From NCBI RefSeq assembly GCF_013390595.1, contig NZ_JACAWV010000020.1:124001-188000 (forward strand): a DNA stretch of 64,000 nt, in the 5' to 3' direction. Of this stretch, positions 1-64,000 are shown piece by piece. The position numbers were made by a program, and so were the translations under genes. A model generated the notes under the pieces. The model was not told where the DNA came from and ran no database searches. It saw nothing but the letters and a program-made list of their open reading frames with translations. Positions within the stretch are counted from its first letter, which is position 1, and every line of letters begins with the position of its first letter. This DNA comes from Rhizobium sp. RM. GTDB lineage: Bacteria; Pseudomonadota; Alphaproteobacteria; Rhizobiales; Rhizobiaceae.

Positions 1-88
1 CCAGTTCTTTCGAGAACTCCTGCGCAGTGCTGATGCCCGGCAGGAAAGCGCCGAGAGCCAAGGCGAGAACGAATGTCTTTGTAGTCAT
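1..88 (-). CDS. N-terminal fragment of an exported subunit, probably cytochrome c of the GMC dehydrogenase
   Basis: Only the first 29 codons are in the window. They read as a signal peptide: basic N-terminus (MTTK), a hydrophobic core and a likely cleavage site after STA-Q. The ATG lies 2 nt after the stop of the GMC dehydrogenase, so the gene is in the same operon. In known membrane-bound FAD sugar/alcohol dehydrogenases the third subunit is a multiheme cytochrome c that passes electrons to quinone. That identity is inferred from position; no CXXCH motif falls inside the window. Confidence 0.55.
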   Translation of the reverse strand, partial: MTTKTFVLALALGAFLPGISTAQEFSKEL

Positions 89-90
89 GA

Positions 91-1722
91 TCATGCGCCC
101 CGCATCTGGCTGACGATTGCATCACCGGCCTTGATGGCAAGAGCGGTCATGGTGATCGTGCTGTTGCCGCAGGCTGTGGATGCCATGGCACCACCGCCGG
201 GAATAAAAAGATTTTCGTGGTCGTGTGAGCGGCAGTCGGCATCGACAACAGAATTGCTCGCGTCATTGCCCATGATCGTGCCACCCATAATGTGCTTGCT
301 CTGGTTGAACTTGGGGCTGATCTTGACGTCGGTCGCGCCCATCGCCTCGGCGATGCGACGACCGATCGGCAGCGAATAGACTTCGGCAGATTTGCGGGTG
401 TACTCGCCGACATCGTAGTGGATCGATGGCTTGGGCAAGCCGAGCCAATCTTTCTTTTCGGATAGCGTCAGTCGGTTGTTCGGGTCTGGAAGGACTTCGT
501 GCGCAGCGACGATATCGGCCGTGCAGGCTGTAAGCCGGCGGATTTCGGCGTCGAGCGCCTTGCCGACGAGCCCCTTCTTCAAGGCCGCGAAGGTGACGAA
601 ACGGTTGCGGGCGAAGTTGTTGAAGCGGAAATAGGCGCCAGCATGTTCGGAGCGGAATGCCCCTTGGGACGTTTCCATAATGCCGCTGTTGACCACGGGT
701 CCAACGCCTGCCCAGAAGGGTTCCTTCGTCGTCACGGTCAATGTGAGCTGAGGGTGATCCATCATGTTGCGGCCGACCTGATCGGAACTGTTGGCGACCC
801 CGTTTGGATTGCGGTCGTCTGCCGACATCAAGAGCAGCTTGGGATTTTCGAGGCCATTGCAGGCGAGGACGAAAAGCTTGCCGGTGACACGATGTGTCTG
901 TTTGTTCTGATCGAGGTAATGGACAGCCTCGATCTTGTTCTGTGCATTGGTCTCCACCTTGTAGACGACAGAATCGACAAGGATCGTGGCGCCTTTGTTT
1001 TCCAGCCGATGTAGCGAGGTTGCCGCATCGTATCGTGCCCCAACGGGACAGACGGGGACGCAGTTGTTGCTGGCACAACAGGCGGGGCGGTCATCGTAGG
1101 GCATGCCGCTGTTGCGCGCCTGCGCGACCGGAATGTTGTTGTATCCCAGGGTCTTCACGACCTCGGTGAAACGGTTTTCGCCGGGAGAGAACGGCAATGC
1201 AGGCATGGGGTAGGGTGCAGAGCGCGGGCGTTGCGGCCATTGCAGCGCAGGGTCAGAGGGGCCGCAGATGCCAAGCTTTTGCTCAGTGCGAACGTAATAG
1301 GGCTCGAGCGTGTCGTAATCGAACGCCCAGTCTCGGCCAACGCCGTAGAGAGAGCGAAGACGCATGTCTTCGGGTGTCAGGCGCCAGGACGTACCAGCCC
1401 AGTGCCAGGTGGAGCCCCCGGCGTAACGAATGAAGGTCTGGGCGTAACTGTCGGGACCGCTCAATTGAAGATAGGCGTCTTCCGGCTTTTCTCCGCCGGT
1501 TGGATGGGGTGCCCAGGGACGCGGTGGATAGGCAACGGATGTATCGCCTTTGACACCGAGTGGGGCGTTTCGGAAGTTCTCGACGACTTCGGCCCGCGTA
1601 ACGCGCGGCCCCGCCTCGATCATCAAAACGGAATGACCGGCATCGAGCAATTGTTCTGCGATAACGACGCCAACGACGCCCGTTCCGACGATGACGACGT
1701 CGGCACTGTTCTTGGTAACCAT
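91..1722 (-). CDS. FAD-dependent GMC-family dehydrogenase, large catalytic subunit (gluconate/sorbitol/glucose dehydrogenase type)
   Basis: Periplasmic sugar or polyol oxidation is the expected role. The 543-aa protein has the FAD dinucleotide fold at residues 9-22 (VVIVGTG) and the GMC C-terminal region with HIMGG and CGNSTIT motifs that carry the catalytic His. A cluster C215, C216, C221, C225 resembles the Cys-rich segment that holds a 3Fe-4S cluster in FAD glucose/fructose dehydrogenases. I chose the ATG at 1722 because the FAD fold starts immediately after it; a longer reading would overlap the preceding gene. It has no signal peptide of its own, as expected if it is co-exported with the Tat-tagged small subunit upstream. 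Substrate is unknown. Confidence 0.85.
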   Translation of the reverse strand: MVTKNSADVVIVGTGVVGVVIAEQLLDAGHSVLMIEAGPRVTRAEVVENFRNAPLGVKGDTSVAYPPRPWAPHPTGGEKPEDAYLQLSGPDSYAQTFIRYAGGSTWHWAGTSWRLTPEDMRLRSLYGVGRDWAFDYDTLEPYYVRTEQKLGICGPSDPALQWPQRPRSAPYPMPALPFSPGENRFTEVVKTLGYNNIPVAQARNSGMPYDDRPACCASNNCVPVCPVGARYDAATSLHRLENKGATILVDSVVYKVETNAQNKIEAVHYLDQNKQTHRVTGKLFVLACNGLENPKLLLMSADDRNPNGVANSSDQVGRNMMDHPQLTLTVTTKEPFWAGVGPVVNSGIMETSQGAFRSEHAGAYFRFNNFARNRFVTFAALKKGLVGKALDAEIRRLTACTADIVAAHEVLPDPNNRLTLSEKKDWLGLPKPSIHYDVGEYTRKSAEVYSLPIGRRIAEAMGATDVKISPKFNQSKHIMGGTIMGNDASNSVVDADCRSHDHENLFIPGGGAMASTACGNSTITMTALAIKAGDAIVSQMRGA

Positions 1723-1751
1723 GGGAAAGGTCTTTTCTTCGCTGGGTTTTC

Positions 1752-2279
1752 TTAGAAACGCGGCATATCCGCGAGCGGCACGCTTGGACGGTGCCACATG
1801 TTTGGACCAGTCAGTCCGTAAGACGGGATCGTCACGATATCGCCCGTCGTCTTGAAGGTGAGCGCTTCTTCGAAGGTGAAGACCGTCGCATCGCGCTTTT
1901 CGGAGGAACAGCCGCTATACCAGGCAGATATTACCCACAAAGCGAAATCCTTCAGTTCTCCATCCGGCACGTCGGGGAAGAAGTCCTCGACGACTTTGGC
2001 GTTGTTTTTCTCGGCAATGGCGATGATTGCATCAAGCATTTCGGAGCAGCGGACGTATTGCTTGGAGGCCGTTTCTGCGATGCGCGCGCCGACATCGGCA
2101 TTCAGCCGATGGTCGATCAACAGGTTGGACATTCTCATGAAGCGCCCGCTCATGTCGGCGGCATCTGTCGCTGCAAGCGACAGCGGCGGACAGAGTGTAG
2201 CAAGCATGCTGCCGCCGATGAGGCTTGCTCCGCCGAGCAGCAAGCTGCGGCGAGATAAAGTGTTGGCTGTTTGGGGCAC
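1752..2279 (-). CDS. Tat-exported small subunit of FAD-dependent sugar/alcohol dehydrogenase
   Basis: 175-aa protein with a twin-arginine signal (SRRSLLLGG near residues 9-17) followed by a hydrophobic stretch. The body resembles the small (gamma) subunits of gluconate 2-dehydrogenase and sorbitol dehydrogenase, which carry the folded catalytic subunit across the membrane. The GMC gene starts 29 nt downstream, which supports this role. The start is a GTG at 2279 with only a weak Shine-Dalgarno. The operon is divergent from the MarR gene and shares a 319-bp intergenic region with it. Confidence 0.75.
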   Translation of the reverse strand: MPQTANTLSRRSLLLGGASLIGGSMLATLCPPLSLAATDAADMSGRFMRMSNLLIDHRLNADVGARIAETASKQYVRCSEMLDAIIAIAEKNNAKVVEDFFPDVPDGELKDFALWVISAWYSGCSSEKRDATVFTFEEALTFKTTGDIVTIPSYGLTGPNMWHRPSVPLADMPRF

Positions 2280-2598
2280 TATCGTTCGTCCACTTCAATG
2301 ATTGGAACCGCCGCGCAGGAAAAACCAGGCGCGAAAACGCCGGTTGCGGAGCGTTGCGCGAGCGGGCAAGGTCGGGCAATATTTGCCCTGCGGCAGCCTC
2401 TATCGAGTCTCGTGAAAGGCCGGCGCGTTGTTATGGGGAGGGAAGCTGTATTCAGTCATGGATTCAGTCGTGTCATCGATGCTGGAGGTCTGCGACAACA
2501 AAGCGCAGCGTCCTTCCATAAATTAGTTGGATTACTGATAATCAGCTACGCCACTAATTTCCTATTGTCAATTCTGGGAAGAGGCACTCGCAGTCTTA
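2280..2598. promoter_or_regulatory. Divergent promoter region with nested dyad (candidate MarR operator)
   Basis: No gene is seen in these 319 bp. A two-layer dyad centred on 2540 stands out: outer arms AAATTAGT (2520-2527) and ACTAATTT (2553-2560), and an inner palindrome CTGATAATCAG (2535-2545). It lies in an AT-rich patch about 40 bp before the MarR start, where an autoregulatory operator that could also control the dehydrogenase operon would be expected. Confidence 0.5.
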
Positions 2599-3051
2599 AT
2601 GCTTACAGCCGCGCATATGCTTAACACCCACGGTATCCTCCTGCGGCGTTGCCAGCAGGTCGCCTTGGGCATATTTACCGAGGAAGCGGAGGACATTGGC
2701 TTTTCTCCGACACAGTTCAGCGCACTTGCCTTTGTGCAGATTGAACCTGGCATTCAACAGAACATGCTTGGTGAACGCATCGCCCTTGATCGCTCTTCGG
2801 TCACCAAGTGTGTCGAGATCCTGGAGGCACGCGAACTGATCACACGAACGATTGACCCCTCTGACAAACGCGCCCGCCTTCTCCACATCACGCCGGCGGG
2901 GATCGAAGTTCTGGATCAGCTCACCAAAGCTGCTGCCCGTGCCCGCGCCCGGATTGAAGCTTCCATGGGGAAGGATCAGTTCCAGGCGTTTCTCAAGAGC
3001 ATGAATGATTTCGTCGCGGTGCCTGCATCCGAAAAGCAGGACAAGGATTGA
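2599..3051 (+). CDS. MarR family transcriptional regulator
   Basis: 150-aa winged-helix protein. The DNA-binding core runs from about residue 30 to 100, with the recognition helix near QQNMLGERIALDRSSVT and the wing near DPSDKRARLLHITPAG, both typical of MarR. Members bind palindromes as dimers and usually release DNA on binding small phenolic or other ligands. An in-frame ATG at 2617 is an alternative start; neither has a strong Shine-Dalgarno. Its position suggests control of the divergent dehydrogenase operon and of itself. Confidence 0.85.
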   Translation: MLTAAHMLNTHGILLRRCQQVALGIFTEEAEDIGFSPTQFSALAFVQIEPGIQQNMLGERIALDRSSVTKCVEILEARELITRTIDPSDKRARLLHITPAGIEVLDQLTKAAARARARIEASMGKDQFQAFLKSMNDFVAVPASEKQDKD

Positions 3052-3127
3052 ATTGTCGCCGCAGTATCATGGCTGCTAGCAAAGTCGTGTAGAGCTCCCA
3101 GAGAGCCAGCGTTCTCAATTGTAAGAG

Positions 3128-3168
3128 AAAAAAATACACAGAGACGAGTTATCTCCGCCTCTGTGTAT
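3128..3168 (-). terminator. Rho-independent terminator of the SDR/VOC operon
   Basis: Arms ATACACAGAG (3134-3143) and CTCTGTGTAT (3159-3168) form a perfect 10-bp stem with a 15-nt loop. Read on the minus strand it is followed by a run of seven U (complement of 3128-3134). It sits 9 nt past the SDR stop codon. Confidence 0.85.
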
Positions 3169-3176
3169 GAAGAGTG

Positions 3177-4010
3177 TCATTCAGAAATGAAATCGGTCGA
3201 TATCGATACCGCACGCCATTCCGAGAGAATTGCCGCGTCTTTGCGATGTTTGTCTTCAATCGCGGCGACAGTGTCACTGCCGAGGGGCAGTCTCAGCGGG
3301 GGATTGGCGGCATCTGCGAACTCGAGGAGAACTGCCGCCAGCTTTTTCGGATTACCGGGCTGGTTGTGGCTGAGGTCGGCCGCGACCGAGCGGACCATCC
3401 CGGCGGTGGCTGCGTAGTCGGCGATAATGTTTTTGCTGACGGACAGCGAAGTGCTGTCGAGAAAATCGGTGCGGAAATAGCCCGGTTCGATCACTGTCAC
3501 ATGGATACCAAGCGGTGCGAGTTCATCGTGCAGGGCTTCACTTATTCCTTCAACCGCAAATTTGGTCGACGAATAGACACCAAATCCCGCAGCACCGCGA
3601 TAGCCGCCGATCGAGGAAATATTGAGTATGCGACCCGAGCGCGCTTTCCGCATATGCGGCAGGATTGCGCGTGTAACATTCAGGAGGCCGAAGACGTTGG
3701 TGCGGTAAACTGCTTCTACCTCGGCGGCAGAAGCTTCCTCAACCGCTCCCATCAGTCCGAAGCCGGCATTGTTCAGAAGGACATCGATGCGACCGAAGCG
3801 GGCGATTGCTTCACGTGCTGCCGTTTCGGCCTGCTGTTCGTTGGTGACATCAAGCGAGATCGGCATCAGATTGGGATGTGTTCCGAAACGATCGGTTATC
3901 GCCTTCGGGCTACGGGCCGTGGCGACGACGTTATCTCCATTGGACAGAGCCAATTCCGTGACGAGAGCGCCAAAGCCGCGGGATGCACCTGTGATAAACC
4001 AGGTTTTCAT
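3177..4010 (-). CDS. Short-chain dehydrogenase/reductase (SDR)
   Basis: 277-aa classical SDR: cofactor motif TGASRGFG (7-14), NNAG (80-83), catalytic Ser at 132/133 and Y146-x3-K150. These predict an NAD(P)-dependent alcohol/ketone oxidoreductase in the cytoplasm; substrate unknown. I chose the ATG at 4010 because AAGGAG lies 7-8 nt before it and the Rossmann fold begins at residue 3; the reading frame continues 31 codons further upstream without support. It follows the VOC gene by 73 nt in the same direction. Confidence 0.88.
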   Translation of the reverse strand: MKTWFITGASRGFGALVTELALSNGDNVVATARSPKAITDRFGTHPNLMPISLDVTNEQQAETAAREAIARFGRIDVLLNNAGFGLMGAVEEASAAEVEAVYRTNVFGLLNVTRAILPHMRKARSGRILNISSIGGYRGAAGFGVYSSTKFAVEGISEALHDELAPLGIHVTVIEPGYFRTDFLDSTSLSVSKNIIADYAATAGMVRSVAADLSHNQPGNPKKLAAVLLEFADAANPPLRLPLGSDTVAAIEDKHRKDAAILSEWRAVSISTDFISE

Positions 4011-4083
4011 GGGTATTCTCCTTGTAAGATGAAGATGTTGATGAGCCGTCGTCGGATGATGAGCGGGCGGCGATGAGGAAAGA

Positions 4084-4545
4084 TCAGGCAAGCACTTCAG
4101 CAAGTTCGATCAGATTGCCGAAGGGATCACAGAAGAACGCGAGACGCCGGCTGATCGCGGGCAATTCAAAGGGTTCGGTCACGATGGTGACGCCGCGTTT
4201 TCGCAGCTCCTCAACCGTATCGATGACGCTGGTGACGTTCAGGCAGAAATGGTGGTAGCCGGCATATTTCAGGCTGTCTCCGAGATCTGCGTAGGGACGA
4301 AGCTCGATGGGAGAGGGATCGCCGCCCCCCAGTATTTCGATGTAGAAATGGTCGTCCGTCGCCGGGGCAAGATAAGCGAGTTGCTCATCTGCGTAATTCC
4401 ATTGCGCGACCACCCGGAAATCAAGTTTCTCGACATACCAGCGTTTAGCACTTTCAAGGTCAGGTGTGCGAACGGCGACGTGGTGGCCGTGCATGTCGGC
4501 AAACGGCGATGTTTTGTTTTGTGGAGGAGCAATAAAGTCGGCCAT
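4084..4545 (-). CDS. VOC/glyoxalase family protein
   Basis: 153-aa protein with two beta-alpha-beta-beta-beta modules of the vicinal oxygen chelate fold. Candidate metal ligands are H21 or H22, E70, H98 or H99 and E147, which is the usual one-ligand-per-half pattern of glyoxalase I. Activity could be glyoxalase, dioxygenase or isomerase; the sequence does not decide. AAGGAG precedes the ATG. It heads an operon with the SDR and is divergent from a LysR regulator. Confidence 0.8.
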   Translation of the reverse strand: MADFIAPPQNKTSPFADMHGHHVAVRTPDLESAKRWYVEKLDFRVVAQWNYADEQLAYLAPATDDHFYIEILGGGDPSPIELRPYADLGDSLKYAGYHHFCLNVTSVIDTVEELRKRGVTIVTEPFELPAISRRLAFFCDPFGNLIELAEVLA

Positions 4546-4617
4546 CGGTTTCTCCTTGTCGGTAAGGCGTTCAGAGGCTTGCGAGGAGAAATCTGGACCC
4601 TTTTCATGTTTTTGATT

Positions 4618-4656
4618 AGAGAGGTAATTCTCTCTTCAATCATGAGCGAGGCTCAT
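4618..4656. promoter_or_regulatory. Two dyads in the VOC/LysR divergent promoter
   Basis: The first dyad has arms AGAGAG (4618-4623) and CTCTCT (4630-4635). The second, ATGAGC-GAG-GCTCAT (4642-4656), ends 2 nt before the LysR start codon. Divergent LysR regulators usually bind such sites to repress themselves and activate the neighbour. The function is inferred from position. Confidence 0.45.
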
Positions 4657-4658
4657 TA

Positions 4659-5543
4659 ATGCGCGCAGCCGATCTGTCTGAACTTGCAGCTTTCGATGCC
4701 GTTGCTCGGCATCGAAGTTTTCGCCGGGCTGGGGAGGAGAGAGGTGTGACCGCATCCGCAATCAGTCACGCGGTCAGCAATCTTGAGGCGCGGGTGGGCA
4801 TACGTCTGTTGAACCGGACGACACGCAGCGTTTCGTTGACAGACGCCGGCGCAATGCTTCTGGCACAGCTTTCACCTGCATTCGGAGACATTGGTTCAGC
4901 GCTCGATGCATTGAACCAGTTTCGCGATACACCTTTCGGAAAAGTTCGCATCAATGCGCCGAGTTCGGTCGCGCCTTTCGTTTTCCGCTCGGTCATGGCA
5001 CCACTGATAACGGCCAATCCCAATCTTGAAGTTGAGATTGTTACAACGGATAGACTGGTGGATATCGTCGAGGAGGGGTTTGACGCCGGGATAAGGCTCG
5101 GAGAAAGCCTTCGGGATGGTATGACGGCGGTAAAGATCAACCCTCGTCTCAGGTTTGCGGTGGTTGGTTCGCCCGCATATCTCGCCACGCATCCGGCTCC
5201 GAAATCTCCGGAGGATTTGCAGAGTCATGTCTGTCTGCGCAACATTTACCCTAGTGGCACGCCATATCCCTGGGAGTTCAGTCGAGCTGGAAAAATCATT
5301 GAATTTCAACCGTCGGGACCGCTCTCGCTTGATGACCACGAGTTGATGGTTGAGGCGGCGCTTTCCGGCATCGGTCTCGCCTATGTCTGGGAGGAGAGGG
5401 CACGCCCCCATATCGCCGATGGCAGGCTGGTAGAATGCCTAGCGTCCTGGAGCGCCCCGATGGAATGGCTCTACATCTATTACCCGACACGCAGGTATAT
5501 ATCCGCAGGCTTGCGTGCCGTGATTGAAGCCTTACGGGTCTAG
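4659..5543 (+). CDS. LysR family transcriptional regulator
   Basis: 294-aa LysR protein: N-terminal winged HTH (about residues 5-62, with the recognition segment GVTASAISHAVSNLEARVG) and a periplasmic-binding-protein-like effector domain to the C-terminus. It belongs to the branch typified by small-molecule and aromatic stress regulators such as AaeR/DsdC-like paralogs; the exact subgroup is uncertain. Being divergent from the VOC-SDR operon, it probably controls that operon. Confidence 0.88.
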   Translation: MRAADLSELAAFDAVARHRSFRRAGEERGVTASAISHAVSNLEARVGIRLLNRTTRSVSLTDAGAMLLAQLSPAFGDIGSALDALNQFRDTPFGKVRINAPSSVAPFVFRSVMAPLITANPNLEVEIVTTDRLVDIVEEGFDAGIRLGESLRDGMTAVKINPRLRFAVVGSPAYLATHPAPKSPEDLQSHVCLRNIYPSGTPYPWEFSRAGKIIEFQPSGPLSLDDHELMVEAALSGIGLAYVWEERARPHIADGRLVECLASWSAPMEWLYIYYPTRRYISAGLRAVIEALRV

Positions 5544-5561
5544 TGAGACCGGATCAGGCGG

Positions 5562-6284
5562 TTAACGGGGTCCCGCCCATTCGGACAATTCTCGTTCTGC
5601 CCGTTCGAGCGCGCTGTAGTTTAACAGCTTGCGCAGGAAGGCGACGGTCACTGCGCGCGTTCTGAGATTGTATCGGCCTTCAGCTTCATCGTCGCCGGCG
5701 GCCTGATGAACGTTCAGTTTTTCGTAAAGACTTTGTAGGCGATTTTGCACGCTGCGTAGCGAAAGATTGCGCCGACGGGCAATCGCCTTGTCAGTCAGAC
5801 CGAGTGCAACATCGACCAGGATCTCATACTCGGAGTCGGTAAAGCCGTGCGCTTTGCCCAGGCTTTTTTCCTGTAGACCGCGCACTTCCCGGTCGATCAC
5901 ACATTGTGCCTCGATGAAAATGCTGCGCAATGCCAACCGCAAGCGGTCGTCGGATGCTGATTTCAGAACATAACCGTAGGCTGCGCCTTCCGGAACAATT
6001 CGGGATACCCCTCGGACATAGGCCTCGTCGGAGTAGTTCGACCAGAACAGGATGCGAGTATCAGGTCTTTCCTTCCAGATGGTGCGAGCAGCCTCAATGC
6101 CATTACGCTCGTTCATCTGTAAATCCATGACGATGTGAGCCGCGCGGTTTTCGCGTGCGAGTTTTTCGCCGGTCCTGCCGTTTGCAGCTTCCAGAACGGT
6201 GTCGCATTCCGGCAGGGCGGCCCGCACTGCTTCGTTAAGATAGGCGCGGTGCAAAGCGTCGTCCTCAACAATCAACACATCCAT
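5562..6284 (-). CDS. NarL/LuxR-type response regulator
   Basis: 240-aa protein with a receiver domain (acidic pocket D8/D9, phosphoacceptor D54, conserved K108) and a C-terminal LuxR-type HTH at about 150-205. AAGGAG precedes the ATG at 6284, and only 1 nt separates it from the kinase stop, so the pair is translationally coupled. The output is probably the divergent sugar transporter operon, by analogy with linked systems; the sequence does not prove this. The linker after the receiver contains an unusually long segment (about 110-150). Confidence 0.88.
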   Translation of the reverse strand: MDVLIVEDDALHRAYLNEAVRAALPECDTVLEAANGRTGEKLARENRAAHIVMDLQMNERNGIEAARTIWKERPDTRILFWSNYSDEAYVRGVSRIVPEGAAYGYVLKSASDDRLRLALRSIFIEAQCVIDREVRGLQEKSLGKAHGFTDSEYEILVDVALGLTDKAIARRRNLSLRSVQNRLQSLYEKLNVHQAAGDDEAEGRYNLRTRAVTVAFLRKLLNYSALERAERELSEWAGPR

Positions 6285-6285
6285 G

Positions 6286-7521
6286 TCAAAGCTCCTTGCG
6301 CCCGTCGAAAACATCCTTGGGCAAGAAAACGGTGATGCAGGTACCTTTAGCCTGATCGTTCCTGCCAATCTCAAACCGAGCGGAAATCAGCCGCGCCCTT
6401 GTTTTCATGTTGCTGATGCCATGACCGCCGACACTGCCATTTTCGCCACCGCCCGTACCGTCGTCGCTGATTTTGACCCTGAGGCCACCATTCACAATCG
6501 ATAATGTCACCGCAATCGCCTCGGGTTGGGCATGGCGGATTGCGTTGTTGATTGCCTCCTGAACGATACGGAAGAGCGAAATCGCCACTGTTTTATCGAG
6601 CGTTTCGACCAGACCATCCGTATCGTCGGCGACTGACCAGTTGATGATGTATCCGCTGTCGCGCACGGACCGGTCTACATAGGTTTCGATTGCCTGCACG
6701 ACACCAAACAATTGCAGAATTGAAGGCTTTGCCTCCTCGATGATTTCACGCAGATCCTGCATGCAATGCTGGAGGCTTCGCACCACCGGCTCGAGCATCT
6801 CACCGGAGAGGTCTGTCGTATAACTCATCCGCTCGATACGTCGTGCAAGCCGCGTCAAATCCGCCAGTGTCTGATCGTGCAGATCCATGCCTATGCGTTG
6901 TCGTTCGGCCTCCAGCGCTTCGGTCAATTGTAGGGCGCCCAGCCGAAGGCCCTCCTCGCGGGCGTTGGCACGGGCTTCTTCAATCGCGGAACGCTTTGCC
7001 TGCTCCGCGGCGCGGATCGCGTAAAAATAGGGGGCCAGCAAATCCGCGACGGCGCGGGCATTGGTGACATCCTCCATCGAGTAGGCATTGGATTGATGTG
7101 ACGAACAACTCAAAGCACCAATAATGTCTCCATGCACCTTCATCGGCACATGCAGACGGCTATGTAGATTGAGCTCTATGATCGGGCTGGAAAAGGCGCC
7201 TTTGAAATGGAAACGTGGATCCGCGCAGGCATCCCCGCTCAATAGATAGTCGACCTCGCCTGACAGCACCGAGCGGATAGGGCTTCCCGTCAAAAGTGCC
7301 GGTGGCTGTTTGCTCCAGGCGCTTGCGAGGCCACTTTCATAGGCAATGTGATATTTGTCGTCGAGTTGCTTGATGCAGACATCAAGATGGTCATGCGGGA
7401 TGATATGGGTGACCTCGGTCGCCACTGCCTGAATGATCGCATTGAACTCGAGCTGCCCGGCAAGCAGACGCGAAATGCCCATATAGTGATGGAAAAGAGC
7501 GCTTTTTGGCGTGTCCAGCAT
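6286..7521 (-). CDS. GAF-domain sensor histidine kinase (HisKA_3 type)
   Basis: 411-aa kinase without membrane segments. It has a GAF-like sensor region at about 15-170, a coiled-coil linker rich in A/E/R (about 172-210), the HisKA_3 phosphoacceptor motif with H215 in RIGMDLHDQ, and a HATPase_c domain ending with the G-rich GGHGISNMKTRA box. It would phosphorylate the adjacent NarL-type regulator. I chose the ATG at 7521, with GGGAGG upstream; a GTG at 7599 would add 26 residues that do not look structured. Confidence 0.85.
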   Translation of the reverse strand: MLDTPKSALFHHYMGISRLLAGQLEFNAIIQAVATEVTHIIPHDHLDVCIKQLDDKYHIAYESGLASAWSKQPPALLTGSPIRSVLSGEVDYLLSGDACADPRFHFKGAFSSPIIELNLHSRLHVPMKVHGDIIGALSCSSHQSNAYSMEDVTNARAVADLLAPYFYAIRAAEQAKRSAIEEARANAREEGLRLGALQLTEALEAERQRIGMDLHDQTLADLTRLARRIERMSYTTDLSGEMLEPVVRSLQHCMQDLREIIEEAKPSILQLFGVVQAIETYVDRSVRDSGYIINWSVADDTDGLVETLDKTVAISLFRIVQEAINNAIRHAQPEAIAVTLSIVNGGLRVKISDDGTGGGENGSVGGHGISNMKTRARLISARFEIGRNDQAKGTCITVFLPKDVFDGRKEL

Positions 7522-7812
7522 GTGCGGACGCCCTCCCAAGCGCCTGCCGTATCGATATTGGGTGTCACACGAGCACCAGCAACTTATTGTGCGCTTCACG
7601 ATGCTGTTCGTCTTGCGGGTTCCCGCATCCTTTCTGCGGAAACGCGCAGAAAGATTGCCGTTATGCGCCTATACAAGCCCAATCTTCTTGGTCATTCTCG
7701 CTTGTACTGGGGAAAGGAGCTCCAGTGCAAAGGAATTTCGACTACCGCCGAGGAGATTTGCGGGAGATCGGATTTCCGGCCCGCAAAGGGCAAGCCACCA
7801 GGGAGGAAATCA
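7522..7812. promoter_or_regulatory. Divergent promoter region between two-component system and sugar ABC operon, with 9-6-9 dyad
   Basis: No gene is seen in these 291 bp. A perfect inverted repeat lies at 7630-7653 with arms CTTTCTGCG and CGCAGAAAG and a 6-bp spacer. It is roughly midway between the two start codons and is a candidate site for the linked response regulator or for a separate repressor. Confidence 0.45.
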
Positions 7813-8829
7813 ATGGCTTTCAGGAAGATGCTTTTGGCATCGGTCGCTGTCGCGTGCGCAGCTTTGCCGATCGTCGCTCACGCCGACACATCGGCAAAAA
7901 AAATCGCGCTATCGAACAATTATGCTGGGAACTCATGGCGCCAGGCCATGCTCACGAGCTGGGACAAAATCACCAAACAGGCGGTGGCCGATAAACAGGT
8001 CGCTGCGGCCGACCCGTTCACGACTGCCGAGAACCAGGCGACCGAGCAGGCCGCCCAGATCCAGAACCTCATTCTTCAAGGTTATGATGCGATCGTCATC
8101 AATGCTGCATCTCCTACCGCGTTGAACGGTGCGGTTAAGGAAGCTTGTGACGCGGGTATCATTGTCGTTTCCTTTGACGGCATCGTCACCGAGCCGTGCG
8201 CATGGCGTATTGCCGTGGACTTCAAGGCCATGGGCGAAAGCCAGGTCGACTATCTTGCGAAAGCAATGCCGAAGGGCGGAAACCTGCTGGAAATCCGCGG
8301 ACTGGCAGGTGTCTCGGTGGATGACGAGATTCACGCCGGCATTGCTGCTGGCGTTGCCAAAAACCCGCAATTCAAAATTGTCGGTTCAGTTAATGGCGAT
8401 TGGGCGCAGGATGTCGCACAGCGCGCTGTCGCAGGTATCCTGCCGAGCCTTCCTGAGGTTGCTGCTGTCGTGACGCAGGGTGGCGACGGCTATGGTGCGG
8501 CGCAGGCCTTTGCTGCTGCAAAGCGCCCGACACCGACCATCGTCATGGGCAACCGTGAAGACGAGTTGCAATGGTGGAAGCAGCAGAAGGACGCGAGCGG
8601 TTACGAAACCATGTCGGTTTCCATTGCACCTGGCGTCTCTACGCTTGCCTTCTGGGTGGCCCAGCAAATCCTTGACGGCAAGGATGTCAAGAAGGATCTG
8701 ACCGTTCCCTTCCTTCGCATCGATCAGGGCAATCTCGAGGACAATCTCAAGAACACCCAGAAGGGTGGGGTGGCGAATGTCGAATATTCGCTGGAAGATG
8801 CCCAGAAGGTTATCTCCTCGGCCAAATAG
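7813..8829 (+). CDS. Periplasmic sugar-binding protein of an ABC transporter (RbsB-like)
   Basis: 338-aa protein with a 24-residue Sec signal peptide ending AHA-D. The mature part is a type I periplasmic binding fold (pfam Peripla_BP_4 type; VINAASPTALNGAV and VTQGGDGYGAAQAF segments), as in ribose, xylose and other carbohydrate uptake systems. GGGAGG sits 6 nt before the ATG at 7813, which also matches the start of the signal peptide. First gene of an operon with ATPase, two permeases and a lactonase. Substrate unknown; a sugar or sugar acid is likely given the lactonase. Confidence 0.88.
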   Translation: MAFRKMLLASVAVACAALPIVAHADTSAKKIALSNNYAGNSWRQAMLTSWDKITKQAVADKQVAAADPFTTAENQATEQAAQIQNLILQGYDAIVINAASPTALNGAVKEACDAGIIVVSFDGIVTEPCAWRIAVDFKAMGESQVDYLAKAMPKGGNLLEIRGLAGVSVDDEIHAGIAAGVAKNPQFKIVGSVNGDWAQDVAQRAVAGILPSLPEVAAVVTQGGDGYGAAQAFAAAKRPTPTIVMGNREDELQWWKQQKDASGYETMSVSIAPGVSTLAFWVAQQILDGKDVKKDLTVPFLRIDQGNLEDNLKNTQKGGVANVEYSLEDAQKVISSAK

Positions 8830-8856
8830 GCTCGTGCTTCCTGATCACAAGAGATT

Positions 8857-8880
8857 GCGGCGTTCTTTGAAGGGCGCCGC
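8857..8880 (+). other. Stem-loop between binding protein and ATPase genes
   Basis: Arms GCGGCG (8857-8862) and CGCCGC (8875-8880) with a 12-nt loop lie in the 95-nt gap. Hairpins at this place often raise the level of the binding-protein mRNA relative to the membrane components. No U-tract follows, so this is not a strong terminator. Confidence 0.35.
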
Positions 8881-8924
8881 GACCTCGCTCTATTCCTCGT
8901 CGCAGATTACTGGCGTATTTGCTC

Positions 8925-10388
8925 ATGAATGACATCATCGAGACCGAAGAGGTCGTCGCCGCGCGCGGTGTGAAAGTCGTATTCGGCGCGGTAAAGGCGC
9001 TTGATGGTGCAGATCTGGTTATCCGCTCAGGCGAATGCGTCGGGCTCGTTGGCCACAACGGTGCGGGAAAATCTACGATCGTCAACGTTATCAATGGCGG
9101 GTTGACCCCGCATGAGGGGGCCGTCTCGTACCGCGGTCACCAGCACCATCACGGCATTGCTGTAGCACGAGCCAACGGTGTGCGTTGTGTCTTCCAGGAG
9201 CTTTCTCTCTGCCCGAACCTGACGATCAGCGAAAATGTCAGGGTCATGCATGCGGCGATGAGCGGACGAAACTGGCGCGGCCGTGCGCTTACGATGATCC
9301 GGCAGACACTGGATGACATTTTCCCTGGCCACGGTATCGACTGCGAACTGACCGTTGATGAACTTTCGATCGCTGAACGGCAAATGGTCGAGATTGCCAT
9401 CAATTTTTGTCGGAGCCCGGAGGCGCCGAGGCTGGTGATCCTTGACGAACCGACATCCTCGCTCGATGCGGGGCTGGCTGAGCAATTGATGGACTATGTT
9501 CGTCATTTCGTTCGCGGCGGCGGCTCTGTTTTGTTGATCTCGCACATTCTTGGCGAAATTCTTTCGACGGCGACCCGTATCGTGGTGATGAAAGATGGTC
9601 GGGCCGTCGCCAACCGGCCTGTTGGCGAGTTTACCACCCGCACGCTGGTAGAAACCATGGGTAGTGTCGTCAAGGAGCAGGATAGACGCAAACGCGACGA
9701 TCAGGGGGCGGGTGACCTGGTTTTGTCCATGCCTGCTCGTAAGGGCGAAGGTCTCGCTTTTAAAGCCTATCGTGGTGAAATCGTTGGGTTGGCAGGTCTA
9801 GGCGGTCACGGCCAGACGGAAGCGCTACTTGATCTATATCTCACGCAAAACAGCAATTGGCTGCCATCTCGCAAGACCGACATCGCCTTTGTTGCTGGCG
9901 ACCGCAGCCTGAACGGCACGTTTCCCTTGTGGAGCATTCTAAAAAACCTCTCCATCGCTTCACTACGCGATATCTCCTCCTTGGGTCTCGTCGACCGGCA
10001 AAAAGAAGGTGAACTCGGCGCTCAATGGAAAAAACGTATCGAGATCCGCACGCCTGATATGGGCAACAAAATTCTTTCTCTCTCCGGCGGCAATCAGCAG
10101 AAGGTGCTTTTTGCGCGCGCTCTCGCAACTACGGCCGGCACTGTGCTGATGGACGACCCGATGCGTGGCGTCGATATCGGTACCAAACAGGAGGTCTACG
10201 ATATCTTGAGAACCGAAGCATCTCATGGCCGCACGTTCATCTGGTATTCTACGGAAATGGATGAGATTCGTCTTTGCGACAGAGTTTATGTGTTTCGTGA
10301 TGGTGCCATCCAGGCGGAATTGATCGGCGAGGATATAACCGAACAGAATGTGCTGGCTGCATCGTTTTCCGGAGGCGATCACGCATGA
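8925..10388 (+). CDS. Sugar ABC transporter ATPase with two nucleotide-binding domains
   Basis: 487-aa RbsA/XylG-type protein with two fused ABC domains. The N-terminal half has Walker A GHNGAGKST (43-51), signature LSIAERQM and Walker B VILDEPTSSLD. The C-terminal half has a degenerate Walker A (GLGGHGQTE lacks the Lys), an intact signature LSGGNQQK and MDDPMRGVD, which is the asymmetry usual for this family. I prefer the ATG at 8925; a TTG two codons earlier is also in frame. Its stop overlaps the next start (ATGA). Confidence 0.9.
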   Translation: MNDIIETEEVVAARGVKVVFGAVKALDGADLVIRSGECVGLVGHNGAGKSTIVNVINGGLTPHEGAVSYRGHQHHHGIAVARANGVRCVFQELSLCPNLTISENVRVMHAAMSGRNWRGRALTMIRQTLDDIFPGHGIDCELTVDELSIAERQMVEIAINFCRSPEAPRLVILDEPTSSLDAGLAEQLMDYVRHFVRGGGSVLLISHILGEILSTATRIVVMKDGRAVANRPVGEFTTRTLVETMGSVVKEQDRRKRDDQGAGDLVLSMPARKGEGLAFKAYRGEIVGLAGLGGHGQTEALLDLYLTQNSNWLPSRKTDIAFVAGDRSLNGTFPLWSILKNLSIASLRDISSLGLVDRQKEGELGAQWKKRIEIRTPDMGNKILSLSGGNQQKVLFARALATTAGTVLMDDPMRGVDIGTKQEVYDILRTEASHGRTFIWYSTEMDEIRLCDRVYVFRDGAIQAELIGEDITEQNVLAASFSGGDHA

Positions 10389-11326
10389 AGGTCTCTGCGA
10401 GCGCTCTACGCCTTATCATTCCTGCCGCCTCCCTTAGCTTTCTTCTCATCGCGGTCTTTTACATGCAGCCGCGCGCTATGAGTTACACGGGCCTCAATCT
10501 GCTCTTCAATCTCGCGGTGCCAATCGCACTTGCCACGATTGCGCAGATGCTGATCATGTCCGTCAACGATCTCGATTTGTCGATGGGTACATTCGTCAGT
10601 TTCTGTGCCTGCGTGACTGCGACGTTTCTGCAGGATGCGCCACTTGTCGGGATTTTGATCTTCGCCGGAGCGATCGCCGTCTATGCTCTGCTTGGCGCCG
10701 TCATCCATATTCGTGCATTGCCGTCCATCGTTGTGACACTCGGCATGAGTTTCGTCTGGGGCGGTCTTGCAGTCCTGATACTGCCATCGCCGGGAGGACA
10801 GGCTCCTGCGTTCATCCGCTCCCTCATGACGGCAAAACCGCCATTTGTACCGATTGCCATCGTTGCGAGTATCCTCATCGCTGCCTTAGCTCACTACATT
10901 GTCATGCGCTCTTCCTTTGGTGTGTTGATGCGCGGCGTCGGCGGAAATTTCCGGTCTGTCGAGCGGTCCGGCTGGTCTGTCGTCGGCATTCGTGCTGGTA
11001 CCTTTGCACTTGCCGGCTTCTTCGCGGTGCTCTCAGGCATTGCACTGGTCGGATTGACGACGTCTGCTGATGCCAACATCGCGTTGCGCTACACGCTCCT
11101 GTCGATTGCTGGTGTCATTCTGGGCGGTGGGGAATTTGTCGGTGGCCGTGTTTCGCCCATCGGCGCGGTGATCGGTGCACTGACGCTGACGCTCGCGGGC
11201 TCGTTTCTGTCTTTCATGCGTATTTCACCTGACTGGCAAATTGGTGCCCAGGGAGCGATCCTTATCATCGTGCTTGCCTTGCGCATCCTGCTCAACCGTC
11301 TTGAAAAGCGGGAGAAAAATCAATGA
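10385..11326 (+). CDS. Sugar ABC transporter permease 1 (RbsC-like)
   Basis: 313-aa hydrophobic protein with about eight to ten predicted membrane segments. The BPD_transp_2 signature region is recognisable in SIAGVILGGGEFVGGRVSPIGAVIGAL near the C-terminus. It overlaps the ATPase and the following permease by 4 nt at each end, so the three are translationally coupled. With the second permease it probably forms a heterodimeric channel. Confidence 0.88.
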   Translation: MKVSASALRLIIPAASLSFLLIAVFYMQPRAMSYTGLNLLFNLAVPIALATIAQMLIMSVNDLDLSMGTFVSFCACVTATFLQDAPLVGILIFAGAIAVYALLGAVIHIRALPSIVVTLGMSFVWGGLAVLILPSPGGQAPAFIRSLMTAKPPFVPIAIVASILIAALAHYIVMRSSFGVLMRGVGGNFRSVERSGWSVVGIRAGTFALAGFFAVLSGIALVGLTTSADANIALRYTLLSIAGVILGGGEFVGGRVSPIGAVIGALTLTLAGSFLSFMRISPDWQIGAQGAILIIVLALRILLNRLEKREKNQ

Positions 11327-12270
11327 ACGGTTTTGCTACTCTCTCCAAGAAACCTTGGATCTGGTCTTTTGCGGCTGCGGCGGCGGTCTGGACCATCACC
11401 GTTCTGTTCACCGGTGGCGCGAGCTCCTTTGGTCTCTCGCATGCGGCACTGACATTCGCGGCCTTTTCGGTCATTGTCGGAATTGGCCAGATGTTCGTTA
11501 TCACGCTTGGGCCGGGAAATATTGATCTCTGCGTCCCTGCGACGATGACGCTGTCCGGCACGCTAGCGCTCAAATTCATGGATGTGTCGGACGGACTGAT
11601 CCTGCCAGGTTTGCTGGTGGCCATACTGATCGGTATCGGTATTGGCATTGGAAACTACGCGCTCATAAAGCTTCTGCGCATTCCGCCGATCATCGCAACG
11701 CTTTCCATGAGTTTTATCGTGCAATCCATTGCGATCTGGTCAAACCGTGGCCTGCGTATCAAACCTCCGGAAACCCTGGCGACATTTGCCACCTCAAGCC
11801 TGCTGGGCATTCCAAACGTGGCACTTGTGGCATTGCTGCTTTCTGTCATCGCATGGCTGTTGCTCGACCGCACGTTTTACGGCCGCTGGATTTCGGCGAT
11901 AGGGCAAAGCACCTTCGCTGCCCGTATGACTGGTATTCCCGTCGATGGCGCGCGCTTTATCACCTATGTGCTGTGTGCCGTGCTGGCGGCTATCGCCGGT
12001 TACCTTCTCGCCAGTTTTTCCGGCGGTGCAGCACTCAATATGGGCTCGGAGTATCTCTTGATGTCTATCGCCGTTGTGGTGATCGGCGGGACAGCCGTCG
12101 CGGGTGGAGATTCCAACGTGCCGGGCATCTGGGGCGCCTCGCTCTTCATGTTTCTGGTGGTTTCCATGTTGAATACCTACGGCTTCGGCGCTGGAATTCG
12201 CCTCATTCTCACCGGGCTCATCATCATTTCCGTCATTCTACTGGCAAGTGGCCCCAAGGCAACGCGCTGA
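11323..12270 (+). CDS. Sugar ABC transporter permease 2 (RbsC-like)
   Basis: 315-aa membrane protein of the same family, with the loop SIAVVVIGGTAVAGGDSNVPG facing the ATPase. Two different permease genes are unusual for the simplest RbsC systems, which use a homodimer, but are common in rhizobial carbohydrate transporters. The start codon overlaps the preceding stop (ATGA). The lactonase gene follows after 34 nt. Confidence 0.88.
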   Translation: MNGFATLSKKPWIWSFAAAAAVWTITVLFTGGASSFGLSHAALTFAAFSVIVGIGQMFVITLGPGNIDLCVPATMTLSGTLALKFMDVSDGLILPGLLVAILIGIGIGIGNYALIKLLRIPPIIATLSMSFIVQSIAIWSNRGLRIKPPETLATFATSSLLGIPNVALVALLLSVIAWLLLDRTFYGRWISAIGQSTFAARMTGIPVDGARFITYVLCAVLAAIAGYLLASFSGGAALNMGSEYLLMSIAVVVIGGTAVAGGDSNVPGIWGASLFMFLVVSMLNTYGFGAGIRLILTGLIIISVILLASGPKATR

Positions 12271-12304
12271 ACCCTGAACAAGAAGCTGCAAGCGGATAAC
12301 GCAC

Positions 12305-13225
12305 ATGACAACAGACCTCACCTCTCCGTACGAAATCCATGATGAGCGCTTTCGTCTCCTGATTGTCGGCAATGCCGAACTGGAAGAGCTTTATTCCGGC
12401 TGCCGTTGGGCGGAGGGGCCAGTCTGGTTCTCGGACCTGAATTGCCTCCTGTTCAGTGATATTCCCAATGAGCGTATGCTACGGTGGGTACCGGATGGCG
12501 GGATTTCGGTCTTCCGCCAGCCGTCGAACTTCACAAACGGAAACACCCGCGATCGGCAGGGGAGGCTGGTATCGTGTGAACATGGCGGGCGACGTGTCAC
12601 GCGGACCGAGGTGGATGGCTCCATCACTGTGCTCGCTGACAGTTTCGACGGAAAGCGTTTGAACTCTCCCAATGATGTGGTGGTAAAGTCTGATGGCAGT
12701 GTCTGGTTTACTGATCCGACCTACGGCATCCTCTCAGATTATGAAGGTTATAAGGCCGAACCCGAGCAGAAAACCCGCAATGTTTATCGGCTGGACCCCG
12801 CAACAGGCGAGATCATGATCGTTATCGACGATTTCGTTCAGCCAAATGGTCTTGCTTTTTCACCTGACGAAACCAGGCTCTATGTTGCAGATAGCTCCTT
12901 CAGTCATGACGTTTCCCGCCCGCGCCACATCCGCGTCTTCGACGTGGTTGATGGTGTGAAGCTCGCTAATGGGCGAGAGTTTTGCAATATCGACAAAGGC
13001 CTGCCCGATGGGTTTAGGCTGGATACGGCGGGTAATCTTTGGACGAGTGCAGGGGACGGGGTGCACTGCTTTTCTCCGGACGGGACGTTGCTCGGCAAGA
13101 TCAAGGTGCCGCAGACGGTGGCAAACCTCACATTCGGCGGTCCAAAGAGGAATCGCCTGTTCATCACAGCAACGAAGTCGCTTTACTCGGTCTATGTCGC
13201 GGCGACCGGCGCCCAGGTACCCTAG
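12305..13225 (+). CDS. SMP-30/gluconolactonase family sugar lactonase
   Basis: 306-aa six-bladed beta-propeller protein of the SMP-30/gluconolaconase/LRE family, which hydrolyses aldonolactones with a divalent metal. The expected metal ligands are present: E37 (WAEGPVW), N181 (QPNGLAFS) and D235 (LPDGFRLD), with N123 as a substrate-side residue. No signal peptide, so it acts in the cytoplasm. As last gene of the sugar ABC operon it suggests that the imported sugar is first oxidised to a lactone by a dehydrogenase encoded elsewhere. Confidence 0.85.
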   Translation: MTTDLTSPYEIHDERFRLLIVGNAELEELYSGCRWAEGPVWFSDLNCLLFSDIPNERMLRWVPDGGISVFRQPSNFTNGNTRDRQGRLVSCEHGGRRVTRTEVDGSITVLADSFDGKRLNSPNDVVVKSDGSVWFTDPTYGILSDYEGYKAEPEQKTRNVYRLDPATGEIMIVIDDFVQPNGLAFSPDETRLYVADSSFSHDVSRPRHIRVFDVVDGVKLANGREFCNIDKGLPDGFRLDTAGNLWTSAGDGVHCFSPDGTLLGKIKVPQTVANLTFGGPKRNRLFITATKSLYSVYVAATGAQVP

Positions 13226-13260
13226 ACCCAAGAGACGCTGACGTGAATTTGGACCAACCG

Positions 13261-13291
13261 GCGTGCCGCAAACCCCTTGCGGCACGCTTTT
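13261..13291 (+). terminator. Terminator of the sugar ABC operon
   Basis: A perfect 11-bp stem, GCGTGCCGCAA (13261-13271) with TTGCGGCACGC (13277-13287), a 5-nt loop ACCCC and a short T run. It lies 35 nt past the lactonase stop. Confidence 0.9.
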
Positions 13292-13705
13292 CTCGTCGCG
13301 GGCCATCGGTTACGACGGCGCTATCCGTTGGCCCCAACATTGCGCTTTCCATTTGCCGCTACTCCAGCGCATCGAACGCTACACAGGCCAATGGAGTTGT
13401 TTCTTAATCTGTCCACAAGTTGCTCCTCTTAAGACTGGAATGGCAAAAAACGCGCGAGTTTTCCATGTCAGGAGCTGTGTTGCACGACATGTCCCATCGT
13501 CTCGATGGACGCTTGACGTTGTTGCTAGGATGCACTGTTTCGTGATTATTTAGATAGATCAGCGTCTTGTCTGGCCTATCGCAGGCTTCACAATACAAAG
13601 CTGATTATTTGTCATGCAAGTTTGACAAGTTGTCTGTTGTCTGTCTAATATCGTGTTAGACAAGACGGCGTTCGAAACTGCGCCTGTTTGCATACTGGAG
13701 GAACA
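13292..13705. other. Intergenic region upstream of the enolase-superfamily gene
   Basis: About 410 bp between the terminator and the next start. I see no convincing gene: the short reading frames lack Shine-Dalgarno sites and recognisable folds. The right end holds the promoter and operator described separately. Confidence 0.6.
13622..13662 (+). promoter_or_regulatory. Promoter with two operator-like dyads (candidate GntR site)
   Basis: A consensus -35 TTGACA (13622-13627) and a -10 TAATAT (13646-13651) are 18 bp apart. One dyad, GACAA-G-TTGTC (13624-13634), overlaps the -35. A second, TGTCTAA-N7-TTAGACA (13642-13662), overlaps the -10 and the probable start point. The heptamer GTTGTCT is repeated in tandem at 13629-13642. 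FadR-type GntR repressors bind short sites of this kind, and a GntR gene lies at 21384-22124. Confidence 0.6.
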
Positions 13706-14854
13706 ATGATTATCACCGACGTCGAAGTGCGGGTTTTCCGCACGACCACGCGCCGCCATTCGGACAGTGCTGGCCATGCACATCCGGGTCCCGCGCACCA
13801 GGTCGAGCAGGCCATGCTCACCATTCGCACTGAAGACGGTCATGAAGGGCATTCGTTTACAGCTCCGGAGATTGTGCGTCCGCACGTCATCGAGAAGTTC
13901 GTGAAAAAGGTGCTCATCGGACAGGATTATCGCGATCGCGAACGTCTGTGGCAGGATCTTGCCCATTGGCAGCGTGGCTCCGCTGCACAGCTTACCGATC
14001 GCACACTTGCGGTTGTTGATTGCGCGCTGTGGGATCTTGCCGGTCGCACGTTGAATCAGCCTGTATACAAGTTGATCGGTGGTTATCGCGACAAGGTTCT
14101 GGCCTATGGGTCAATCATGTGCGGCGATGAAATCGAAGGCGGCCTTGCCACGCCGGAGGACTATGGCCGGTTCGGTGAAACGCTTGTTAAGCGTGGCTAC
14201 AAAGGGATCAAGCTACACACCTGGATGCCGCCGGTAAGTTGGGCGCCCGATGTAAAGATGGACCTGAAAGCCTGTGCTGCTGTGCGCGAGGCTGTGGGCC
14301 CCGATATTCGCCTGATGATCGATGCGTTTCACTGGTATTCGCGTACCGATGCGTTGGAACTCGGTCGCGGCCTTGAAAAACTTGGCTTCGACTGGATCGA
14401 GGAGCCAATGGATGAGCAGTCGCTGTCTTCCTACAAGTGGCTTGCCGATAATCTCGATATTCCGGTCGTCGGTCCCGAAAGCGCCGCTGGCAAGCACTGG
14501 CATCGCGCCGAGTGGATCAAGTCAGGCGCTTGCGACATTCTGCGTACCGGCGTCAACGATGTCGGTGGTATCACGCCCGCCCTGAAGACCATGCATCTGG
14601 CCGAGGCCTTTGGCATGGAGTGTGAGGTGCACGGCAACACGGCGATGAACCTGCACGTTGTGGCGGCAACAAAAAATTGCCGCTGGTATGAGCGGGGCCT
14701 TCTTCACCCGTTCCTCGAATATGACGATGGGCACGATTATCTGAAATCGCTGTCTGACCCGATGGATCGCGACGGTTTTGTCCACGTGCCGGATCGCCCA
14801 GGCCTCGGCGAGGACATCAATTTCGAATTTATCGAAAACAATCGCGTTCGGTGA
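13706..14854 (+). CDS. Enolase-superfamily (mandelate racemase-type) acid-sugar enzyme
   Basis: 382-aa protein with the capping domain (about 1-125) and TIM barrel of the mandelate racemase subgroup. Metal ligands D206, E232 and E258 have the expected 26-residue spacing. The second-strand base motif is K169-L-H171, and the dyad is D285 with H309 (VHGNT). Members abstract the proton alpha to a carboxylate, usually to dehydrate or cycloisomerise sugar acids. K-x-H rather than K-x-K argues for a dehydratase over a racemase, but the substrate is unknown. GGAGG lies 5 nt before the ATG. First gene of the plus-strand group. Confidence 0.85.
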   Translation: MIITDVEVRVFRTTTRRHSDSAGHAHPGPAHQVEQAMLTIRTEDGHEGHSFTAPEIVRPHVIEKFVKKVLIGQDYRDRERLWQDLAHWQRGSAAQLTDRTLAVVDCALWDLAGRTLNQPVYKLIGGYRDKVLAYGSIMCGDEIEGGLATPEDYGRFGETLVKRGYKGIKLHTWMPPVSWAPDVKMDLKACAAVREAVGPDIRLMIDAFHWYSRTDALELGRGLEKLGFDWIEEPMDEQSLSSYKWLADNLDIPVVGPESAAGKHWHRAEWIKSGACDILRTGVNDVGGITPALKTMHLAEAFGMECEVHGNTAMNLHVVAATKNCRWYERGLLHPFLEYDDGHDYLKSLSDPMDRDGFVHVPDRPGLGEDINFEFIENNRVR

Positions 14855-14865
14855 AGGCGGCCACG

Positions 14866-15495
14866 ATGAAGAATGTTCTGGCTTTTGGTGACAGTCTGAC
14901 GTGGGGTGCTGATCCCACGACGGGCTTGCGGCACCCGCCTGAAGGTCGCTGGCCGGAGGTGCTGGCCGTGGAACTCGGCAGTGCGGTAACCGTCGTTTCA
15001 GAAGGATTAGGTGGTCGCACCACCTGCTATGACGACCATGCCGGGCCGGCCTGCCGCAACGGTGCTAAAGCACTACAGGTTGCGCTTGCCAGTCATATGC
15101 CGCTCGATCTCGTGATTGTCATGCTCGGCACGAACGACATCAAGCCTGTTCACGGAGGACGCGCTGATGGGGCATTTTCCGGTATGCGCCGTCTCGCGCA
15201 GGTCGTCGATACCTTTCCTTATAAGCCAAGCGGTGCAAAACCGAAACTTTTGATCGTGGCGCCACCGGCCTGCGGCCCAAGTGCTAATGGCCAGCCGGCG
15301 GCGGGACGTAGCGTTGCCGAGTCGGAACGACTTGCCCCGCTTTACCGCAAGCTTGCCGATGAACTCGGCCACGGTTTCTTCGATGCCGGTTCCGTTGCCT
15401 CGGCGTCTACCGTCGATGGCGTACATCTCGAAGCCGTGGAAACGGCGGCGATCGGTCGGGCGCTCGTTGCGCCCGTCCTCGAATTACTTGGTTGA
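14866..15495 (+). CDS. SGNH-family hydrolase (arylesterase/perhydrolase type)
   Basis: 209-aa protein with the GDSL motif GDSLTWG near residue 8, the GTND block III and the DGVHLE block V that provide the catalytic Ser, Asn and Asp/His. Overall it resembles the AryE/Act esterases of rhizobia and mycobacteria, which hydrolyse short acyl or aryl esters and show acyltransfer. I prefer the ATG at 14866, with AAGGCGG in front; a GTG at 14851 overlaps the enolase stop. No signal peptide. The link to the enolase suggests a deacylation or lactone-opening step, which is inference. Confidence 0.85.
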   Translation: MKNVLAFGDSLTWGADPTTGLRHPPEGRWPEVLAVELGSAVTVVSEGLGGRTTCYDDHAGPACRNGAKALQVALASHMPLDLVIVMLGTNDIKPVHGGRADGAFSGMRRLAQVVDTFPYKPSGAKPKLLIVAPPACGPSANGQPAAGRSVAESERLAPLYRKLADELGHGFFDAGSVASASTVDGVHLEAVETAAIGRALVAPVLELLG

Positions 15496-15581
15496 ACCGT
15501 CCAGTTCCTGTGGAGGAACAGGCTGGCGGGTCTTGTAACCGTAGGCCGTATTCCGTGTGATCGGCCACAAAAGGAGGAAGC

Positions 15582-17180
15582 ATGAAACATTTTCTAGCAA
15601 CGGTCGCGTTCGGTGCGCTTCTGGTTTCAGCCATGCCCTACGGCGCCTTGGCCGAGACCCCGGAAGATCAGCTCGTCGTCGCAACGACCATGAACAACAT
15701 CCTGACACTTGATCCGGCTGCGATCACGGGTCGTGAAACCGTTCAGGTGCTCAACAACATCTACGACACGCTCGTGGTGCTCTCGCCTTCAGATCGCAGC
15801 GTTCAGCCGCGAATTGCTGAGAAATGGGAGATTTCCGAAGATCGCAAGTCTATCCGTTTCCATCTGCGCAGCGACGCGAAATTCGCCTCCGGCAATCCTG
15901 TCACTGCCGGGGACGTTGCATGGAGCCTGAAGCGCCTTCTCGCGCGCAATCTGGCGCAGTCCTCATTCTTGAAAACGCGCGGTTTCACGCTTGACGCTGC
16001 CGACAAGCTGTTCGTTGCCGAAGACGACCACACTTTTGTGCTAAACCTGCCAAAGGCTGATGACCCCAACTTGCTGCTGATGATCCTGGCGCAAAATGGC
16101 CCTGGTTCCATCCTGGATAGCAAGACGGTCTTGGCCAATGAGAAGGATGGCGATCTCGGTGGCGCATGGTTGACACTGAATTCCGCAGGTTCCGGCCCAT
16201 TCAAATTGACGCAGTGGAAGTCGAACGAGTTCATCATTCTGACCCGCAGCAGCGATTACTGGGGCAAGGCTCCGGCCATGAAGCGCGTGTTGTTGCGCCA
16301 CCTGCCGGAATCGCAGTCCCAGCGCCTCCTGCTCGAAAAGGGCGACATCGACGTTGCCTATTCGCTGCAGGCTCCAGACCTCAAGTCGCTTGAGGCTGAC
16401 AAAGAGGTTGCGATTGAATCCACGCCCGGTTCGGGCTTCTATTATCTCAGTGTTTCGATGAAGGACGATCACTTCGCAAACAAGAAAGTGCGTGAGGCGC
16501 TTCGTTACCTGATCGACTATGACGGTCTCGATAAGGCGGTTATGCCTTATTACGGCAAGCTTCATCAGCGTCCGCTTTCCACCGGCGTCATGGGCGCTCT
16601 GCCGGATGAAGGCTACAAGCTCGATGTCGAGAAGGCCAAGGCGCTTCTGGCTGAGGCGGGCTACCCGAACGGCTTTAAGACAACGCTTCGCGTACTCTCC
16701 GAAGATCCGTTCATGAAAGCGGCGACAGCGATCCAGAATACGCTGGCACAGGCGGGCATTCAGGCCGAACTGATCAGCGGTTCGGGCGACCAGATTTACG
16801 GCGCGATGCGTGAGCGTAAATTCGAGATGCTGCTCGGTCGCGGCGGTGGCGGTCAGCAGCCGCATCCAGACAACAACCTGCGCTCGATTGCCTATAACCC
16901 CAATAATTCTGACGATGCAAAGCTGACGAACTATCAGAGCTGGCGGACAAGTTTCTTCGACGAGAAGCTGAACAAGCTGATCGAAGAAGCGTTGGTCGAG
17001 CAGGATCCTGCCAAGCAGGCCAAGCTCTACGAGGGTGTGCAGCAATATATGGACGAGATCGTCATGTCGATCCAGCCGTTCTCGGAAGTCATCGATACCG
17101 CCGCGTTCCGCAGCGACGTCAAGGGAATGATCGTCAGCCCGTGGCTCTCTCGTTTCGAAGAAGTGTCGAAAGCCCGTTAA
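15582..17180 (+). CDS. Oligopeptide/dipeptide-type ABC transporter substrate-binding protein
   Basis: 532-aa SBP_bac_5 protein with a 24-residue signal peptide ending ALA-E. The domain I segment around DAKFASGNPVTAGDVAWSLKR is the hallmark of DppA/OppA relatives. Many rhizobial members bind oligosaccharides, opines or sugar acids rather than peptides. AGGAGG lies before the ATG. It is encoded convergently to its presumed permease and ATPase genes (17473-20984), which is unusual for such systems. Confidence 0.88.
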   Translation: MKHFLATVAFGALLVSAMPYGALAETPEDQLVVATTMNNILTLDPAAITGRETVQVLNNIYDTLVVLSPSDRSVQPRIAEKWEISEDRKSIRFHLRSDAKFASGNPVTAGDVAWSLKRLLARNLAQSSFLKTRGFTLDAADKLFVAEDDHTFVLNLPKADDPNLLLMILAQNGPGSILDSKTVLANEKDGDLGGAWLTLNSAGSGPFKLTQWKSNEFIILTRSSDYWGKAPAMKRVLLRHLPESQSQRLLLEKGDIDVAYSLQAPDLKSLEADKEVAIESTPGSGFYYLSVSMKDDHFANKKVREALRYLIDYDGLDKAVMPYYGKLHQRPLSTGVMGALPDEGYKLDVEKAKALLAEAGYPNGFKTTLRVLSEDPFMKAATAIQNTLAQAGIQAELISGSGDQIYGAMRERKFEMLLGRGGGGQQPHPDNNLRSIAYNPNNSDDAKLTNYQSWRTSFFDEKLNKLIEEALVEQDPAKQAKLYEGVQQYMDEIVMSIQPFSEVIDTAAFRSDVKGMIVSPWLSRFEEVSKAR

Positions 17181-17207
17181 TCACTGACGTCAGTAGTAAT
17201 GTTATGG

Positions 17208-17238
17208 AAAGGCGTGTCTCAGGACACGCCTTTTTTTT
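17208..17238 (+). terminator. Terminator after the substrate-binding protein gene
   Basis: GGCGTGTC (17211-17218) pairs with GACACGCC (17223-17230) around a TCAG loop. Flanking AAA and eight T (17231-17238) complete a classic intrinsic terminator. Confidence 0.92.
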
Positions 17239-17387
17239 GTGACTCCCGCACTCGACAGGATTTCTGTCGAATAGAGAGAACGACTGGGTACGCGGAGCTT
17301 AGACCCGGCGCAGTTTGTCATGATCCCTTCACTGGTTTCCGCTTACCGACGCAGACATCTTCAAACGCTGGGCTTTGAACGACGGCC

Positions 17388-17415
17388 AAAAAAATACCCG
17401 GCACAGAGGCCGGGT
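17388..17415 (-). terminator. Terminator of the minus-strand ABC operon
   Basis: ACCCGGC (17396-17402) pairs with GCCGGGT (17409-17415) over a 6-nt loop. On the minus strand it is followed by seven U after one A (complement of 17388-17394). It ends the transcript that runs from the GntR/dpp genes. Confidence 0.85.
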
Positions 17416-17472
17416 AAATCGGGGAGGAAGACTGTTGGTTAGTCGTCGAGCGGAGTGGTCTCGACCCGTAGC

Positions 17473-18234
17473 TCAGTGCGCGCCTTCATACTCCAGCGAT
17501 GCGCCGATCAGTTCACGCGCGTAGGGGTGGGTGGCCTGGTTGCCAGCGATTGCTTCGCGAGGGAGAACCTCGGTGATCTCACCATGGAGCATGACGGCGA
17601 AACGGTCACACATGTGATCGACGACGGCCAGATCGTGCGTGACCATAATGTAGGTGAAACCTCGTTCTTCCCGCAGGCGCTGCAACAAGTTCAGGATTTC
17701 AGCCTGTACGGAGACGTCGAGTGCCGATGTCGGTTCATCAAGCAGCAGCAGTGACGGCTCGAGAATAAGTGCGCGGGCAATCGCCACACGTTGGCGCTGC
17801 CCGCCAGAAAGCTGGTGGGGGAACCTGTCAAGAAACGAGACGGGAAGGCCAACGTCAGTGATGGCCTTGCGCATGCGGGTTTCGCGGTCGTCAAGCTTGT
17901 GGATGGCAAGCGGCTCGTTCAGAACGGTACGAACGGACTGGCGCGGATGAAGGGAGCCATAGGGGTCCTGAAACACCATCTGCAGCGTCCTGCAGCGCTC
18001 GATCAGTGGCATATCCCTGACCGATTTCCCATTGATCAGGATATCGCCAGTCCATATGTCGTTGAGCATCGAGATGCAGCGTAGCACCGTCGATTTGCCG
18101 GAGCCGCTTTCTCCGACGAGGCCAAAGCATTCGCCAGGTACTACGTCGAAGGTGACGTCGGGCAGGACTTTGGTTGCAGTTGGACCGAAGCCGAAGGTGA
18201 TGGAAAGATTACGAGTTTCGACGGAAACGGACAT
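17473..18234 (-). CDS. Oligopeptide-type ABC transporter ATPase (DppF/OppF-like)
   Basis: 253-aa ABC ATPase with Walker A GESGSGKS, signature LSGGQRQRVAIARAL, Walker B LLLLDEPTSALD and H-loop VTHDLAV. The C-terminal THPYARELI is typical of OppF/DppF proteins. I chose the ATG at 18234, with GGAGGAG upstream and a 1-nt overlap with the preceding stop (TGATG). It works with the second ATPase as a heterodimer. Confidence 0.9.
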   Translation of the reverse strand: MSVSVETRNLSITFGFGPTATKVLPDVTFDVVPGECFGLVGESGSGKSTVLRCISMLNDIWTGDILINGKSVRDMPLIERCRTLQMVFQDPYGSLHPRQSVRTVLNEPLAIHKLDDRETRMRKAITDVGLPVSFLDRFPHQLSGGQRQRVAIARALILEPSLLLLDEPTSALDVSVQAEILNLLQRLREERGFTYIMVTHDLAVVDHMCDRFAVMLHGEITEVLPREAIAGNQATHPYARELIGASLEYEGAH

Positions 18235-19070
18235 CAGGCATTCTCCTCCAGCCATTCCGGACGGCGATCGAGCATTGCAAGAGGCGCGCGTGCGCCGCCA
18301 ATCCTCGGTTGGGCCGCCAGCAGGCCGCGGGTATAGGGATGGGTGGCCTTTTCAAGATCTTTCGCGGCCACCGTTTCGACGATACGTCCCGCATACATGA
18401 TCAACACGCGGTCGCAGAAATTACGAACGAGATTGAGGTCGTGGCTGATCATGATAAGGCCAATGCCGCGATCGCGTACCAGTCCGTCGAGGATATTCAG
18501 CACCTGGAGACGCACCGTCACGTCAAGCGCGGACGTCGGCTCATCAGCAATGACGAGGTCAGGATCTGCCAGCAACATCATGGCGATCATCACACGCTGA
18601 CCCATGCCGCCGGATATTTCGTGCGGATATTGGTCATAGACCCGTTTGGGATCGCGGATTTTGACGGCGTCGAGCATGGAGAGCGCTTTTTCTCGCGCCT
18701 CAGCCTTCGAGCATCTGAAGTGCCGCAGGTAGGTTTCCGCAACCTGCTCGCCAACGCGAACAATGGGGTTCAGCGAGAATTTGGGGTCCTGCAGGATCAT
18801 CGACATGCGTCGGCCACGGATCTTGAGCATCTCCTTTTCGCTGAGCGAAGTGAGATCCAGACCATCAAAACGCAGTGTATCTGCGGTAATCGTCGCACCG
18901 GGGAGAAGTCGCAAAAGCGCACGGCCGACGGTGGATTTGCCGGAGCCAGACTCACCGACAATGCCTAGGCGTTCACGGCCGAGAGTGAAAGAAACGCCAC
19001 GGACGGCATCGACGGGTGATCCGCCATAGCGGATACGAAGGTTTTCGACGTCGAGAATTGTCTTGTCCAT
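18234..19070 (-). CDS. Oligopeptide-type ABC transporter ATPase (DppD/OppD-like)
   Basis: 278-aa ATPase with Walker A GESGSGKST, signature ISGGMGQRVMIAMML, Walker B LVIADEPTSALD and the C-terminal HPYTRGLLAAQP segment of DppD/OppD. It starts 4 nt after the permease stop. The family often has a C-terminal Fe-S-like Cys motif; none is visible here, and the C-terminus is shorter than in typical DppD (about 320 aa). Confidence 0.9.
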   Translation of the reverse strand: MDKTILDVENLRIRYGGSPVDAVRGVSFTLGRERLGIVGESGSGKSTVGRALLRLLPGATITADTLRFDGLDLTSLSEKEMLKIRGRRMSMILQDPKFSLNPIVRVGEQVAETYLRHFRCSKAEAREKALSMLDAVKIRDPKRVYDQYPHEISGGMGQRVMIAMMLLADPDLVIADEPTSALDVTVRLQVLNILDGLVRDRGIGLIMISHDLNLVRNFCDRVLIMYAGRIVETVAAKDLEKATHPYTRGLLAAQPRIGGARAPLAMLDRRPEWLEENA

Positions 19071-19074
19071 CGCC

Positions 19075-19962
19075 TTATCTCCGGTTCATCTGCTTGGGAT
19101 CAAGCGCGTCGCGCAGTCCGTCGCCAAGAAGGTTGAAAGCAAGGCTCACCGACAGGATCGCTACGCCGGGGAAAGTTACCAGCCACCAGCTATCGAGCAT
19201 GTAACGGCGACCGGTTGCGATCATCGCACCCCACTCCGGCAAGGGAGGCTGGGCGCCGAGGCCGAGAAAGCCGAGGCCTGCTGCCGTCAGAATTACGGTT
19301 GCCATGTTCAGTGTCAGCCGGATGAGGACCGACGGCAGGCACATGGGCATGATCGACTTGACGATGATGCGTGTCGACGATGCACCCTGCAGGCGCGCTG
19401 CAGAAATGTAGTCGGCGTTGCGGAATGTCATTGCCTCGGCGCGCGCAAGACGTGCGATCGGCGGCCAGGACGTCAGTGCGATGGCTATGATCGCATTGTT
19501 CAGGCTTGGTCCAAGTGCAGCGACAAAGGCGAGCGAAAGGATGAGGCTTGGAAACGACAGGAAAATATCTGTCACACGCATCATCACGGTGTCGACCTTG
19601 CCGCCAAGGTAACCGGACGTGGCGCCGACGATCAGGCCGATAGGCCCGACAACGATCGAGACGAGGAAGATGATCGTCAACGTGATCCGGGCACCCCAGA
19701 CCAATCGGCTGAAGATGTCGCGGCCCAGTTCGTCCGTGCCGAAAAGATGGCCGTTGCCGGGCGCCTGCAGCGTGTTGACGAGGTTCTGGGCGTAAGGATC
19801 ATGCGTCGCAATCAACGGTGCGAAAACCGCTGTCAGGATCAGAAGCGACAGGACAGCGAGGCCGAATGCCGAGGTCGGGCTTTTCAGCAGGAAACGAACG
19901 ATGTTTTTAAGTGCGATCAGCGAGGCTGGCAGACGCACGGTGGCTTCAGCACGGGTGGTCAT
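19075..19962 (-). CDS. Oligopeptide-type ABC transporter permease (DppC-like)
   Basis: 295-aa inner membrane protein with the long N-terminal segment of DppC proteins, HLFGTDELGRDIFSRL before the core, and about six membrane helices. The ATPase-contacting EAA loop is ISAARLQGASSTRIIVKSI. The start overlaps the DppB-like stop by 1 nt (TAATG). Confidence 0.9.
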   Translation of the reverse strand: MTTRAEATVRLPASLIALKNIVRFLLKSPTSAFGLAVLSLLILTAVFAPLIATHDPYAQNLVNTLQAPGNGHLFGTDELGRDIFSRLVWGARITLTIIFLVSIVVGPIGLIVGATSGYLGGKVDTVMMRVTDIFLSFPSLILSLAFVAALGPSLNNAIIAIALTSWPPIARLARAEAMTFRNADYISAARLQGASSTRIIVKSIMPMCLPSVLIRLTLNMATVILTAAGLGFLGLGAQPPLPEWGAMIATGRRYMLDSWWLVTFPGVAILSVSLAFNLLGDGLRDALDPKQMNRR

Positions 19963-20984
19963 TAGCGGGTCCTCGGGTCGAAGATACGGTAAAGGGCGTC
20001 AGACAGAAGGTTCAATCCGATAAAGATGACGCCGACGATCAGCACACAGGTCATCACGGCATTCATGTCGCCGGTGATGAGGTTGCTGGTAAGATACTGG
20101 CCAAACCCCGGCCACGCGAAAACGGTTTCGATCAGAACGGCGCCTTCGAGCAGTGAACCGTAGGCCAGCGCAATAATCGTGACGAGCTGGACGCGGATAT
20201 TGATGAAGGCGTGTTGCCAGATGGTCTGGTTCTGGGACAGTCCCTTCACGCGGGCCGTCGTAACATATTCCTGGCCGAGCTGATCGAGCATGAAGCTGCG
20301 TGTCATGCGGGTGATGTAGGCCGAGGAAGAATAACCGAGCAGGGCGGCAGGGAGAATGATGTGGTTAACCGCAGACCAGAACACATCCATCTCTCCGGCG
20401 AGCAGGCTGTCGATCAACAGAAACCCTGTCCGTTCGTCCACAAGTCCGATGTAGAACTGATCCATTCGTCCACTTCCGCCGACGATGCCGAGATGGGCGT
20501 AAAAGACGATCAAAGCGATCATGCCGGTCCAGAAAATCGGCATCGAGTGACCGAAAAGGCTGAAGACGCGTACGACGTGATCCGGCCAGCGGTCCTTGTT
20601 GACGGCGGCAATCACGCCAAGCGGTATGCCAAGTCCCGCACCGATCAGGATCGCAAATGTAGCCAGTTCGATGGTTGCTGGCATGACATGCAGGATGTCC
20701 TGAATGACGGGCTGGCCGGTACGGATCGATGTGCCGAAGTTGCCGGTAAAGACATCGCCCAGATAGTAGATGAATTGTTCCCACAGTGGACGGTCGAGGC
20801 CAAGCGAGCGGAAGACCTGCTCATAGGTTTCGCGGGTGGCGTCTTCTCCAATCATGGCGCGGACCGGGTCGGCCGGCATAAGCCGACCGATGAAGAAGGT
20901 CAGAAGCAGTAGCCCGAGCAGCGTTATAGCTATCGTGCCAATCTGACCGGCTGCACTGTAGAATCGTAAGGGGCGTTTTGACAT
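19962..20984 (-). CDS. Oligopeptide-type ABC transporter permease (DppB-like)
   Basis: 340-aa membrane protein of the DppB family with the EAA loop VTTARVKGLSQNQTIWQHAF and the C-terminal LLSDALYRIFDPR. The ATG at 20984 has GGGAGG 5 nt before it. First gene of the minus-strand permease/ATPase operon, 399 nt downstream of gntR in the same direction. Confidence 0.9.
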   Translation of the reverse strand: MSKRPLRFYSAAGQIGTIAITLLGLLLLTFFIGRLMPADPVRAMIGEDATRETYEQVFRSLGLDRPLWEQFIYYLGDVFTGNFGTSIRTGQPVIQDILHVMPATIELATFAILIGAGLGIPLGVIAAVNKDRWPDHVVRVFSLFGHSMPIFWTGMIALIVFYAHLGIVGGSGRMDQFYIGLVDERTGFLLIDSLLAGEMDVFWSAVNHIILPAALLGYSSSAYITRMTRSFMLDQLGQEYVTTARVKGLSQNQTIWQHAFINIRVQLVTIIALAYGSLLEGAVLIETVFAWPGFGQYLTSNLITGDMNAVMTCVLIVGVIFIGLNLLSDALYRIFDPRTR

Positions 20985-21383
20985 GGTTCCTCCCTGCGGC
21001 CTCACCTCCGGAGAGGCGGGCTATACAGGCTCCCATCCTGTATGACAATTATGGCAAACCTGTCACAGGTTATCAGGGCTGTCAAGCCGCGCCGACGGCC
21101 GGAAACGGACCGGTGTCGCGTAGTAGAGCAAAAATTAGCTGAGAACTATGACTTCCAAGGTGCGCGCATTGAGCGAGAGGGCCTCGGATTTTCGTCGGAA
21201 AAACAGGTGTGACTGCACGAGGATGGTTGGGAATCACGAGATCATCTCGCCGCGCCTTTAGATGGAACGCCAAGAGGCGCGAGCGAGGAGTCCAACTTGT
21301 ATGATCACTTGATAGCGATGTTTCCGGGTCGTGCGGCTCTGCCGGCGAGATAGACCTATCTTGCCAGAAGTTTCTGGAAACAA
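20985..21383. promoter_or_regulatory. Intergenic region upstream of the DppB-like gene
   Basis: About 400 bp without a convincing gene. A palindrome AACCTG-TCA-CAGGTT (21057-21071) lies about 75 bp before the permease start and could be an operator for the ABC operon. It does not match the dyads in front of the enolase gene, so common control by the GntR protein is not shown. Confidence 0.4.
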
Positions 21384-22124
21384 TCAGGACGATTCGGGTG
21401 TTGTCGTGCGGGAACGAAGAAGCACATTATATCGTTCAAGGCTGCCGCGAAGATGCGCGCGCATCCGCTCGCGTGCTGCAGTCGCATTGCCTTCAATGAT
21501 CGCCTCGACGATCAGCCCATGTTCTTCTTGCAGATGAAGATTGTAGTCCTTGGGTCGTGATCCAGGTGCGGAGCCCTGAAGCTCGCCACGCGGGATGATA
21601 CCCGACCGTATCAGTTGCAAAAATTCCGGGAAACGGCGGTTTTGCGTCGCCTCGGCAATGGCAAGGTGAAGTTCGAAATCCGCGTCGCGGGTTGGGCTTC
21701 CAGTTGCCAGACAGTCTCCGACACGTTGATGCGCATCAATGATCGCTTCGATCTGGGCCGCGGACCGGCGCGATGCCGCGAGCCCGGCTGATTCCACCTC
21801 GAACACCGTTCTCAGTTCGAGAAGCTCGATAACGGATGAGATGCGCTGTGTCGTCAGATCCTTGAACGGCTGATCGGGTTTCGGCTTCGTTTCAAGCGCA
21901 AAAATACCGGCGCCTTTTCTTGCTTCCACCAATCCATCGGCGCGTAAAATGGCGATAGCCTCCCGCACAACGGTACGGCTGACGGAATATTCACGGGTCA
22001 GGGCATTTTCGCTCGGCAGTCTGTCGCCGGGCCGAAACACGCCTTCTGTCAAATCTTTTCGCAGCGCGGCGCTGATGGTTGCCGCGAGCGATGCACCACG
22101 TACGGTCGTGTTTGCAGCGTCCAT
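21384..22124 (-). CDS. GntR family regulator, FadR/FCD subfamily
   Basis: 246-aa protein: N-terminal winged HTH (about 15-75; GDRLPSENALTREYSVSRTVVREA) and an FCD all-helical effector domain with metal-binding His/Asp candidates (DADFELHLAIAEA, EEHGLIVEAI). These repressors commonly sense sugar acids or other carboxylates, which fits the linked enolase-superfamily enzyme. I chose the ATG at 22124 with AGGGCGG in front; a GTG at 22136 is possible. Likely regulator of the 13.7-21 kb cluster. Confidence 0.88.
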   Translation of the reverse strand: MDAANTTVRGASLAATISAALRKDLTEGVFRPGDRLPSENALTREYSVSRTVVREAIAILRADGLVEARKGAGIFALETKPKPDQPFKDLTTQRISSVIELLELRTVFEVESAGLAASRRSAAQIEAIIDAHQRVGDCLATGSPTRDADFELHLAIAEATQNRRFPEFLQLIRSGIIPRGELQGSAPGSRPKDYNLHLQEEHGLIVEAIIEGNATAARERMRAHLRGSLERYNVLLRSRTTTPESS

Positions 22125-22399
22125 GTCCGCCCTCACTTGTTAGAACCTGTCTGGCATGTTAGCCGTTATCACGCCGAAAGCAAGAGTAGCATCATGCGAA
22201 CAGATGCTCAGGCATGGGGCGGCGCCTTCCAGCCGACGTCATGCGTCGTCTTCCAGCTACTATCCGCGGACATGGAACTTAAACTTCACGTTGTCATCGC
22301 AATCAGGCGCGATCTAGCGGAACAGGTTGCAGCATTTTAGGCGGATTGAGATCGTAGAATGTTAGCTCTGGATGCTGGCGATCAGGGGAAAGGATGTTG

Positions 22400-23356
22400 T
22401 CAGTTGCCTCTGTCGATTGCGGGCACCTCGGCCAGCGTATCATAGATCACAGCATGGGGAATGTCGGCAACGATCCTGCGGGCCGCTGCCACCAGCTGTT
22501 CCACTTCCGATATGGCTGGGCGACCGGCTGCGGTCACCAGACCCCACTGGAAAGGGATACGGAAGGACAAAGGTAGAACCTTCACACCCTGGACAGGCAA
22601 TCCCCAGAGCGTAACGGACTCAACGATGGCGATACCAAGACCCATACGCGCAAGCGAGAGGGAAACGTAGGTGGCGTTGCTGTCGATGACAGATGCCGGC
22701 TCGACGCCATGTTTGCCAAGGGCTTCGTTGATCCGCATCCGGAGACGGAACGGGTTGGCAGAGGCAATCAGCCGGTGACCGGAAAGGTCGGTGGCGGAAA
22801 GTACATTTTTGTCGGCCAGCGGGTGATCTTCTGCAACAACTGCGACACAGGGCACTTCGCCCAACCAATGAACTTCGATGCCGGGATTGTCGAGCGGTAG
22901 GCTGACTACGCCGAGATCTGCCGTTCCGGCAACGACCGCCTGCACGACGTTCTCCGATGATATGCTTTGCAGATGAACGTGGTTGGGAAATCGTTCGGGA
23001 GATAGCGTTGCAAGTGCGCGCGGCAGCAAGCTTGCGGCAATAGCGGGAATGGATGCCACTTCAATCGAGGTGGGACGGCTGGCTTCGATACGCCGTGCCC
23101 GCTCGCTGATGGTCTTTAGCCCGCTTAGAAACAGTTCGGCCTGCGAATAGAACGCCACGCCTTTTTCCGTCGGGGTTATCCGGGGACCATTGCGATGCAG
23201 AAGTGCGAAACCGAGCTCTCCCTCCAGATCCTGGATTAGCCTGGTCACGACCGGCTGGGATTTCCCCAGTGCCTTGGCGGCGCCGGTTATGCTGCCAATT
23301 GAAACGACAGCAACAAAGGCTTCCAATTGCCGTGTGTCGAGATAATCAGACACCAT
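22400..23356 (-). CDS. LysR family transcriptional regulator
   Basis: 318-aa LysR protein with N-terminal HTH (about 5-65; GSITGAAKALGKSQPVVTRLIQDLE) and effector domain. GGAG lies before the ATG at 23356; an upstream GTG at 23371 is less likely. It sits 43 nt behind the carboxylesterase and is read in the same direction, so it may be the last gene of the large catabolic operon and its regulator. Confidence 0.88.
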   Translation of the reverse strand: MVSDYLDTRQLEAFVAVVSIGSITGAAKALGKSQPVVTRLIQDLEGELGFALLHRNGPRITPTEKGVAFYSQAELFLSGLKTISERARRIEASRPTSIEVASIPAIAASLLPRALATLSPERFPNHVHLQSISSENVVQAVVAGTADLGVVSLPLDNPGIEVHWLGEVPCVAVVAEDHPLADKNVLSATDLSGHRLIASANPFRLRMRINEALGKHGVEPASVIDSNATYVSLSLARMGLGIAIVESVTLWGLPVQGVKVLPLSFRIPFQWGLVTAAGRPAISEVEQLVAAARRIVADIPHAVIYDTLAEVPAIDRGN

Positions 23357-23399
23357 TTTTCGCTCCGCCACGAGAATTCACGTCTTCTATTTTAGGGGC

Positions 23400-24911
23400 T
23401 TATGCCGCGTTGTCGTCTGCTTTGCCAGTCTGCTTCGTCCATAGAGCTGTACGCACATCAAAGGGATCGATCCTGGCGACAAATCCGTTCGGTGCCAGCT
23501 GAAGCACGACTGGGTTCAGCTCGGTGTAAGACGGCCATTCGATTTCCTCCGCCGCCGACCGCTCATCCTTTATGAAAGCGGCCCACAGATTGTGTATTGC
23601 AGCAGCGAAGGACACGTCCGTTACGCGCTGACGTTCCGGTAAAGCGTTCTCGTCACGGCCAGCCCTGAACCAGACTGCACCGACTTCCGCGCCGTGCGCA
23701 GCGCCGAGTTCGTGGGCTTCAAACGCTCCATAGAGATATTTGAGAACCGGGTTCGCACGGGCATGCAATCTGGCGAACCGGACAGCCGGTAGCTGGAATA
23801 CGAGATCGCCAGCGACCGCTCGCCAAATGCCGCGTGGGTTGTGTTCTGGAAGCGCCTGGCGGTAACGTGTGACAATGCCGCACCCGTCGAGGCCACACGG
23901 CCGCACTCGTTCATGCAGCAGTGCTGCGCAGAGATCGAAATCCATCTCCGGCTGTGCCGTTGCATGTGTGAGATACTCTGCCGTTGTGCAGCCTATCATC
24001 ATCGGGACAGGTGCGGTTCGTCCTGCAGCCGCCGCGCATTCCGGATGTTCCGGAAGGCTCGTGCCGTCTATGACGGGCACGAATGGAACACCGAGCATGG
24101 CGGCCGATCCATCGCGTTCGAAATCGTGTCGCTCGTAGGATTCGTTGCAGAGGTCGCGCTGGATTTCGAGTAGCCGGGTGATCGGAAGTTCTTCAAGCGT
24201 GCTCTCGTCGGCGGCCATCGCGGAGACAAAACGCTGCGTCAGCTTTCTGGCGTCATCGGGTGATGCAATGGCCGTGCTTGCGCCGCTTTGCGGCATGGCG
24301 CGGTGAAACAGTCCATGTGCTGCCGGCATGGCCATCAATGTTGCAACAGCAAAGCCACCGGCAGATCTTCCTGCCAAAGTCACGCAGGTCGGATCGCCAC
24401 CAAAACGTTCGATGTTGTCGCGCACCCATTCCAAAGCCGCGACGATGTCGAGCAATCCACGATTGTCCGGCTTGCCGTCGACATGGAGGAAACCGAGCGC
24501 GCCGAGGCGATAATTCACCGTCACCTCGACAATGCCGCTGGCCGCGAAAGCGCCGCTTTGAAGTACAGCCTCATTGGCGGAGCCGACTGCATAACCGCCA
24601 CCGTGCACCCAAAGCAAAACTGGTGCCTTGCCGGCCGGATCTGGCGTGCGAATGTTAAGTGTCAGAAAGTCGGTCCCAAAGGTCAGTGTCGAGGTTGCTG
24701 CGGTCCCGACCGGCCCATATGTCGGGATTTGTGGGCAGACCGGACCAAGTGTCGTCGCGTCCCGTATGCCACGCCATGGTGAGACTGATTGCGGCGCCTC
24801 AAAACGCAACGCCGGTGTGATCGGTGCTGCATAGGAGACACTCAGGAAGGAGTGAATGCCATTTTCGACGAATCCGCCTATGGCACCTCTGGTGGTTTTG
24901 ACAACCGTCAT
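23400..24911 (-). CDS. Type B carboxylesterase family hydrolase
   Basis: 503-aa alpha/beta hydrolase of the carboxylesterase/cholinesterase family. The oxyanion motif WVHGGGY is at 101-107 and the nucleophile is S183 in GRSAGG (the usual form is GESAGG). A late His in AHGAEVG is the candidate catalytic base. There is no signal peptide, so it is cytoplasmic. The gene follows the permease after 7 nt, so it is part of the transporter operon and may hydrolyse an ester or carbamate in the imported compound. Confidence 0.88.
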   Translation of the reverse strand: MTVVKTTRGAIGGFVENGIHSFLSVSYAAPITPALRFEAPQSVSPWRGIRDATTLGPVCPQIPTYGPVGTAATSTLTFGTDFLTLNIRTPDPAGKAPVLLWVHGGGYAVGSANEAVLQSGAFAASGIVEVTVNYRLGALGFLHVDGKPDNRGLLDIVAALEWVRDNIERFGGDPTCVTLAGRSAGGFAVATLMAMPAAHGLFHRAMPQSGASTAIASPDDARKLTQRFVSAMAADESTLEELPITRLLEIQRDLCNESYERHDFERDGSAAMLGVPFVPVIDGTSLPEHPECAAAAGRTAPVPMMIGCTTAEYLTHATAQPEMDFDLCAALLHERVRPCGLDGCGIVTRYRQALPEHNPRGIWRAVAGDLVFQLPAVRFARLHARANPVLKYLYGAFEAHELGAAHGAEVGAVWFRAGRDENALPERQRVTDVSFAAAIHNLWAAFIKDERSAAEEIEWPSYTELNPVVLQLAPNGFVARIDPFDVRTALWTKQTGKADDNAA

Positions 24912-24918
24912 CGTCTCC

Positions 24919-25707
24919 TCACAATGCCTTGCGCAAACCGATCAGCCGTTCAACAGCCACGACCACGGCTACGGAAATCAGGATGAGAATGACCGAAAGT
25001 GCTGCAATCTGCGGATCGGTCGAGTATTCGAGGTAGTGATAAATCTCCGTCGGCAACGTTGAAGATTTGACCGACACGATGAAGAGAGAAATTGTCGCTT
25101 CGTCGAAAGAGATGAGGAAGGCGATGACCGCACCTGCAATCAGGCCAGGTCTGACCAATGGCAGTGTGATGCGCCAGAGCACCATTGCGGGTGAGGCACC
25201 ATGGACCAGTGCCGCTTCTTCTATGCGGCGATCAACTGCCATCAGGCTCATGCTGATCGTACGCACAGTATAGGGTGTGGTAATGCCGAGATGGGCAAGG
25301 AAAATGCCGGTATAGCTGTCGAGCAGACCGAGCGGTCCCAGCACAAGCATAACGCCGACGGCCAGCACGATGTGTGGGACGAGGAAGGGCGCAAGGATCA
25401 GGAAGTTGATAGCGCCCTTGCCCTTGAAGTCGTAACGCGACAACGCAAGCGATAGAAGAAGCCCGGCGAAGATCGAAACAAAACCGACCAGTAGACCAAT
25501 GCCGAGGCTTCGCCAGAAGGCGGCGATAAATTTGGCGTTGGCAAATACCTTCGCATAGGAGCCGAAAGATAGGCTCTCTGGCGGAAATGCCAGATATTGC
25601 CTTGTATCAAAGGAAATGACGAGAACGACGATGATCGGCGCCAGCAGGAAGAGGTAGAGCAGCGCGATCGTCAGGCCGAATGTGAGACGTCCGAGTTTGG
25701 CGTTCAT
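24919..25707 (-). CDS. ABC transporter permease (PotC-like)
   Basis: 262-aa membrane protein with six predicted helices and the EAA loop EEAALVHGASPAMVLWRITL of polyamine/opine-type importers. I prefer the ATG at 25707 (GAGG upstream); a GTG at 25719 would overlap the preceding stop. It pairs with the PotB-like permease directly upstream. Confidence 0.9.
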   Translation of the reverse strand: MNAKLGRLTFGLTIALLYLFLLAPIIVVLVISFDTRQYLAFPPESLSFGSYAKVFANAKFIAAFWRSLGIGLLVGFVSIFAGLLLSLALSRYDFKGKGAINFLILAPFLVPHIVLAVGVMLVLGPLGLLDSYTGIFLAHLGITTPYTVRTISMSLMAVDRRIEEAALVHGASPAMVLWRITLPLVRPGLIAGAVIAFLISFDEATISLFIVSVKSSTLPTEIYHYLEYSTDPQIAALSVILILISVAVVVAVERLIGLRKAL

Positions 25708-25715
25708 GGACGGCC

Positions 25716-26585
25716 TCACGTTTCAAGCGCGCGCATCGCGCGCTGGTAAATCAGGATCACGCTGCCGAAGAGGACGAGGAGCAACACAGAAAGTGCCGCT
25801 GCCAATGGCCAGTTCAGGGTGACTGTCGCCTCATTAAATACTTCCGTACCGATGACGAACACACGGCCACCGCCCATCAGGCGCGGCGTGACGAAGGATG
25901 AAATTGCCAGCACGAAAACCAGCAATGCTGCGGTGAGGACCCCCGGTAGCGACAGGGGCAGGATGATGCGCGTGAAAACGCGAAAACGGTTTGCCCCGAG
26001 CATTGCGGCTGCTTCTTCCAGCTGGGCGTTGAGGCGGCCAAAGCCACTCAACATTGCGAGAATGGCGTAGGGCATCAGAATTTCGATCAGTGCTACCGTC
26101 GCGCCGAAATAATTATTGGTCAGCCTGATGACACCATCCGTCAAGCCGGCAGATTGCAGTGTTGTATTGATAACGCCGCGGTCACCCAGGATGACCATCC
26201 AGCCATAGGTACGGACGACGGAAGAGGTCAACAGAGGCGCGACCGCCAGCGCTGTCAAAACGCCGCGCCAGCGGCTCTTCGTGCGGGCAAGAAACAAAGC
26301 AATCGGATAGGAAAGCACAACCGCGAAAAACGCGACATTCACGCCAAGATAGAGCGTGTTCCAGGCGAGTTTCCAATAGAACGGATCGAATAGAACGGTG
26401 CGGTAAGATTCAAGCGTCCAGTCGCCACCTTTCAGTGCTGCGACGGCGGATGAGGCGAATGACGCGCGCACAAGCCAAAACAGTGGCAACAGAAATGTTG
26501 TCAGCAGGGCGAGAAGCCCGGGCAACAGCAGAAGCAGGAGAACACCGCGAGAACCGCCACCGGAGGAATGGCCGGGAACCGCCAT
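25716..26585 (-). CDS. ABC transporter permease (PotB-like)
   Basis: 289-aa membrane protein: an N-terminal hydrophobic helix after a Gly/Ser-rich start, five further helices and the EAA loop EEAAAMLGANRFRVFTRIIL. Its start overlaps the ATPase stop by 1 nt (TAATG). Family: spermidine/putrescine and related compounds. Confidence 0.9.
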   Translation of the reverse strand: MAVPGHSSGGGSRGVLLLLLLPGLLALLTTFLLPLFWLVRASFASSAVAALKGGDWTLESYRTVLFDPFYWKLAWNTLYLGVNVAFFAVVLSYPIALFLARTKSRWRGVLTALAVAPLLTSSVVRTYGWMVILGDRGVINTTLQSAGLTDGVIRLTNNYFGATVALIEILMPYAILAMLSGFGRLNAQLEEAAAMLGANRFRVFTRIILPLSLPGVLTAALLVFVLAISSFVTPRLMGGGRVFVIGTEVFNEATVTLNWPLAAALSVLLLVLFGSVILIYQRAMRALET

Positions 26586-27640
26586 TACGCGGCCTCCCCG
26601 ACAAGCGTCACATCGTCGGGCGCGACCGAGAGGGTGACGTGGTCACCCTTCATCGGCAAAGTCGCGGCATGGGTTGGAAGATCGGCTTGAAGGCGATGAT
26701 CCCCCGCTTTCACAGAAATCGTCAGCATCTGGCCGCGATAAACGACGTGATCGACGATGCCTGAAAACGAATTGACGCCTTCACCCAGCACAAAGCGATG
26801 CGGACGCACGAGGAAACGCGCAGTTTCGCCAACGGAGGCTTTGCCCGAAAAATGAAGCGGACCGAGGCCTGAAATTTCTGCGTGACCCGGTGCCGTTACG
26901 GTTCCAGCCAGGAAGGAACCGGCACCGATGAAGGACGCCACAAATTCCGTACGTGGGCGGTCGAAGATCTCGCGTGGCGTACCGATCTGTTCCAGCCGTC
27001 CCTCGGACATCACGGCAAGTCTGTCGGCCATCGAAAGCGCTTCATCCTGATCGTGGGTCACGAAAATGCTTGTGACGCCTGTGCGGTTCTGGATATCGCG
27101 AATTTCATCGCGCATCTCGTCCCGCAACTTGGCGTCGAGATTGGAAAGCGGTTCATCGAAAAGGAGGAGGGCGGGTTCGATGACAAGTGATCGGGCAATT
27201 GCCGCACGTTGCTGTTGTCCGCCGGAAAGCTGCGACACGCGTCGTTCGCCATAGCCAGACAGTTTCACGAGATCGAGGGCTTTAAGCACCCGCTCGGTTC
27301 TCTCCGGCTTGGCGATGCCGCGCATTTCCAGACCAAAGGAGATGTTTTCGGCAACGGTCATATGCGGAAAAAGGGCATAGGCCTGAAAGACCATGCCCAT
27401 GTTGCGCTTGTAAACCGGGGTAGCCGAGATGTCGCGACCATCGAGACGGATCTCGCCCAAGGTTACGGGAATGAGACCTGCGATCATGCGCAGGATCGTC
27501 GTCTTTCCACAGCCCGAAGGGCCGAGCAGCGCCAGCATTTCCCCGCGCGGCAGGGAAAGGCTGACGTGATCGACGGAGGGCTTGAGGGCGCCCGGATAGG
27601 TCTTCACGAGATTGTCGATCTCGAGGTGGTGATCGGCCAT
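26585..27640 (-). CDS. ABC transporter ATPase (PotA-like)
   Basis: 351-aa ATPase with Walker A GPSGCGKTT, signature LSGGQQQRAAIARSL, Walker B LLLFDEPLSNLD, H-loop VTHDQDEAL and a C-terminal TOBE/OB domain (about 270-350). I start it at the ATG at 27640, just before the ABC domain; the open frame runs 21 codons further back into the intergenic gap without support. It follows the binding-protein gene after 20 nt. Confidence 0.9.
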   Translation of the reverse strand: MADHHLEIDNLVKTYPGALKPSVDHVSLSLPRGEMLALLGPSGCGKTTILRMIAGLIPVTLGEIRLDGRDISATPVYKRNMGMVFQAYALFPHMTVAENISFGLEMRGIAKPERTERVLKALDLVKLSGYGERRVSQLSGGQQQRAAIARSLVIEPALLLFDEPLSNLDAKLRDEMRDEIRDIQNRTGVTSIFVTHDQDEALSMADRLAVMSEGRLEQIGTPREIFDRPRTEFVASFIGAGSFLAGTVTAPGHAEISGLGPLHFSGKASVGETARFLVRPHRFVLGEGVNSFSGIVDHVVYRGQMLTISVKAGDHRLQADLPTHAATLPMKGDHVTLSVAPDDVTLVGEAA

Positions 27641-27660
27641 GGCGTCCTTTGCCTCTATTC

Positions 27661-28734
27661 TCAGTTTGCCGCGATAACCTCGCGGTTGATCCGCTGAATC
27701 CATGCCGAGTATTTTTCCGACACGAAGTTCCAGTCCAGCGAAGACTGTGCGGCTTGTGCTTCCTTGCTGCCATAGATACGGGCAGCAACCGGTTCCGTCA
27801 GCGAAACCTTGGTGTTAACAGGACCGTAGAAGCTCTTCTCGGCGAAAGTCGCCTGTGCTTCCGGGCTTAGTGCGTAGTTCACGAAGAGTTCCGCGGCTTC
27901 CTTGTTCTTGGAACCCTCGACGAGACCAATGGTATTCGTCTGGCCGATTGAGCCTTCCTTTGGAAGCGCCACACCGATCTTGCCGCCCTGCGTATCATGC
28001 AGGTACTGGGCGCGACCGTTCCAGCAGATGGAAAGATCGACTTCACCGCTTTGTACCACCGCATAGCAATCGGGAGCCGGTTCGAACGTTGAAACGCTTG
28101 GTGCGATTTCGTTCAGGAGTTCGATCCCCGGATCGATCGAGTTCTTGTAATCGCCGCCCTTCAGTTTGGTCAGGATCGGCAACAGGATGACACCGCGTGT
28201 GTCGGAAAGCTTGGCGGCAATCTTGCCCTTGTATTGGGGATCGGTCAGATCGTTCCAGCTTGTGGGCGGGGTTTTGACGCTGTCGGTGTTGTAGAGAATA
28301 GCCAGGTTGTCTTGCGAGAAGGCGACGGCGCGGTCACCGTCGATCCGTGCCCATTCTGGCTGATCGGCAAGATTGGTCACCTTGGCGGCATCAAGCTTGG
28401 TGAACAGTTCTTCCTTGTTGGCCTTGATAGCAACCGAAACGTCGATCAGCGCGACATCGACCTTCGGGTCGGCGCGTTGGAGGGTAAGGAGCGCCAGTGT
28501 CTCGGCAGAGTTCTTGCTCTGCTGATACGTGACTTCAATGCCCGGATATTTGGCCTTGAAGGCGTCGATCACGAACTTCTGGTAGTTATCCGCAAACACG
28601 CCTGAGAACCCGACGACGTTGACGGTGCCTTTGGTCGCGTCCTGCGCGAAGACAGAGCCAGAAAGCGAGGCGATACCGGCAGCAACGATGCCGGCGAAGG
28701 TCGCGGCCTTGCGGCCCTTGATAGCATTTTTCAT
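27661..28734 (-). CDS. Periplasmic substrate-binding protein (PotD/SBP_bac family)
   Basis: 357-aa protein with a signal peptide of about 30 residues ending VFA-Q. The fold is type II periplasmic binding (VNVVGFSGVFADNYQKFV at the start of the mature protein; SWNDLTDPQYKGKIA in the middle), as in polyamine, opine and thiamine binders. The ligand is probably a small cationic or amide-containing compound, judging only from the family. Confidence 0.88.
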   Translation of the reverse strand: MKNAIKGRKAATFAGIVAAGIASLSGSVFAQDATKGTVNVVGFSGVFADNYQKFVIDAFKAKYPGIEVTYQQSKNSAETLALLTLQRADPKVDVALIDVSVAIKANKEELFTKLDAAKVTNLADQPEWARIDGDRAVAFSQDNLAILYNTDSVKTPPTSWNDLTDPQYKGKIAAKLSDTRGVILLPILTKLKGGDYKNSIDPGIELLNEIAPSVSTFEPAPDCYAVVQSGEVDLSICWNGRAQYLHDTQGGKIGVALPKEGSIGQTNTIGLVEGSKNKEAAELFVNYALSPEAQATFAEKSFYGPVNTKVSLTEPVAARIYGSKEAQAAQSSLDWNFVSEKYSAWIQRINREVIAAN

Positions 28735-28763
28735 GTCAATTGCCTCCGATTGATAAAGTCTTG

Positions 28764-29765
28764 TCAGTTTGTCGGCCGCCAGGCGGCATCAAGTACGCGT
28801 AGCCAGTTCTGCCCCAGGAGTTTGAGAACCAGAGCTTCGCTCCAGCCGCGCGCGAGCATGCGGGACGTTAGGTTCGGAACGTCGCCAATTCGTTCGATGC
28901 CCTGCGGTTTGGAAATCTTCACCGTTGCAAATTCAGTCAGGGTGCGGGCTGTTCCCTTGTCCTTGTTCGCCCAGATCTGCCAAGGACCAGGGCGCGGGCG
29001 TTCCTGAGAGAAGTCGGTGCCGATTCCCACGTGATCTTCCCCAACGAGGTCAATGATGTAGGCCATGGCATCAAGATAGTCTTCGACCGTTGCGTCGTTG
29101 CCGGCTGCAAGACCCGGCGCGAACAAGCTGACGCCGATGATTCCGCCCTTTTCGGCGCATGCCTTGAACAATTCGTCCGGCTTGTTGCGCTTCACGTCAC
29201 GCAACGCGCGGGGCAACACATGCGAGATACAGACAGGTGACTTGGATCGCTCGATCACATCTGCCGTCGTCCTGTCACCCACATGGCTGAGGTCGCAAAG
29301 CACACCAACGCGGTTCATTTCCGAGAGCACTTCGCGCCCAAAACCGGTCAGGCCGCTATCGTTCTCTTCCAGGTATCCCGCTCCGGAATAGTTCTGGGTA
29401 TTATAGGTCAACTGCATGATGCCGACGCCGAGATCCTTGAAAATCTCGACATAATCCAGCTTGTCTTCGAGCGGCGAAGTATTCTGCCAGCCGATGATGA
29501 TACCTGTCTTGTTTTCTTCCTTGGCGGCGTGGATATCGGCAACAGTACGCACTGGTCGGATAATATCATCGTTTTCGCGCATAAAGCGCTTCCACTCGCT
29601 GACATAACCGACGCCTTCGCGGAAGTTTTCCCAGATCACGCTCGACGCGTTTACTGCGGTCAGACCGCCCTTGCGCATGTCCTCGAATATCGACCGGCTC
29701 CACTGGCAGGTCTGCAGGCCATCGATCACGATGGCTTGGTCGTGGAGTTTTTGAGCATCGGTCAT
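28764..29765 (-). CDS. M19 membrane-dipeptidase-like protein with altered first metal site
   Basis: 333-aa TIM-barrel protein of the renal dipeptidase (peptidase M19) family. The second-site ligands are present: H161 in CDLSHVG, H182 in CISHVLPR, and the Asp in GIGTDFS. The first site is altered: the usual H-x-D after DG is D15-G-L-Q-T-C20, and the bridging Glu appears to be Q94 (GWQNTSP). As I recall the family, a subgroup linked to dimethylglycine/betaine clusters in pseudomonads has a similar N-terminus, but I cannot confirm this here. The start overlaps the preceding stop (ATGA). Confidence 0.82.
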   Translation of the reverse strand: MTDAQKLHDQAIVIDGLQTCQWSRSIFEDMRKGGLTAVNASSVIWENFREGVGYVSEWKRFMRENDDIIRPVRTVADIHAAKEENKTGIIIGWQNTSPLEDKLDYVEIFKDLGVGIMQLTYNTQNYSGAGYLEENDSGLTGFGREVLSEMNRVGVLCDLSHVGDRTTADVIERSKSPVCISHVLPRALRDVKRNKPDELFKACAEKGGIIGVSLFAPGLAAGNDATVEDYLDAMAYIIDLVGEDHVGIGTDFSQERPRPGPWQIWANKDKGTARTLTEFATVKISKPQGIERIGDVPNLTSRMLARGWSEALVLKLLGQNWLRVLDAAWRPTN

Positions 29766-30406
29766 CGGAATGTCCTTACCGCAGATGGTGTCTGTTCTTG
29801 CTTGAGGGCCGCCAAGGCGCGGCCGGCGAATTCCAGTCTGTCCTGACCCCAGAACAATTCGCCGTTTACGACATATGTGGGCGTGCCGAAGATGCCGAGA
29901 CGCTCCGCCTCCGCCAGATTACCGTGCCATTCGGCAACGATGTCGTCGGGCTGAGGATCACGCACGAGCGCGGCGCCTTCGGGGCCAATAGTCGCCGTAG
30001 CAATGTCGCGCAACGTGTCGAGGTCGGCGATATCGCGTTCCTCCGCCCACAGGCCACGCTGGATTGCAAAGGAGAGGCTGATGGCATCGAGACCCGCCGT
30101 CTGTGCGGCGATGACGGTCTGTGCTGCTCGCTCTATGGTGGCACAGGGGTAGAATTTTGGTGTCAGGTTAAGGGGCATGTTGAGGTGCCGGCGCCAACGA
30201 TCGAGCTCGACAGCATGGTACCGCTGTCGCGCGTCGGGACGCGTGCGCAGCGGAATGCCGCCATTGGCCTCGATGATGCGAATTGGGCGCAAGACAACCT
30301 CCGCACCATTCGCCTTTGCGATTTTAACCGCGTGCGGCGCACCGAAATAGGCCCAAGGCGAGGAGATGCCGTAGAATATCTCCAGTTTTACAGCCGTCTC
30401 AACCAT
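29762..30406 (-). CDS. DsbA-fold 2-hydroxychromene-2-carboxylate isomerase-like protein
   Basis: 214-aa thioredoxin-fold protein of the HCCA isomerase/kappa-GST group. It has the N-terminal SSPWAYFGAP, with a Ser in place of the DsbA cysteine pair, and the cis-Pro motif FGTPTYVVNGELFWGQDRL. Characterised members isomerise ring-cleavage products with glutathione. AGGAG precedes the ATG at 30406; the frame stays open for 134 more codons, but those lie inside the monooxygenase gene. It points to an aromatic or cyclic substrate for the operon. Confidence 0.82.
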   Translation of the reverse strand: MVETAVKLEIFYGISSPWAYFGAPHAVKIAKANGAEVVLRPIRIIEANGGIPLRTRPDARQRYHAVELDRWRRHLNMPLNLTPKFYPCATIERAAQTVIAAQTAGLDAISLSFAIQRGLWAEERDIADLDTLRDIATATIGPEGAALVRDPQPDDIVAEWHGNLAEAERLGIFGTPTYVVNGELFWGQDRLEFAGRALAALKQEQTPSAVRTFR

Positions 30407-31895
30407 TTGCGGTCTCCTGTTCTTGATTTTCATCCGCGTCGAGCCATTCGTCGCCAATGATTTCCGAGACGTCGTGGCCCATGAATGTCTCGAGATGGCG
30501 GTAGCGATCTTCGACGAAGAGTGAACGGGCGATGCCTTCGGCCAGCCGCTCGGCACCGTGGCTGACGGAAGGGATGCCGCTGGTGATCTTGCCGTGAGAA
30601 GGAACCGCCGGGTATGCGAAGCAATAGATGTGTGAAATTGTCTCCGCTTCCGCAGCGCTGAGGTCAGGCTTGGGCAGAAACTCGAACGATGGCCCGAGAT
30701 AGGGATAGATACCCAGCGCCTCGTTCCGGTTATGTGCCGGTGGCTGATAGACATCGCGCCATAAAAGGACGCGGTCCTGAAGAGCCGTGAATTCGGGCCG
30801 TTGTGCAAAATTGACGTCGAATCCCGTCGCGAAAATGATGATGTCGACCGTATAGCGGCCTTTGGGGGTGCAGATTTCCACGGCGTCGTTGGTTTGCGTC
30901 AGTGCGTTTATGGGGCTGCCAAGGTGGAAAAATGCATTCTTATGGCGCGACACGCGAAGAACGCTGTGACGCGGCGGTGGAATTTGTGTGCGCTCGGCTT
31001 CTGTCATGAAGGTCCAACGATCTTCGTCCGGCAGGCCGATAAAACCGTGTGTCATGCCAAGACCGGCAACGCCTCCAAACTTCTCGACGCGGGGAATATC
31101 CTGACGCCGTATAAAGAGATCGACGCTCGCCGCACCCGCCTCTAGTGCTGATGCAGCATTATCCATGGCTGAAGCTCCGGCCCCGACGACGGCGACACGC
31201 TTTCCACGTAATGTCGAGATATCGAACACATCACCGCTATGGCGGATAAAACGGGCTGGAACGGTCGCCGCGACGTCCGGCAGTCGTGGTGCGCCAAGGC
31301 CATCCAGACCGGTGGCAAGAATGACGCGTCGCGCCAATACGCGCTGGCTTCCTGTTTCTCCACCGAAATCGAGTTCCAGCAGTCCGTCATGCCGGATTGC
31401 CAGGTTTTCGAGTGCTTGGTCATTGCTCACAGGCAGGGTCAGAACACGTCTGTACCACACCATGTATTCCATCCACATTTCACGCGGAATAAGCTGCATG
31501 GCCTCGAAGGCCTGTCCACCAAACTGGGCTTCGTACCATGCGCGGAAGGTTAGCGATGGAATACCAAGCGCCGGGCCTGCAAGTTCCTTGCGCGTACGCA
31601 GTGTTTCCATACGCGCCGACGTGATCCACGGCCCTTCCTGGCCAGCGGGAGCCTTGTCGAAAGCCCGGACATTGTTCATGCCGGTGAAAAGCAAGGCAGC
31701 AAGGGCCGTCAGGCCGCAAAGTCCCGCCCCAATCACCGCAACATCAAGAACGTGATCTTCAGCAGAGTTCGTCTCAGGAACCCACGACCGTGCCGGTCGC
31801 TCAAGCAGCTGCAATTCATAGGCAAGCCTTTCCTCAAGCGCCTTCAGCCCGAAGGATCTTTCCTGTGAACGGCTTGTCCCGTAATCGTCAATCAT
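30399..31895 (-). CDS. Flavin-containing monooxygenase/NAD(P)-binding flavoprotein
   Basis: 498-aa protein with an FAD motif VIGAGLCG (54-61), an NADPH motif VVGAGASA (236-243) and an ATG motif FATGFD in the last third. This is the layout of Baeyer-Villiger or N-hydroxylating class B monooxygenases, though the exact fingerprint of either is not clear. The first 50 residues are a helical extension rich in charged residues. It is the first gene of the operon and overlaps the isomerase-like gene by 8 nt. It would start breakdown of the imported compound by oxygen insertion. Confidence 0.85.
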   Translation of the reverse strand: MIDDYGTSRSQERSFGLKALEERLAYELQLLERPARSWVPETNSAEDHVLDVAVIGAGLCGLTALAALLFTGMNNVRAFDKAPAGQEGPWITSARMETLRTRKELAGPALGIPSLTFRAWYEAQFGGQAFEAMQLIPREMWMEYMVWYRRVLTLPVSNDQALENLAIRHDGLLELDFGGETGSQRVLARRVILATGLDGLGAPRLPDVAATVPARFIRHSGDVFDISTLRGKRVAVVGAGASAMDNAASALEAGAASVDLFIRRQDIPRVEKFGGVAGLGMTHGFIGLPDEDRWTFMTEAERTQIPPPRHSVLRVSRHKNAFFHLGSPINALTQTNDAVEICTPKGRYTVDIIIFATGFDVNFAQRPEFTALQDRVLLWRDVYQPPAHNRNEALGIYPYLGPSFEFLPKPDLSAAEAETISHIYCFAYPAVPSHGKITSGIPSVSHGAERLAEGIARSLFVEDRYRHLETFMGHDVSEIIGDEWLDADENQEQETANG

Positions 31896-32180
31896 GCTTT
31901 TTCTGCATTTATCAATGTAATGAATTCTATTTACGCATCATAAGAACCACAGAACGCCGATCCCGGGAAGCAAAAATCTTCTAATAATTGGCCGTTTCAG
32001 GCAAAAAATAAGGCGCTGAACATTTTGTGGGCACATGCCGCCCTCCATGATGATCCGCGCGGTAAGGTAGGACTTGGTCAACCACGCGCGTTGTTAACGC
32101 GCGATCAACTTAAAATATTCACTGACTGTTTTTGAGCTCGCCCTATCCTTGCGTTATTCAACTACAGGAAAAATCGCGAC
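31896..32180. promoter_or_regulatory. Divergent promoter region between the catabolic operon and the che-linked soluble protein
   Basis: 285 bp without a gene. The left part, upstream of the monooxygenase, is AT-rich. The right part has a hairpin or operator with arms CGCGCGTT (32085-32092) and AACGCGCG (32096-32103), about 80 bp before the start at 32181. Confidence 0.4.
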
Positions 32181-33911
32181 GTGAGACATCTATCAAAAGC
32201 TGAAACGCACGACCCGCAGGCCTATTTGACCGAGCGTCTGGCGCTTGCGCAGTCTCGCATCGAGCAAACATTCCTTGATGGCGGTTCGGTCCTCGTCTCA
32301 GTCATGGAAATCCTGAGCGAGCTCATCGCGATCCTGGATCGCATGACCGGCTCCATGGATGGCGATACCGCCGGTACGGCAGTGTCCAACATGCAAAAGA
32401 CGGTGGAGGAGCTCATCCGTCTTCCCGAAATGGAAAACGCACGGCAAGCAGCATTCACTGAAATGAGCACGCTTTGCAAATCCTCGAACGGCCATGTCGA
32501 CGATATCAAGGAGACTATCCGCTATTTGAAAACCTTCGCAGTCACCGTGAAGATCACGGGCGCGGGTATCTCCGAGTTTTCCGCTTTTGCCGAGGAAATA
32601 CGAGAGCGTATTCATTTCGGAGGCGATGAAGTTGCCAAATTTGCGCAATATCTCGATCTCATGGATAAGCAGCTCGCCAAAGCGCGTGATGTTTCGTCCG
32701 CTATCGGGGTGGATTTCGAAGCGACGATCCCGGAAATTGTCGGAGGGTTGAAGACCAATGCGGGTCGCATCGGTGACCAACATCGCGATATGACGGCGAT
32801 GGCATCCAAGGTGAAGTCGATTGCACAGGGCGTACAGGTCAAGATCGGATCGACACTCTCTTCGCTGCAGATCGGCGACATAACCCGCCAGCGCATCGAG
32901 CATGTGAATACAACACTGGCTCTTTTCGACGAGTATCGGCGCTCAGAGGAAGCAATGGTGCTGAGCGCTGCCGAAATGGATGCCTTAAGTGATACGGTGT
33001 TCGAGCTGGTTCGCGCGCAGATCGACGAAACAGCTGCAACCTTCCAACAGGATTGTCGCAAGATTTTTGCTGGAATCGCAAGCTTTGCCGATGATGCCGC
33101 CAACATTCTCTCTCTCCGCGATCGGCTGGTGGAAGATGCGGACAAGGACGGCGGCAGCGCGCTTCAACTGCTTGAAAGAGATATCGCCAAGGCGTGCAAT
33201 CTCGCAGGTCGCGTGCAGGAGAGTATGGTTGAAGCTAACGCGGCCGTCTCATCGGTGACCGGTACGGCGCAGGATCTCTTGCAGGGCATCGAGGTTCTAA
33301 GGTCCATCAAAACCGAAATTCACTACATGGCGCTGAACTCCAACCTGCGTTGCTCAAAGCTGGGTGACGAGGGACGTTCGGTCAATGTTGTCAGCGCTGA
33401 GCTTCGGGTCTTCGCCGACAAGCTGGAGACACCTGCAGACGCAATCGTTGGCGATCTTCGCCGGATCGAGGCGGCGATTGCCGATCTGGCTGGCGAAAAA
33501 CAGAGCTCCGCAGATCTGCGCGAACCGTTGAATGAGGCGCTTGACGCAGTCAGCCAGGCAAAGATCCAGATGGAAACCGGTCTGCGGGATCTGGCGGAAG
33601 AAGGGCAGGCGGTTTTCAGCCGTATCAGCGCCGCCGTGGTGAAGCTTGATTTTGAGAGCGAGCTTGGCAACGTTCTGGAAGAATGCAGGCAAATTGCCGG
33701 GGATATCGCTGTTACCAGCGCTCAGGATATAACGGCATTCGCAGAAAAGATCCTTCCCTTATCGTCTCGCATCTACAAGATCTATACAATGGCACAGGAG
33801 CGCGACGTCCATATGCACTACCTGCCGGTCGATCTCGCGTCCGGCCCGAAAGAGCTGATGACTACAGCCTCGGATGACGACGACGATCTGTTCGCCGACG
33901 CGCTTTTCTAG
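32181..33911 (+). CDS. Soluble chemotaxis-associated coiled-coil protein with degenerate MCP hairpin
   Basis: 576-aa, strongly helical, no membrane segment or signal peptide. Residues 370-415 line up with the receptor tip: MALNSNLRCSKLGDEG here against [16 protein letters not shown] in the neighbouring MCP, followed by VVSAELRVFADKL against [13 protein letters not shown]. The residues that contact CheA/CheW are therefore largely replaced. The acidic C-terminus ends DDDDDLFADALF. Start is a GTG at 32181 with AGGA upstream. It is convergent with the che/parA operon. A cytoplasmic scaffold or pseudo-receptor is my inference. Confidence 0.75.
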   Translation: MRHLSKAETHDPQAYLTERLALAQSRIEQTFLDGGSVLVSVMEILSELIAILDRMTGSMDGDTAGTAVSNMQKTVEELIRLPEMENARQAAFTEMSTLCKSSNGHVDDIKETIRYLKTFAVTVKITGAGISEFSAFAEEIRERIHFGGDEVAKFAQYLDLMDKQLAKARDVSSAIGVDFEATIPEIVGGLKTNAGRIGDQHRDMTAMASKVKSIAQGVQVKIGSTLSSLQIGDITRQRIEHVNTTLALFDEYRRSEEAMVLSAAEMDALSDTVFELVRAQIDETAATFQQDCRKIFAGIASFADDAANILSLRDRLVEDADKDGGSALQLLERDIAKACNLAGRVQESMVEANAAVSSVTGTAQDLLQGIEVLRSIKTEIHYMALNSNLRCSKLGDEGRSVNVVSAELRVFADKLETPADAIVGDLRRIEAAIADLAGEKQSSADLREPLNEALDAVSQAKIQMETGLRDLAEEGQAVFSRISAAVVKLDFESELGNVLEECRQIAGDIAVTSAQDITAFAEKILPLSSRIYKIYTMAQERDVHMHYLPVDLASGPKELMTTASDDDDDLFADALF

Positions 33912-33923
33912 AATTTCCTTGTT

Positions 33924-34625
33924 TCAGGCCGCCTGCATCAGTTTGCTGGCGGTCTCCTTCTCTGAAGCTTCAAGCAACCGCAGAACTTCGTCTGCGAAAG
34001 CGCCTGCATTTCTGAGGGCCTTGTCGAGGTTGCTGACAGTGCCTGAATTCATCGTGTGCAAGCATCCATCGAACTCGAACATATCTCTGAATGCCGATCT
34101 CTCGAAGATCGGCGTATCGAGGACACGGACATTCCTTTGTGCCAGGAGTTCGCGTGCGGCCAGCAGGGCACGCGTGGTGACAAGCGGATTAACGCGGGTC
34201 AGGACGACCGAATGCTCGATCCGGATATTTGCTTTTTCATAGAGGTAGCGCAGCAGTTCAAGAACTTGTGCGCCACCCTGAGCATCCATCGTGCTGCCCT
34301 GTACGGGAATAATTACGTGGTTAGAAAGGCCGATCGCCGTTGCCAGCAATGGTGATTGGGCGCCCGGCAGATCGATGAGGATGTGGTCGAACGCGCGCCG
34401 GCTATCGAGGACATGCTGTTGAAGTGTCGTCGCGGTCACATAGGTGATGACTGAAAATTCGACTTTGGCGTCGGCTTTTTCGCGCCAGCGGGATATCCAG
34501 CGTTGCGGATCGGTATCGATCACGCAGACCCGCGACCCGCGCCGGGCCAGTTCGGACGCCAGCAGCAACACAGCAGTTGTTTTGCCTGCGCCGCCTTTGG
34601 TGTTCGCGAAGGTGATAACTGGCAT
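33924..34625 (-). CDS. ParA/VirC1-like ATPase
   Basis: 233-aa P-loop ATPase with the deviant Walker A KGGAGKTT (10-17), an Asp at VIDTDPQ and LIDLPGAQ as switch region. The C-terminal stretch around IFERSAFRDMFEF recalls VirC1 of Ti plasmids. There is no ParB gene nearby, so chromosome or plasmid partition is unlikely. ParA homologues in che operons (PpfA, ParC) position chemoreceptor arrays, which is the likely role here. It lies 116 nt behind cheB, in the same direction. Confidence 0.82.
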   Translation of the reverse strand: MPVITFANTKGGAGKTTAVLLLASELARRGSRVCVIDTDPQRWISRWREKADAKVEFSVITYVTATTLQQHVLDSRRAFDHILIDLPGAQSPLLATAIGLSNHVIIPVQGSTMDAQGGAQVLELLRYLYEKANIRIEHSVVLTRVNPLVTTRALLAARELLAQRNVRVLDTPIFERSAFRDMFEFDGCLHTMNSGTVSNLDKALRNAGAFADEVLRLLEASEKETASKLMQAA

Positions 34626-34741
34626 GGCATGACCCGGAAGATTGGTCGGAGACAGTCATGCCTCGCTCAACGCACCTGTTGCATGGTGTTGCCAGCATCA
34701 TTGGCGAGTTTGGTTAACGCTGGGTAAAACAGTCGGCGATA

Positions 34742-35830
34742 TTAACGACGGCGATCCTCTGCCAGGATTTCCTGCGCAATCTTGTCGAGGTGAAGGATCT
34801 TGTCGACACCGCCATGTGCAATTGCTTCCTTGGGCATGCCGAAGACGACGGACGATGCTTCGTCCTGAGCAACTGTGAAAGCACCGGCCTGATGCATCTC
34901 CAACATGCCGCGAGCACCGTCGTCGCCCATGCCGGTCATGATGATACCCATTGCATTTGCCCCTGCCGCGCGTGCGGATGAGCGAAACAGGACGTCGACA
35001 GATGGGCGATGCCGTGAAACGAGAGGACCGCTGCGAATTGAGACACGGTAACGGGCTCCTTGCCGTTCCAGCAGCATGTGCTTGTCGCCCGGCGCAATCA
35101 GCACATGGCCACGCAAAACCGGGTCACCGTCCTCTGCTTCCTTGATTTCCACATCGCACAAGCTGTTTAGACGCTTTGCAAAGGCTGCGGTGAATTTCTC
35201 CGGCATATGCTGGACGATAACCATACCGGGAGAGTTTGCCGGTAGCCTCATGAGCATTTCACGCAACGCTTCTGTCCCGCCCGTGGACGCACCGACACAT
35301 ATCACCATTTCTGTGGTCCGCGCCATCGCCTTGCCCGACGGGGGCGGCAGCACGGCATCGGCCGTCAGTTTGGCGAGGGGACCGCTGGCTGAGGCTGATC
35401 GGAGGGCAGGGCGTGCATTTCCGACGCGGGCATGGGCAGCACTTTTGACGACTTCGCAGATGCGGGAAGCCTGCTCGGCAAGATGATCTGCCGCAGCGAT
35501 TTTTGGTTTGAGAATGATGTCGACAGCACCCGCTTCCAGAGCCTGCAGCAGTGTTTCCGATCCGGCTTCCGTCAATGACGAGCACATGACCACCGGGATT
35601 GGTTTTTGCGACATGATCTTGCGCAGAAAAGTAATGCCGTCCATGCGTGGCATCTCCACGTCGAGCGTAATGACGTCTGGGATTTCTTCCTGGATACGCT
35701 TGGCCGCGACAAAGGGATCAGATGCGGCTCCGATCACTTCGATCTTTGGGTCGCTCTCTAGAACCTGCGTCAAGGTCTGCCTGACGCTGGCAGAATCGTC
35801 GACAATAAGGACGCGGATCTTTTTCGACAT
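34742..35830 (-). CDS. cheB: CheB protein-glutamate methylesterase
   Basis: 362-aa protein: receiver (D11/D12, phosphoacceptor D57, K108) joined to the methylesterase domain with catalytic triad S182 (GASTGG), H208 (VQHMP) and D304 (MGDDGA). It removes methyl groups from chemoreceptors when phosphorylated by CheA. I chose the ATG at 35830, directly before the receiver, 11 nt after cheR; the frame is open 41 codons further but only inside cheR. Confidence 0.93.
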
Positions 35831-35841
35831 GGTGCCCGCCG

Positions 35842-36702
35842 TTACTGTTTCTTGAAAACGGTATTGGCGACCTGACGTAACGGCAGGTCGATACCGGTTA
35901 TGGTTTCGGAATGGCCGATGAAAAGATAGCCTCCCGGCACCAGGCGACGGCATAATTCGGTCAGCACATGTGTCTGTGTTTTCTTGTCGAAATATATCAA
36001 AACGTTACGGCAGAAAATAAGCTGCACTGCATCGCCGATCTGATACGTCTTATCCATAAGATTAAGACGAGCGAAGCCGATTTTTGACCGCAACCTTGGA
36101 ACAATCCTCACGTCCCGACGACCAGCGTCGACCGGGCGCATGACGTATTTGCGCATCATTTCTGCGGGAACCGGATCGAGAAGCTCACGGGCATAGATGC
36201 CACTATGGGCTTTCCTGAGTACGTCGGTGGAGAGATCGGTGGCGAGGATGCTAAAGTTGCTAATCACCTGTTTATCGAGAGCTTCGGACAGCACCATCGC
36301 CATTGTATAAGGCTCTGCGCCTGTCGAGCAGGCAGAACTCCAGGCTCTAATACGATTGTGACCCTCACTCACCAATGCCGGTAAGGCGAACTTTTCCAGG
36401 TAGTCGAAATGGTTCGGTTCGCGGAAGAAATCCGTCTTGTTTGTGGTCACCACGTCGATCAGATAGATTGCTTCTTCTTCCAGCCCGTCTTCACGGAACA
36501 GAAAGTTGCAATATTCGCCGAAGGTGGCATGGCCTGTGGCGCGCAGGCGCTTTCGCAAACGTCCCTCAAGCATCGTGCGCTTGGTATCGGGCATTTTTAT
36601 GCCGCTGTAATTGTAGATGTATTCGGCGAGCAGCTTGAAATCCCGCTGGCTCAATCCGTCGTAAGCAGCGGCGGACGCATTCACGGAAACGGCTCCCCTC
36701 AT
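35842..36702 (-). CDS. cheR: CheR chemoreceptor methyltransferase
   Basis: 286-aa SAM-dependent methyltransferase: N-terminal helical CheR_N (about 15-75) and Rossmann domain with [26 protein letters not shown] and [12 protein letters not shown]. It methylates receptor glutamates to set adaptation. The start overlaps the cheW stop by 4 nt (ATGA). Confidence 0.93.
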
Positions 36703-37196
36703 GCTGCTTGGACCGGTTTGCCACTCTGCCGGGCAAGGGCGCTCTCTTCATCCGAAAACAGTTTTGCCAGGTCGATGATGACAACAAAGTCACCCTCTCG
36801 ACGCACGACGCTGGCAATATAGTCGCAGTTCCATTGAACACCGATGTCGGGCGCGGATTCCATCTGGTCGCGGCCGAAAGGCGTTACCTCGAACACCTTG
36901 TCCGCCACGAGACCAACCGCAAGTGTCCGGGTCGGGAAGGGGATATCCAACACCAGCACACGCGTATGGGTGGTCCTCACGCTGCGGCTCATCCCGAGCC
37001 GCAGGCGAAGGTCGATGATGGGCACGCCCTGCCCACGCACGTCTCTCAGACCCAGCAGATATTCGGGGCTGTAAGGGATTTTGAAAGTATCCTCGTAGTC
37101 GAGAATTTCACGAACGACAGTCACAGGAACCGCGAAGACTTCCTCGCCGAGGCTGAACGTCACAAACTGGAAATCGGAGGACGTGCTGGTCATCAT
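36699..37196 (-). CDS. cheW: CheW chemotaxis coupling protein
   Basis: 165-aa CheW with the two SH3-like subdomains (LGEEVFAVPVTVVREI; LGLRDVRGQGVPIIDLR). It couples the MCP to CheA. It overlaps the MCP stop by 1 nt (TGATG) and cheR by 4 nt. One of two CheW genes in the operon; the other lies before the MCP. Confidence 0.92.
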   Translation of the reverse strand: MMTSTSSDFQFVTFSLGEEVFAVPVTVVREILDYEDTFKIPYSPEYLLGLRDVRGQGVPIIDLRLRLGMSRSVRTTHTRVLVLDIPFPTRTLAVGLVADKVFEVTPFGRDQMESAPDIGVQWNCDYIASVVRREGDFVVIIDLAKLFSDEESALARQSGKPVQAA

Positions 37197-39016
37197 CAGG
37201 CGCTTTCGCGGAAATCCGCATCATCGGCGTCAGGACCGCCCATGGACATGTCCAATGCAAAACCCTTGGCGCGGGCTTGCTGGGCACCGACAGAATTATC
37301 CGTGTGAGGCTTGCGTGCGACAGCAGGTTTGGTGGTTGCCCGTGGGGTAGCGACAGGCTTTGCGGCTGGGCGGCGCAGAACTTGAGCTGGGTGCGACGAG
37401 AGACCTGAAGCGTCAACCTTGAAGAAGGCGATGCTGCTCTGCAGTTCCTCTGCCTGTGCAGCCAGCTCTTCCGATGTCGCCGACATTTCTTCGGATGCGC
37501 CGGAGTTCTGCTGCGTGACCTTGTCGAGCTGCTGGATCGCCTCGTTTATCTGTGCGGCCCCGATATCCTGTTCGCGGCATGCGGCAGAGATCTCGGCAAC
37601 CAGTTCTGCCGTCTTGCGGATATCCGGAACCAGACGGTTCAGCATGTCACCCGCATCCGTCGCCACCTTCACCGTCTCGCCGGAGAGCGAGCTGATTTCA
37701 GCCGCCGCGGCCTGGCTGCGTTCGGCGAGTTTGCGGACTTCCGACGCCACGACGGCAAAGCCCTTGCCGTGTTCACCGGCACGTGCGGCCTCGACCGCAG
37801 CGTTCAGCGCGAGAAGGTCGGTCTGACGGGCAATTTCCTGCACGATCGAAATCTTCTCTGCGATGGTGCGCATCGCGACCACTGCGCGGTTGACGGCTTC
37901 GCCGCTGGCTTCGGCATCTTTCGACGACTGGCGAGCGATCTTCTCCGTCTGTGCGGCATTGTCTGCATTCTGCTTGATGTTGGCAGCCATCTCTTCCATC
38001 GAGGCCGATGCCTCTTCGGCAGACGATGCCTGTTCTGTAGCGCCCTGGCTCAACTGCTCGGAACTCGCAGACAGCTCCTGGCTGCCGGAAGAAACGTTGT
38101 CGGAAGCGGAAAGAGCATCTGCAACGATACCACGCAGGCGTTCGACCATACGTTCGAGCGCAAGACCAAGCGTATCGCGCTCTGACAGCGGCTTCGGCAT
38201 GACGGTTAGGTCGCCATCGGCGATGCGGTCTGCAATGCTGGCGGTGTTGCGCAGGTTGCCGGTCATAACGTTGATACGGTTTACGAGATCCTTGATCTCG
38301 TCATTCGTTTTGATCTCGACGTTCTGGTTGAGGTCGCCAACCGAAACTGCTTCGGCAACCGTCATGATCTTGCGCAGGCCGCTGCTGATGCCGAGTGCGA
38401 TCCAGAGTGCTGTTGCCGCGGCAATGAGGACGGCAACCGCCGATGCACCGATCAGAAGGGTGCGGGTCTGTTCGTAAGCGTCATTTGCCGCTTGCTTGGC
38501 GGCTTCAAGACGATCGCGGTTCATCTTGACGCCTTCATCCAGCTTTTGCGTCAAGGCATTGGCCGCCAGGCGACCATCCCCGGAGGAGAACGACGCAGCA
38601 AGCGAAGTGTTGCCCTGCGCGACCAGTTCGCGCACGCGATCGTCGCTCGCTTCGAACGCTTTTGTGATCGCCTGAAGGTCCGTCCAGTATGCACGTGTTT
38701 CGGCGCTGGCGCTGGTCGCCATATCGCTGAGCATCGCGTTGATATGGTTGCGGCTTTCGTCGCTGGACGCCTTGTGGCGCTGGGTTTCTTCCTGCGATGT
38801 TGAAAGGATCATGTTCTTTTGCGACCGGACAGTCGTCAGAGCCAGGGCATTCATCTGATGCACCTTGTCGAGACGCACGACCGTGCCTTCGACGACGTCG
38901 TCCATCGAATCCTTGGAGACGCCGAGGCTGTAAATGCCGTAGCCGGCGGTTCCGGCAAGCATCAATATAAGGAAGCCGAAGGCGGCGGCCAGCTTCATCT
39001 TGATTGTAAATCGCAT
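37196..39016 (-). CDS. Methyl-accepting chemotaxis protein, transmembrane
   Basis: 606-aa receptor: TM1 about 9-30, a periplasmic four-helix-type sensor (about 31-186), TM2 about 187-211, HAMP about 212-265 and a cytoplasmic hairpin with tip [20 protein letters not shown] near 396-415. The C-terminus has a flexible Pro/Ala/Lys-rich tail and no NWETF pentapeptide for CheR/CheB docking. AAGGAG is 8 nt before the ATG at 39016; the frame upstream lies within the preceding cheW. Confidence 0.92.
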
Positions 39017-39017
39017 A

Positions 39018-39563
39018 TCAATGCTCCTTGGAAAGTTCGATGACGTTGCCGCGTGTGCTGCCGACGCCCGGACCCGCGTCGCGGTGTGCCGTGAAAATTG
39101 CTGTGAGATTCGGAAGAATGACGAATTCGCTGCCCCGTTTGATGAGGCAGTGGATGTAATCTGCGCGCCACCGCATCCCAACACTGGGTGGGGGTTCGCT
39201 AGCGGCCCTGCTGAATGTTGTTACCTCATTCACCTTATCGGTGCGGATGCCGACCAAAGTGGTTTCGTTGTCGAGCAGAAGCTCGACGACGACGATGCGG
39301 CTGTCGATCGTCCGCTCAGTGGCGTCCATGCCAAAAGCGAGGCGAATGTCGGCAAGGGGAATGACCTTGCCGCGAAAATTTATCACGCTTGCCACGAAGG
39401 GCTTTGCGCCGGGAACCGCGGTTTCTGGCAAAAGGTCGAGGATTTCCTGTACTTTCACAGCTTCTATGGCAAAGGTTTCGCCGGCGATGTTGAAGGTAAG
39501 CACCTCCACCTCGCTGAAATCACCCCAGAATCCGTCGGTTTTTTTCAACAAAGGCTGGTTCAT
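39018..39563 (-). CDS. cheW: CheW chemotaxis coupling protein (second copy)
   Basis: 181-aa CheW-like protein: [18 protein letters not shown] and [19 protein letters not shown] mark the two subdomains. It overlaps cheA by 4 nt. Having two diverged CheW proteins in one operon suggests separate adapter roles, for example one for the MCP and one for a cytoplasmic array. Confidence 0.92.
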
Positions 39564-41527
39564 CCTGCCGCCCGCAATTGCGCCTCCTGCTGCTGTCCCG
39601 CTGTCACCAGATGGGCGACATCGAGAATGAGTGCGACATTGCCATCGCCGAGGATGGTTGCACCGGAGAAGGTCGCGACGTCATGGTGCAGTTTGGACAT
39701 GGCCTTGATGACTGTCTGGTGGTCGCCGATGATCTGGTCCACCACCAGTCCGACGCGCTCGGACCCGGTGGAAACCACGACAACTTTCTGGAATTCGCCA
39801 GGCGCCGTGCCGGTGTGGAACAATTCGCGCAGGCGGATAAAGGGGACAAGGCTTTCGCGCAGCGAAATGAAGGAGCGGCCACGCGAACGGATGTCGTCTT
39901 CAGGTGACAGTTCGAGGCATTCTTCCACGGCCGGCAGCGGGATAACGTAGCAGCCATTGCCGACGCGCACGAGAAGGCCGTCGATGATGGCCAGCGTCAA
40001 CGGGATCGCAAGCGAGATTTCTGAGCCGACGCCCGGTTCGCTGACGATGTTGATCGTGCCCCTTAAGGCTTCCACGCTTTTTTTTACGACATCCATGCCG
40101 ACACCACGGCCAGAAAGATTTGTAACTTCTGCCGCTGTTGAGAAGCCCGGCTGGAAGATCATCTGCAACAGGTCCTGATCGCTGACTTGGGCATTTGCAG
40201 CCAGCAAGCCGGAGGCCTCTGCCTTGGCGCGAACCCGTTGACGGTCGATGCCCCGCCCATCGTCACGGATCGTAATGGTCACATCACCGCCGGACTGACG
40301 GGCAACGAGGGTGATGCGACCCTTGGCCGGTTTCCCGGCTGCGATACGTTCATCGCTCTTTTCAAGACCGTGGTCGCAGGAGTTGCGAACAAGGTGGATA
40401 AGTGGGTCTGCAAGGCGCTCGATGACGGCTTTGTCCACCTCCGTGCTTTCGCCTTCGGTCTCGAGTTCGATCTGTTTGCCGGTCTCCCGTGCCAGATCAT
40501 GGATGAGGCGCCGGAAACGGCCAAATAGCTGGGCGATTGGCACCATGCGCAACACCATCATCGTGTCGCGCAATTCGCCAGAAAGACGTTCGACATCTTC
40601 TGATACTGACCGCAAAAGGATATCCGCACTGCCACCTGCCAACTGCGAGAGGCGTGATTGGGCGATGACCAGTTCGCCGACCCGATCCATCAACTCATCC
40701 AGTCGTTCCGCAGGTACGCGGACGTTTTCGGCGGTCTTGTTACCTTTTGGTTCGACTGCAGCCTTTTTGGTCTCCGCAAGCGGTTCGGGAACGATCGGCG
40801 CTGTCACGACCGCCGCCTTGATTTCACGTACGTCGATTTCCATGTCGTCCATGACAAAGATGAAGACGTCATCGATCGCCGATTGCGGTTGCTCCGTCGT
40901 CAAGCGGACTGTCCAGCCGAGGTGGAGGTCGCTCGGGTTCAGTACCTCAAGCAAAGGAACAGTGGAGGTATCGGCAACAATTTCGCACTCGCCGAGTTCC
41001 GCCAATTCATCGAGCAGACCAAGAGGGTTTGTCCCGTTCGCCATGGCGTTGACCGGCAATCTAAACCGGATTTCCCAGGTGGCGGAACGTGTCGTCGATG
41101 GTTTGTCTGCCGTGCTCTGAGTGGGAAGATGGGTGAGAACGCCACTGTCGCCACCCGCACCGACAGCAGCGTGTAGTCTGGCAAGAAGTCGTTCGCCGAC
41201 GTTGCCTTGAACGCCATGCGGGTTTTCGACCAATGCCTGCATGTGATCCTGTGCTTCGAGGACGGCGGCCACCAACTCGCTGGTCGCCGGAACCTCGCCC
41301 TTCCGCACGCGATCGAATGCTGTCTCGCAATGGTGGGTGAAAGCGGCGAGCGCTTCGAACCCGAACATTGCGCCGGACCCCTTCAGAGTATGCAATCCGC
41401 GGAAAACCGCGTCGATCTGGTCCTGATCGGTCAGATCATGCAGCAGGTCCAACAGACCGCTTTCAATCTGCTCGAAAAGCTCAGCTGCTTCTGTCCTAAA
41501 AACCTGAATGGGGTCCAGTGTGGTCAT
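39560..41527 (-). CDS. cheA: CheA chemotaxis histidine kinase
   Basis: 655-aa kinase: Hpt domain with H46 (GLHTLKGSG), a middle domain about 150-235, P3 dimerisation (NVRVPAERLDELMDRVGEL), P4 HATPase (LVRNSCDHGLE, DDGRGID, GRGVGMDVV) and a P5 CheW-like domain to the C-terminus. It phosphorylates CheY, CheB and probably the HD-GYP regulator. Its stop codon lies within the cheW overlap, and its start overlaps the cheY end by 4 nt. Confidence 0.94.
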   Translation of the reverse strand: MTTLDPIQVFRTEAAELFEQIESGLLDLLHDLTDQDQIDAVFRGLHTLKGSGAMFGFEALAAFTHHCETAFDRVRKGEVPATSELVAAVLEAQDHMQALVENPHGVQGNVGERLLARLHAAVGAGGDSGVLTHLPTQSTADKPSTTRSATWEIRFRLPVNAMANGTNPLGLLDELAELGECEIVADTSTVPLLEVLNPSDLHLGWTVRLTTEQPQSAIDDVFIFVMDDMEIDVREIKAAVVTAPIVPEPLAETKKAAVEPKGNKTAENVRVPAERLDELMDRVGELVIAQSRLSQLAGGSADILLRSVSEDVERLSGELRDTMMVLRMVPIAQLFGRFRRLIHDLARETGKQIELETEGESTEVDKAVIERLADPLIHLVRNSCDHGLEKSDERIAAGKPAKGRITLVARQSGGDVTITIRDDGRGIDRQRVRAKAEASGLLAANAQVSDQDLLQMIFQPGFSTAAEVTNLSGRGVGMDVVKKSVEALRGTINIVSEPGVGSEISLAIPLTLAIIDGLLVRVGNGCYVIPLPAVEECLELSPEDDIRSRGRSFISLRESLVPFIRLRELFHTGTAPGEFQKVVVVSTGSERVGLVVDQIIGDHQTVIKAMSKLHHDVATFSGATILGDGNVALILDVAHLVTAGQQQEAQLRAAG

Positions 41528-41892
41528 TTTCCAAGGACCTTTTTGACGATCTTGACCAGATGTTCCGCGTCAAAAGGCTTCGTCAGCCAACCGGTTGCGC
41601 CTGCGGCCTTGGCACGCGCCTTCATATCGGCGTCGGATTCCGTCGTGAGGAAGATGATCGGAATGCCGGTATGGGCCGGAGACTGACGAAGGGCCTCGAT
41701 CATCTCGAGACCGTTCATGTTCGGCATGTTGAGGTCGGTGATGATCAGGTCGAAATTCGCGGCCTTTGCCTTGCCAAGACCGTCCTGTCCGTCGATAGCC
41801 TCGGTGATCTGATAACCGGCGCCTGTCAGGGCAATTTTGGTTGTCATACGGATGCTGGCGGAATCGTCGACTGTCAGAATATGCGCACTCAT
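41524..41892 (-). CDS. cheY: CheY single-domain response regulator
   Basis: 122-aa receiver: acidic D9/D10, phosphoacceptor D53 (IITDLNMP), T/S switch at FLTTES and K105 (WLTKPF). No output domain. I start it at the ATG at 41892; AAAGGACC lies about 11 nt upstream. It sits 4 nt after the STAS gene and overlaps cheA. Confidence 0.92.
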   Translation of the reverse strand: MSAHILTVDDSASIRMTTKIALTGAGYQITEAIDGQDGLGKAKAANFDLIITDLNMPNMNGLEMIEALRQSPAHTGIPIIFLTTESDADMKARAKAAGATGWLTKPFDAEHLVKIVKKVLGK

Positions 41893-41896
41893 TCTA

Positions 41897-42220
41897 TTAT
41901 AGGTCCTTTCCATGCAGCCAGAACCGGCGGGAGGCGTCATCCATCCGCGACAGGAAACCGCCCCGTCGTAGTGTCTGCAGAACCTGGCCGTCTGCTGCGT
42001 CTTTCAAAGTTATGGTTTTGTTGTCTTGCGCCGCAGATTTGCGGCAAGCTTCGATGAGTTGCACAAAGCTCAGGTCCGCGTCGGCATCATCAGGCACCTC
42101 TACGATAAGGGTATCGGTGTTTTCGAGGCCCTGGAGGAGGAGACTGTGTGCGGCCGAAATCGAGCGTATGGACAGGGCCTGTGGCATCACCAAAGTGTTT
42201 TTCGTGGCTTCACCCGACAT
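41897..42220 (-). CDS. Small STAS-domain protein in the che operon
   Basis: 107-aa protein with a STAS (sulfate transporter/anti-anti-sigma) fold: the central DLSFVQLIEACRKSA and LQTLRRGGFL helices are recognisable. Its start overlaps the HD-GYP stop by 11 nt, and GGGAG precedes the ATG at 42220. Small STAS proteins are frequent next to CheA genes of alphaproteobacteria; their role is not settled and could be protein-protein switching. Confidence 0.75.
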   Translation of the reverse strand: MSGEATKNTLVMPQALSIRSISAAHSLLLQGLENTDTLIVEVPDDADADLSFVQLIEACRKSAAQDNKTITLKDAADGQVLQTLRRGGFLSRMDDASRRFWLHGKDL

Positions 42221-43340
42221 TGGGAAACTCCCGTGTGATGTGCGTGATCTGATCGTCCGCCGATTGGGGCTCATCCGGCATCTCGAGGCTTGGAACCTCA
42301 ATCTCCAGAAGTTCATGGCCAGCCATCAATCTTTCGATCTGCGGCCATTGGCGCTGGAAAGCTGCCACGCAGTCCGGATCGAAGTGAATGCCACTTTGTG
42401 CATCGATGTGTGCATAGGCCTCGTGAACGGACCATGCCTTCTTGTAGGGGCGCTCCGAGCACAGGGCTTCGAAAACGTCGGCAATTGCAACGATACGGGC
42501 TTCCAGAGGAATAAGTTCGCCAGCAATTTCGTGAGGATATCCGGTGCCATCCCACTTCTCGTGATGGCCGCCAGCAATGGCTTCTGCAACGCGCAAGAGT
42601 TCGGACGTTCCCTTTTCAAGGATCTGTACGCCGATGCCGACATGCTTTCGCATTTCGGTGATCTCGTCGTCCGTCAGACGGCCCGGCTTCAGTAGCACGC
42701 TGTCAGAGATGCCGATCTTGCCAACGTCGTGAAGCGGGGCGGCAAGATAGATCATTCGGCAGTGGTCTTCGTCGAGGCCTAGATCTTTCGCGATAAGCAT
42801 GCTGATTTGTGCGACCCGGGAGATATGGTCGCCAGTGTGGCCGTCGCGAAACTCAATCGCGCGCGCCAAGCGCCAAATGATTTCTTCCTCCCGGGCTGCA
42901 AGCTGGCGAGTAGCTTTCTGCACCTCACCCACCAGCCTGCTTGCCTGGCCAGCGAGATCGCGCTGTGCTCTGCGCAAGTCGAGGAGATTACGGACACGCG
43001 CTTTAAGCTCAATCGGGTCGAAAGGCTTGTTGATGAACTCGGTAATGCCAGCTTCGATTGCTTCGATGAGGATTGGTCGGGCTGTTTCAGATGTGATCAT
43101 GATCACAGGCACATGCGAAAAATGCTTGTAGGCCTTGAGCGCTTCGACGAGTTCGATGCCATTGTATTTCGGCATCGTATAGTCGACCACAAGCAGATCG
43201 ACGGCGTTGTCGCGGCAAAACTCCAGCGCCTCGACTGGATCGATAAAACCGACGATTTTTCTGAGCCCGGGGAGGCCCCGGATCGCCGCATCCAAGGCAA
43301 CAAGAATTGATTTGCTGTCATCGACCAATACGATTTGCAC
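42210..43340 (-). CDS. Response regulator with HD-GYP phosphodiesterase domain
   Basis: 376-aa protein: receiver (D7/D8, phosphoacceptor D53, K105), a coiled-coil linker (about 118-160) and an HD-GYP domain with H204-D205 (HDVGK) and HHEKWDGTGYP (259-269), so the catalytic signature for c-di-GMP hydrolysis is intact. First gene of the che operon, with a GTG start and GAGG 5-6 nt before it. It couples the chemotaxis kinase to c-di-GMP level, if CheA phosphorylates it. Confidence 0.9.
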   Translation of the reverse strand: MQIVLVDDSKSILVALDAAIRGLPGLRKIVGFIDPVEALEFCRDNAVDLLVVDYTMPKYNGIELVEALKAYKHFSHVPVIMITSETARPILIEAIEAGITEFINKPFDPIELKARVRNLLDLRRAQRDLAGQASRLVGEVQKATRQLAAREEEIIWRLARAIEFRDGHTGDHISRVAQISMLIAKDLGLDEDHCRMIYLAAPLHDVGKIGISDSVLLKPGRLTDDEITEMRKHVGIGVQILEKGTSELLRVAEAIAGGHHEKWDGTGYPHEIAGELIPLEARIVAIADVFEALCSERPYKKAWSVHEAYAHIDAQSGIHFDPDCVAAFQRQWPQIERLMAGHELLEIEVPSLEMPDEPQSADDQITHITREFPNVG

Positions 43341-43946
43341 ATGTCCTCGCTATCGCTGAATTGCCAACATATTGACGTGCGAAAGCCTCCGCGATCGCGG
43401 ATAGAATTCGACAGTTAGAAAACATTTTTTTGGGAAAAGACCGACCGCGTCATGTGATCAGTAAAAATAAAGCTTCTGCGGGAAAGGCTTCATACAGACA
43501 ACTTTTTGGTATGGAGAATTGATCATATCTTGATTAACAGTGAATTAAATCTTGCTTATAAATGCGTCTATAGAGGTGAGGGTGGGCCCTTCACTTGATG
43601 CAAAAACTTGTAGACGAAGACGAAGCTAAGCTGCGTTTGAACCACGGCTACCGTCGTCAATTTTTCCAAAAGTGAGCATTTCCAGAGTTTTGCTGATCGG
43701 AGCAGGTCGCGAGATCGGGACGGCCTCTCCAATCTTGACTTTTTTGTGATTGCTTGTGCCGCCGTCAACGTGGGTTGAACGCTTCGTTCAGTCGCAGGTA
43801 GTTGACCATCAATCTAATCGTGGATAAAGTTTATCCATGAATAGGGCGTGAAATGCATTTGAGAGAGCCGCCGGTTCATCTGAGCAGCTTGATGATCTTA
43901 ACCCAGACAATGCGAGCGGCTGTGCGTCGCCAAAGGAGGAACTGAA
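43341..43946. other. 606-bp intergenic region between the che operon and the NmrA-like gene
   Basis: AT-rich, and no convincing gene: short frames lack start signals. Two palindromes stand out. TCCGCGATCGCGGA (43388-43401) lies about 50 bp before the che operon start. TGGATAAA-G-TTTATCCA (43821-43837) is 110 bp before the NmrA-like start. Both are candidate operators. Confidence 0.55.
43821..43837. promoter_or_regulatory. 17-bp perfect palindrome upstream of the NmrA-cupin operon
   Basis: Arms TGGATAAA and TTTATCCA flank a single G. Perfect symmetry over 17 bp and position in a promoter-sized gap suggest a dimeric repressor site. No regulator gene is directly attached; the LysR gene at 45219-46118 is the nearest one. 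Confidence 0.45.
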
Positions 43947-44717
43947 ATGAGCAATTCCAAGAAGATTGTCGTCATCGGCGGCACGGGTCTTATCGGCGCG
44001 AAGGCCGTCACCATTCTTCGCAGCGCCGGTCATGAGGCAGTTGCGGCAAGTCCAAGCAATGGCATAAACGCTTTTACGGGGGAGGGGCTGGACCATGCTC
44101 TCGCCGGTGCGGACGCGGTCATCGATGCGTCAAACATGATGTCCTTCGATGAGCCCGTCATTCGCAACTTTTTCGAGACGTCCAGCCGAAATCTCGTGGC
44201 AGCAGAGAAGACTGCTGGTGTGCAGCACCATGTCGTGTTGTCGATCGTGGGCACAGATGACCTGGTCGCCAATCCGTATATGAGCGGTAAGCAGGCACAG
44301 GAGCGCGCAGTAAAAGGATCAGGACAAGATTACACCATCGTCCGTGCCACGCAGTTTTACGAATTTATGAACACGTTGGCCGACGCCTACACTGTAGAGG
44401 GTAGCGTAAGAGTGCCTGCGATCGATTTCCAGCCCATTGCAGCAGATGACGTCGCTGCTGCTCTGGTCAAGGTCGCACTCGATAAACCGCGCAATGGCAC
44501 CGTTGATCTTGCAGGCCCTGATCGGGCGCCCTTCGAAACTCTGATGAGAACCTATTTGGCCGCCAGAGGCGACAAGCGCAGCGTGAGTGCCGATGCTTCC
44601 CTTGGTTACTTCGGTGCCCCAGTTCACGTGGGCTCGCTTGTCCCGGCAGCAGCTCCTCACCGCGGAGATATCACCCTGGAAGCCTGGCTTTGCACCCAAC
44701 AACTGGAGAATGTATGA
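43947..44717 (+). CDS. NmrA-like NAD(P)-binding reductase
   Basis: 256-aa protein of the atypical SDR (NmrA/NAD(P)H-binding) group. The cofactor motif is VVIGGTGLIGAKA near residues 8-20. The classical Y-x3-K is not at the usual place, although PYMSGKQAQE contains a Tyr and Lys. Such proteins are quinone or sugar reductases or redox sensors. AAAGGAGG precedes the ATG. The cupin gene overlaps its stop, so the two are one transcript. Confidence 0.85.
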   Translation: MSNSKKIVVIGGTGLIGAKAVTILRSAGHEAVAASPSNGINAFTGEGLDHALAGADAVIDASNMMSFDEPVIRNFFETSSRNLVAAEKTAGVQHHVVLSIVGTDDLVANPYMSGKQAQERAVKGSGQDYTIVRATQFYEFMNTLADAYTVEGSVRVPAIDFQPIAADDVAAALVKVALDKPRNGTVDLAGPDRAPFETLMRTYLAARGDKRSVSADASLGYFGAPVHVGSLVPAAAPHRGDITLEAWLCTQQLENV

Positions 44718-45154
44718 TGAAAATGGTCGCTTATACTCTCGCCCTCTCTTTCCTTCCTCTCACGGTCGTCTCGGCGCATGATGTCGCCAAACGCGACCTC
44801 GCTTACGAAACAAAGGGAGCGAAAGTAACACCAGTCTACGAGCATCCCCTTCCCGACGTACCGGGAAAAAGCGTGAAAGGCGTGCTCGTCGAATATGAAC
44901 CTGGTGGCTACAACTCCGCACATACCCATGCGAAGTCGGCTCTCATCTACGCAACGGTGCTTGAGGGGGCGATCCTCAGTGGCGTGAATGGCGGAGAGGT
45001 AAAAACCTTCACGAAGGGCCAAAATTTTACCGAGCTACCAGGCGACCAGCATGATGTGAGTGCCAATGCGAGCAAAACGCAGCCCGCGAAGCTTCTCGCA
45101 GTTTTTGTCGTCGACACTGACGACACTGTTTTAACGACGCCGCTGAAACCTTGA
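44714..45154 (+). CDS. Exported cupin-domain protein
   Basis: 146-aa protein with a signal peptide of about 21 residues (ending VSA-H) and one cupin domain: the first motif SAHTHAKSALIYATVLEG carries the His ligands, and the second lies near LPGDQHDVSAN. GGAG is 5 nt before the ATG at 44714, which overlaps the reductase stop (ATGA). Periplasmic location of a small cupin beside a cytoplasmic reductase is common in proteobacteria; the reaction is not known. Confidence 0.82.
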   Translation: MMKMVAYTLALSFLPLTVVSAHDVAKRDLAYETKGAKVTPVYEHPLPDVPGKSVKGVLVEYEPGGYNSAHTHAKSALIYATVLEGAILSGVNGGEVKTFTKGQNFTELPGDQHDVSANASKTQPAKLLAVFVVDTDDTVLTTPLKP

Positions 45155-45161
45155 AGATCGA

Positions 45162-45189
45162 GACGGAGCAGCTTTTGGCTGGCTCCGTC
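45162..45189. terminator. Possible bidirectional terminator between cupin and LysR genes
   Basis: Arms GACGGAGC (45162-45169) and GCTCCGTC (45182-45189) enclose a 12-nt loop between two converging genes. No long U-tract follows on either side, so strength is uncertain. Confidence 0.45.
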
Positions 45190-45218
45190 GTCTCACGCCT
45201 AACCAGAGACGAGAATGA

Positions 45219-46118
45219 TCAGCGAAGCATGACCATATGCGGCGGTAGCTGCTCTTCGAAGAATTTCGAAAATGTCGCAATGCGTGGCGGCAAGGCCTGA
45301 TAGGGTGGGTAATACAGGGTCAGCCAGAGCTCCGGCGGTGCCCAACCTGGTAGAACGTGGACAAGCCGTCCGCTGCGAATGTGTTCGGCGATATTAAATC
45401 CCGGCAGCATCGCAACACCTACGCCATTGGCCGCCATATCTGCGAGAACCTCGCCGCTATTGGCACTGAAGGCGCGTCCGGCGGAAATCGAAAGGCTGGA
45501 GCCTCCGTCTGACAGAACCCAGTTCTCGCGCCGGCTTTCACCGCTATAAGCCAGGCAATCGTCAGGGCTCAGCTCACTCGGGTGCTTCATCTGCGTAAAC
45601 CGGCTACCAGGTGCAGCGACCAGAATTCTTGGAACGGCCCTGATCTTGCGCCAGATCGTAAACTTGTCCGAAGGTGCTGACGAAATGCGGATTGCCAGAT
45701 CGTAGTCGTCATCGACGATGTTGACCAAGCCGTCCGATAGCGAAATCTCGAAGCACATTTTCGGATAGAGTTCTTTGAAACCAGAAAGGATTGGCGGCAA
45801 CACCGTTTTTCCAAGCCAGGTCGGTGCACTGATCCTCAAACGCCCTTCATCAGCCTTGTGGGCATTCCTGACATCGCGCCTTGCATTTTCGAGAGCCTCT
45901 ACGGCTGGCTGGATCTGGGCGGCAAACACGGCGCCATCGGTGGTCAACGACACCTGACGGGTCGTTCGGACGAAGAGTTGCACACCAAGATCGTCTTCAA
46001 GTGCCGCGATGGCGCGGGTAACAGCCGCAGCCGTCATACCCAGTTCACGGGCGACCTGCGCAAAATTGCGCTTTTCGGCAGCGAGGAGGAATGTTTTGAG
46101 AGCTTTGTGATCGTTCAT
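45219..46118 (-). CDS. LysR family transcriptional regulator
   Basis: 299-aa LysR protein (HTH about 3-60, NFAQVARELGMTAAAVTRAIAALEDDLG; effector domain after about 90). It is divergent from the ring-cleavage-type dioxygenase with 116 bp between the starts. That gap holds a loose repeat GCAAT (46138-46142)/ATTGC (46158-46162). A role as regulator of the dioxygenase gene is likely; the NmrA-cupin pair downstream is a second possible target. Confidence 0.86.
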   Translation of the reverse strand: MNDHKALKTFLLAAEKRNFAQVARELGMTAAAVTRAIAALEDDLGVQLFVRTTRQVSLTTDGAVFAAQIQPAVEALENARRDVRNAHKADEGRLRISAPTWLGKTVLPPILSGFKELYPKMCFEISLSDGLVNIVDDDYDLAIRISSAPSDKFTIWRKIRAVPRILVAAPGSRFTQMKHPSELSPDDCLAYSGESRRENWVLSDGGSSLSISAGRAFSANSGEVLADMAANGVGVAMLPGFNIAEHIRSGRLVHVLPGWAPPELWLTLYYPPYQALPPRIATFSKFFEEQLPPHMVMLR

Positions 46119-46234
46119 GTCAATTATTTCAAAATCCGCAATTCATTCGAGAGAAATATTGCAATTCTGAACGGCAATCAAGAGGGCTATATCCTGGTCA
46201 TCGAAACGGACACACCGGATAAGGACCGACCGCC

Positions 46235-47167
46235 ATGATCAAGGACATCAAGGGATTGCACCACGTCACCTCCATGGCGTCGGATGCACAGCAGAACAAC
46301 AAGTTTTTCACAGAAACACTCGGCCTGCGCCGGGTTAAGAAGACCGTCAATTTTGACGAACCCGGCGTCTACCATCTCTATTATGGGGATGAAACAGGTA
46401 CGCCCGGTAGCGTCATGACCTACTTCCCTTTCGCAAACATGATGGCCGGCCGTCCAGGCGTCGGTGAAGTTGGCGAAACCCAGTTTTCCATCCCTAAGGG
46501 CGCACTCGGCTTCTGGAAGGACCGCCTGATCACCAATGGCGTCGGTGGCATCCAGACCGACAAGGTCTTTGGTGCTGATCGTCTTCGCTTTACCGGGCCC
46601 GATGGCGACGGTCTGGCTCTGATCGAAACGGCAGAAGATGCACGCGCCCCTTGGGTCATCGACGGTATTTCCGAAAACCACGCCATTCGCGGTTTTACCG
46701 GCGCTCGATTCAATCTGCATGACACGGGAGCAACCGAAGAGCTTCTTCAGTTTATGGGATACGAACGAGCAGAGGCTGAAGGAGATGTGACGCGGTTCGT
46801 CATTCCCGGTGGCAACGGGGCCGACACAATCGATCTCGCTGCTCTGCCCAAAACGCCTTTTGCGCGCCAAGGGGCAGGCTCAGTCCACCACATTGCCTTC
46901 GCTGTGGAAAATCGCGAGAAGCAATTGGAAGTTCGCAAGGCCTTGATGGATACCGGATACCAGGTGACGCCAGTCATCGACCGCGATTACTTCTGGGCTA
47001 TTTACTTCCGGACCCCGGGCGGCATCCTCTTCGAGATCGCCACCAACGAACCAGGCTTCGATCGTGACGAGGATACGGCACATCTCGGTCAGGCTCTGAA
47101 GCTTCCGAACCGCTACGAGCCCTTCCGCAACCAGATCGAAGCGGGTCTCGCGCCACTCGCTGCCTAA
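46235..47167 (+). CDS. VOC-family ring-cleaving dioxygenase-like protein (MhqO/LinE type)
   Basis: 310-aa protein with two VOC domains. Candidate Fe(II) ligands are H9 or H10 (GLHHVTS), H218 or H219 (SVHHIAFAV) and E267 (ILFEIATNE), the 2-His-1-carboxylate pattern of extradiol dioxygenases. Relatives of the MhqO group act on hydroquinones and are induced by quinone stress. AAGGACC lies before the ATG. Monocistronic, followed by a terminator; divergent LysR gene. Confidence 0.85.
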   Translation: MIKDIKGLHHVTSMASDAQQNNKFFTETLGLRRVKKTVNFDEPGVYHLYYGDETGTPGSVMTYFPFANMMAGRPGVGEVGETQFSIPKGALGFWKDRLITNGVGGIQTDKVFGADRLRFTGPDGDGLALIETAEDARAPWVIDGISENHAIRGFTGARFNLHDTGATEELLQFMGYERAEAEGDVTRFVIPGGNGADTIDLAALPKTPFARQGAGSVHHIAFAVENREKQLEVRKALMDTGYQVTPVIDRDYFWAIYFRTPGGILFEIATNEPGFDRDEDTAHLGQALKLPNRYEPFRNQIEAGLAPLAA

Positions 47168-47183
47168 CCTCAGCCTTTGTTGG

Positions 47184-47244
47184 CGCCGGCACTCCATCGC
47201 GTATTTCCTCGCGCGACAGGGGTGCCGGCGTCGTATTTTGTTTT
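47184..47244 (+). terminator. Terminator after the dioxygenase gene
   Basis: CGCCGGCAC (47184-47192) pairs with GTGCCGGCG (47222-47230) around a 29-nt loop, then TCGTATTTTGTTTT. The stem is strong, though the loop is long. Confidence 0.65.
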
Positions 47245-47412
47245 GTGCCTTCAGGTGGGAAACGGTCAGCCAAATTGCTGAATCGAGACGGCTTTGCCGA
47301 TGACATGGTGTCGCAAACGCCTTTGCGTGTCGCAATCTGCGTCATGTCATGCGATTGTTGCATGAGCATGTTTGATGGCAAGGTTACCACCACGCAACTG
47401 ACGGGCAAAATC

Positions 47413-48321
47413 ATGATCGAAACTAATCAGTTGAGCCGCATCAAGGCAGAGATTGCCGACAGCTTTGATGAAGAGCTGGAAATGCAGATGGAAGAAGATC
47501 AGTTGGACCAGCTGGTCGTTGAAGGATTGTCTGAACCGGCTGCCCAGACGTTGGAGCGCAAGGTCTACTTCCGGGAACTTTTCCGTCTCCAGCACGAACT
47601 TGTCCGGCTTCAAGACTGGGTCCAGCACAAGAAACTCAAGGTCGTCGTCTTGTTCGAAGGCCGCGACTCCGCTGGTAAGGGCGGCGCAATCAAACGTGTC
47701 ACCCAGCGCCTCAATCCGCGTGTCTGCCGCGTGGTGGCGCTACCAGCACCGACCGAGCGCGAGCGCAATCAGTGGTATTTCCAGCGTTACGTTCCGCATC
47801 TGCCGTCGGCCGGCGAAATGGTGCTGTTCGACCGCTCCTGGTACAATCGTGCGGGCGTTGAGCGTGTCATGGGTTTTTGCACGCCCGACGAACTCGAAGA
47901 GTTCTTCCGTTCCGTTCCAGAGTTTGAACGCATGCTCGTTCGCTCCGGCATCGTGCTTGTCAAATACTGGTTCTCGATCACCGATGAGGAGCAGGAATTC
48001 CGTTTCCGTATGCGCATCCACGATCCCCTCAAGCAATGGAAACTCTCGCCGATGGATCTGGAAAGCCGTATCCATTGGGAAGAGTATACGAAGGCCAAGG
48101 AGGAAATGCTCGAAAGAACGCATATTCCTGAAGCGCCGTGGTGGGTCGTCCAGGCCGTCGACAAGAAAAAGGCACGCCTGAACTGCATCGCTCACCTTCT
48201 TGGACAGATTCCTTACGAGGACGTTCCTAAAGACGCGATCGAACTGCCGGACCGTGTACGAAATGACGACTATATTCGTCACCCGGTCCCGCCGGATATG
48301 TATGTTCCCGAGGTTTATTGA
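47413..48321 (+). CDS. Polyphosphate kinase 2 (PPK2)
   Basis: 302-aa P-loop kinase of the PPK2 family, which transfers phosphate between polyphosphate and nucleotides. Walker A GRDSAGKGG is at 83-91, lid module arginines follow at NQWYFQRYVPHLP, and Walker B VLFDRSWYNRAG is at 137-148 with D140. The start is uncertain: the ATG at 47413 gives the usual family length, while the frame is open to 47245. No strong Shine-Dalgarno is seen for either. Which nucleotide it prefers cannot be read from the sequence. Confidence 0.88.
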   Translation: MIETNQLSRIKAEIADSFDEELEMQMEEDQLDQLVVEGLSEPAAQTLERKVYFRELFRLQHELVRLQDWVQHKKLKVVVLFEGRDSAGKGGAIKRVTQRLNPRVCRVVALPAPTERERNQWYFQRYVPHLPSAGEMVLFDRSWYNRAGVERVMGFCTPDELEEFFRSVPEFERMLVRSGIVLVKYWFSITDEEQEFRFRMRIHDPLKQWKLSPMDLESRIHWEEYTKAKEEMLERTHIPEAPWWVVQAVDKKKARLNCIAHLLGQIPYEDVPKDAIELPDRVRNDDYIRHPVPPDMYVPEVY

Positions 48322-48540
48322 CCACGTTCGTGGTGATGCCGTATCCCGGTCGCGCTGCATGAGGGCGGCCGGACGTTGCATCCAAGATGCACCTTGAAAG
48401 AGCCTCTCCTATTTTGAGGATCGATGCTGGCGAACAAACTGTCAGCGTGTCTTCCTGCGCCACGAAATTTCCATAACCATTCCCCGGCCATTGCGGTAAA
48501 ATACTGCAACATATCAACAATGCCGTTTGGGAAGACTGAG

Positions 48541-49569
48541 ATGGATACATCCGCCAAGCCAGACACAACATACGGCGATGAGCCAGGCATTCGCTTCGCA
48601 CTTCTTCTGGATGCACAGGGAGGCAGTCGACAGATTACCCTCCAGGAGCTGCTGGACTGGAAACCGCAAGATGGCGTGTTATGGCTCCATCTCGAACGGG
48701 ACCATCCGGCAGCGGTCGCGTGGATCAATCAGCGAAGCGGCCTTGATCCACTCGTCTGTGAAGCACTGCTGGCTGAAGAATCCCGCCCGCGCGTCGAACC
48801 GATCAATGATGGCCTGCTGATTACGTTGAGAGGCGTGTGCGGGGCGGCACCCATCGAGGTGATCGAAGAGAGCGGTGACCTTGATCTGGTTCCCTTACAT
48901 ATTTGGGCAGATGCGAACCGCCTGATCACATTGCGGGATAGTGGGCACTACATTACAGCCTTGCGCGATATCCGGTTCGCACTGAACAAGCGTACGGGAC
49001 CTCGCAATACCGGTGAATTGTTGGCGATCGTTGGCGACAAGCTGGTAAGGGATCTCGAACCCGTTCTCGACGCAATGGACGAGGAAGCGGATGAGCTCGA
49101 CGATCTTATCTTTCAAAAGGCGTCAGGCGAGGTTCGGGAGCGTTTGAAATTGCTGCGCAGACGGTCTGTTCAGTTGCGTCGTTATTTGATGCCACAGCGC
49201 GATGCACTGGTCCGCATCGAGCATGATGACGCAATATGGCTTTCTGAGCGAGACAAGCTGCGCATTCGCGAGGTGATCGACAAGCTTGTTCGTTTTGTCG
49301 AATATCTTGACTCAATCAGGGATCGAACCGGCATTTTGCACGACGACCTTTCTACCGTGATCGGCGAGCGTATCGCACGCAACTCGAACCGGCTGTCGGC
49401 TCTTGCTGCACTTTTACTGCCGCCAAGCGTGATTGCAGGTCTTTTCGGCATGAATGTTGGAGGCATTCCCGGTGTGAACGACACCTGGGCCTTCATCCTG
49501 ATCGTCGGTTTCGTGATTGCTCTTTCCGTCGCAACACTGTTGCTATTGCGGAAAATCGATTGGCTCTAA
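48541..49569 (+). CDS. ZntB/CorA-family divalent metal transporter
   Basis: 342-aa protein: a long cytoplasmic N-terminal domain, a stalk helix, and two C-terminal membrane helices, with the family signature GMNVGGIPG (GMN) between them. This arrangement and length match ZntB (zinc) more than CorA (magnesium), but specificity is inferred. I chose the ATG at 48541 because GGAAGA lies 6-7 nt before it; the frame is open to 48424. Confidence 0.87.
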   Translation: MDTSAKPDTTYGDEPGIRFALLLDAQGGSRQITLQELLDWKPQDGVLWLHLERDHPAAVAWINQRSGLDPLVCEALLAEESRPRVEPINDGLLITLRGVCGAAPIEVIEESGDLDLVPLHIWADANRLITLRDSGHYITALRDIRFALNKRTGPRNTGELLAIVGDKLVRDLEPVLDAMDEEADELDDLIFQKASGEVRERLKLLRRRSVQLRRYLMPQRDALVRIEHDDAIWLSERDKLRIREVIDKLVRFVEYLDSIRDRTGILHDDLSTVIGERIARNSNRLSALAALLLPPSVIAGLFGMNVGGIPGVNDTWAFILIVGFVIALSVATLLLLRKIDWL

Positions 49570-49571
49570 GT

Positions 49572-49610
49572 GATGCGGCCGAGAGGTCTCGGTCGCATCT
49601 CGTCGTTTTT
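49572..49610 (+). terminator. Terminator after the ZntB-like gene
   Basis: A 12-bp stem, 49572-49583 with 49588-49599 (one G-T pair), AGGT loop, and five T at 49606-49610. It lies 2 nt past the stop codon. Confidence 0.88.
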
Positions 49611-49620
49611 GGGGCGCTTC

Positions 49621-50718
49621 TTAGAACAAGCGATCCAGCCAGTTATGCGGATCTGCGGCGCGTCCGAACTGGATATCGGTGAGCGCGGCCTTCAACTTGC
49701 CAGTAACCGTTCCAGCATTGCCGTCGGCAATCGTGAAGCCGTGGTTACGACCCTTGACCTTGCCGATCGGCGTGACGACAGCAGCGGTACCGCAAGCAAA
49801 AGCTTCTGTCAGTCGGCCGCTCTTGGCGTCTGCCTGCCATTGATCGATCGAGTAGGGCTCTTCACGAACCGTCAGCCCCATGTCGCGCGCGAGCGCAATC
49901 AGTGATGCACGCGTAATACCGGGCAGGATCGTGCCGGTCAGCGGCGGCGTTTGCAGAGATCCATCGTCAAAGACGAAGAAGATGTTCATGCCGCCAAGCT
50001 CTTCGATCCAGCGTCTCTCGACCGCATCGAGGAACACGACCTGATCGCAGCCTTCACGCTGGCCTTCGGCCTGTGCGGCAAGGCTTGCGGCATAGTTGCC
50101 GCCGCATTTGGCTGCGCCCGTTCCGCCGGGAGCAGCACGCGTATAGTTTTCCGATACCCAGAGTGTCACAGCCGATGCGCCGCCCTTGAAATAGGAGGCA
50201 ACCGGGGACGCGATGACGGAGAAGATGTAGTCGGTAGCCGGTCTGGTGCCGAGTGCCACTTCGCTGCCTATCAGGAAGGGTCTCAGATAGAGAGACGCAC
50301 CTTCTGCTGTCGGAATCCAATCGCGATCAGCGCGCACCAGAGCCCGAACAGATTCAACGAACAGATCTTCCGGTAGCTGAGGCATGGCCAGGCGTTCTGC
50401 CGATGCGCGAAAACGCTTGGCGTTGGCATCGGGGCGAAACAGTGACGCACCGCCATCTGGAAGATGATAGGCTTTCATTCCCTCGAATATCTCTAGGGCA
50501 TAATGGAGAACCATCGACGCCGGGTCGAGATCGAGACCTTTGCGCGGCTCAAGTTTCCAGTCATGCCAGCCGCGATCCTTGTTGTAGCGCAACGTGATCA
50601 TGTGGTCGGTGAATATCTGCCCAAAGCCGGGGTTCTGGAGCAGTTTCTCACGTTCGCTCGCGGAAACGGGGTTCGGGTGCTTTTCGACACCAAGGGTCAA
50701 GGTGCTGCTGTCGCTCAT
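49621..50718 (-). CDS. ilvE: Branched-chain amino acid aminotransferase
   Basis: 365-aa fold-type IV PLP enzyme of the BCAT family. Recognisable motifs include LEIFEGMKAYHL, RPDANAKRF, the PLP lysine in GTGAAKCGGNYAASL and the C-terminal ACGTAAVVTPIG. It transfers amino groups between leucine, isoleucine or valine and 2-oxoglutarate in the cytoplasm. I chose the ATG at 50718; the frame upstream (19 codons) looks unstructured. Confidence 0.9.
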   Translation of the reverse strand: MSDSSTLTLGVEKHPNPVSASEREKLLQNPGFGQIFTDHMITLRYNKDRGWHDWKLEPRKGLDLDPASMVLHYALEIFEGMKAYHLPDGGASLFRPDANAKRFRASAERLAMPQLPEDLFVESVRALVRADRDWIPTAEGASLYLRPFLIGSEVALGTRPATDYIFSVIASPVASYFKGGASAVTLWVSENYTRAAPGGTGAAKCGGNYAASLAAQAEGQREGCDQVVFLDAVERRWIEELGGMNIFFVFDDGSLQTPPLTGTILPGITRASLIALARDMGLTVREEPYSIDQWQADAKSGRLTEAFACGTAAVVTPIGKVKGRNHGFTIADGNAGTVTGKLKAALTDIQFGRAADPHNWLDRLF

Positions 50719-50911
50719 GTCTCGCCTGCTCTTTCTGACTGACGCAAGTGTGCGGTCTCGCACGCTATCGAACAAGACACTATCTCAGGTCCAGCGATAT
50801 TTGATTGCGTTTATAGCTCGATAATAGGCGATATTGGCATCAGATTCGATCCACCAAGACAAGTAGACGAAACGTGTGATCGGGCATCTTCAAAGCAATA
50901 AACTGACGTGC

Positions 50912-50939
50912 AAAAAGGCGCTGTGTTTCAAGCGCCTTT
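50912..50939 (-). terminator. Terminator of the fur-katG operon
   Basis: AAAGGCGCT (50914-50922) pairs with AGCGCCTTT (50931-50939) with an 8-nt loop; on the minus strand it ends in five U. It lies 30 nt past the katG stop. Confidence 0.85.
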
Positions 50940-50968
50940 CGCTATTTTTGCGATGCTATTGGCCTTGC

Positions 50969-53625
<2,657 letters not shown>

Positions 53626-53965
53626 ACTTCTTATTTTGAGTAGGTCAATATAACGAGGAAATAAAATGTGGATACCCGATGGGATCTGTTACGCAGGGAA
53701 CGGCGGCCTGCGATAACGTCCTTAAACGCTCAAGCTAAAATCGCTCACGAGTTTTAGAGGCAGAAAGCTGCGCGCAGCATGTCCCGTTGACGGCGCGCGC
53801 CGCAGACTTTTGGAAGCAGGGAGAATTGGGGAGAGAAATACAGCAGAACGCTGCCCTGTCGGTCGCTGAGAACAGTGAGCGGCAGGGCAGGGCGTTTCAA
53901 CCGGCCGCCAAGAGGGGCCAGAGATGGTCTTGCCGTAAAATGGTTTGATAAGGCCGTGTCGAACC
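53626..53965. other. 340-bp gap between the fur promoter and the aminotransferase
   Basis: Right of the Fur-like gene start is an imperfect dyad, TTATTTTGA (53631-53639) and TCAATATAA (53645-53653), described as an operator. Further right, CTGCCCTG (53851-53858) and CAGGGCAG (53883-53890) can form a hairpin with a 24-nt loop. It has no U-tract and may be a weak terminator for the aminotransferase operon. No gene is seen. Confidence 0.45.
53631..53653. promoter_or_regulatory. Fur/PerR-like operator upstream of the fur-katG operon
   Basis: Inverted repeat TTATTTTGA-N5-TCAATATAA (8 of 9 positions match), AT-rich, 6-28 nt before the ATG at 53625. Size and composition fit a Fur-superfamily box. 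Autoregulation is inferred. Confidence 0.5.
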
Positions 53966-55189
53966 TTACTTCAGGTCTGCGCAGGCCTTCGCGAGGCGTT
54001 GAAGCGCCTCGACCAATTCCGGTTCAGATGTGGCATAGGAAATCCGGAAGAAGGGCGACAGGCCGAATGCAGCACCGGGTACGACGGCGACATTGGCGTG
54101 GTCGAGGAAATAGGCGCAAAGATCGGTATCGGTCTCGATCACTTTTCCGTCCGGAGTCTTTTTACCCAACAGACCGGCGCAGCTCGAGAATGTATAGAAT
54201 GCACCGTCCGGCACACGGCAATCGATACCCTCGATCTCGTTCAGCCCAGAGACGACAAGATCACGCCGGCGTTGAAAACTTGCAGCTCTGTCCTTCAGGA
54301 AATCTTGCGGGCCATTCAGCGCTGCTACGGCCGCAGCCTGCGAAACGGAGCAGGCGCCGGAGGTCGACTGGCTCTGTACCACCGACATTGCCTTGATGAG
54401 CGCTTTCGTGCCACCGGCATAACCGATGCGCCAGCCGGTCATGGCATAGGCTTTCGAGACGCCGTTGACAGTCAATGTCCGCTCCTTCAGCCGCGGTTCC
54501 ACCTGGGCAGGGGTTACGAACTGAAAGCCGTCATAGACAATATGCTCATACATATCGTCGGCGATCAGCATGACATGCGGATGCCGCAGCAACACATCGA
54601 GCAGCGGGCGATACTGTTCTGCAGAATAGCTTGCACCGGATGGATTGGATGGCGCATTCAGCATAAGCCAGCGTGTTTTCGGCGTAATGGCTGCTTCCAA
54701 TTGTTGCGACGTCATGCGGAAGCCATTTTCGGCCGCGCACGGAACCAGCACGGGCTTGCCGCCACACATCACGACAATATCGGAATAGGTCACCCAATAA
54801 GGGGTGGGAATGATGACCTCGTCGCCGGGGTCAACCGTGGCTGTCAGGGCATTGAAGAGTATCTGTTTTGCGCCGGTCGAAACGATGATCTCGTCAAGCG
54901 CATAGTCCAGCTGGTTTTCGCGCTGGAACTTGTCGCGGATGGCCTTGCGCAGCTCCAGTGTTCCCTCTGTGGCTGTGTATTTCGTTTCACCACGCTGCAT
55001 GGCTCCCCATGCAGCGTGTTTGATGTGATCGGGAGTGTCGAAGTCAGGTTCGCCCGCACCCAGAACGATGACGGGTTTACCTTCCTGCTTCATGGCGCGC
55101 GCCCGCGCGCTGATCTGCGCGATGGGTGAAACATCGATGCGAGAAATGCGTTCAGCGGTTTTGAACGCCTTCGTTGCGCTGCCGTCCAT
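53966..55189 (-). CDS. Class I aminotransferase (aspartate aminotransferase-like; possibly 2-aminoadipate)
   Basis: 407-aa fold-type I PLP enzyme of the AspAT I-gamma kind: substrate/PLP motifs LGAGEPDFDTP, NAPSNPSG, PLP Lys in GVSKAYAMTGWRIGY, and Arg near FRISYATS. Sequence alone says aspartate/prephenate-type specificity. Its position directly after the ALDH7-type dehydrogenase (15 nt) and HglS-like gene suggests that it converts 2-aminoadipate to 2-oxoadipate in lysine catabolism; this is inference. Confidence 0.85.
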   Translation of the reverse strand: MDGSATKAFKTAERISRIDVSPIAQISARARAMKQEGKPVIVLGAGEPDFDTPDHIKHAAWGAMQRGETKYTATEGTLELRKAIRDKFQRENQLDYALDEIIVSTGAKQILFNALTATVDPGDEVIIPTPYWVTYSDIVVMCGGKPVLVPCAAENGFRMTSQQLEAAITPKTRWLMLNAPSNPSGASYSAEQYRPLLDVLLRHPHVMLIADDMYEHIVYDGFQFVTPAQVEPRLKERTLTVNGVSKAYAMTGWRIGYAGGTKALIKAMSVVQSQSTSGACSVSQAAAVAALNGPQDFLKDRAASFQRRRDLVVSGLNEIEGIDCRVPDGAFYTFSSCAGLLGKKTPDGKVIETDTDLCAYFLDHANVAVVPGAAFGLSPFFRISYATSEPELVEALQRLAKACADLK

Positions 55190-55204
55190 GATTTCTCGCC
55201 CCTG

Positions 55205-56728
55205 TTATTCGATGTCGAAGGAAACGCCCTGCGCCAGCGGCAGTGCTTTCGAATAGTTCACGGTGTTGGTAGCACGGCGCATATAGGCTTTCCACGCATC
55301 CGATCCGGATTCGCGCCCGCCGCCCGTTTCTTTTTCGCCACCGAAGGCACCGCCGATTTCGGCGCCCGAAGTGCCGATGTTGACATTGGCGATGCCGCAA
55401 TCTGACCCTTCCGACGACAGGAACCGTTCCGATTCCTGCATGTCACGCGTGAAGATCGAGGACGAGAGACCGGCAGCGACCGCATTGTGCGCGTCGATTG
55501 CCTGATCGAAATCGCTGTATTTCATGACGTAAAGGATCGGGGCGAAGGTTTCTTCCAGAACCGGCCCATCCTGCTTCGGCATTTCGACGAGCGCAGGCTT
55601 GACGTAATAAGCGTTAGGCGCGCCCGTATCGACACGATCGCCGCCATGCACAGCGCCGCCATGTGATTTTGCCTCTCCCAGAGCTTTCTGCATGCCATCG
55701 AAAGCAGCCTTGTCGACCAGCGGGCCGACCAAAGAAGAGGTCTCAAGTGGATTGCCGACAGAAACGGATGCGTAAGCCTTCTTCAAACGCGGTACGAGCT
55801 GATCGTAGACGCTGTCATGCACGAAGAGGCGGCGCAGCGTTGTGCAGCGTTGACCGGCGGTACCCATGGCACCAAATGCGATAGCGCGCAAAGCCATGTC
55901 GAGGTCGGCCGATGGGCAAACGATGCCGCCATTGTTACCGCCGAGTTCGAGAATGCCGCGGGCAAAGCGCTTTGCCAGACGCGGACCGACGTCGCGACCC
56001 ATACGGGTCGAGCCCGTAGCGGAAACCAGCGGTACCTTCGGATTATCAACGAGGGCTTCGCCAACAGTGCGATCGCCGATCAGAAGCTGAGACAAGCCGG
56101 CAGGCGCGTCGCCGAAGCGTGCAGCGGCGCGTTCGAAAATCCCCTGAACGGCAAGTGCCGTCAGCGGGGTTTTTTCCGAAGGCTTCCAGACCACCGGATT
56201 GCCGCAGACAATGGCGAGTGCCGCATTCCAGGACCAGACGGCGACGGGGAAATTGAAAGCGGAAATGACGCCAACGATGCCAAGTGGGTGCCAGGTCTCC
56301 ATCATTCGGTGGCCCGGACGCTCGGTTGCAATGGTCAGACCGTAAAGCTGGCGCGACAGGCCGACGGCGAAATCGCAGATGTCGATCATTTCCTGAACTT
56401 CACCGAGGCCCTCTGAGGGGATTTTACCGGCTTCAATCGATACCAGTCGGCCGAGTTCGGTTTTATTGGCGCGCAACTCTTCGCCCAGAAGACGGATCAG
56501 TTCGCCGCGACGTGGAGCAGGAACGTTGCGCCAGATCTTGAAAGCTGCGTCGGCCTTTTCGACGATCGCGCCAACTTCATTGGCCGAGACCGTCTTGAGT
56601 TCGGCGATCGTCTCGCCTGTGACCGGGGAATAGGATGGCATGTCGCCGCCGGTGTAAAGATCGGCCTGAACGCCAAGCTTCCCGAGCAGGGCTGCCGTTT
56701 CCTTGCGAACATCAACGGTTTTCGTCAT
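55205..56728 (-). CDS. amaB: Aldehyde dehydrogenase of the 2-aminoadipate semialdehyde dehydrogenase type (ALDH7/AmaB)
   Basis: 507-aa aldehyde dehydrogenase: NAD fold around HPLGIVGVISAFNFPVAVWSWN, catalytic Glu in LELGGNNG, catalytic Cys in GTAGQRCTTLRR. The signature FNFPVAVWSWNAALA and GNPVVWKPSEKTPL match the ALDH7 group that oxidises 2-aminoadipate-6-semialdehyde. GGAG lies 8 nt before the ATG at 56728. The HglS-type gene is 55 nt upstream, so they are one operon. Confidence 0.87.
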   Translation of the reverse strand: MTKTVDVRKETAALLGKLGVQADLYTGGDMPSYSPVTGETIAELKTVSANEVGAIVEKADAAFKIWRNVPAPRRGELIRLLGEELRANKTELGRLVSIEAGKIPSEGLGEVQEMIDICDFAVGLSRQLYGLTIATERPGHRMMETWHPLGIVGVISAFNFPVAVWSWNAALAIVCGNPVVWKPSEKTPLTALAVQGIFERAAARFGDAPAGLSQLLIGDRTVGEALVDNPKVPLVSATGSTRMGRDVGPRLAKRFARGILELGGNNGGIVCPSADLDMALRAIAFGAMGTAGQRCTTLRRLFVHDSVYDQLVPRLKKAYASVSVGNPLETSSLVGPLVDKAAFDGMQKALGEAKSHGGAVHGGDRVDTGAPNAYYVKPALVEMPKQDGPVLEETFAPILYVMKYSDFDQAIDAHNAVAAGLSSSIFTRDMQESERFLSSEGSDCGIANVNIGTSGAEIGGAFGGEKETGGGRESGSDAWKAYMRRATNTVNYSKALPLAQGVSFDIE

Positions 56729-56783
56729 TGCTTTTCTCCATGTCTTCAAATTTCTTCGGCGGCTTCAGCCGCAAGGTAACGGA

Positions 56784-58181
56784 CTATTGCGCTGCGGTCA
56801 GCATTTCTATGACGCCGAGGCAATCGTTGAGAGAGGCCTTTTCGATGGCCGTATAGTGCGCGAACTCATCAATCACAGATGCGCCGAGATCACGCTCGAA
56901 CATCACCTGATTTGGGCTCGCGGTGAATTCCTGTGTTGCATCGTCGCCAAGGTTGGACTGGAAAATACCGGCCGCGCTTACGGGTAGAAAGTCTTCATAG
57001 ACGATGGGATCGAACTGGATCAGCCCTTGCGCGATGGCCGTTTCGATGTCGAGTTCAGGTTGTGATGCCGCCTTGCCTTTTTGGGTCAACGAATAGCTGA
57101 AGTAACCAAGCCCGGCTTTTCGGATGCCGTTCCAGTCATCTGGAAATGCCGTGAAGACATCGGCAAGGGCTGCTTCATACTCAGCGGAGTTCGATCCGTC
57201 TGCCGCAGGACGCACCTTGGCGCGGGTTTCGTTCAACAGGGCGTCGTAGAGGGCGCGCCCCTTCGGTGTCAGCGCCACGCCGCGTTGCTCGATTTCACCG
57301 AAACGGGCCGTATGCGAACCGGCGTGCCATACACCTTTTTCACCAATGAATGCGACGGGTTCTTCGAGTGCCTTGAAAGATGTCTGGCGTAGAAGGATAG
57401 GACATTTTCGCGTCGGAGGACCTTCCACCACGGCTTTCGGCGCAATGCCTTCAGCGGGCATCAGCGTCTGAACAGCATCGATGTCGAGCGTCCGGGGTGT
57501 AAGATGATTGATATGCGGCCCTTTGAACGAGACAACGTCGGCGATCAACCGATGTGCGTCGTGCAGGCGCTTATACATGCCGGCATCGACAATGGCTTTG
57601 TCGTGCCAGCGGAAGGTTTCAAGAACTTCGGCCACGAAGAGAGCGGCGTCCGCAGCGTCAAGACCGCCATCGCGTTCTGCCTTTTCCACCAGTGCAGTCG
57701 CCTTGCCGGTAAAGATCTTGCGCGCGGCAAGCACAGTCGCGGCTTCCTTGCGCAACTCCTCGTCCACGATCAAATCCAGACGCAGCAGCGAGGTGAATAC
57801 GCGGAACGGGTTCCGTTTCAGGTGACGGTCTTTCACCGGCCGGAATGCAGTGGAGTGGACGGGAACGCCAGCGGTGGACAGATCATAATAGCCGACCGGG
57901 TGCATGCCCATGACAGCAAAGACGCGACGCATCATTGAAAGCTCGGCAGCTGTCCCAAGGCGGATTGCACCATGGCGCTCCTGCGAGATGCGCTCGAGCG
58001 AATCCGTGGCCTCCAGGCGCTCTTTCAATTGCGGCTCGGCGTCGAGCGTCGCATTGTTGACCCTTGCGACCAGTGCCATGAGCGTGCCGTAAGCCGGAAC
58101 CTCGTCTCGATACATCGATGACATCGCTGCGGAAAACTGGCTGCGAATATCGTCAGCGGCTACGAATTCACGGGTTTGCAT
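56784..58181 (-). CDS. hglS: HglS-type 2-oxoadipate dioxygenase/decarboxylase (DUF1338/YdcJ family)
   Basis: 465-aa protein. It keeps the residues I associate with Pseudomonas putida HglS: H70 and R74 (RHGAIRLG), H226 (PHINHLTP) and a Glu at 296 (RFGEIEQRG), the Fe(II) ligands and substrate Arg. HglS converts 2-oxoadipate to 2-hydroxyglutarate. I chose the ATG at 58181 because this numbering then reproduces the known positions H70 and H226; GAGG lies about 12 nt before it. It heads the three-gene lysine catabolic operon. Confidence 0.85.
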   Translation of the reverse strand: MQTREFVAADDIRSQFSAAMSSMYRDEVPAYGTLMALVARVNNATLDAEPQLKERLEATDSLERISQERHGAIRLGTAAELSMMRRVFAVMGMHPVGYYDLSTAGVPVHSTAFRPVKDRHLKRNPFRVFTSLLRLDLIVDEELRKEAATVLAARKIFTGKATALVEKAERDGGLDAADAALFVAEVLETFRWHDKAIVDAGMYKRLHDAHRLIADVVSFKGPHINHLTPRTLDIDAVQTLMPAEGIAPKAVVEGPPTRKCPILLRQTSFKALEEPVAFIGEKGVWHAGSHTARFGEIEQRGVALTPKGRALYDALLNETRAKVRPAADGSNSAEYEAALADVFTAFPDDWNGIRKAGLGYFSYSLTQKGKAASQPELDIETAIAQGLIQFDPIVYEDFLPVSAAGIFQSNLGDDATQEFTASPNQVMFERDLGASVIDEFAHYTAIEKASLNDCLGVIEMLTAAQ

Positions 58182-58378
58182 CAGGTCATACCTCACCACT
58201 ATCGAGACTTCCGGCAATTCAATCCTCACACGATATCGGAATGAACTTGGGCTGTCTTGTAAGCTTTGAGACTGACTTGATGCGAAAAGAGAATGAAATT
58301 GATGTTAAGCTGCTGTTCGAATGGCGAACAGCCGTCTCACCAAGGAAGGCAAAACGGCTGTCATATCTGCTCGGTGCA

Positions 58379-59410
58379 TTAGAATGCGAGCTGTACTTTC
58401 ATCGATTTGCTGCGATCGCCGGCGGCTTCGAAGGCAGTCACCGCATCGTCTATCGGATAGATGCTGGTCAGCAACGGGCTAAGGTCCACGCGGCCCTGAT
58501 TGATGAGATCAACCGCAAGGCCGAACTCCTCGTGGAAGCGGAAGGTGCCTTTCATCTCGATTTCCTTTGCCACGACCATGTTTTGCGGAATGGAAACATC
58601 GCCGCCTAGGCCAAGCTGAACGACTGTGGAGCGTGGGCGCAGAACTTCAAGACCAGAGCGAACGGCACGCTCGTTGCCAGATGCTTCGAACTGGACGTCG
58701 AAGTATCCCTTGTTTGCGGAATAAGCAGCAAGCGCCTCAGGATTGGTTGCGACATTGATGACGCGGTCTGCACCGATTTCCAGTGCTTTCTCAAGTACGG
58801 CATCCATCACGTCCGTTGCGACGACTTCACGGGCACCATGGGCACGGGCTGCAATGATTGCCAGCGCACCGATCGGGCCGCAACCTGTGACCAGCACACG
58901 TTTGCCAAGCAACGCACCAGCGCGGTTGACTGCGTGCAAGGTTACCGCAAAAGGTTCAGCCATCGCGGCTTCGTTGATCGATACCCCTTCGGCTACTTTG
59001 TGGCACTGCCAGGCCTCGGCAACAAGCCGCTGGCGGAATGCACCCTGGATGTGAGGCATCGGCATGGCCGAACCATAAAAACGCATGTTGAGGCAATGGT
59101 TCTGCTGGCCGGCAAGGCAGTATTCGCAGGAATTGCAGGGGCGGCTTGGCGAGACTGCTACACGGTCACCGACGGTGAGGCCGGATACGCCTGCACCGAG
59201 TGCCTTGATCGTGCCGGCAACCTCGTGTCCAAGGATCATCGGCTCGCGGACACGTACGGTGCCGAAGCCACCGTGATTGTAATAGTGCAGATCAGAACCG
59301 CAAATGCCGCCAGCCTCGATCGCAACTTCCACCTGACCGGGGCCAAGGCTTTCGACTTCTTTCTCCTCAACGCGAAGATCTTTCGCGGCATGAATGACAA
59401 CGGCTTTCAT
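58379..59410 (-). CDS. L-idonate 5-dehydrogenase-like zinc alcohol dehydrogenase
   Basis: 343-aa medium-chain zinc dehydrogenase: catalytic Zn ligands Cys in GGICGSD, HE in GHEVAG and a Glu at AEPFAV; structural Zn site CNSCEYCLAGQQNHC; cofactor motif GCGPIGALA. IdnD/sorbitol dehydrogenase group. Two adjacent ATGs (59413, 59410) follow GGAAAGG; I use the second. A GntR/IdnR-like operator lies 57-76 bp upstream, which supports sugar-acid control. Confidence 0.85.
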   Translation of the reverse strand: MKAVVIHAAKDLRVEEKEVESLGPGQVEVAIEAGGICGSDLHYYNHGGFGTVRVREPMILGHEVAGTIKALGAGVSGLTVGDRVAVSPSRPCNSCEYCLAGQQNHCLNMRFYGSAMPMPHIQGAFRQRLVAEAWQCHKVAEGVSINEAAMAEPFAVTLHAVNRAGALLGKRVLVTGCGPIGALAIIAARAHGAREVVATDVMDAVLEKALEIGADRVINVATNPEALAAYSANKGYFDVQFEASGNERAVRSGLEVLRPRSTVVQLGLGGDVSIPQNMVVAKEIEMKGTFRFHEEFGLAVDLINQGRVDLSPLLTSIYPIDDAVTAFEAAGDRSKSMKVQLAF

Positions 59411-59469
59411 CATTTACCTTTCCGACTACTCCCAGGGACGGGCCGTGCGACCTTCGTTCCCAATACGCC

Positions 59470-59485
59470 ATGTTATCGGTAACAT
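59470..59485. promoter_or_regulatory. GntR/IdnR-like (LacI-family) operator upstream of the idonate dehydrogenase-like gene
   Basis: ATGTTA-TCGG-TAACAT, a perfect 16-bp palindrome, close to the ATGTTACC(G/C)GTAACAT type of site recognised by E. coli GntR and IdnR. The matching LacI-family gene is not in this window. Confidence 0.55.
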
Positions 59486-59593
59486 AAAGAGCAAAAATGG
59501 CGGATTTTCAGATAAGCAGTCGCGAGGGACAGGAAATATCCATCGCGGAAAAGGCAGTTCCGCGAATTAAAATCGTCGCGTGCATCATCGTTA

Positions 59594-60073
59594 TCATGAT
59601 GTTTCGTCGAGGTTTTTTTGAATTGTTGCGGCCATGATGACAGGTCCGTTGCCATCAAGTGCAAGCTTGTCATCAGGATTTCTGAGAGGACATTCCGTTA
59701 ATGAGAGACACCCGCATCCAATGCAACTATCGAGTTGATCGCGCAAGGCAATCAGTCCGGAAATACGGCGCTCAAGATGAGCGTGCCATCTCGAAGACAT
59801 ATGTGACCATTGTTTTTTGGTAGGGCTTGCATCAAGCGGTAGTTCGGCCAGCGTTTCCTGTATCTCACTCAATCCTATACCGACCCGTTGTGCGGCCTTT
59901 ATGATGGCGACTCGCCGTAACATGTAGCGCGCGTAACGGCGCTGATTTCCCGACGTGCGTACTGACGCGATCAGCTTTTTTGTCTCATAGAAATGCAGGG
60001 TTGATACGGCGACGCCGCTTCGCCGCGCCAGTTCTCCTACCGTCAGCGGAGCGTAGATATCTATTTTCTTCAC
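59594..60073 (-). CDS. soxR: SoxR redox-sensing MerR-family regulator
   Basis: 159-aa protein: MerR HTH (about 8-75; VGELARRSGVAVSTLHFYETKKL) and the [2Fe-2S] Cys cluster C117, C120, C122, C128 (CIGCGCLSLTECPLRNP). It senses redox-cycling drugs or superoxide. I chose the GTG at 60073: a TTG at 60088 lies inside the SoxR box, and the GAGG arm of the box is 9 nt before the GTG and may double as Shine-Dalgarno. Divergent from sodB. Confidence 0.92.
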   Translation of the reverse strand: MKKIDIYAPLTVGELARRSGVAVSTLHFYETKKLIASVRTSGNQRRYARYMLRRVAIIKAAQRVGIGLSEIQETLAELPLDASPTKKQWSHMSSRWHAHLERRISGLIALRDQLDSCIGCGCLSLTECPLRNPDDKLALDGNGPVIMAATIQKNLDETS

Positions 60074-60078
60074 GTGTC

Positions 60079-60109
60079 TTGACCTCAACTATGGTTGAGG
60101 TTTTATAAG
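60079..60109 (+). promoter_or_regulatory. SoxR box and sodB promoter
   Basis: A perfect dyad ACCTCAAC-TATG-GTTGAGGT (60082-60101) lies between -35 TTGACC (60079-60084) and -10 TATAAG (60104-60109). The spacer is 19 bp, the over-long spacing that SoxR-type activators correct by DNA distortion. Sequence is close to the E. coli soxS box (CCTCAAGTTAACTTGAGG). Confidence 0.85.
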
Positions 60110-60161
60110 CTAGGCCGTTCCGCGGGGCAACGTTGTCCCCGCTTGCAAGAAAGGATACGGA

Positions 60162-60764
60162 ATGGCTTTCTCTCTCCCCGGTCTCCCTTACGCCCACGAT
60201 GCTCTCGCTTCTCTCGGAATGTCGCGCGAAACGATCGAGTTCCATCACGACATTCATCACAAGGCCTATGTCGACAACAGCAACAAACTGATCGCGGGTA
60301 CAGAGTGGGAGACGAAATCGCTCGAAGATATCGTGACCGGAACGTATCAGGCCGGTGCCGCGGCCCAGAGCGGCATATTCAACAACGTGTCGCAACATTG
60401 GAACCACGCTCTGTTCTGGGACATCATGGGGCCGGGCGAAAACAAGAAAATGCCGGGCGAACTGGAACAGGCGCTTAAACAGTCCTTCGGCTCAGTCGAA
60501 AAGTTCCGCGACGAGTTTTCTGCCGCGGGTACTGGCCAATTCGGTTCCGGTTGGGCATGGCTCGTCAAGGACAAGGACGGGTCCCTTAAGGTCACGAAAA
60601 CCGAAAATGGAGTGAACCCATTGTGCTTCGGTCAGACGGCCCTGCTTGGCTGCGACATCTGGGAGCACAGCTACTACATAGACTTCCGCAATCGGCGACC
60701 CGCCTATTTGGCAAATTTCCTGGAAATACTCGTAAATTGGGAAGCAGTTGCTAGCCGGCTCTGA
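60162..60764 (+). CDS. sodB: Superoxide dismutase, Fe/Mn type
   Basis: 200-aa cytoplasmic enzyme. Metal ligands fit H28, H81, D164 and H168 (FHHDIHHK, WNHALFW, DIWEHSYY). Fe versus Mn cannot be read with certainty; the Gln in GTGQFGSGWAWL is of the Fe-type position pattern. AAAGGA precedes the ATG. It is read from the SoxR box, so it should be superoxide inducible. In Agrobacterium a SoxR-controlled sodB paralog is known. Confidence 0.93.
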   Translation: MAFSLPGLPYAHDALASLGMSRETIEFHHDIHHKAYVDNSNKLIAGTEWETKSLEDIVTGTYQAGAAAQSGIFNNVSQHWNHALFWDIMGPGENKKMPGELEQALKQSFGSVEKFRDEFSAAGTGQFGSGWAWLVKDKDGSLKVTKTENGVNPLCFGQTALLGCDIWEHSYYIDFRNRRPAYLANFLEILVNWEAVASRL

Positions 60765-60802
60765 TCCTGGCCTTTTGAGAAAAACTGGCGAGAGGCTGGA
60801 AA

Positions 60803-62182
60803 TCAGGCGATTTCAACAGCCTTTCGCCACGCATTCCTGTAGTTTGTAAGCGGAAGTGAAGGCGCAATAGACAACGTTCGCGCTTCCCTTGGACGTGCAC
60901 CCGTCAACATGGCCGCACCCAGAGCGGTCCCGCTTAATGATCCACCTTCTGGAACGAGAACATCGCGATTGGTCGCTGACGCTAGCGCCCTGAGATAGTT
61001 CGTGTTCCCGCTCATAGGCCCCTCAACGATAATCGGTCCTTCTGCTCCGGTGAGTTCCAGACACACCTCGGTCATCAGCGCGACATAAAGGGACGCAGCG
61101 GCGATCTTCTCCGCATCCGAAGCGGGTGTGCCGATCCATTCTTTACTGCGCCCCGGAAAGGGACCCGAACCCTCGACCACGTTCGGCAAGATCATCACCG
61201 ATCTCTCGAGAACTGAACTGATAGCTTGATCGATTTCCTCTGTCGGTGCGGTCAGTCCCTGCGTCAGGACCTCGAATTCACGACCGCCCATAAACCGGGC
61301 GGATGGTGTCGGTTTGCCAAAGGCATTGACATTGGCGAGGCTGTCGCGTTCGGGCGTTAGTCCCTCAAGATTGCCGGGTGTTGCAAAACATACCACCCAC
61401 GTACCAGTGGAAACGACTGCAAATGGTGGGGCGCGGAATAGCACGTGTGGCAACAGCGATGCGTTGGAATCGTGAATTCCGCAAAACACGGGAACCGGGT
61501 GTTGCAATCCAAGCTGATGGCAAAGCTCAGACTTGAGCTGGCCAAGTGCATCAAAGGCCGAGTGGACGGGTGCCATCTTTTCTCGGAGATCGAGACGGTC
61601 GACCAATGATGAAAACTGACCCAGTTCCGGAGCCCACAGATCCGTATGGCAGCCAAGCGACGTCGCCTCATTTGAAACGATGCCCGTCAACCGAAAGGCC
61701 CAGTATTGCGGGTATGTGAGGATCGACGCGACACGACGGAATTCGTCCGGAAACCCCGATTTTTGGAAGTGTAATTGGGCACCGAGATTGAGGCCAGCAG
61801 ACAGGGGCGGCGAAAAGGTCTCTGAAAAGTCGGGACGAAGCCCGGCGTAGGTTTCGCGGATAGCTTGTGGATACTCATACTCGTAGTCGAGTATGGGAAG
61901 AGCAAGCTCGCCGTTTTCGTCCAGCAGAGCCGCACTCGCGCCATGTGTTGTGATCGAGATCGCATCGAAGCCGGGTGAAGCTGCAAAACCGGCAAGAGCC
62001 TCCTGAATGAACGTCCAAAGCGCATCGATATCATAATGCGGATAGGGCGGTGCGGCGATGATGGTGTTGGGTGTCTTGCGAACAGAAATCTCCGCTCCAC
62101 TTTCTCCATCCAGCAAAACGACCTTCGCATTGGTCTTGCCGATGTCGATCACCGCAATGCGCTTGAAGTGATTGTCGCTCAT
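60803..62182 (-). CDS. rhaK: FGGY-family carbohydrate kinase (rhamnose/RhaK)
   Basis: 459-aa FGGY kinase: phosphate motif [12 protein letters not shown] near residue 11, the substrate catalytic region SITTHGAS, and [18 protein letters not shown] in the C-terminal ATP domain. In Rhizobium leguminosarum RhaK acts on rhamnose and is required for transport. It follows rhaU and overlaps it by 4 nt (ATGA). Convergent with sodB. Confidence 0.88.
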
Positions 62183-62502
62183 GGCAGGTGGAACACCGTG
62201 ACAAGATCAGTCGCGACCGGTGAGTTATCGGGATTGCTTTCCATGATGTCGGCCATATGCGCCCACCATTTTTTCATCACAGCATGATCGGGCAGAGAGG
62301 CCATGCCGTGGTTTTGCGGGCGGCTCAGAACACCAAAAAGAATGTTGGTTTCTCGATCGAGATGTATGGAGTAGTCGCTGACGCCTGCCTGATGCAGCAG
62401 CGTTACAAGTTCCGGCCAAATTTCGTCGTGACGCTTTTGATACTCGGCTTCCTTGCCGGGAAACAGCTTCATCTTGAAGGCGTATTTTTCAAGCTCGGGC
62501 AC
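62179..62502 (-). CDS. rhaU: L-rhamnose mutarotase
   Basis: 107-aa protein of the RhaM/RhaU (YiiL) family, which interconverts alpha- and beta-L-rhamnose; [22 protein letters not shown] and the C-terminal WWAHMADIM motif are typical. Start is a GTG at 62502, 3 nt after the rhaQ stop. Confidence 0.88.
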
Positions 62503-62505
62503 AGT

Positions 62506-63519
62506 TCAGGACCTCATGGCGCGGAGACGGCGAACAACGATTGGAATGGCGATGGTGATGATCAGGAGCAGGCCGACGAAGATCGACATGACGATGCCCG
62601 GCACGTTGAGAAGGCCGAGACCGAAGGTAACAAGGCCCATCACGAAGGCAGCGATCACAACACCACCGATGGTCCCGGAGCCGCCGAGAATGGAGACGCC
62701 GCCCAGCACGACCATCGTCACCACTTCCAGCTCCCACCCTTGAGCGATGGATGGACGCGTGGACCCAAGGCGCGAGGTCAGGCAAACGGCGGCAATCCCG
62801 CTCATAAACCCCGTCAACAGGAACAGGACGAACTTGATGCGCTCCACCGGAATGCCGGAGAAGCGCGCGGCTAAAGGGTTGTTGCCAATGACATAGACCT
62901 GACGGCCGAAATTCGTGGCGTGCAACAGAATGGCGAAAATGACCGCCATGACAATGAAAAGCAGGAATTCGAAGGAGAAGACCCAGAAGACATAACCCTG
63001 ACCGAAGTAAGCGAAATCCGCCGGATATTTCCCGTAAGCCTGATCGCCCAGCATCACATAGGAAATGCCGCGAAACAGGCTCATCGTACCGATGGTGACG
63101 ACAATGGACGGCAGCTTCAATCCGGCAACCAGAAAGCCGTTGAATGCGCCACACGCCACGCCAACGCCGATCCCAATGGCGACAAGCCCTGGTGTGGCCA
63201 CACCCATCTGCACCGCATAACCCATGGCGGTCGAGGCGAGCGCGATGATCGCTGCGACGGAAAGGTCGATTTCACCCGCAATGACCAGGAGTGCCATCGC
63301 AAATGCGATCAGCGCCTTTTCGGTGAAGTTGAAGGTTGCGTCCGATAGGTTCCACGCATTGAGAAAGTAAGGCGAAGCAAGCGAGTTCGCGATAAAGATC
63401 AGGATCGCGACGCCGAGCAAAAGCACTTCCCAGCTTGCCATAACGCGTTTGAAGGGGGTGCCGAGTTTGTCGGGAATGACGCGCGCGGCTGTTTTGGTTT
63501 CCGGTGCGATCAGGCTCAT
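62506..63519 (-). CDS. rhaQ: L-rhamnose ABC transporter permease RhaQ
   Basis: 337-aa RbsC-type permease with about nine membrane helices and the EAA-like loop MVVLGGVSILGGSGTIGG. Its start overlaps the rhaP stop by 4 nt. Position between rhaP and rhaU identifies it. Confidence 0.87.
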   Translation of the reverse strand: MSLIAPETKTAARVIPDKLGTPFKRVMASWEVLLLGVAILIFIANSLASPYFLNAWNLSDATFNFTEKALIAFAMALLVIAGEIDLSVAAIIALASTAMGYAVQMGVATPGLVAIGIGVGVACGAFNGFLVAGLKLPSIVVTIGTMSLFRGISYVMLGDQAYGKYPADFAYFGQGYVFWVFSFEFLLFIVMAVIFAILLHATNFGRQVYVIGNNPLAARFSGIPVERIKFVLFLLTGFMSGIAAVCLTSRLGSTRPSIAQGWELEVVTMVVLGGVSILGGSGTIGGVVIAAFVMGLVTFGLGLLNVPGIVMSIFVGLLLIITIAIPIVVRRLRAMRS

Positions 63520-64000
63520 GCTACGGCCTCCTTCCCATTATCTGCCGCTGCCCTGTCGCGCAGGATGATACGGCCTCTCTTGGCTTCGGCGCGAGCATTG
63601 AACACAACCGCCAGAATGATGACGACGCCCGAGATTGCCATTTGTGCGAATGGAGAAATTCCAATGACCGGCAAAGCATTTTTGATGACGCCAAGGAAAA
63701 GTGCGCCGAGAACTGCTCCAATTGCCGTTCCAATGCCACCAGCAATCGAAATGCCGCCGATCACATTGGCTGCCACGCTGTCGAGTTCAAGACCGGCAGC
63801 GATATCGACATAGGCCACCGCATAACGCGAAACCCAGAGATAGCTGGCGAGCCCGGCAAGTGCACCGGACAATACAAAGGCGAGGAAGCGTGTGCGACCG
63901 ACGTCGATCCCGGCGTAAACGGCAGCGCCCGGATTGCCACCGGATGCATAGGCTGAACGACCGAAAGACGTTCTCGTCAAAACGAGCCACGCGCCAGCGA
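63516..64000 (-). CDS. rhaP: L-rhamnose ABC transporter permease RhaP, C-terminal part
   Basis: The gene runs off the right edge; 160 codons plus the stop are present, starting in the middle of a permease (GRSAYASGGNPGAAVYAGIDVGR is a typical cytoplasmic loop; IAGGIGTAIGAVLGALFLG is the late membrane region). The frame stays open to base 64000. The remainder, and rhaS/rhaT/rhaR in other rhizobia, would lie to the right. Confidence 0.85.
   Translation of the reverse strand, partial: AGAWLVLTRTSFGRSAYASGGNPGAAVYAGIDVGRTRFLAFVLSGALAGLASYLWVSRYAVAYVDIAAGLELDSVAANVIGGISIAGGIGTAIGAVLGALFLGVIKNALPVIGISPFAQMAISGVVIILAVVFNARAEAKRGRIILRDRAAADNGKEAVA

Follow-up and report, generated by a model that had tools for sequence, protein, structure and literature searches.

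The window analysed here (the whole stretch of 64,000 nucleotides from contig NZ_JACAWV010000020.1 of Rhizobium sp. RM) carries a gene for a protein of 576 amino acids, which faces the gene of a ParA-family ATPase and, behind it, a complement of chemotaxis genes that we call the Che2 cluster (Table 1). The immediate neighbourhood of the gene with ParA, pointed out in a preliminary description of this DNA, is thus borne out. None of the ten proteins scanned at the locus matches CheZ in Pfam at E 0.1, nor does anything in the whole source genome match the Pfam CheZ model at E 0.001. The STAS ORF is overlapped at its start by the gene of a REC-HD-GYP response regulator (42210-43340, minus strand; Pfam Response_reg and HD_5), which suggests a possible input of the Che2 operon into c-di-GMP.

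Table 1. Features of the locus, with positions in the window and residues of the 576-aa protein where applicable
Feature	Position	Strand	Basis or remark
Gene of the 576-aa protein (putatively tandem, receptor-derived and CheZ-like)	32181..33911	+	576-aa ORF, GTG start, convergent with parA
Half 1, MCP-like hairpin, residues 105-165, predicted turn 127-130	32493..32675	+	hhalign, Foldseek
CheZ-type DXXXQ block LQIGDITRQRIEH, residues 229-241, putative catalytic D233/Q237	32865..32903	+	Conservation, CheZ alignment
Half 2, MCP-like segment, residues 370-415, altered yet conserved	33288..33425	+	Pfam, hhalign, alignment
Degenerate DXXXQ counterpart LDFESELGNV, half 2, residues 489-498	33645..33674	+	Short-family alignment
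YTMxxERxxH block, residues 535-544	33783..33812	+	Six positions in 40/40
Acidic amphipathic tail DDDDLFADALF, residues 566-576, putative CheY tether	33876..33908	+	Conservation, CheZ likeness
ParA-family ATPase of the Che2 cluster, neighbour of the gene, outside the proposed mechanism	33924..34625	-	Pfam scan; 12 bp from the gene, convergent
Che2 cluster, whole	34742..42316	-	Pfam scan; no CheZ match among its ORFs
CheB, Che2 cluster, followed by ParA	34742-35953	-	Pfam scan
CheR, Che2 cluster	35842-36702	-	Pfam scan
CheW, Che2 cluster (second)	36699-37196	-	Pfam scan
MCP, Che2 cluster	37196-39184	-	Pfam scan
CheW, Che2 cluster (first)	39018-39563	-	Pfam scan
CheA, Che2 cluster	39560-41527	-	Pfam scan
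CheY, Che2 cluster	41524-41940	-	Pfam scan
STAS, Che2 cluster, first in transcription order	41897-42316	-	Pfam scan

The product had been described as a soluble helical protein with an acidic tail and no membrane segments, and so it appears: its AlphaFold2 model is nearly all helix (mean pLDDT 81.9, pTM 0.54), a Kyte-Doolittle profile finds no membrane segment (highest 19-residue mean 1.83), and it ends in SDDDDDLFADALF. Pfam matches no HAMP or sensor domain in it, which alone is not decisive, as soluble MCPs exist. Neither is there a match to the CheW-like PF01584 at E 0.1, a difference from array partners of the ParP type, whose AIF domain is described as CheW-like (PMC5706961).

Conservation was read from an alignment of 40 homologues, 19-79% identical to the 576-aa protein, made of nine genus rows (out of 20 in an earlier alignment) together with L027, L039-L064 and L065-L068. 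Omitted from it were L006 and L010 (tail lost), L019 (an unread residue), L069 (an ordinary MCP) and L072, and family matches with no assigned locus are represented only through their genomic contexts. At 385 aa, L072 might have passed for a natural half-length homologue; a weak continuation in the adjoining frame led us to read it as a frameshift. Likewise, open frames of 900-1050 aa that looked like fusions overlap cheB and were read as stop-free upstream frames. At least 11 of 349 Pseudomonadota genomes match the alignment over half 1 or more (1e-18), all 11 of them from the class of the window organism, and two further matches cover half 2 only.

The best conserved block of the alignment is LQxGDxTRQRxEH (residues 229-241), where Q230, G232, D233, T235, R236, Q237, R238, E240 and H241 are invariant, i.e., the D and Q of a CheZ-type DXXXQ motif are present in 40/40. 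A second block, YTMxxERxxH, is invariant at Y535, T536, M537, E540, R541 and H544. Both recur in 37 genomic contexts that we picked by hand from the family matches: DXXXQ is retained in all of them (36 by pattern, the last with M for T), and YTMxxERxxH in 35, the exceptions being one frameshifted gene and one with C for Y. At the C-terminus, F is the last residue in 38 of the 40 homologues and ALF the last three in 35. Of 13 stretches compared, it is the N-terminus that varies most (mean majority 0.27). Since a D...Q spacing is cheap (when the protein is shuffled, 90% of the copies contain one), any case for a phosphatase has to rest on the position and conservation of the motif. At the corresponding positions half 2 has S493 and N497, with D at 493 in only 2 of the 40 sequences and Q at 497 in none. 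A D..Q pair that is fixed in one half while its counterparts in the other vary freely is what would be expected if a single active site were under selection.

Acidic tails ending in F are not limited to this protein. In the main che operon of the source genome, CheD (L096:9083-9628) ends in NDIEFF and a putative CheT (L096:9642-10025), so named by its position after cheD, in GDFDLF; CheD of another genome (L170:9160-9762) ends in EEDVVLF. Perhaps such tails, judged from their letters, are one shared recognition tag of several Che proteins. One genome (G236) has two copies of our gene (L162 and L163), each close to a che cluster, and the tail of one copy reads EDDEMLGVFL instead of ..DLFADALF.

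The second half of the protein resembles the signalling domain of MCPs. PF00015 aligns to residues 339-466 with E 3.6e-4, at 20.8 bits and thus below its cut-off of 34.6. A profile of residues 263-576 compared with 31 MCP sequences gives an hhalign probability of 98.4 and a score of 109.6, which none of 40 block shuffles attains (best 61.8), and it is because of this probability and the failure of the shuffles that we take the resemblance for homology. The fold predictions agree in part. Foldseek finds a chemoreceptor model as the best PDB match of the full-length AlphaFold2 model (E 7.2e-4), and chemoreceptor cytoplasmic chains as the best nine PDB matches of a separate model of residues 75-262 (mean pLDDT 91.2), although with a top E of 0.011 none of the nine falls below 0.01. 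This latter model is a hairpin with its turn at 127-130. In the full-length model, however, the helix 327-413 runs unbroken with no turn at the tip in 370-415, which speaks against a hairpin there. By the profile comparisons half 2 is homologous to the MCP signalling domain, and half 1 more distantly so. As the best PDB matches of both models are chemoreceptors, the predicted fold is receptor-like, and the likeness to CheZ would reside in the motif, its position and the tail.

The preliminary description had seen in residues 370-415 the likeness to an MCP hairpin, which the profile comparison with MCPs and the chemoreceptor matches uphold, and had called it a decayed receptor tip. That its contact residues differ is correct. 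At the position of E385 of Tsr, which like N376 we take to be a contact residue (Tsr numbering, with the letters compared with E. coli Tap), the 576-aa protein has R390, and the 40 homologues have R in 36, K in 3 and A in 1; at the position of N376 they have H in 25, Q in 7, R in 4, N in 1 and others in 3. Judged by these two positions of the alignment, the canonical MCP interaction tip is absent. Decay, however, is not what the segment looks like: 13 of its 46 columns are at least 90% conserved, compared with 58 of 576 overall, and the altered residues are themselves fixed (e.g., R or K in 39/40 at the E385 position), for which reason we discarded the notion of a decayed receptor. The protein thus differs from MCPs in scoring under the Pfam cut-off, in its altered tip and in having no HAMP, sensor or membrane segment, while its second half is homologous to theirs. 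The same description had overlooked the hairpin at 105-165, DXXXQ, YTMxxERxxH and the CheZ-like tail.

A link between receptors and the DXXXQ motif comes from a family of shorter proteins, grouped in this analysis, which a core profile found beside the full-length relatives. Its ten founding members (L170, L175-L182 and L185) carry, in this order, an MCP tip, QFxDxxxQ and, for the most part, an IELF-like tail. QFQDxxxQ follows the tip after 116 residues in nine of them and after 117 in one, and the IELF-like end is found in nine, L182 being the one without it. Every one of the ten is set among che genes: in four cases cheY-cheA come directly next, in five cheB precedes, and the tenth follows cheA, beside cheY-like genes. 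In the sample of 349 Pseudomonadota genomes, 31 match this short family at 1e-45, and the majority of these belong to other classes. The proteins of 30 of these 31 genomes were retrieved for motif counts: QFxDxxxQ and the IELF-like tail are each present in 30/30, as opposed to 0/31 ordinary MCPs, a count that leans toward the motif because the search profile was built from motif-bearing sequences. For this reason the fixed distance from tip to D (116 residues in 26 and 117 in 2 of the 28 proteins measured) is the stronger point. Among the 73 ORFs of che contexts whose tip is canonical, six have QFxDxxxQ, and all six are the short proteins themselves. Pfam assigns the three short proteins scanned to MCPsignal, a PDB profile search with the short family returns chemoreceptors (the same search with the core gives nothing useful), and some members have what by eye appear to be N-terminal membrane segments.

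Both halves of the 576-aa protein align with this family colinearly and from end to end. For half 1 (residues 1-262) the alignment covers 187 columns, with an hhalign probability of 97.7 and E 2.3e-12; for half 2 it covers 252 columns, with E 1.4e-17. Their scores of 91.4 and 129.5 compare with maxima of 51.8 and 57.3, respectively, in 60 block shuffles. On this basis we read the protein as a tandem duplication, in which half 1 has retained DXXXQ, whereas half 2 has lost it and bears the tail. The reading depends on the alignment of each half to the short family, the direct comparison of half 1 with half 2 being weak (probability 17.8 only). Members of the short family have one module with an intact tip in some 330-550 aa, as opposed to two modules with an altered tip in the 576-aa protein, and the combination of receptor hairpin, CheZ-type motif and tail reads as an old module, doubled in the latter.

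How close is this module to CheZ itself? For the comparison we used 31 CheZ sequences (30 alphaproteobacterial and that of E. coli). Half 1 aligns with them at an hhalign probability of 49 and a score of 37.1, hardly above the shuffle maximum of 36.4 and so only suggestive; even so, the alignment pairs both catalytic residues, and the DXXXQ block falls on FQD..GQ of CheZ. The 83-residue core scores 31.7, which 1 of 40 shuffles attains. The short family does better, with E 3.4e-6 and a score of 50.4 that none of 60 shuffles attains (maximum 33.3). A match of the core profile to a genuine CheZ (L184, E 9.7e-4) was set aside as within chance, given that a non-Che protein (L183) scores E 8.1e-4. 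PF04344 (CheZ) has no match in the 576-aa protein at E up to 0.1; in control genomes of E. coli and Bacillus subtilis the same model finds matches, above its cut-off in one of the two. Among the matches listed in three fold comparisons CheZ is absent, an absence that does not exclude a likeness to CheZ, and those listed by VIA-align are mainly generic helical bundles.

The anatomy likewise shows both likeness and difference. CheZ has its DXXXQ in a long helix, followed in the alphaproteobacterial forms by R-I-x-[KH]-V; it shares the motif in such a helix with the 576-aa protein, which nevertheless has SLQIG where CheZ has AXXFQ, so that the FQ before the catalytic D becomes IG. CheZ of E. coli has 214 aa, as against 576 aa with two receptor-type hairpins and one DXXXQ only. 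Its helical hairpin forms part of a four-helix bundle; in our protein a hairpin is predicted, with no CheZ among the PDB matches listed. The acidic amphipathic tail of E. coli CheZ, SQDQVDDLLDSLGF (DDLLDSLGF), is similar by eye to DDLFADALF, more so than the alphaproteobacterial CheZ tail SQDDIDALL, and the C-terminal region of E. coli CheZ is reported to be involved in CheY binding (PMC7750401). By its motif the 576-aa protein is thus CheZ-like; the Pfam test places it outside the CheZ family, and it is no canonical receptor.

The distribution of the gene ties it to the Che2 cluster. Among the 37 genomes sampled from the genus, the gene occurs in 21 and a Che2-type CheA in 20; this CheA is present in 20 of the 21 genomes with the gene and in none of the 16 without it, i.e., the two agree in 36 of 37 (Fisher p 1.3e-9, a value that ignores the kinship of the genomes). 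The mismatch is G013: within the tail codons of its gene (L169:7529-9325) the DNA diverges from the window at an apparent deletion junction, and elsewhere in the surrounding 20 kb that were read the cluster queries find no match, as if a single deletion had removed the cluster together with the gene's end. The gene lies outside the cluster in 15 of the 21 genomes, eight times on the same contig (at a distance of about 112 kb at least) and seven times on another, where contig breaks leave linkage undecidable. Around four of these 15 unlinked copies no che genes were found in the surroundings read. Three of these four (L131, L132 and L133) adjoin a LuxR-type (GerE) regulator, and in the two of these regulators that were scanned Pfam matches no receiver domain.

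We therefore propose, judging it rather probable from the sequence comparisons, that the 576-aa protein is a receptor-derived, single-chain, CheZ-like CheY-P phosphatase of Che2. In CheZ, the acid holds the active-site lysine of CheY and the amide positions the attacking water. D233 and Q237 of half 1 would act in the same way on the CheY-P of Che2; tethering of CheY would fall to the C-terminal helix DDLFADALF, the counterpart of the CheZ tail. As a built-in partner, half 2, still receptor-like though dead at the matching position, would fill out the bundle, and it may in addition anchor the enzyme to receptors, to CheW or to CheA. Counting in favor of this proposal are the conservation of D233 and Q237, the bridge to CheZ by way of the short family, the tail, a genome with no Pfam CheZ and the co-occurrence with Che2; counting against it are the weak direct similarity to CheZ, IG in place of FQ, the lack of a Pfam CheZ match and the presence of a putative CheT. 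Because the main che operon encodes the latter, a phosphatase would not be wholly missing from the cell.

Other functions deserve consideration. A partnership with the adjoining ParA, suggested in the preliminary description, would have the protein stimulate the ATPase or be positioned by it, in the manner of TlpT and PpfA. The two genes are convergent neighbours in the window, a ParA ORF is found in 9 of the 37 contexts, the same 20 genomes of the genus hold Che2-type ParA and Che2-type CheA, and for 77 species homologues of PpfA are reported to lie within che operons, with a putative cytoplasmic receptor also present elsewhere in the genome in 86% of these species (PMC2829493). (The bare presence of a ParA says little, as all 37 genomes of the genus have one 53-59% identical to that of the cluster.) Against this, in 28 of the 37 contexts no ParA occurs in the stretch read, a count that speaks for adjacency and not for presence in the cluster, as the stretches may miss cluster ends. 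Three or more kinds of che genes are seen in 31 of the 37 contexts (the six others being L131-L134, L141 and L164). In 13 distant ones, read for up to about 9 kb on each side, the gene immediately follows cheB and no ParA is seen, one further contig being too short for a verdict. In the four clusters without the gene that were read, ParA still follows cheB, and as the gene is apart from it in 15 of 21 genomes of the genus, the gene tracks Che2, not ParA. TlpT, moreover, is reported to meet PpfA through its N-terminus (PMC3964821), the very part that is poorly conserved here. We thus regard a ParA partner as highly improbable.

A better, though still unlikely, candidate is a cytoplasmic receptor or scaffold that would sit in or beside the Che array by way of CheW or CheA and shape it or sense, with no catalysis, DXXXQ being then a structural or dimer-contact motif. 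The receptor-like nature of both halves and the conservation of the receptor hairpin are in keeping with it, and so is the example of TlpC of R. sphaeroides, a soluble protein of 580 aa described as lacking canonical MCP structure, which binds itself, CheW4 and CheA3, and whose loss leaves the cluster diffuse (PMC3964821, PMC6829392); its CheA partner differs by paper, being CheA3 in PMC6829392 and CheA4 in PMC10924463. What such a role leaves unexplained is the CheZ-like tail and a catalytic-type D..Q fixed in 40/40, and the tip contacts are changed, with R for E385. Similarly, the cytoplasmic pseudo-receptor of the preliminary description was right as to the receptor descent of both halves, yet passed over the most conserved part of the protein, its CheZ-type motif. 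Should the tail, with F at its end in 38/40, and the bundle only sequester or carry the CheY-P made in the same cluster, the protein could be a sink or an adaptor that does not catalyze; we find this improbable, as the D..Q pair ranks with the best conserved features whereas its half 2 counterparts vary freely.

Coming back to the proposed phosphatase, TlpC may be the known counterpart of the 576-aa protein. By its published description, with which alone we compared it, TlpC is of similar size and likewise soluble, has weak MCP homology, no glycine turn motif and a place in a che operon, and it is read in print as a receptor. Plasmid searches found no Rhodobacterales copy, and a search with a short protein likewise gave no match. 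The DXXXQ chemistry has a precedent within the order: rhizobial CheT (S. meliloti, and Atu0522 of A. fabrum), reported as a DXXXQ CheY phosphatase with no homology to CheZ (PMC12654446). CheT differs from the protein studied here in its size (~130 aa), in not being receptor-like and in belonging to another operon, and the putative CheT used as BLAST query at 1e-5 matches no ORF in the contexts that hold relatives of the 576-aa protein. In the open-access literature, with most subscription papers outside its scope, we found no receptor-type protein with a CheZ motif. More tentatively, and with less confidence than in the phosphatase itself, we suggest from these alignments a widespread class of receptor-like proteins of Pseudomonadota that would be CheY-P phosphatases, with the protein of the window as an asymmetric duplicate and TlpC as a member.

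Of 240 genomes sampled from the class, 93 match the Pfam CheZ model, and in the other che-bearing ones the signal may be ended by other means. Known answers other than CheZ are CheT (PMC12654446) and the phosphatase activity reported for CheA3 of R. sphaeroides (PMC6829392), and a class of receptor-derived phosphatases, if true, would be another. In R. leguminosarum a che2 cluster, matched to the present one by its name, is reported to matter in nodule maturation (PMC7617929). If our interpretation is correct, the active site would lie at a fixed distance (116-117 residues) from the receptor tip, the array may thereby have signal termination built into it or docked on it, and the 576-aa protein, with one live and one dead site, would serve a che cluster that has no CheZ. 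Proteins now filed as chemoreceptors would then be testable as enzymes, and those resembling TlpC would have a catalytic hypothesis of their own.
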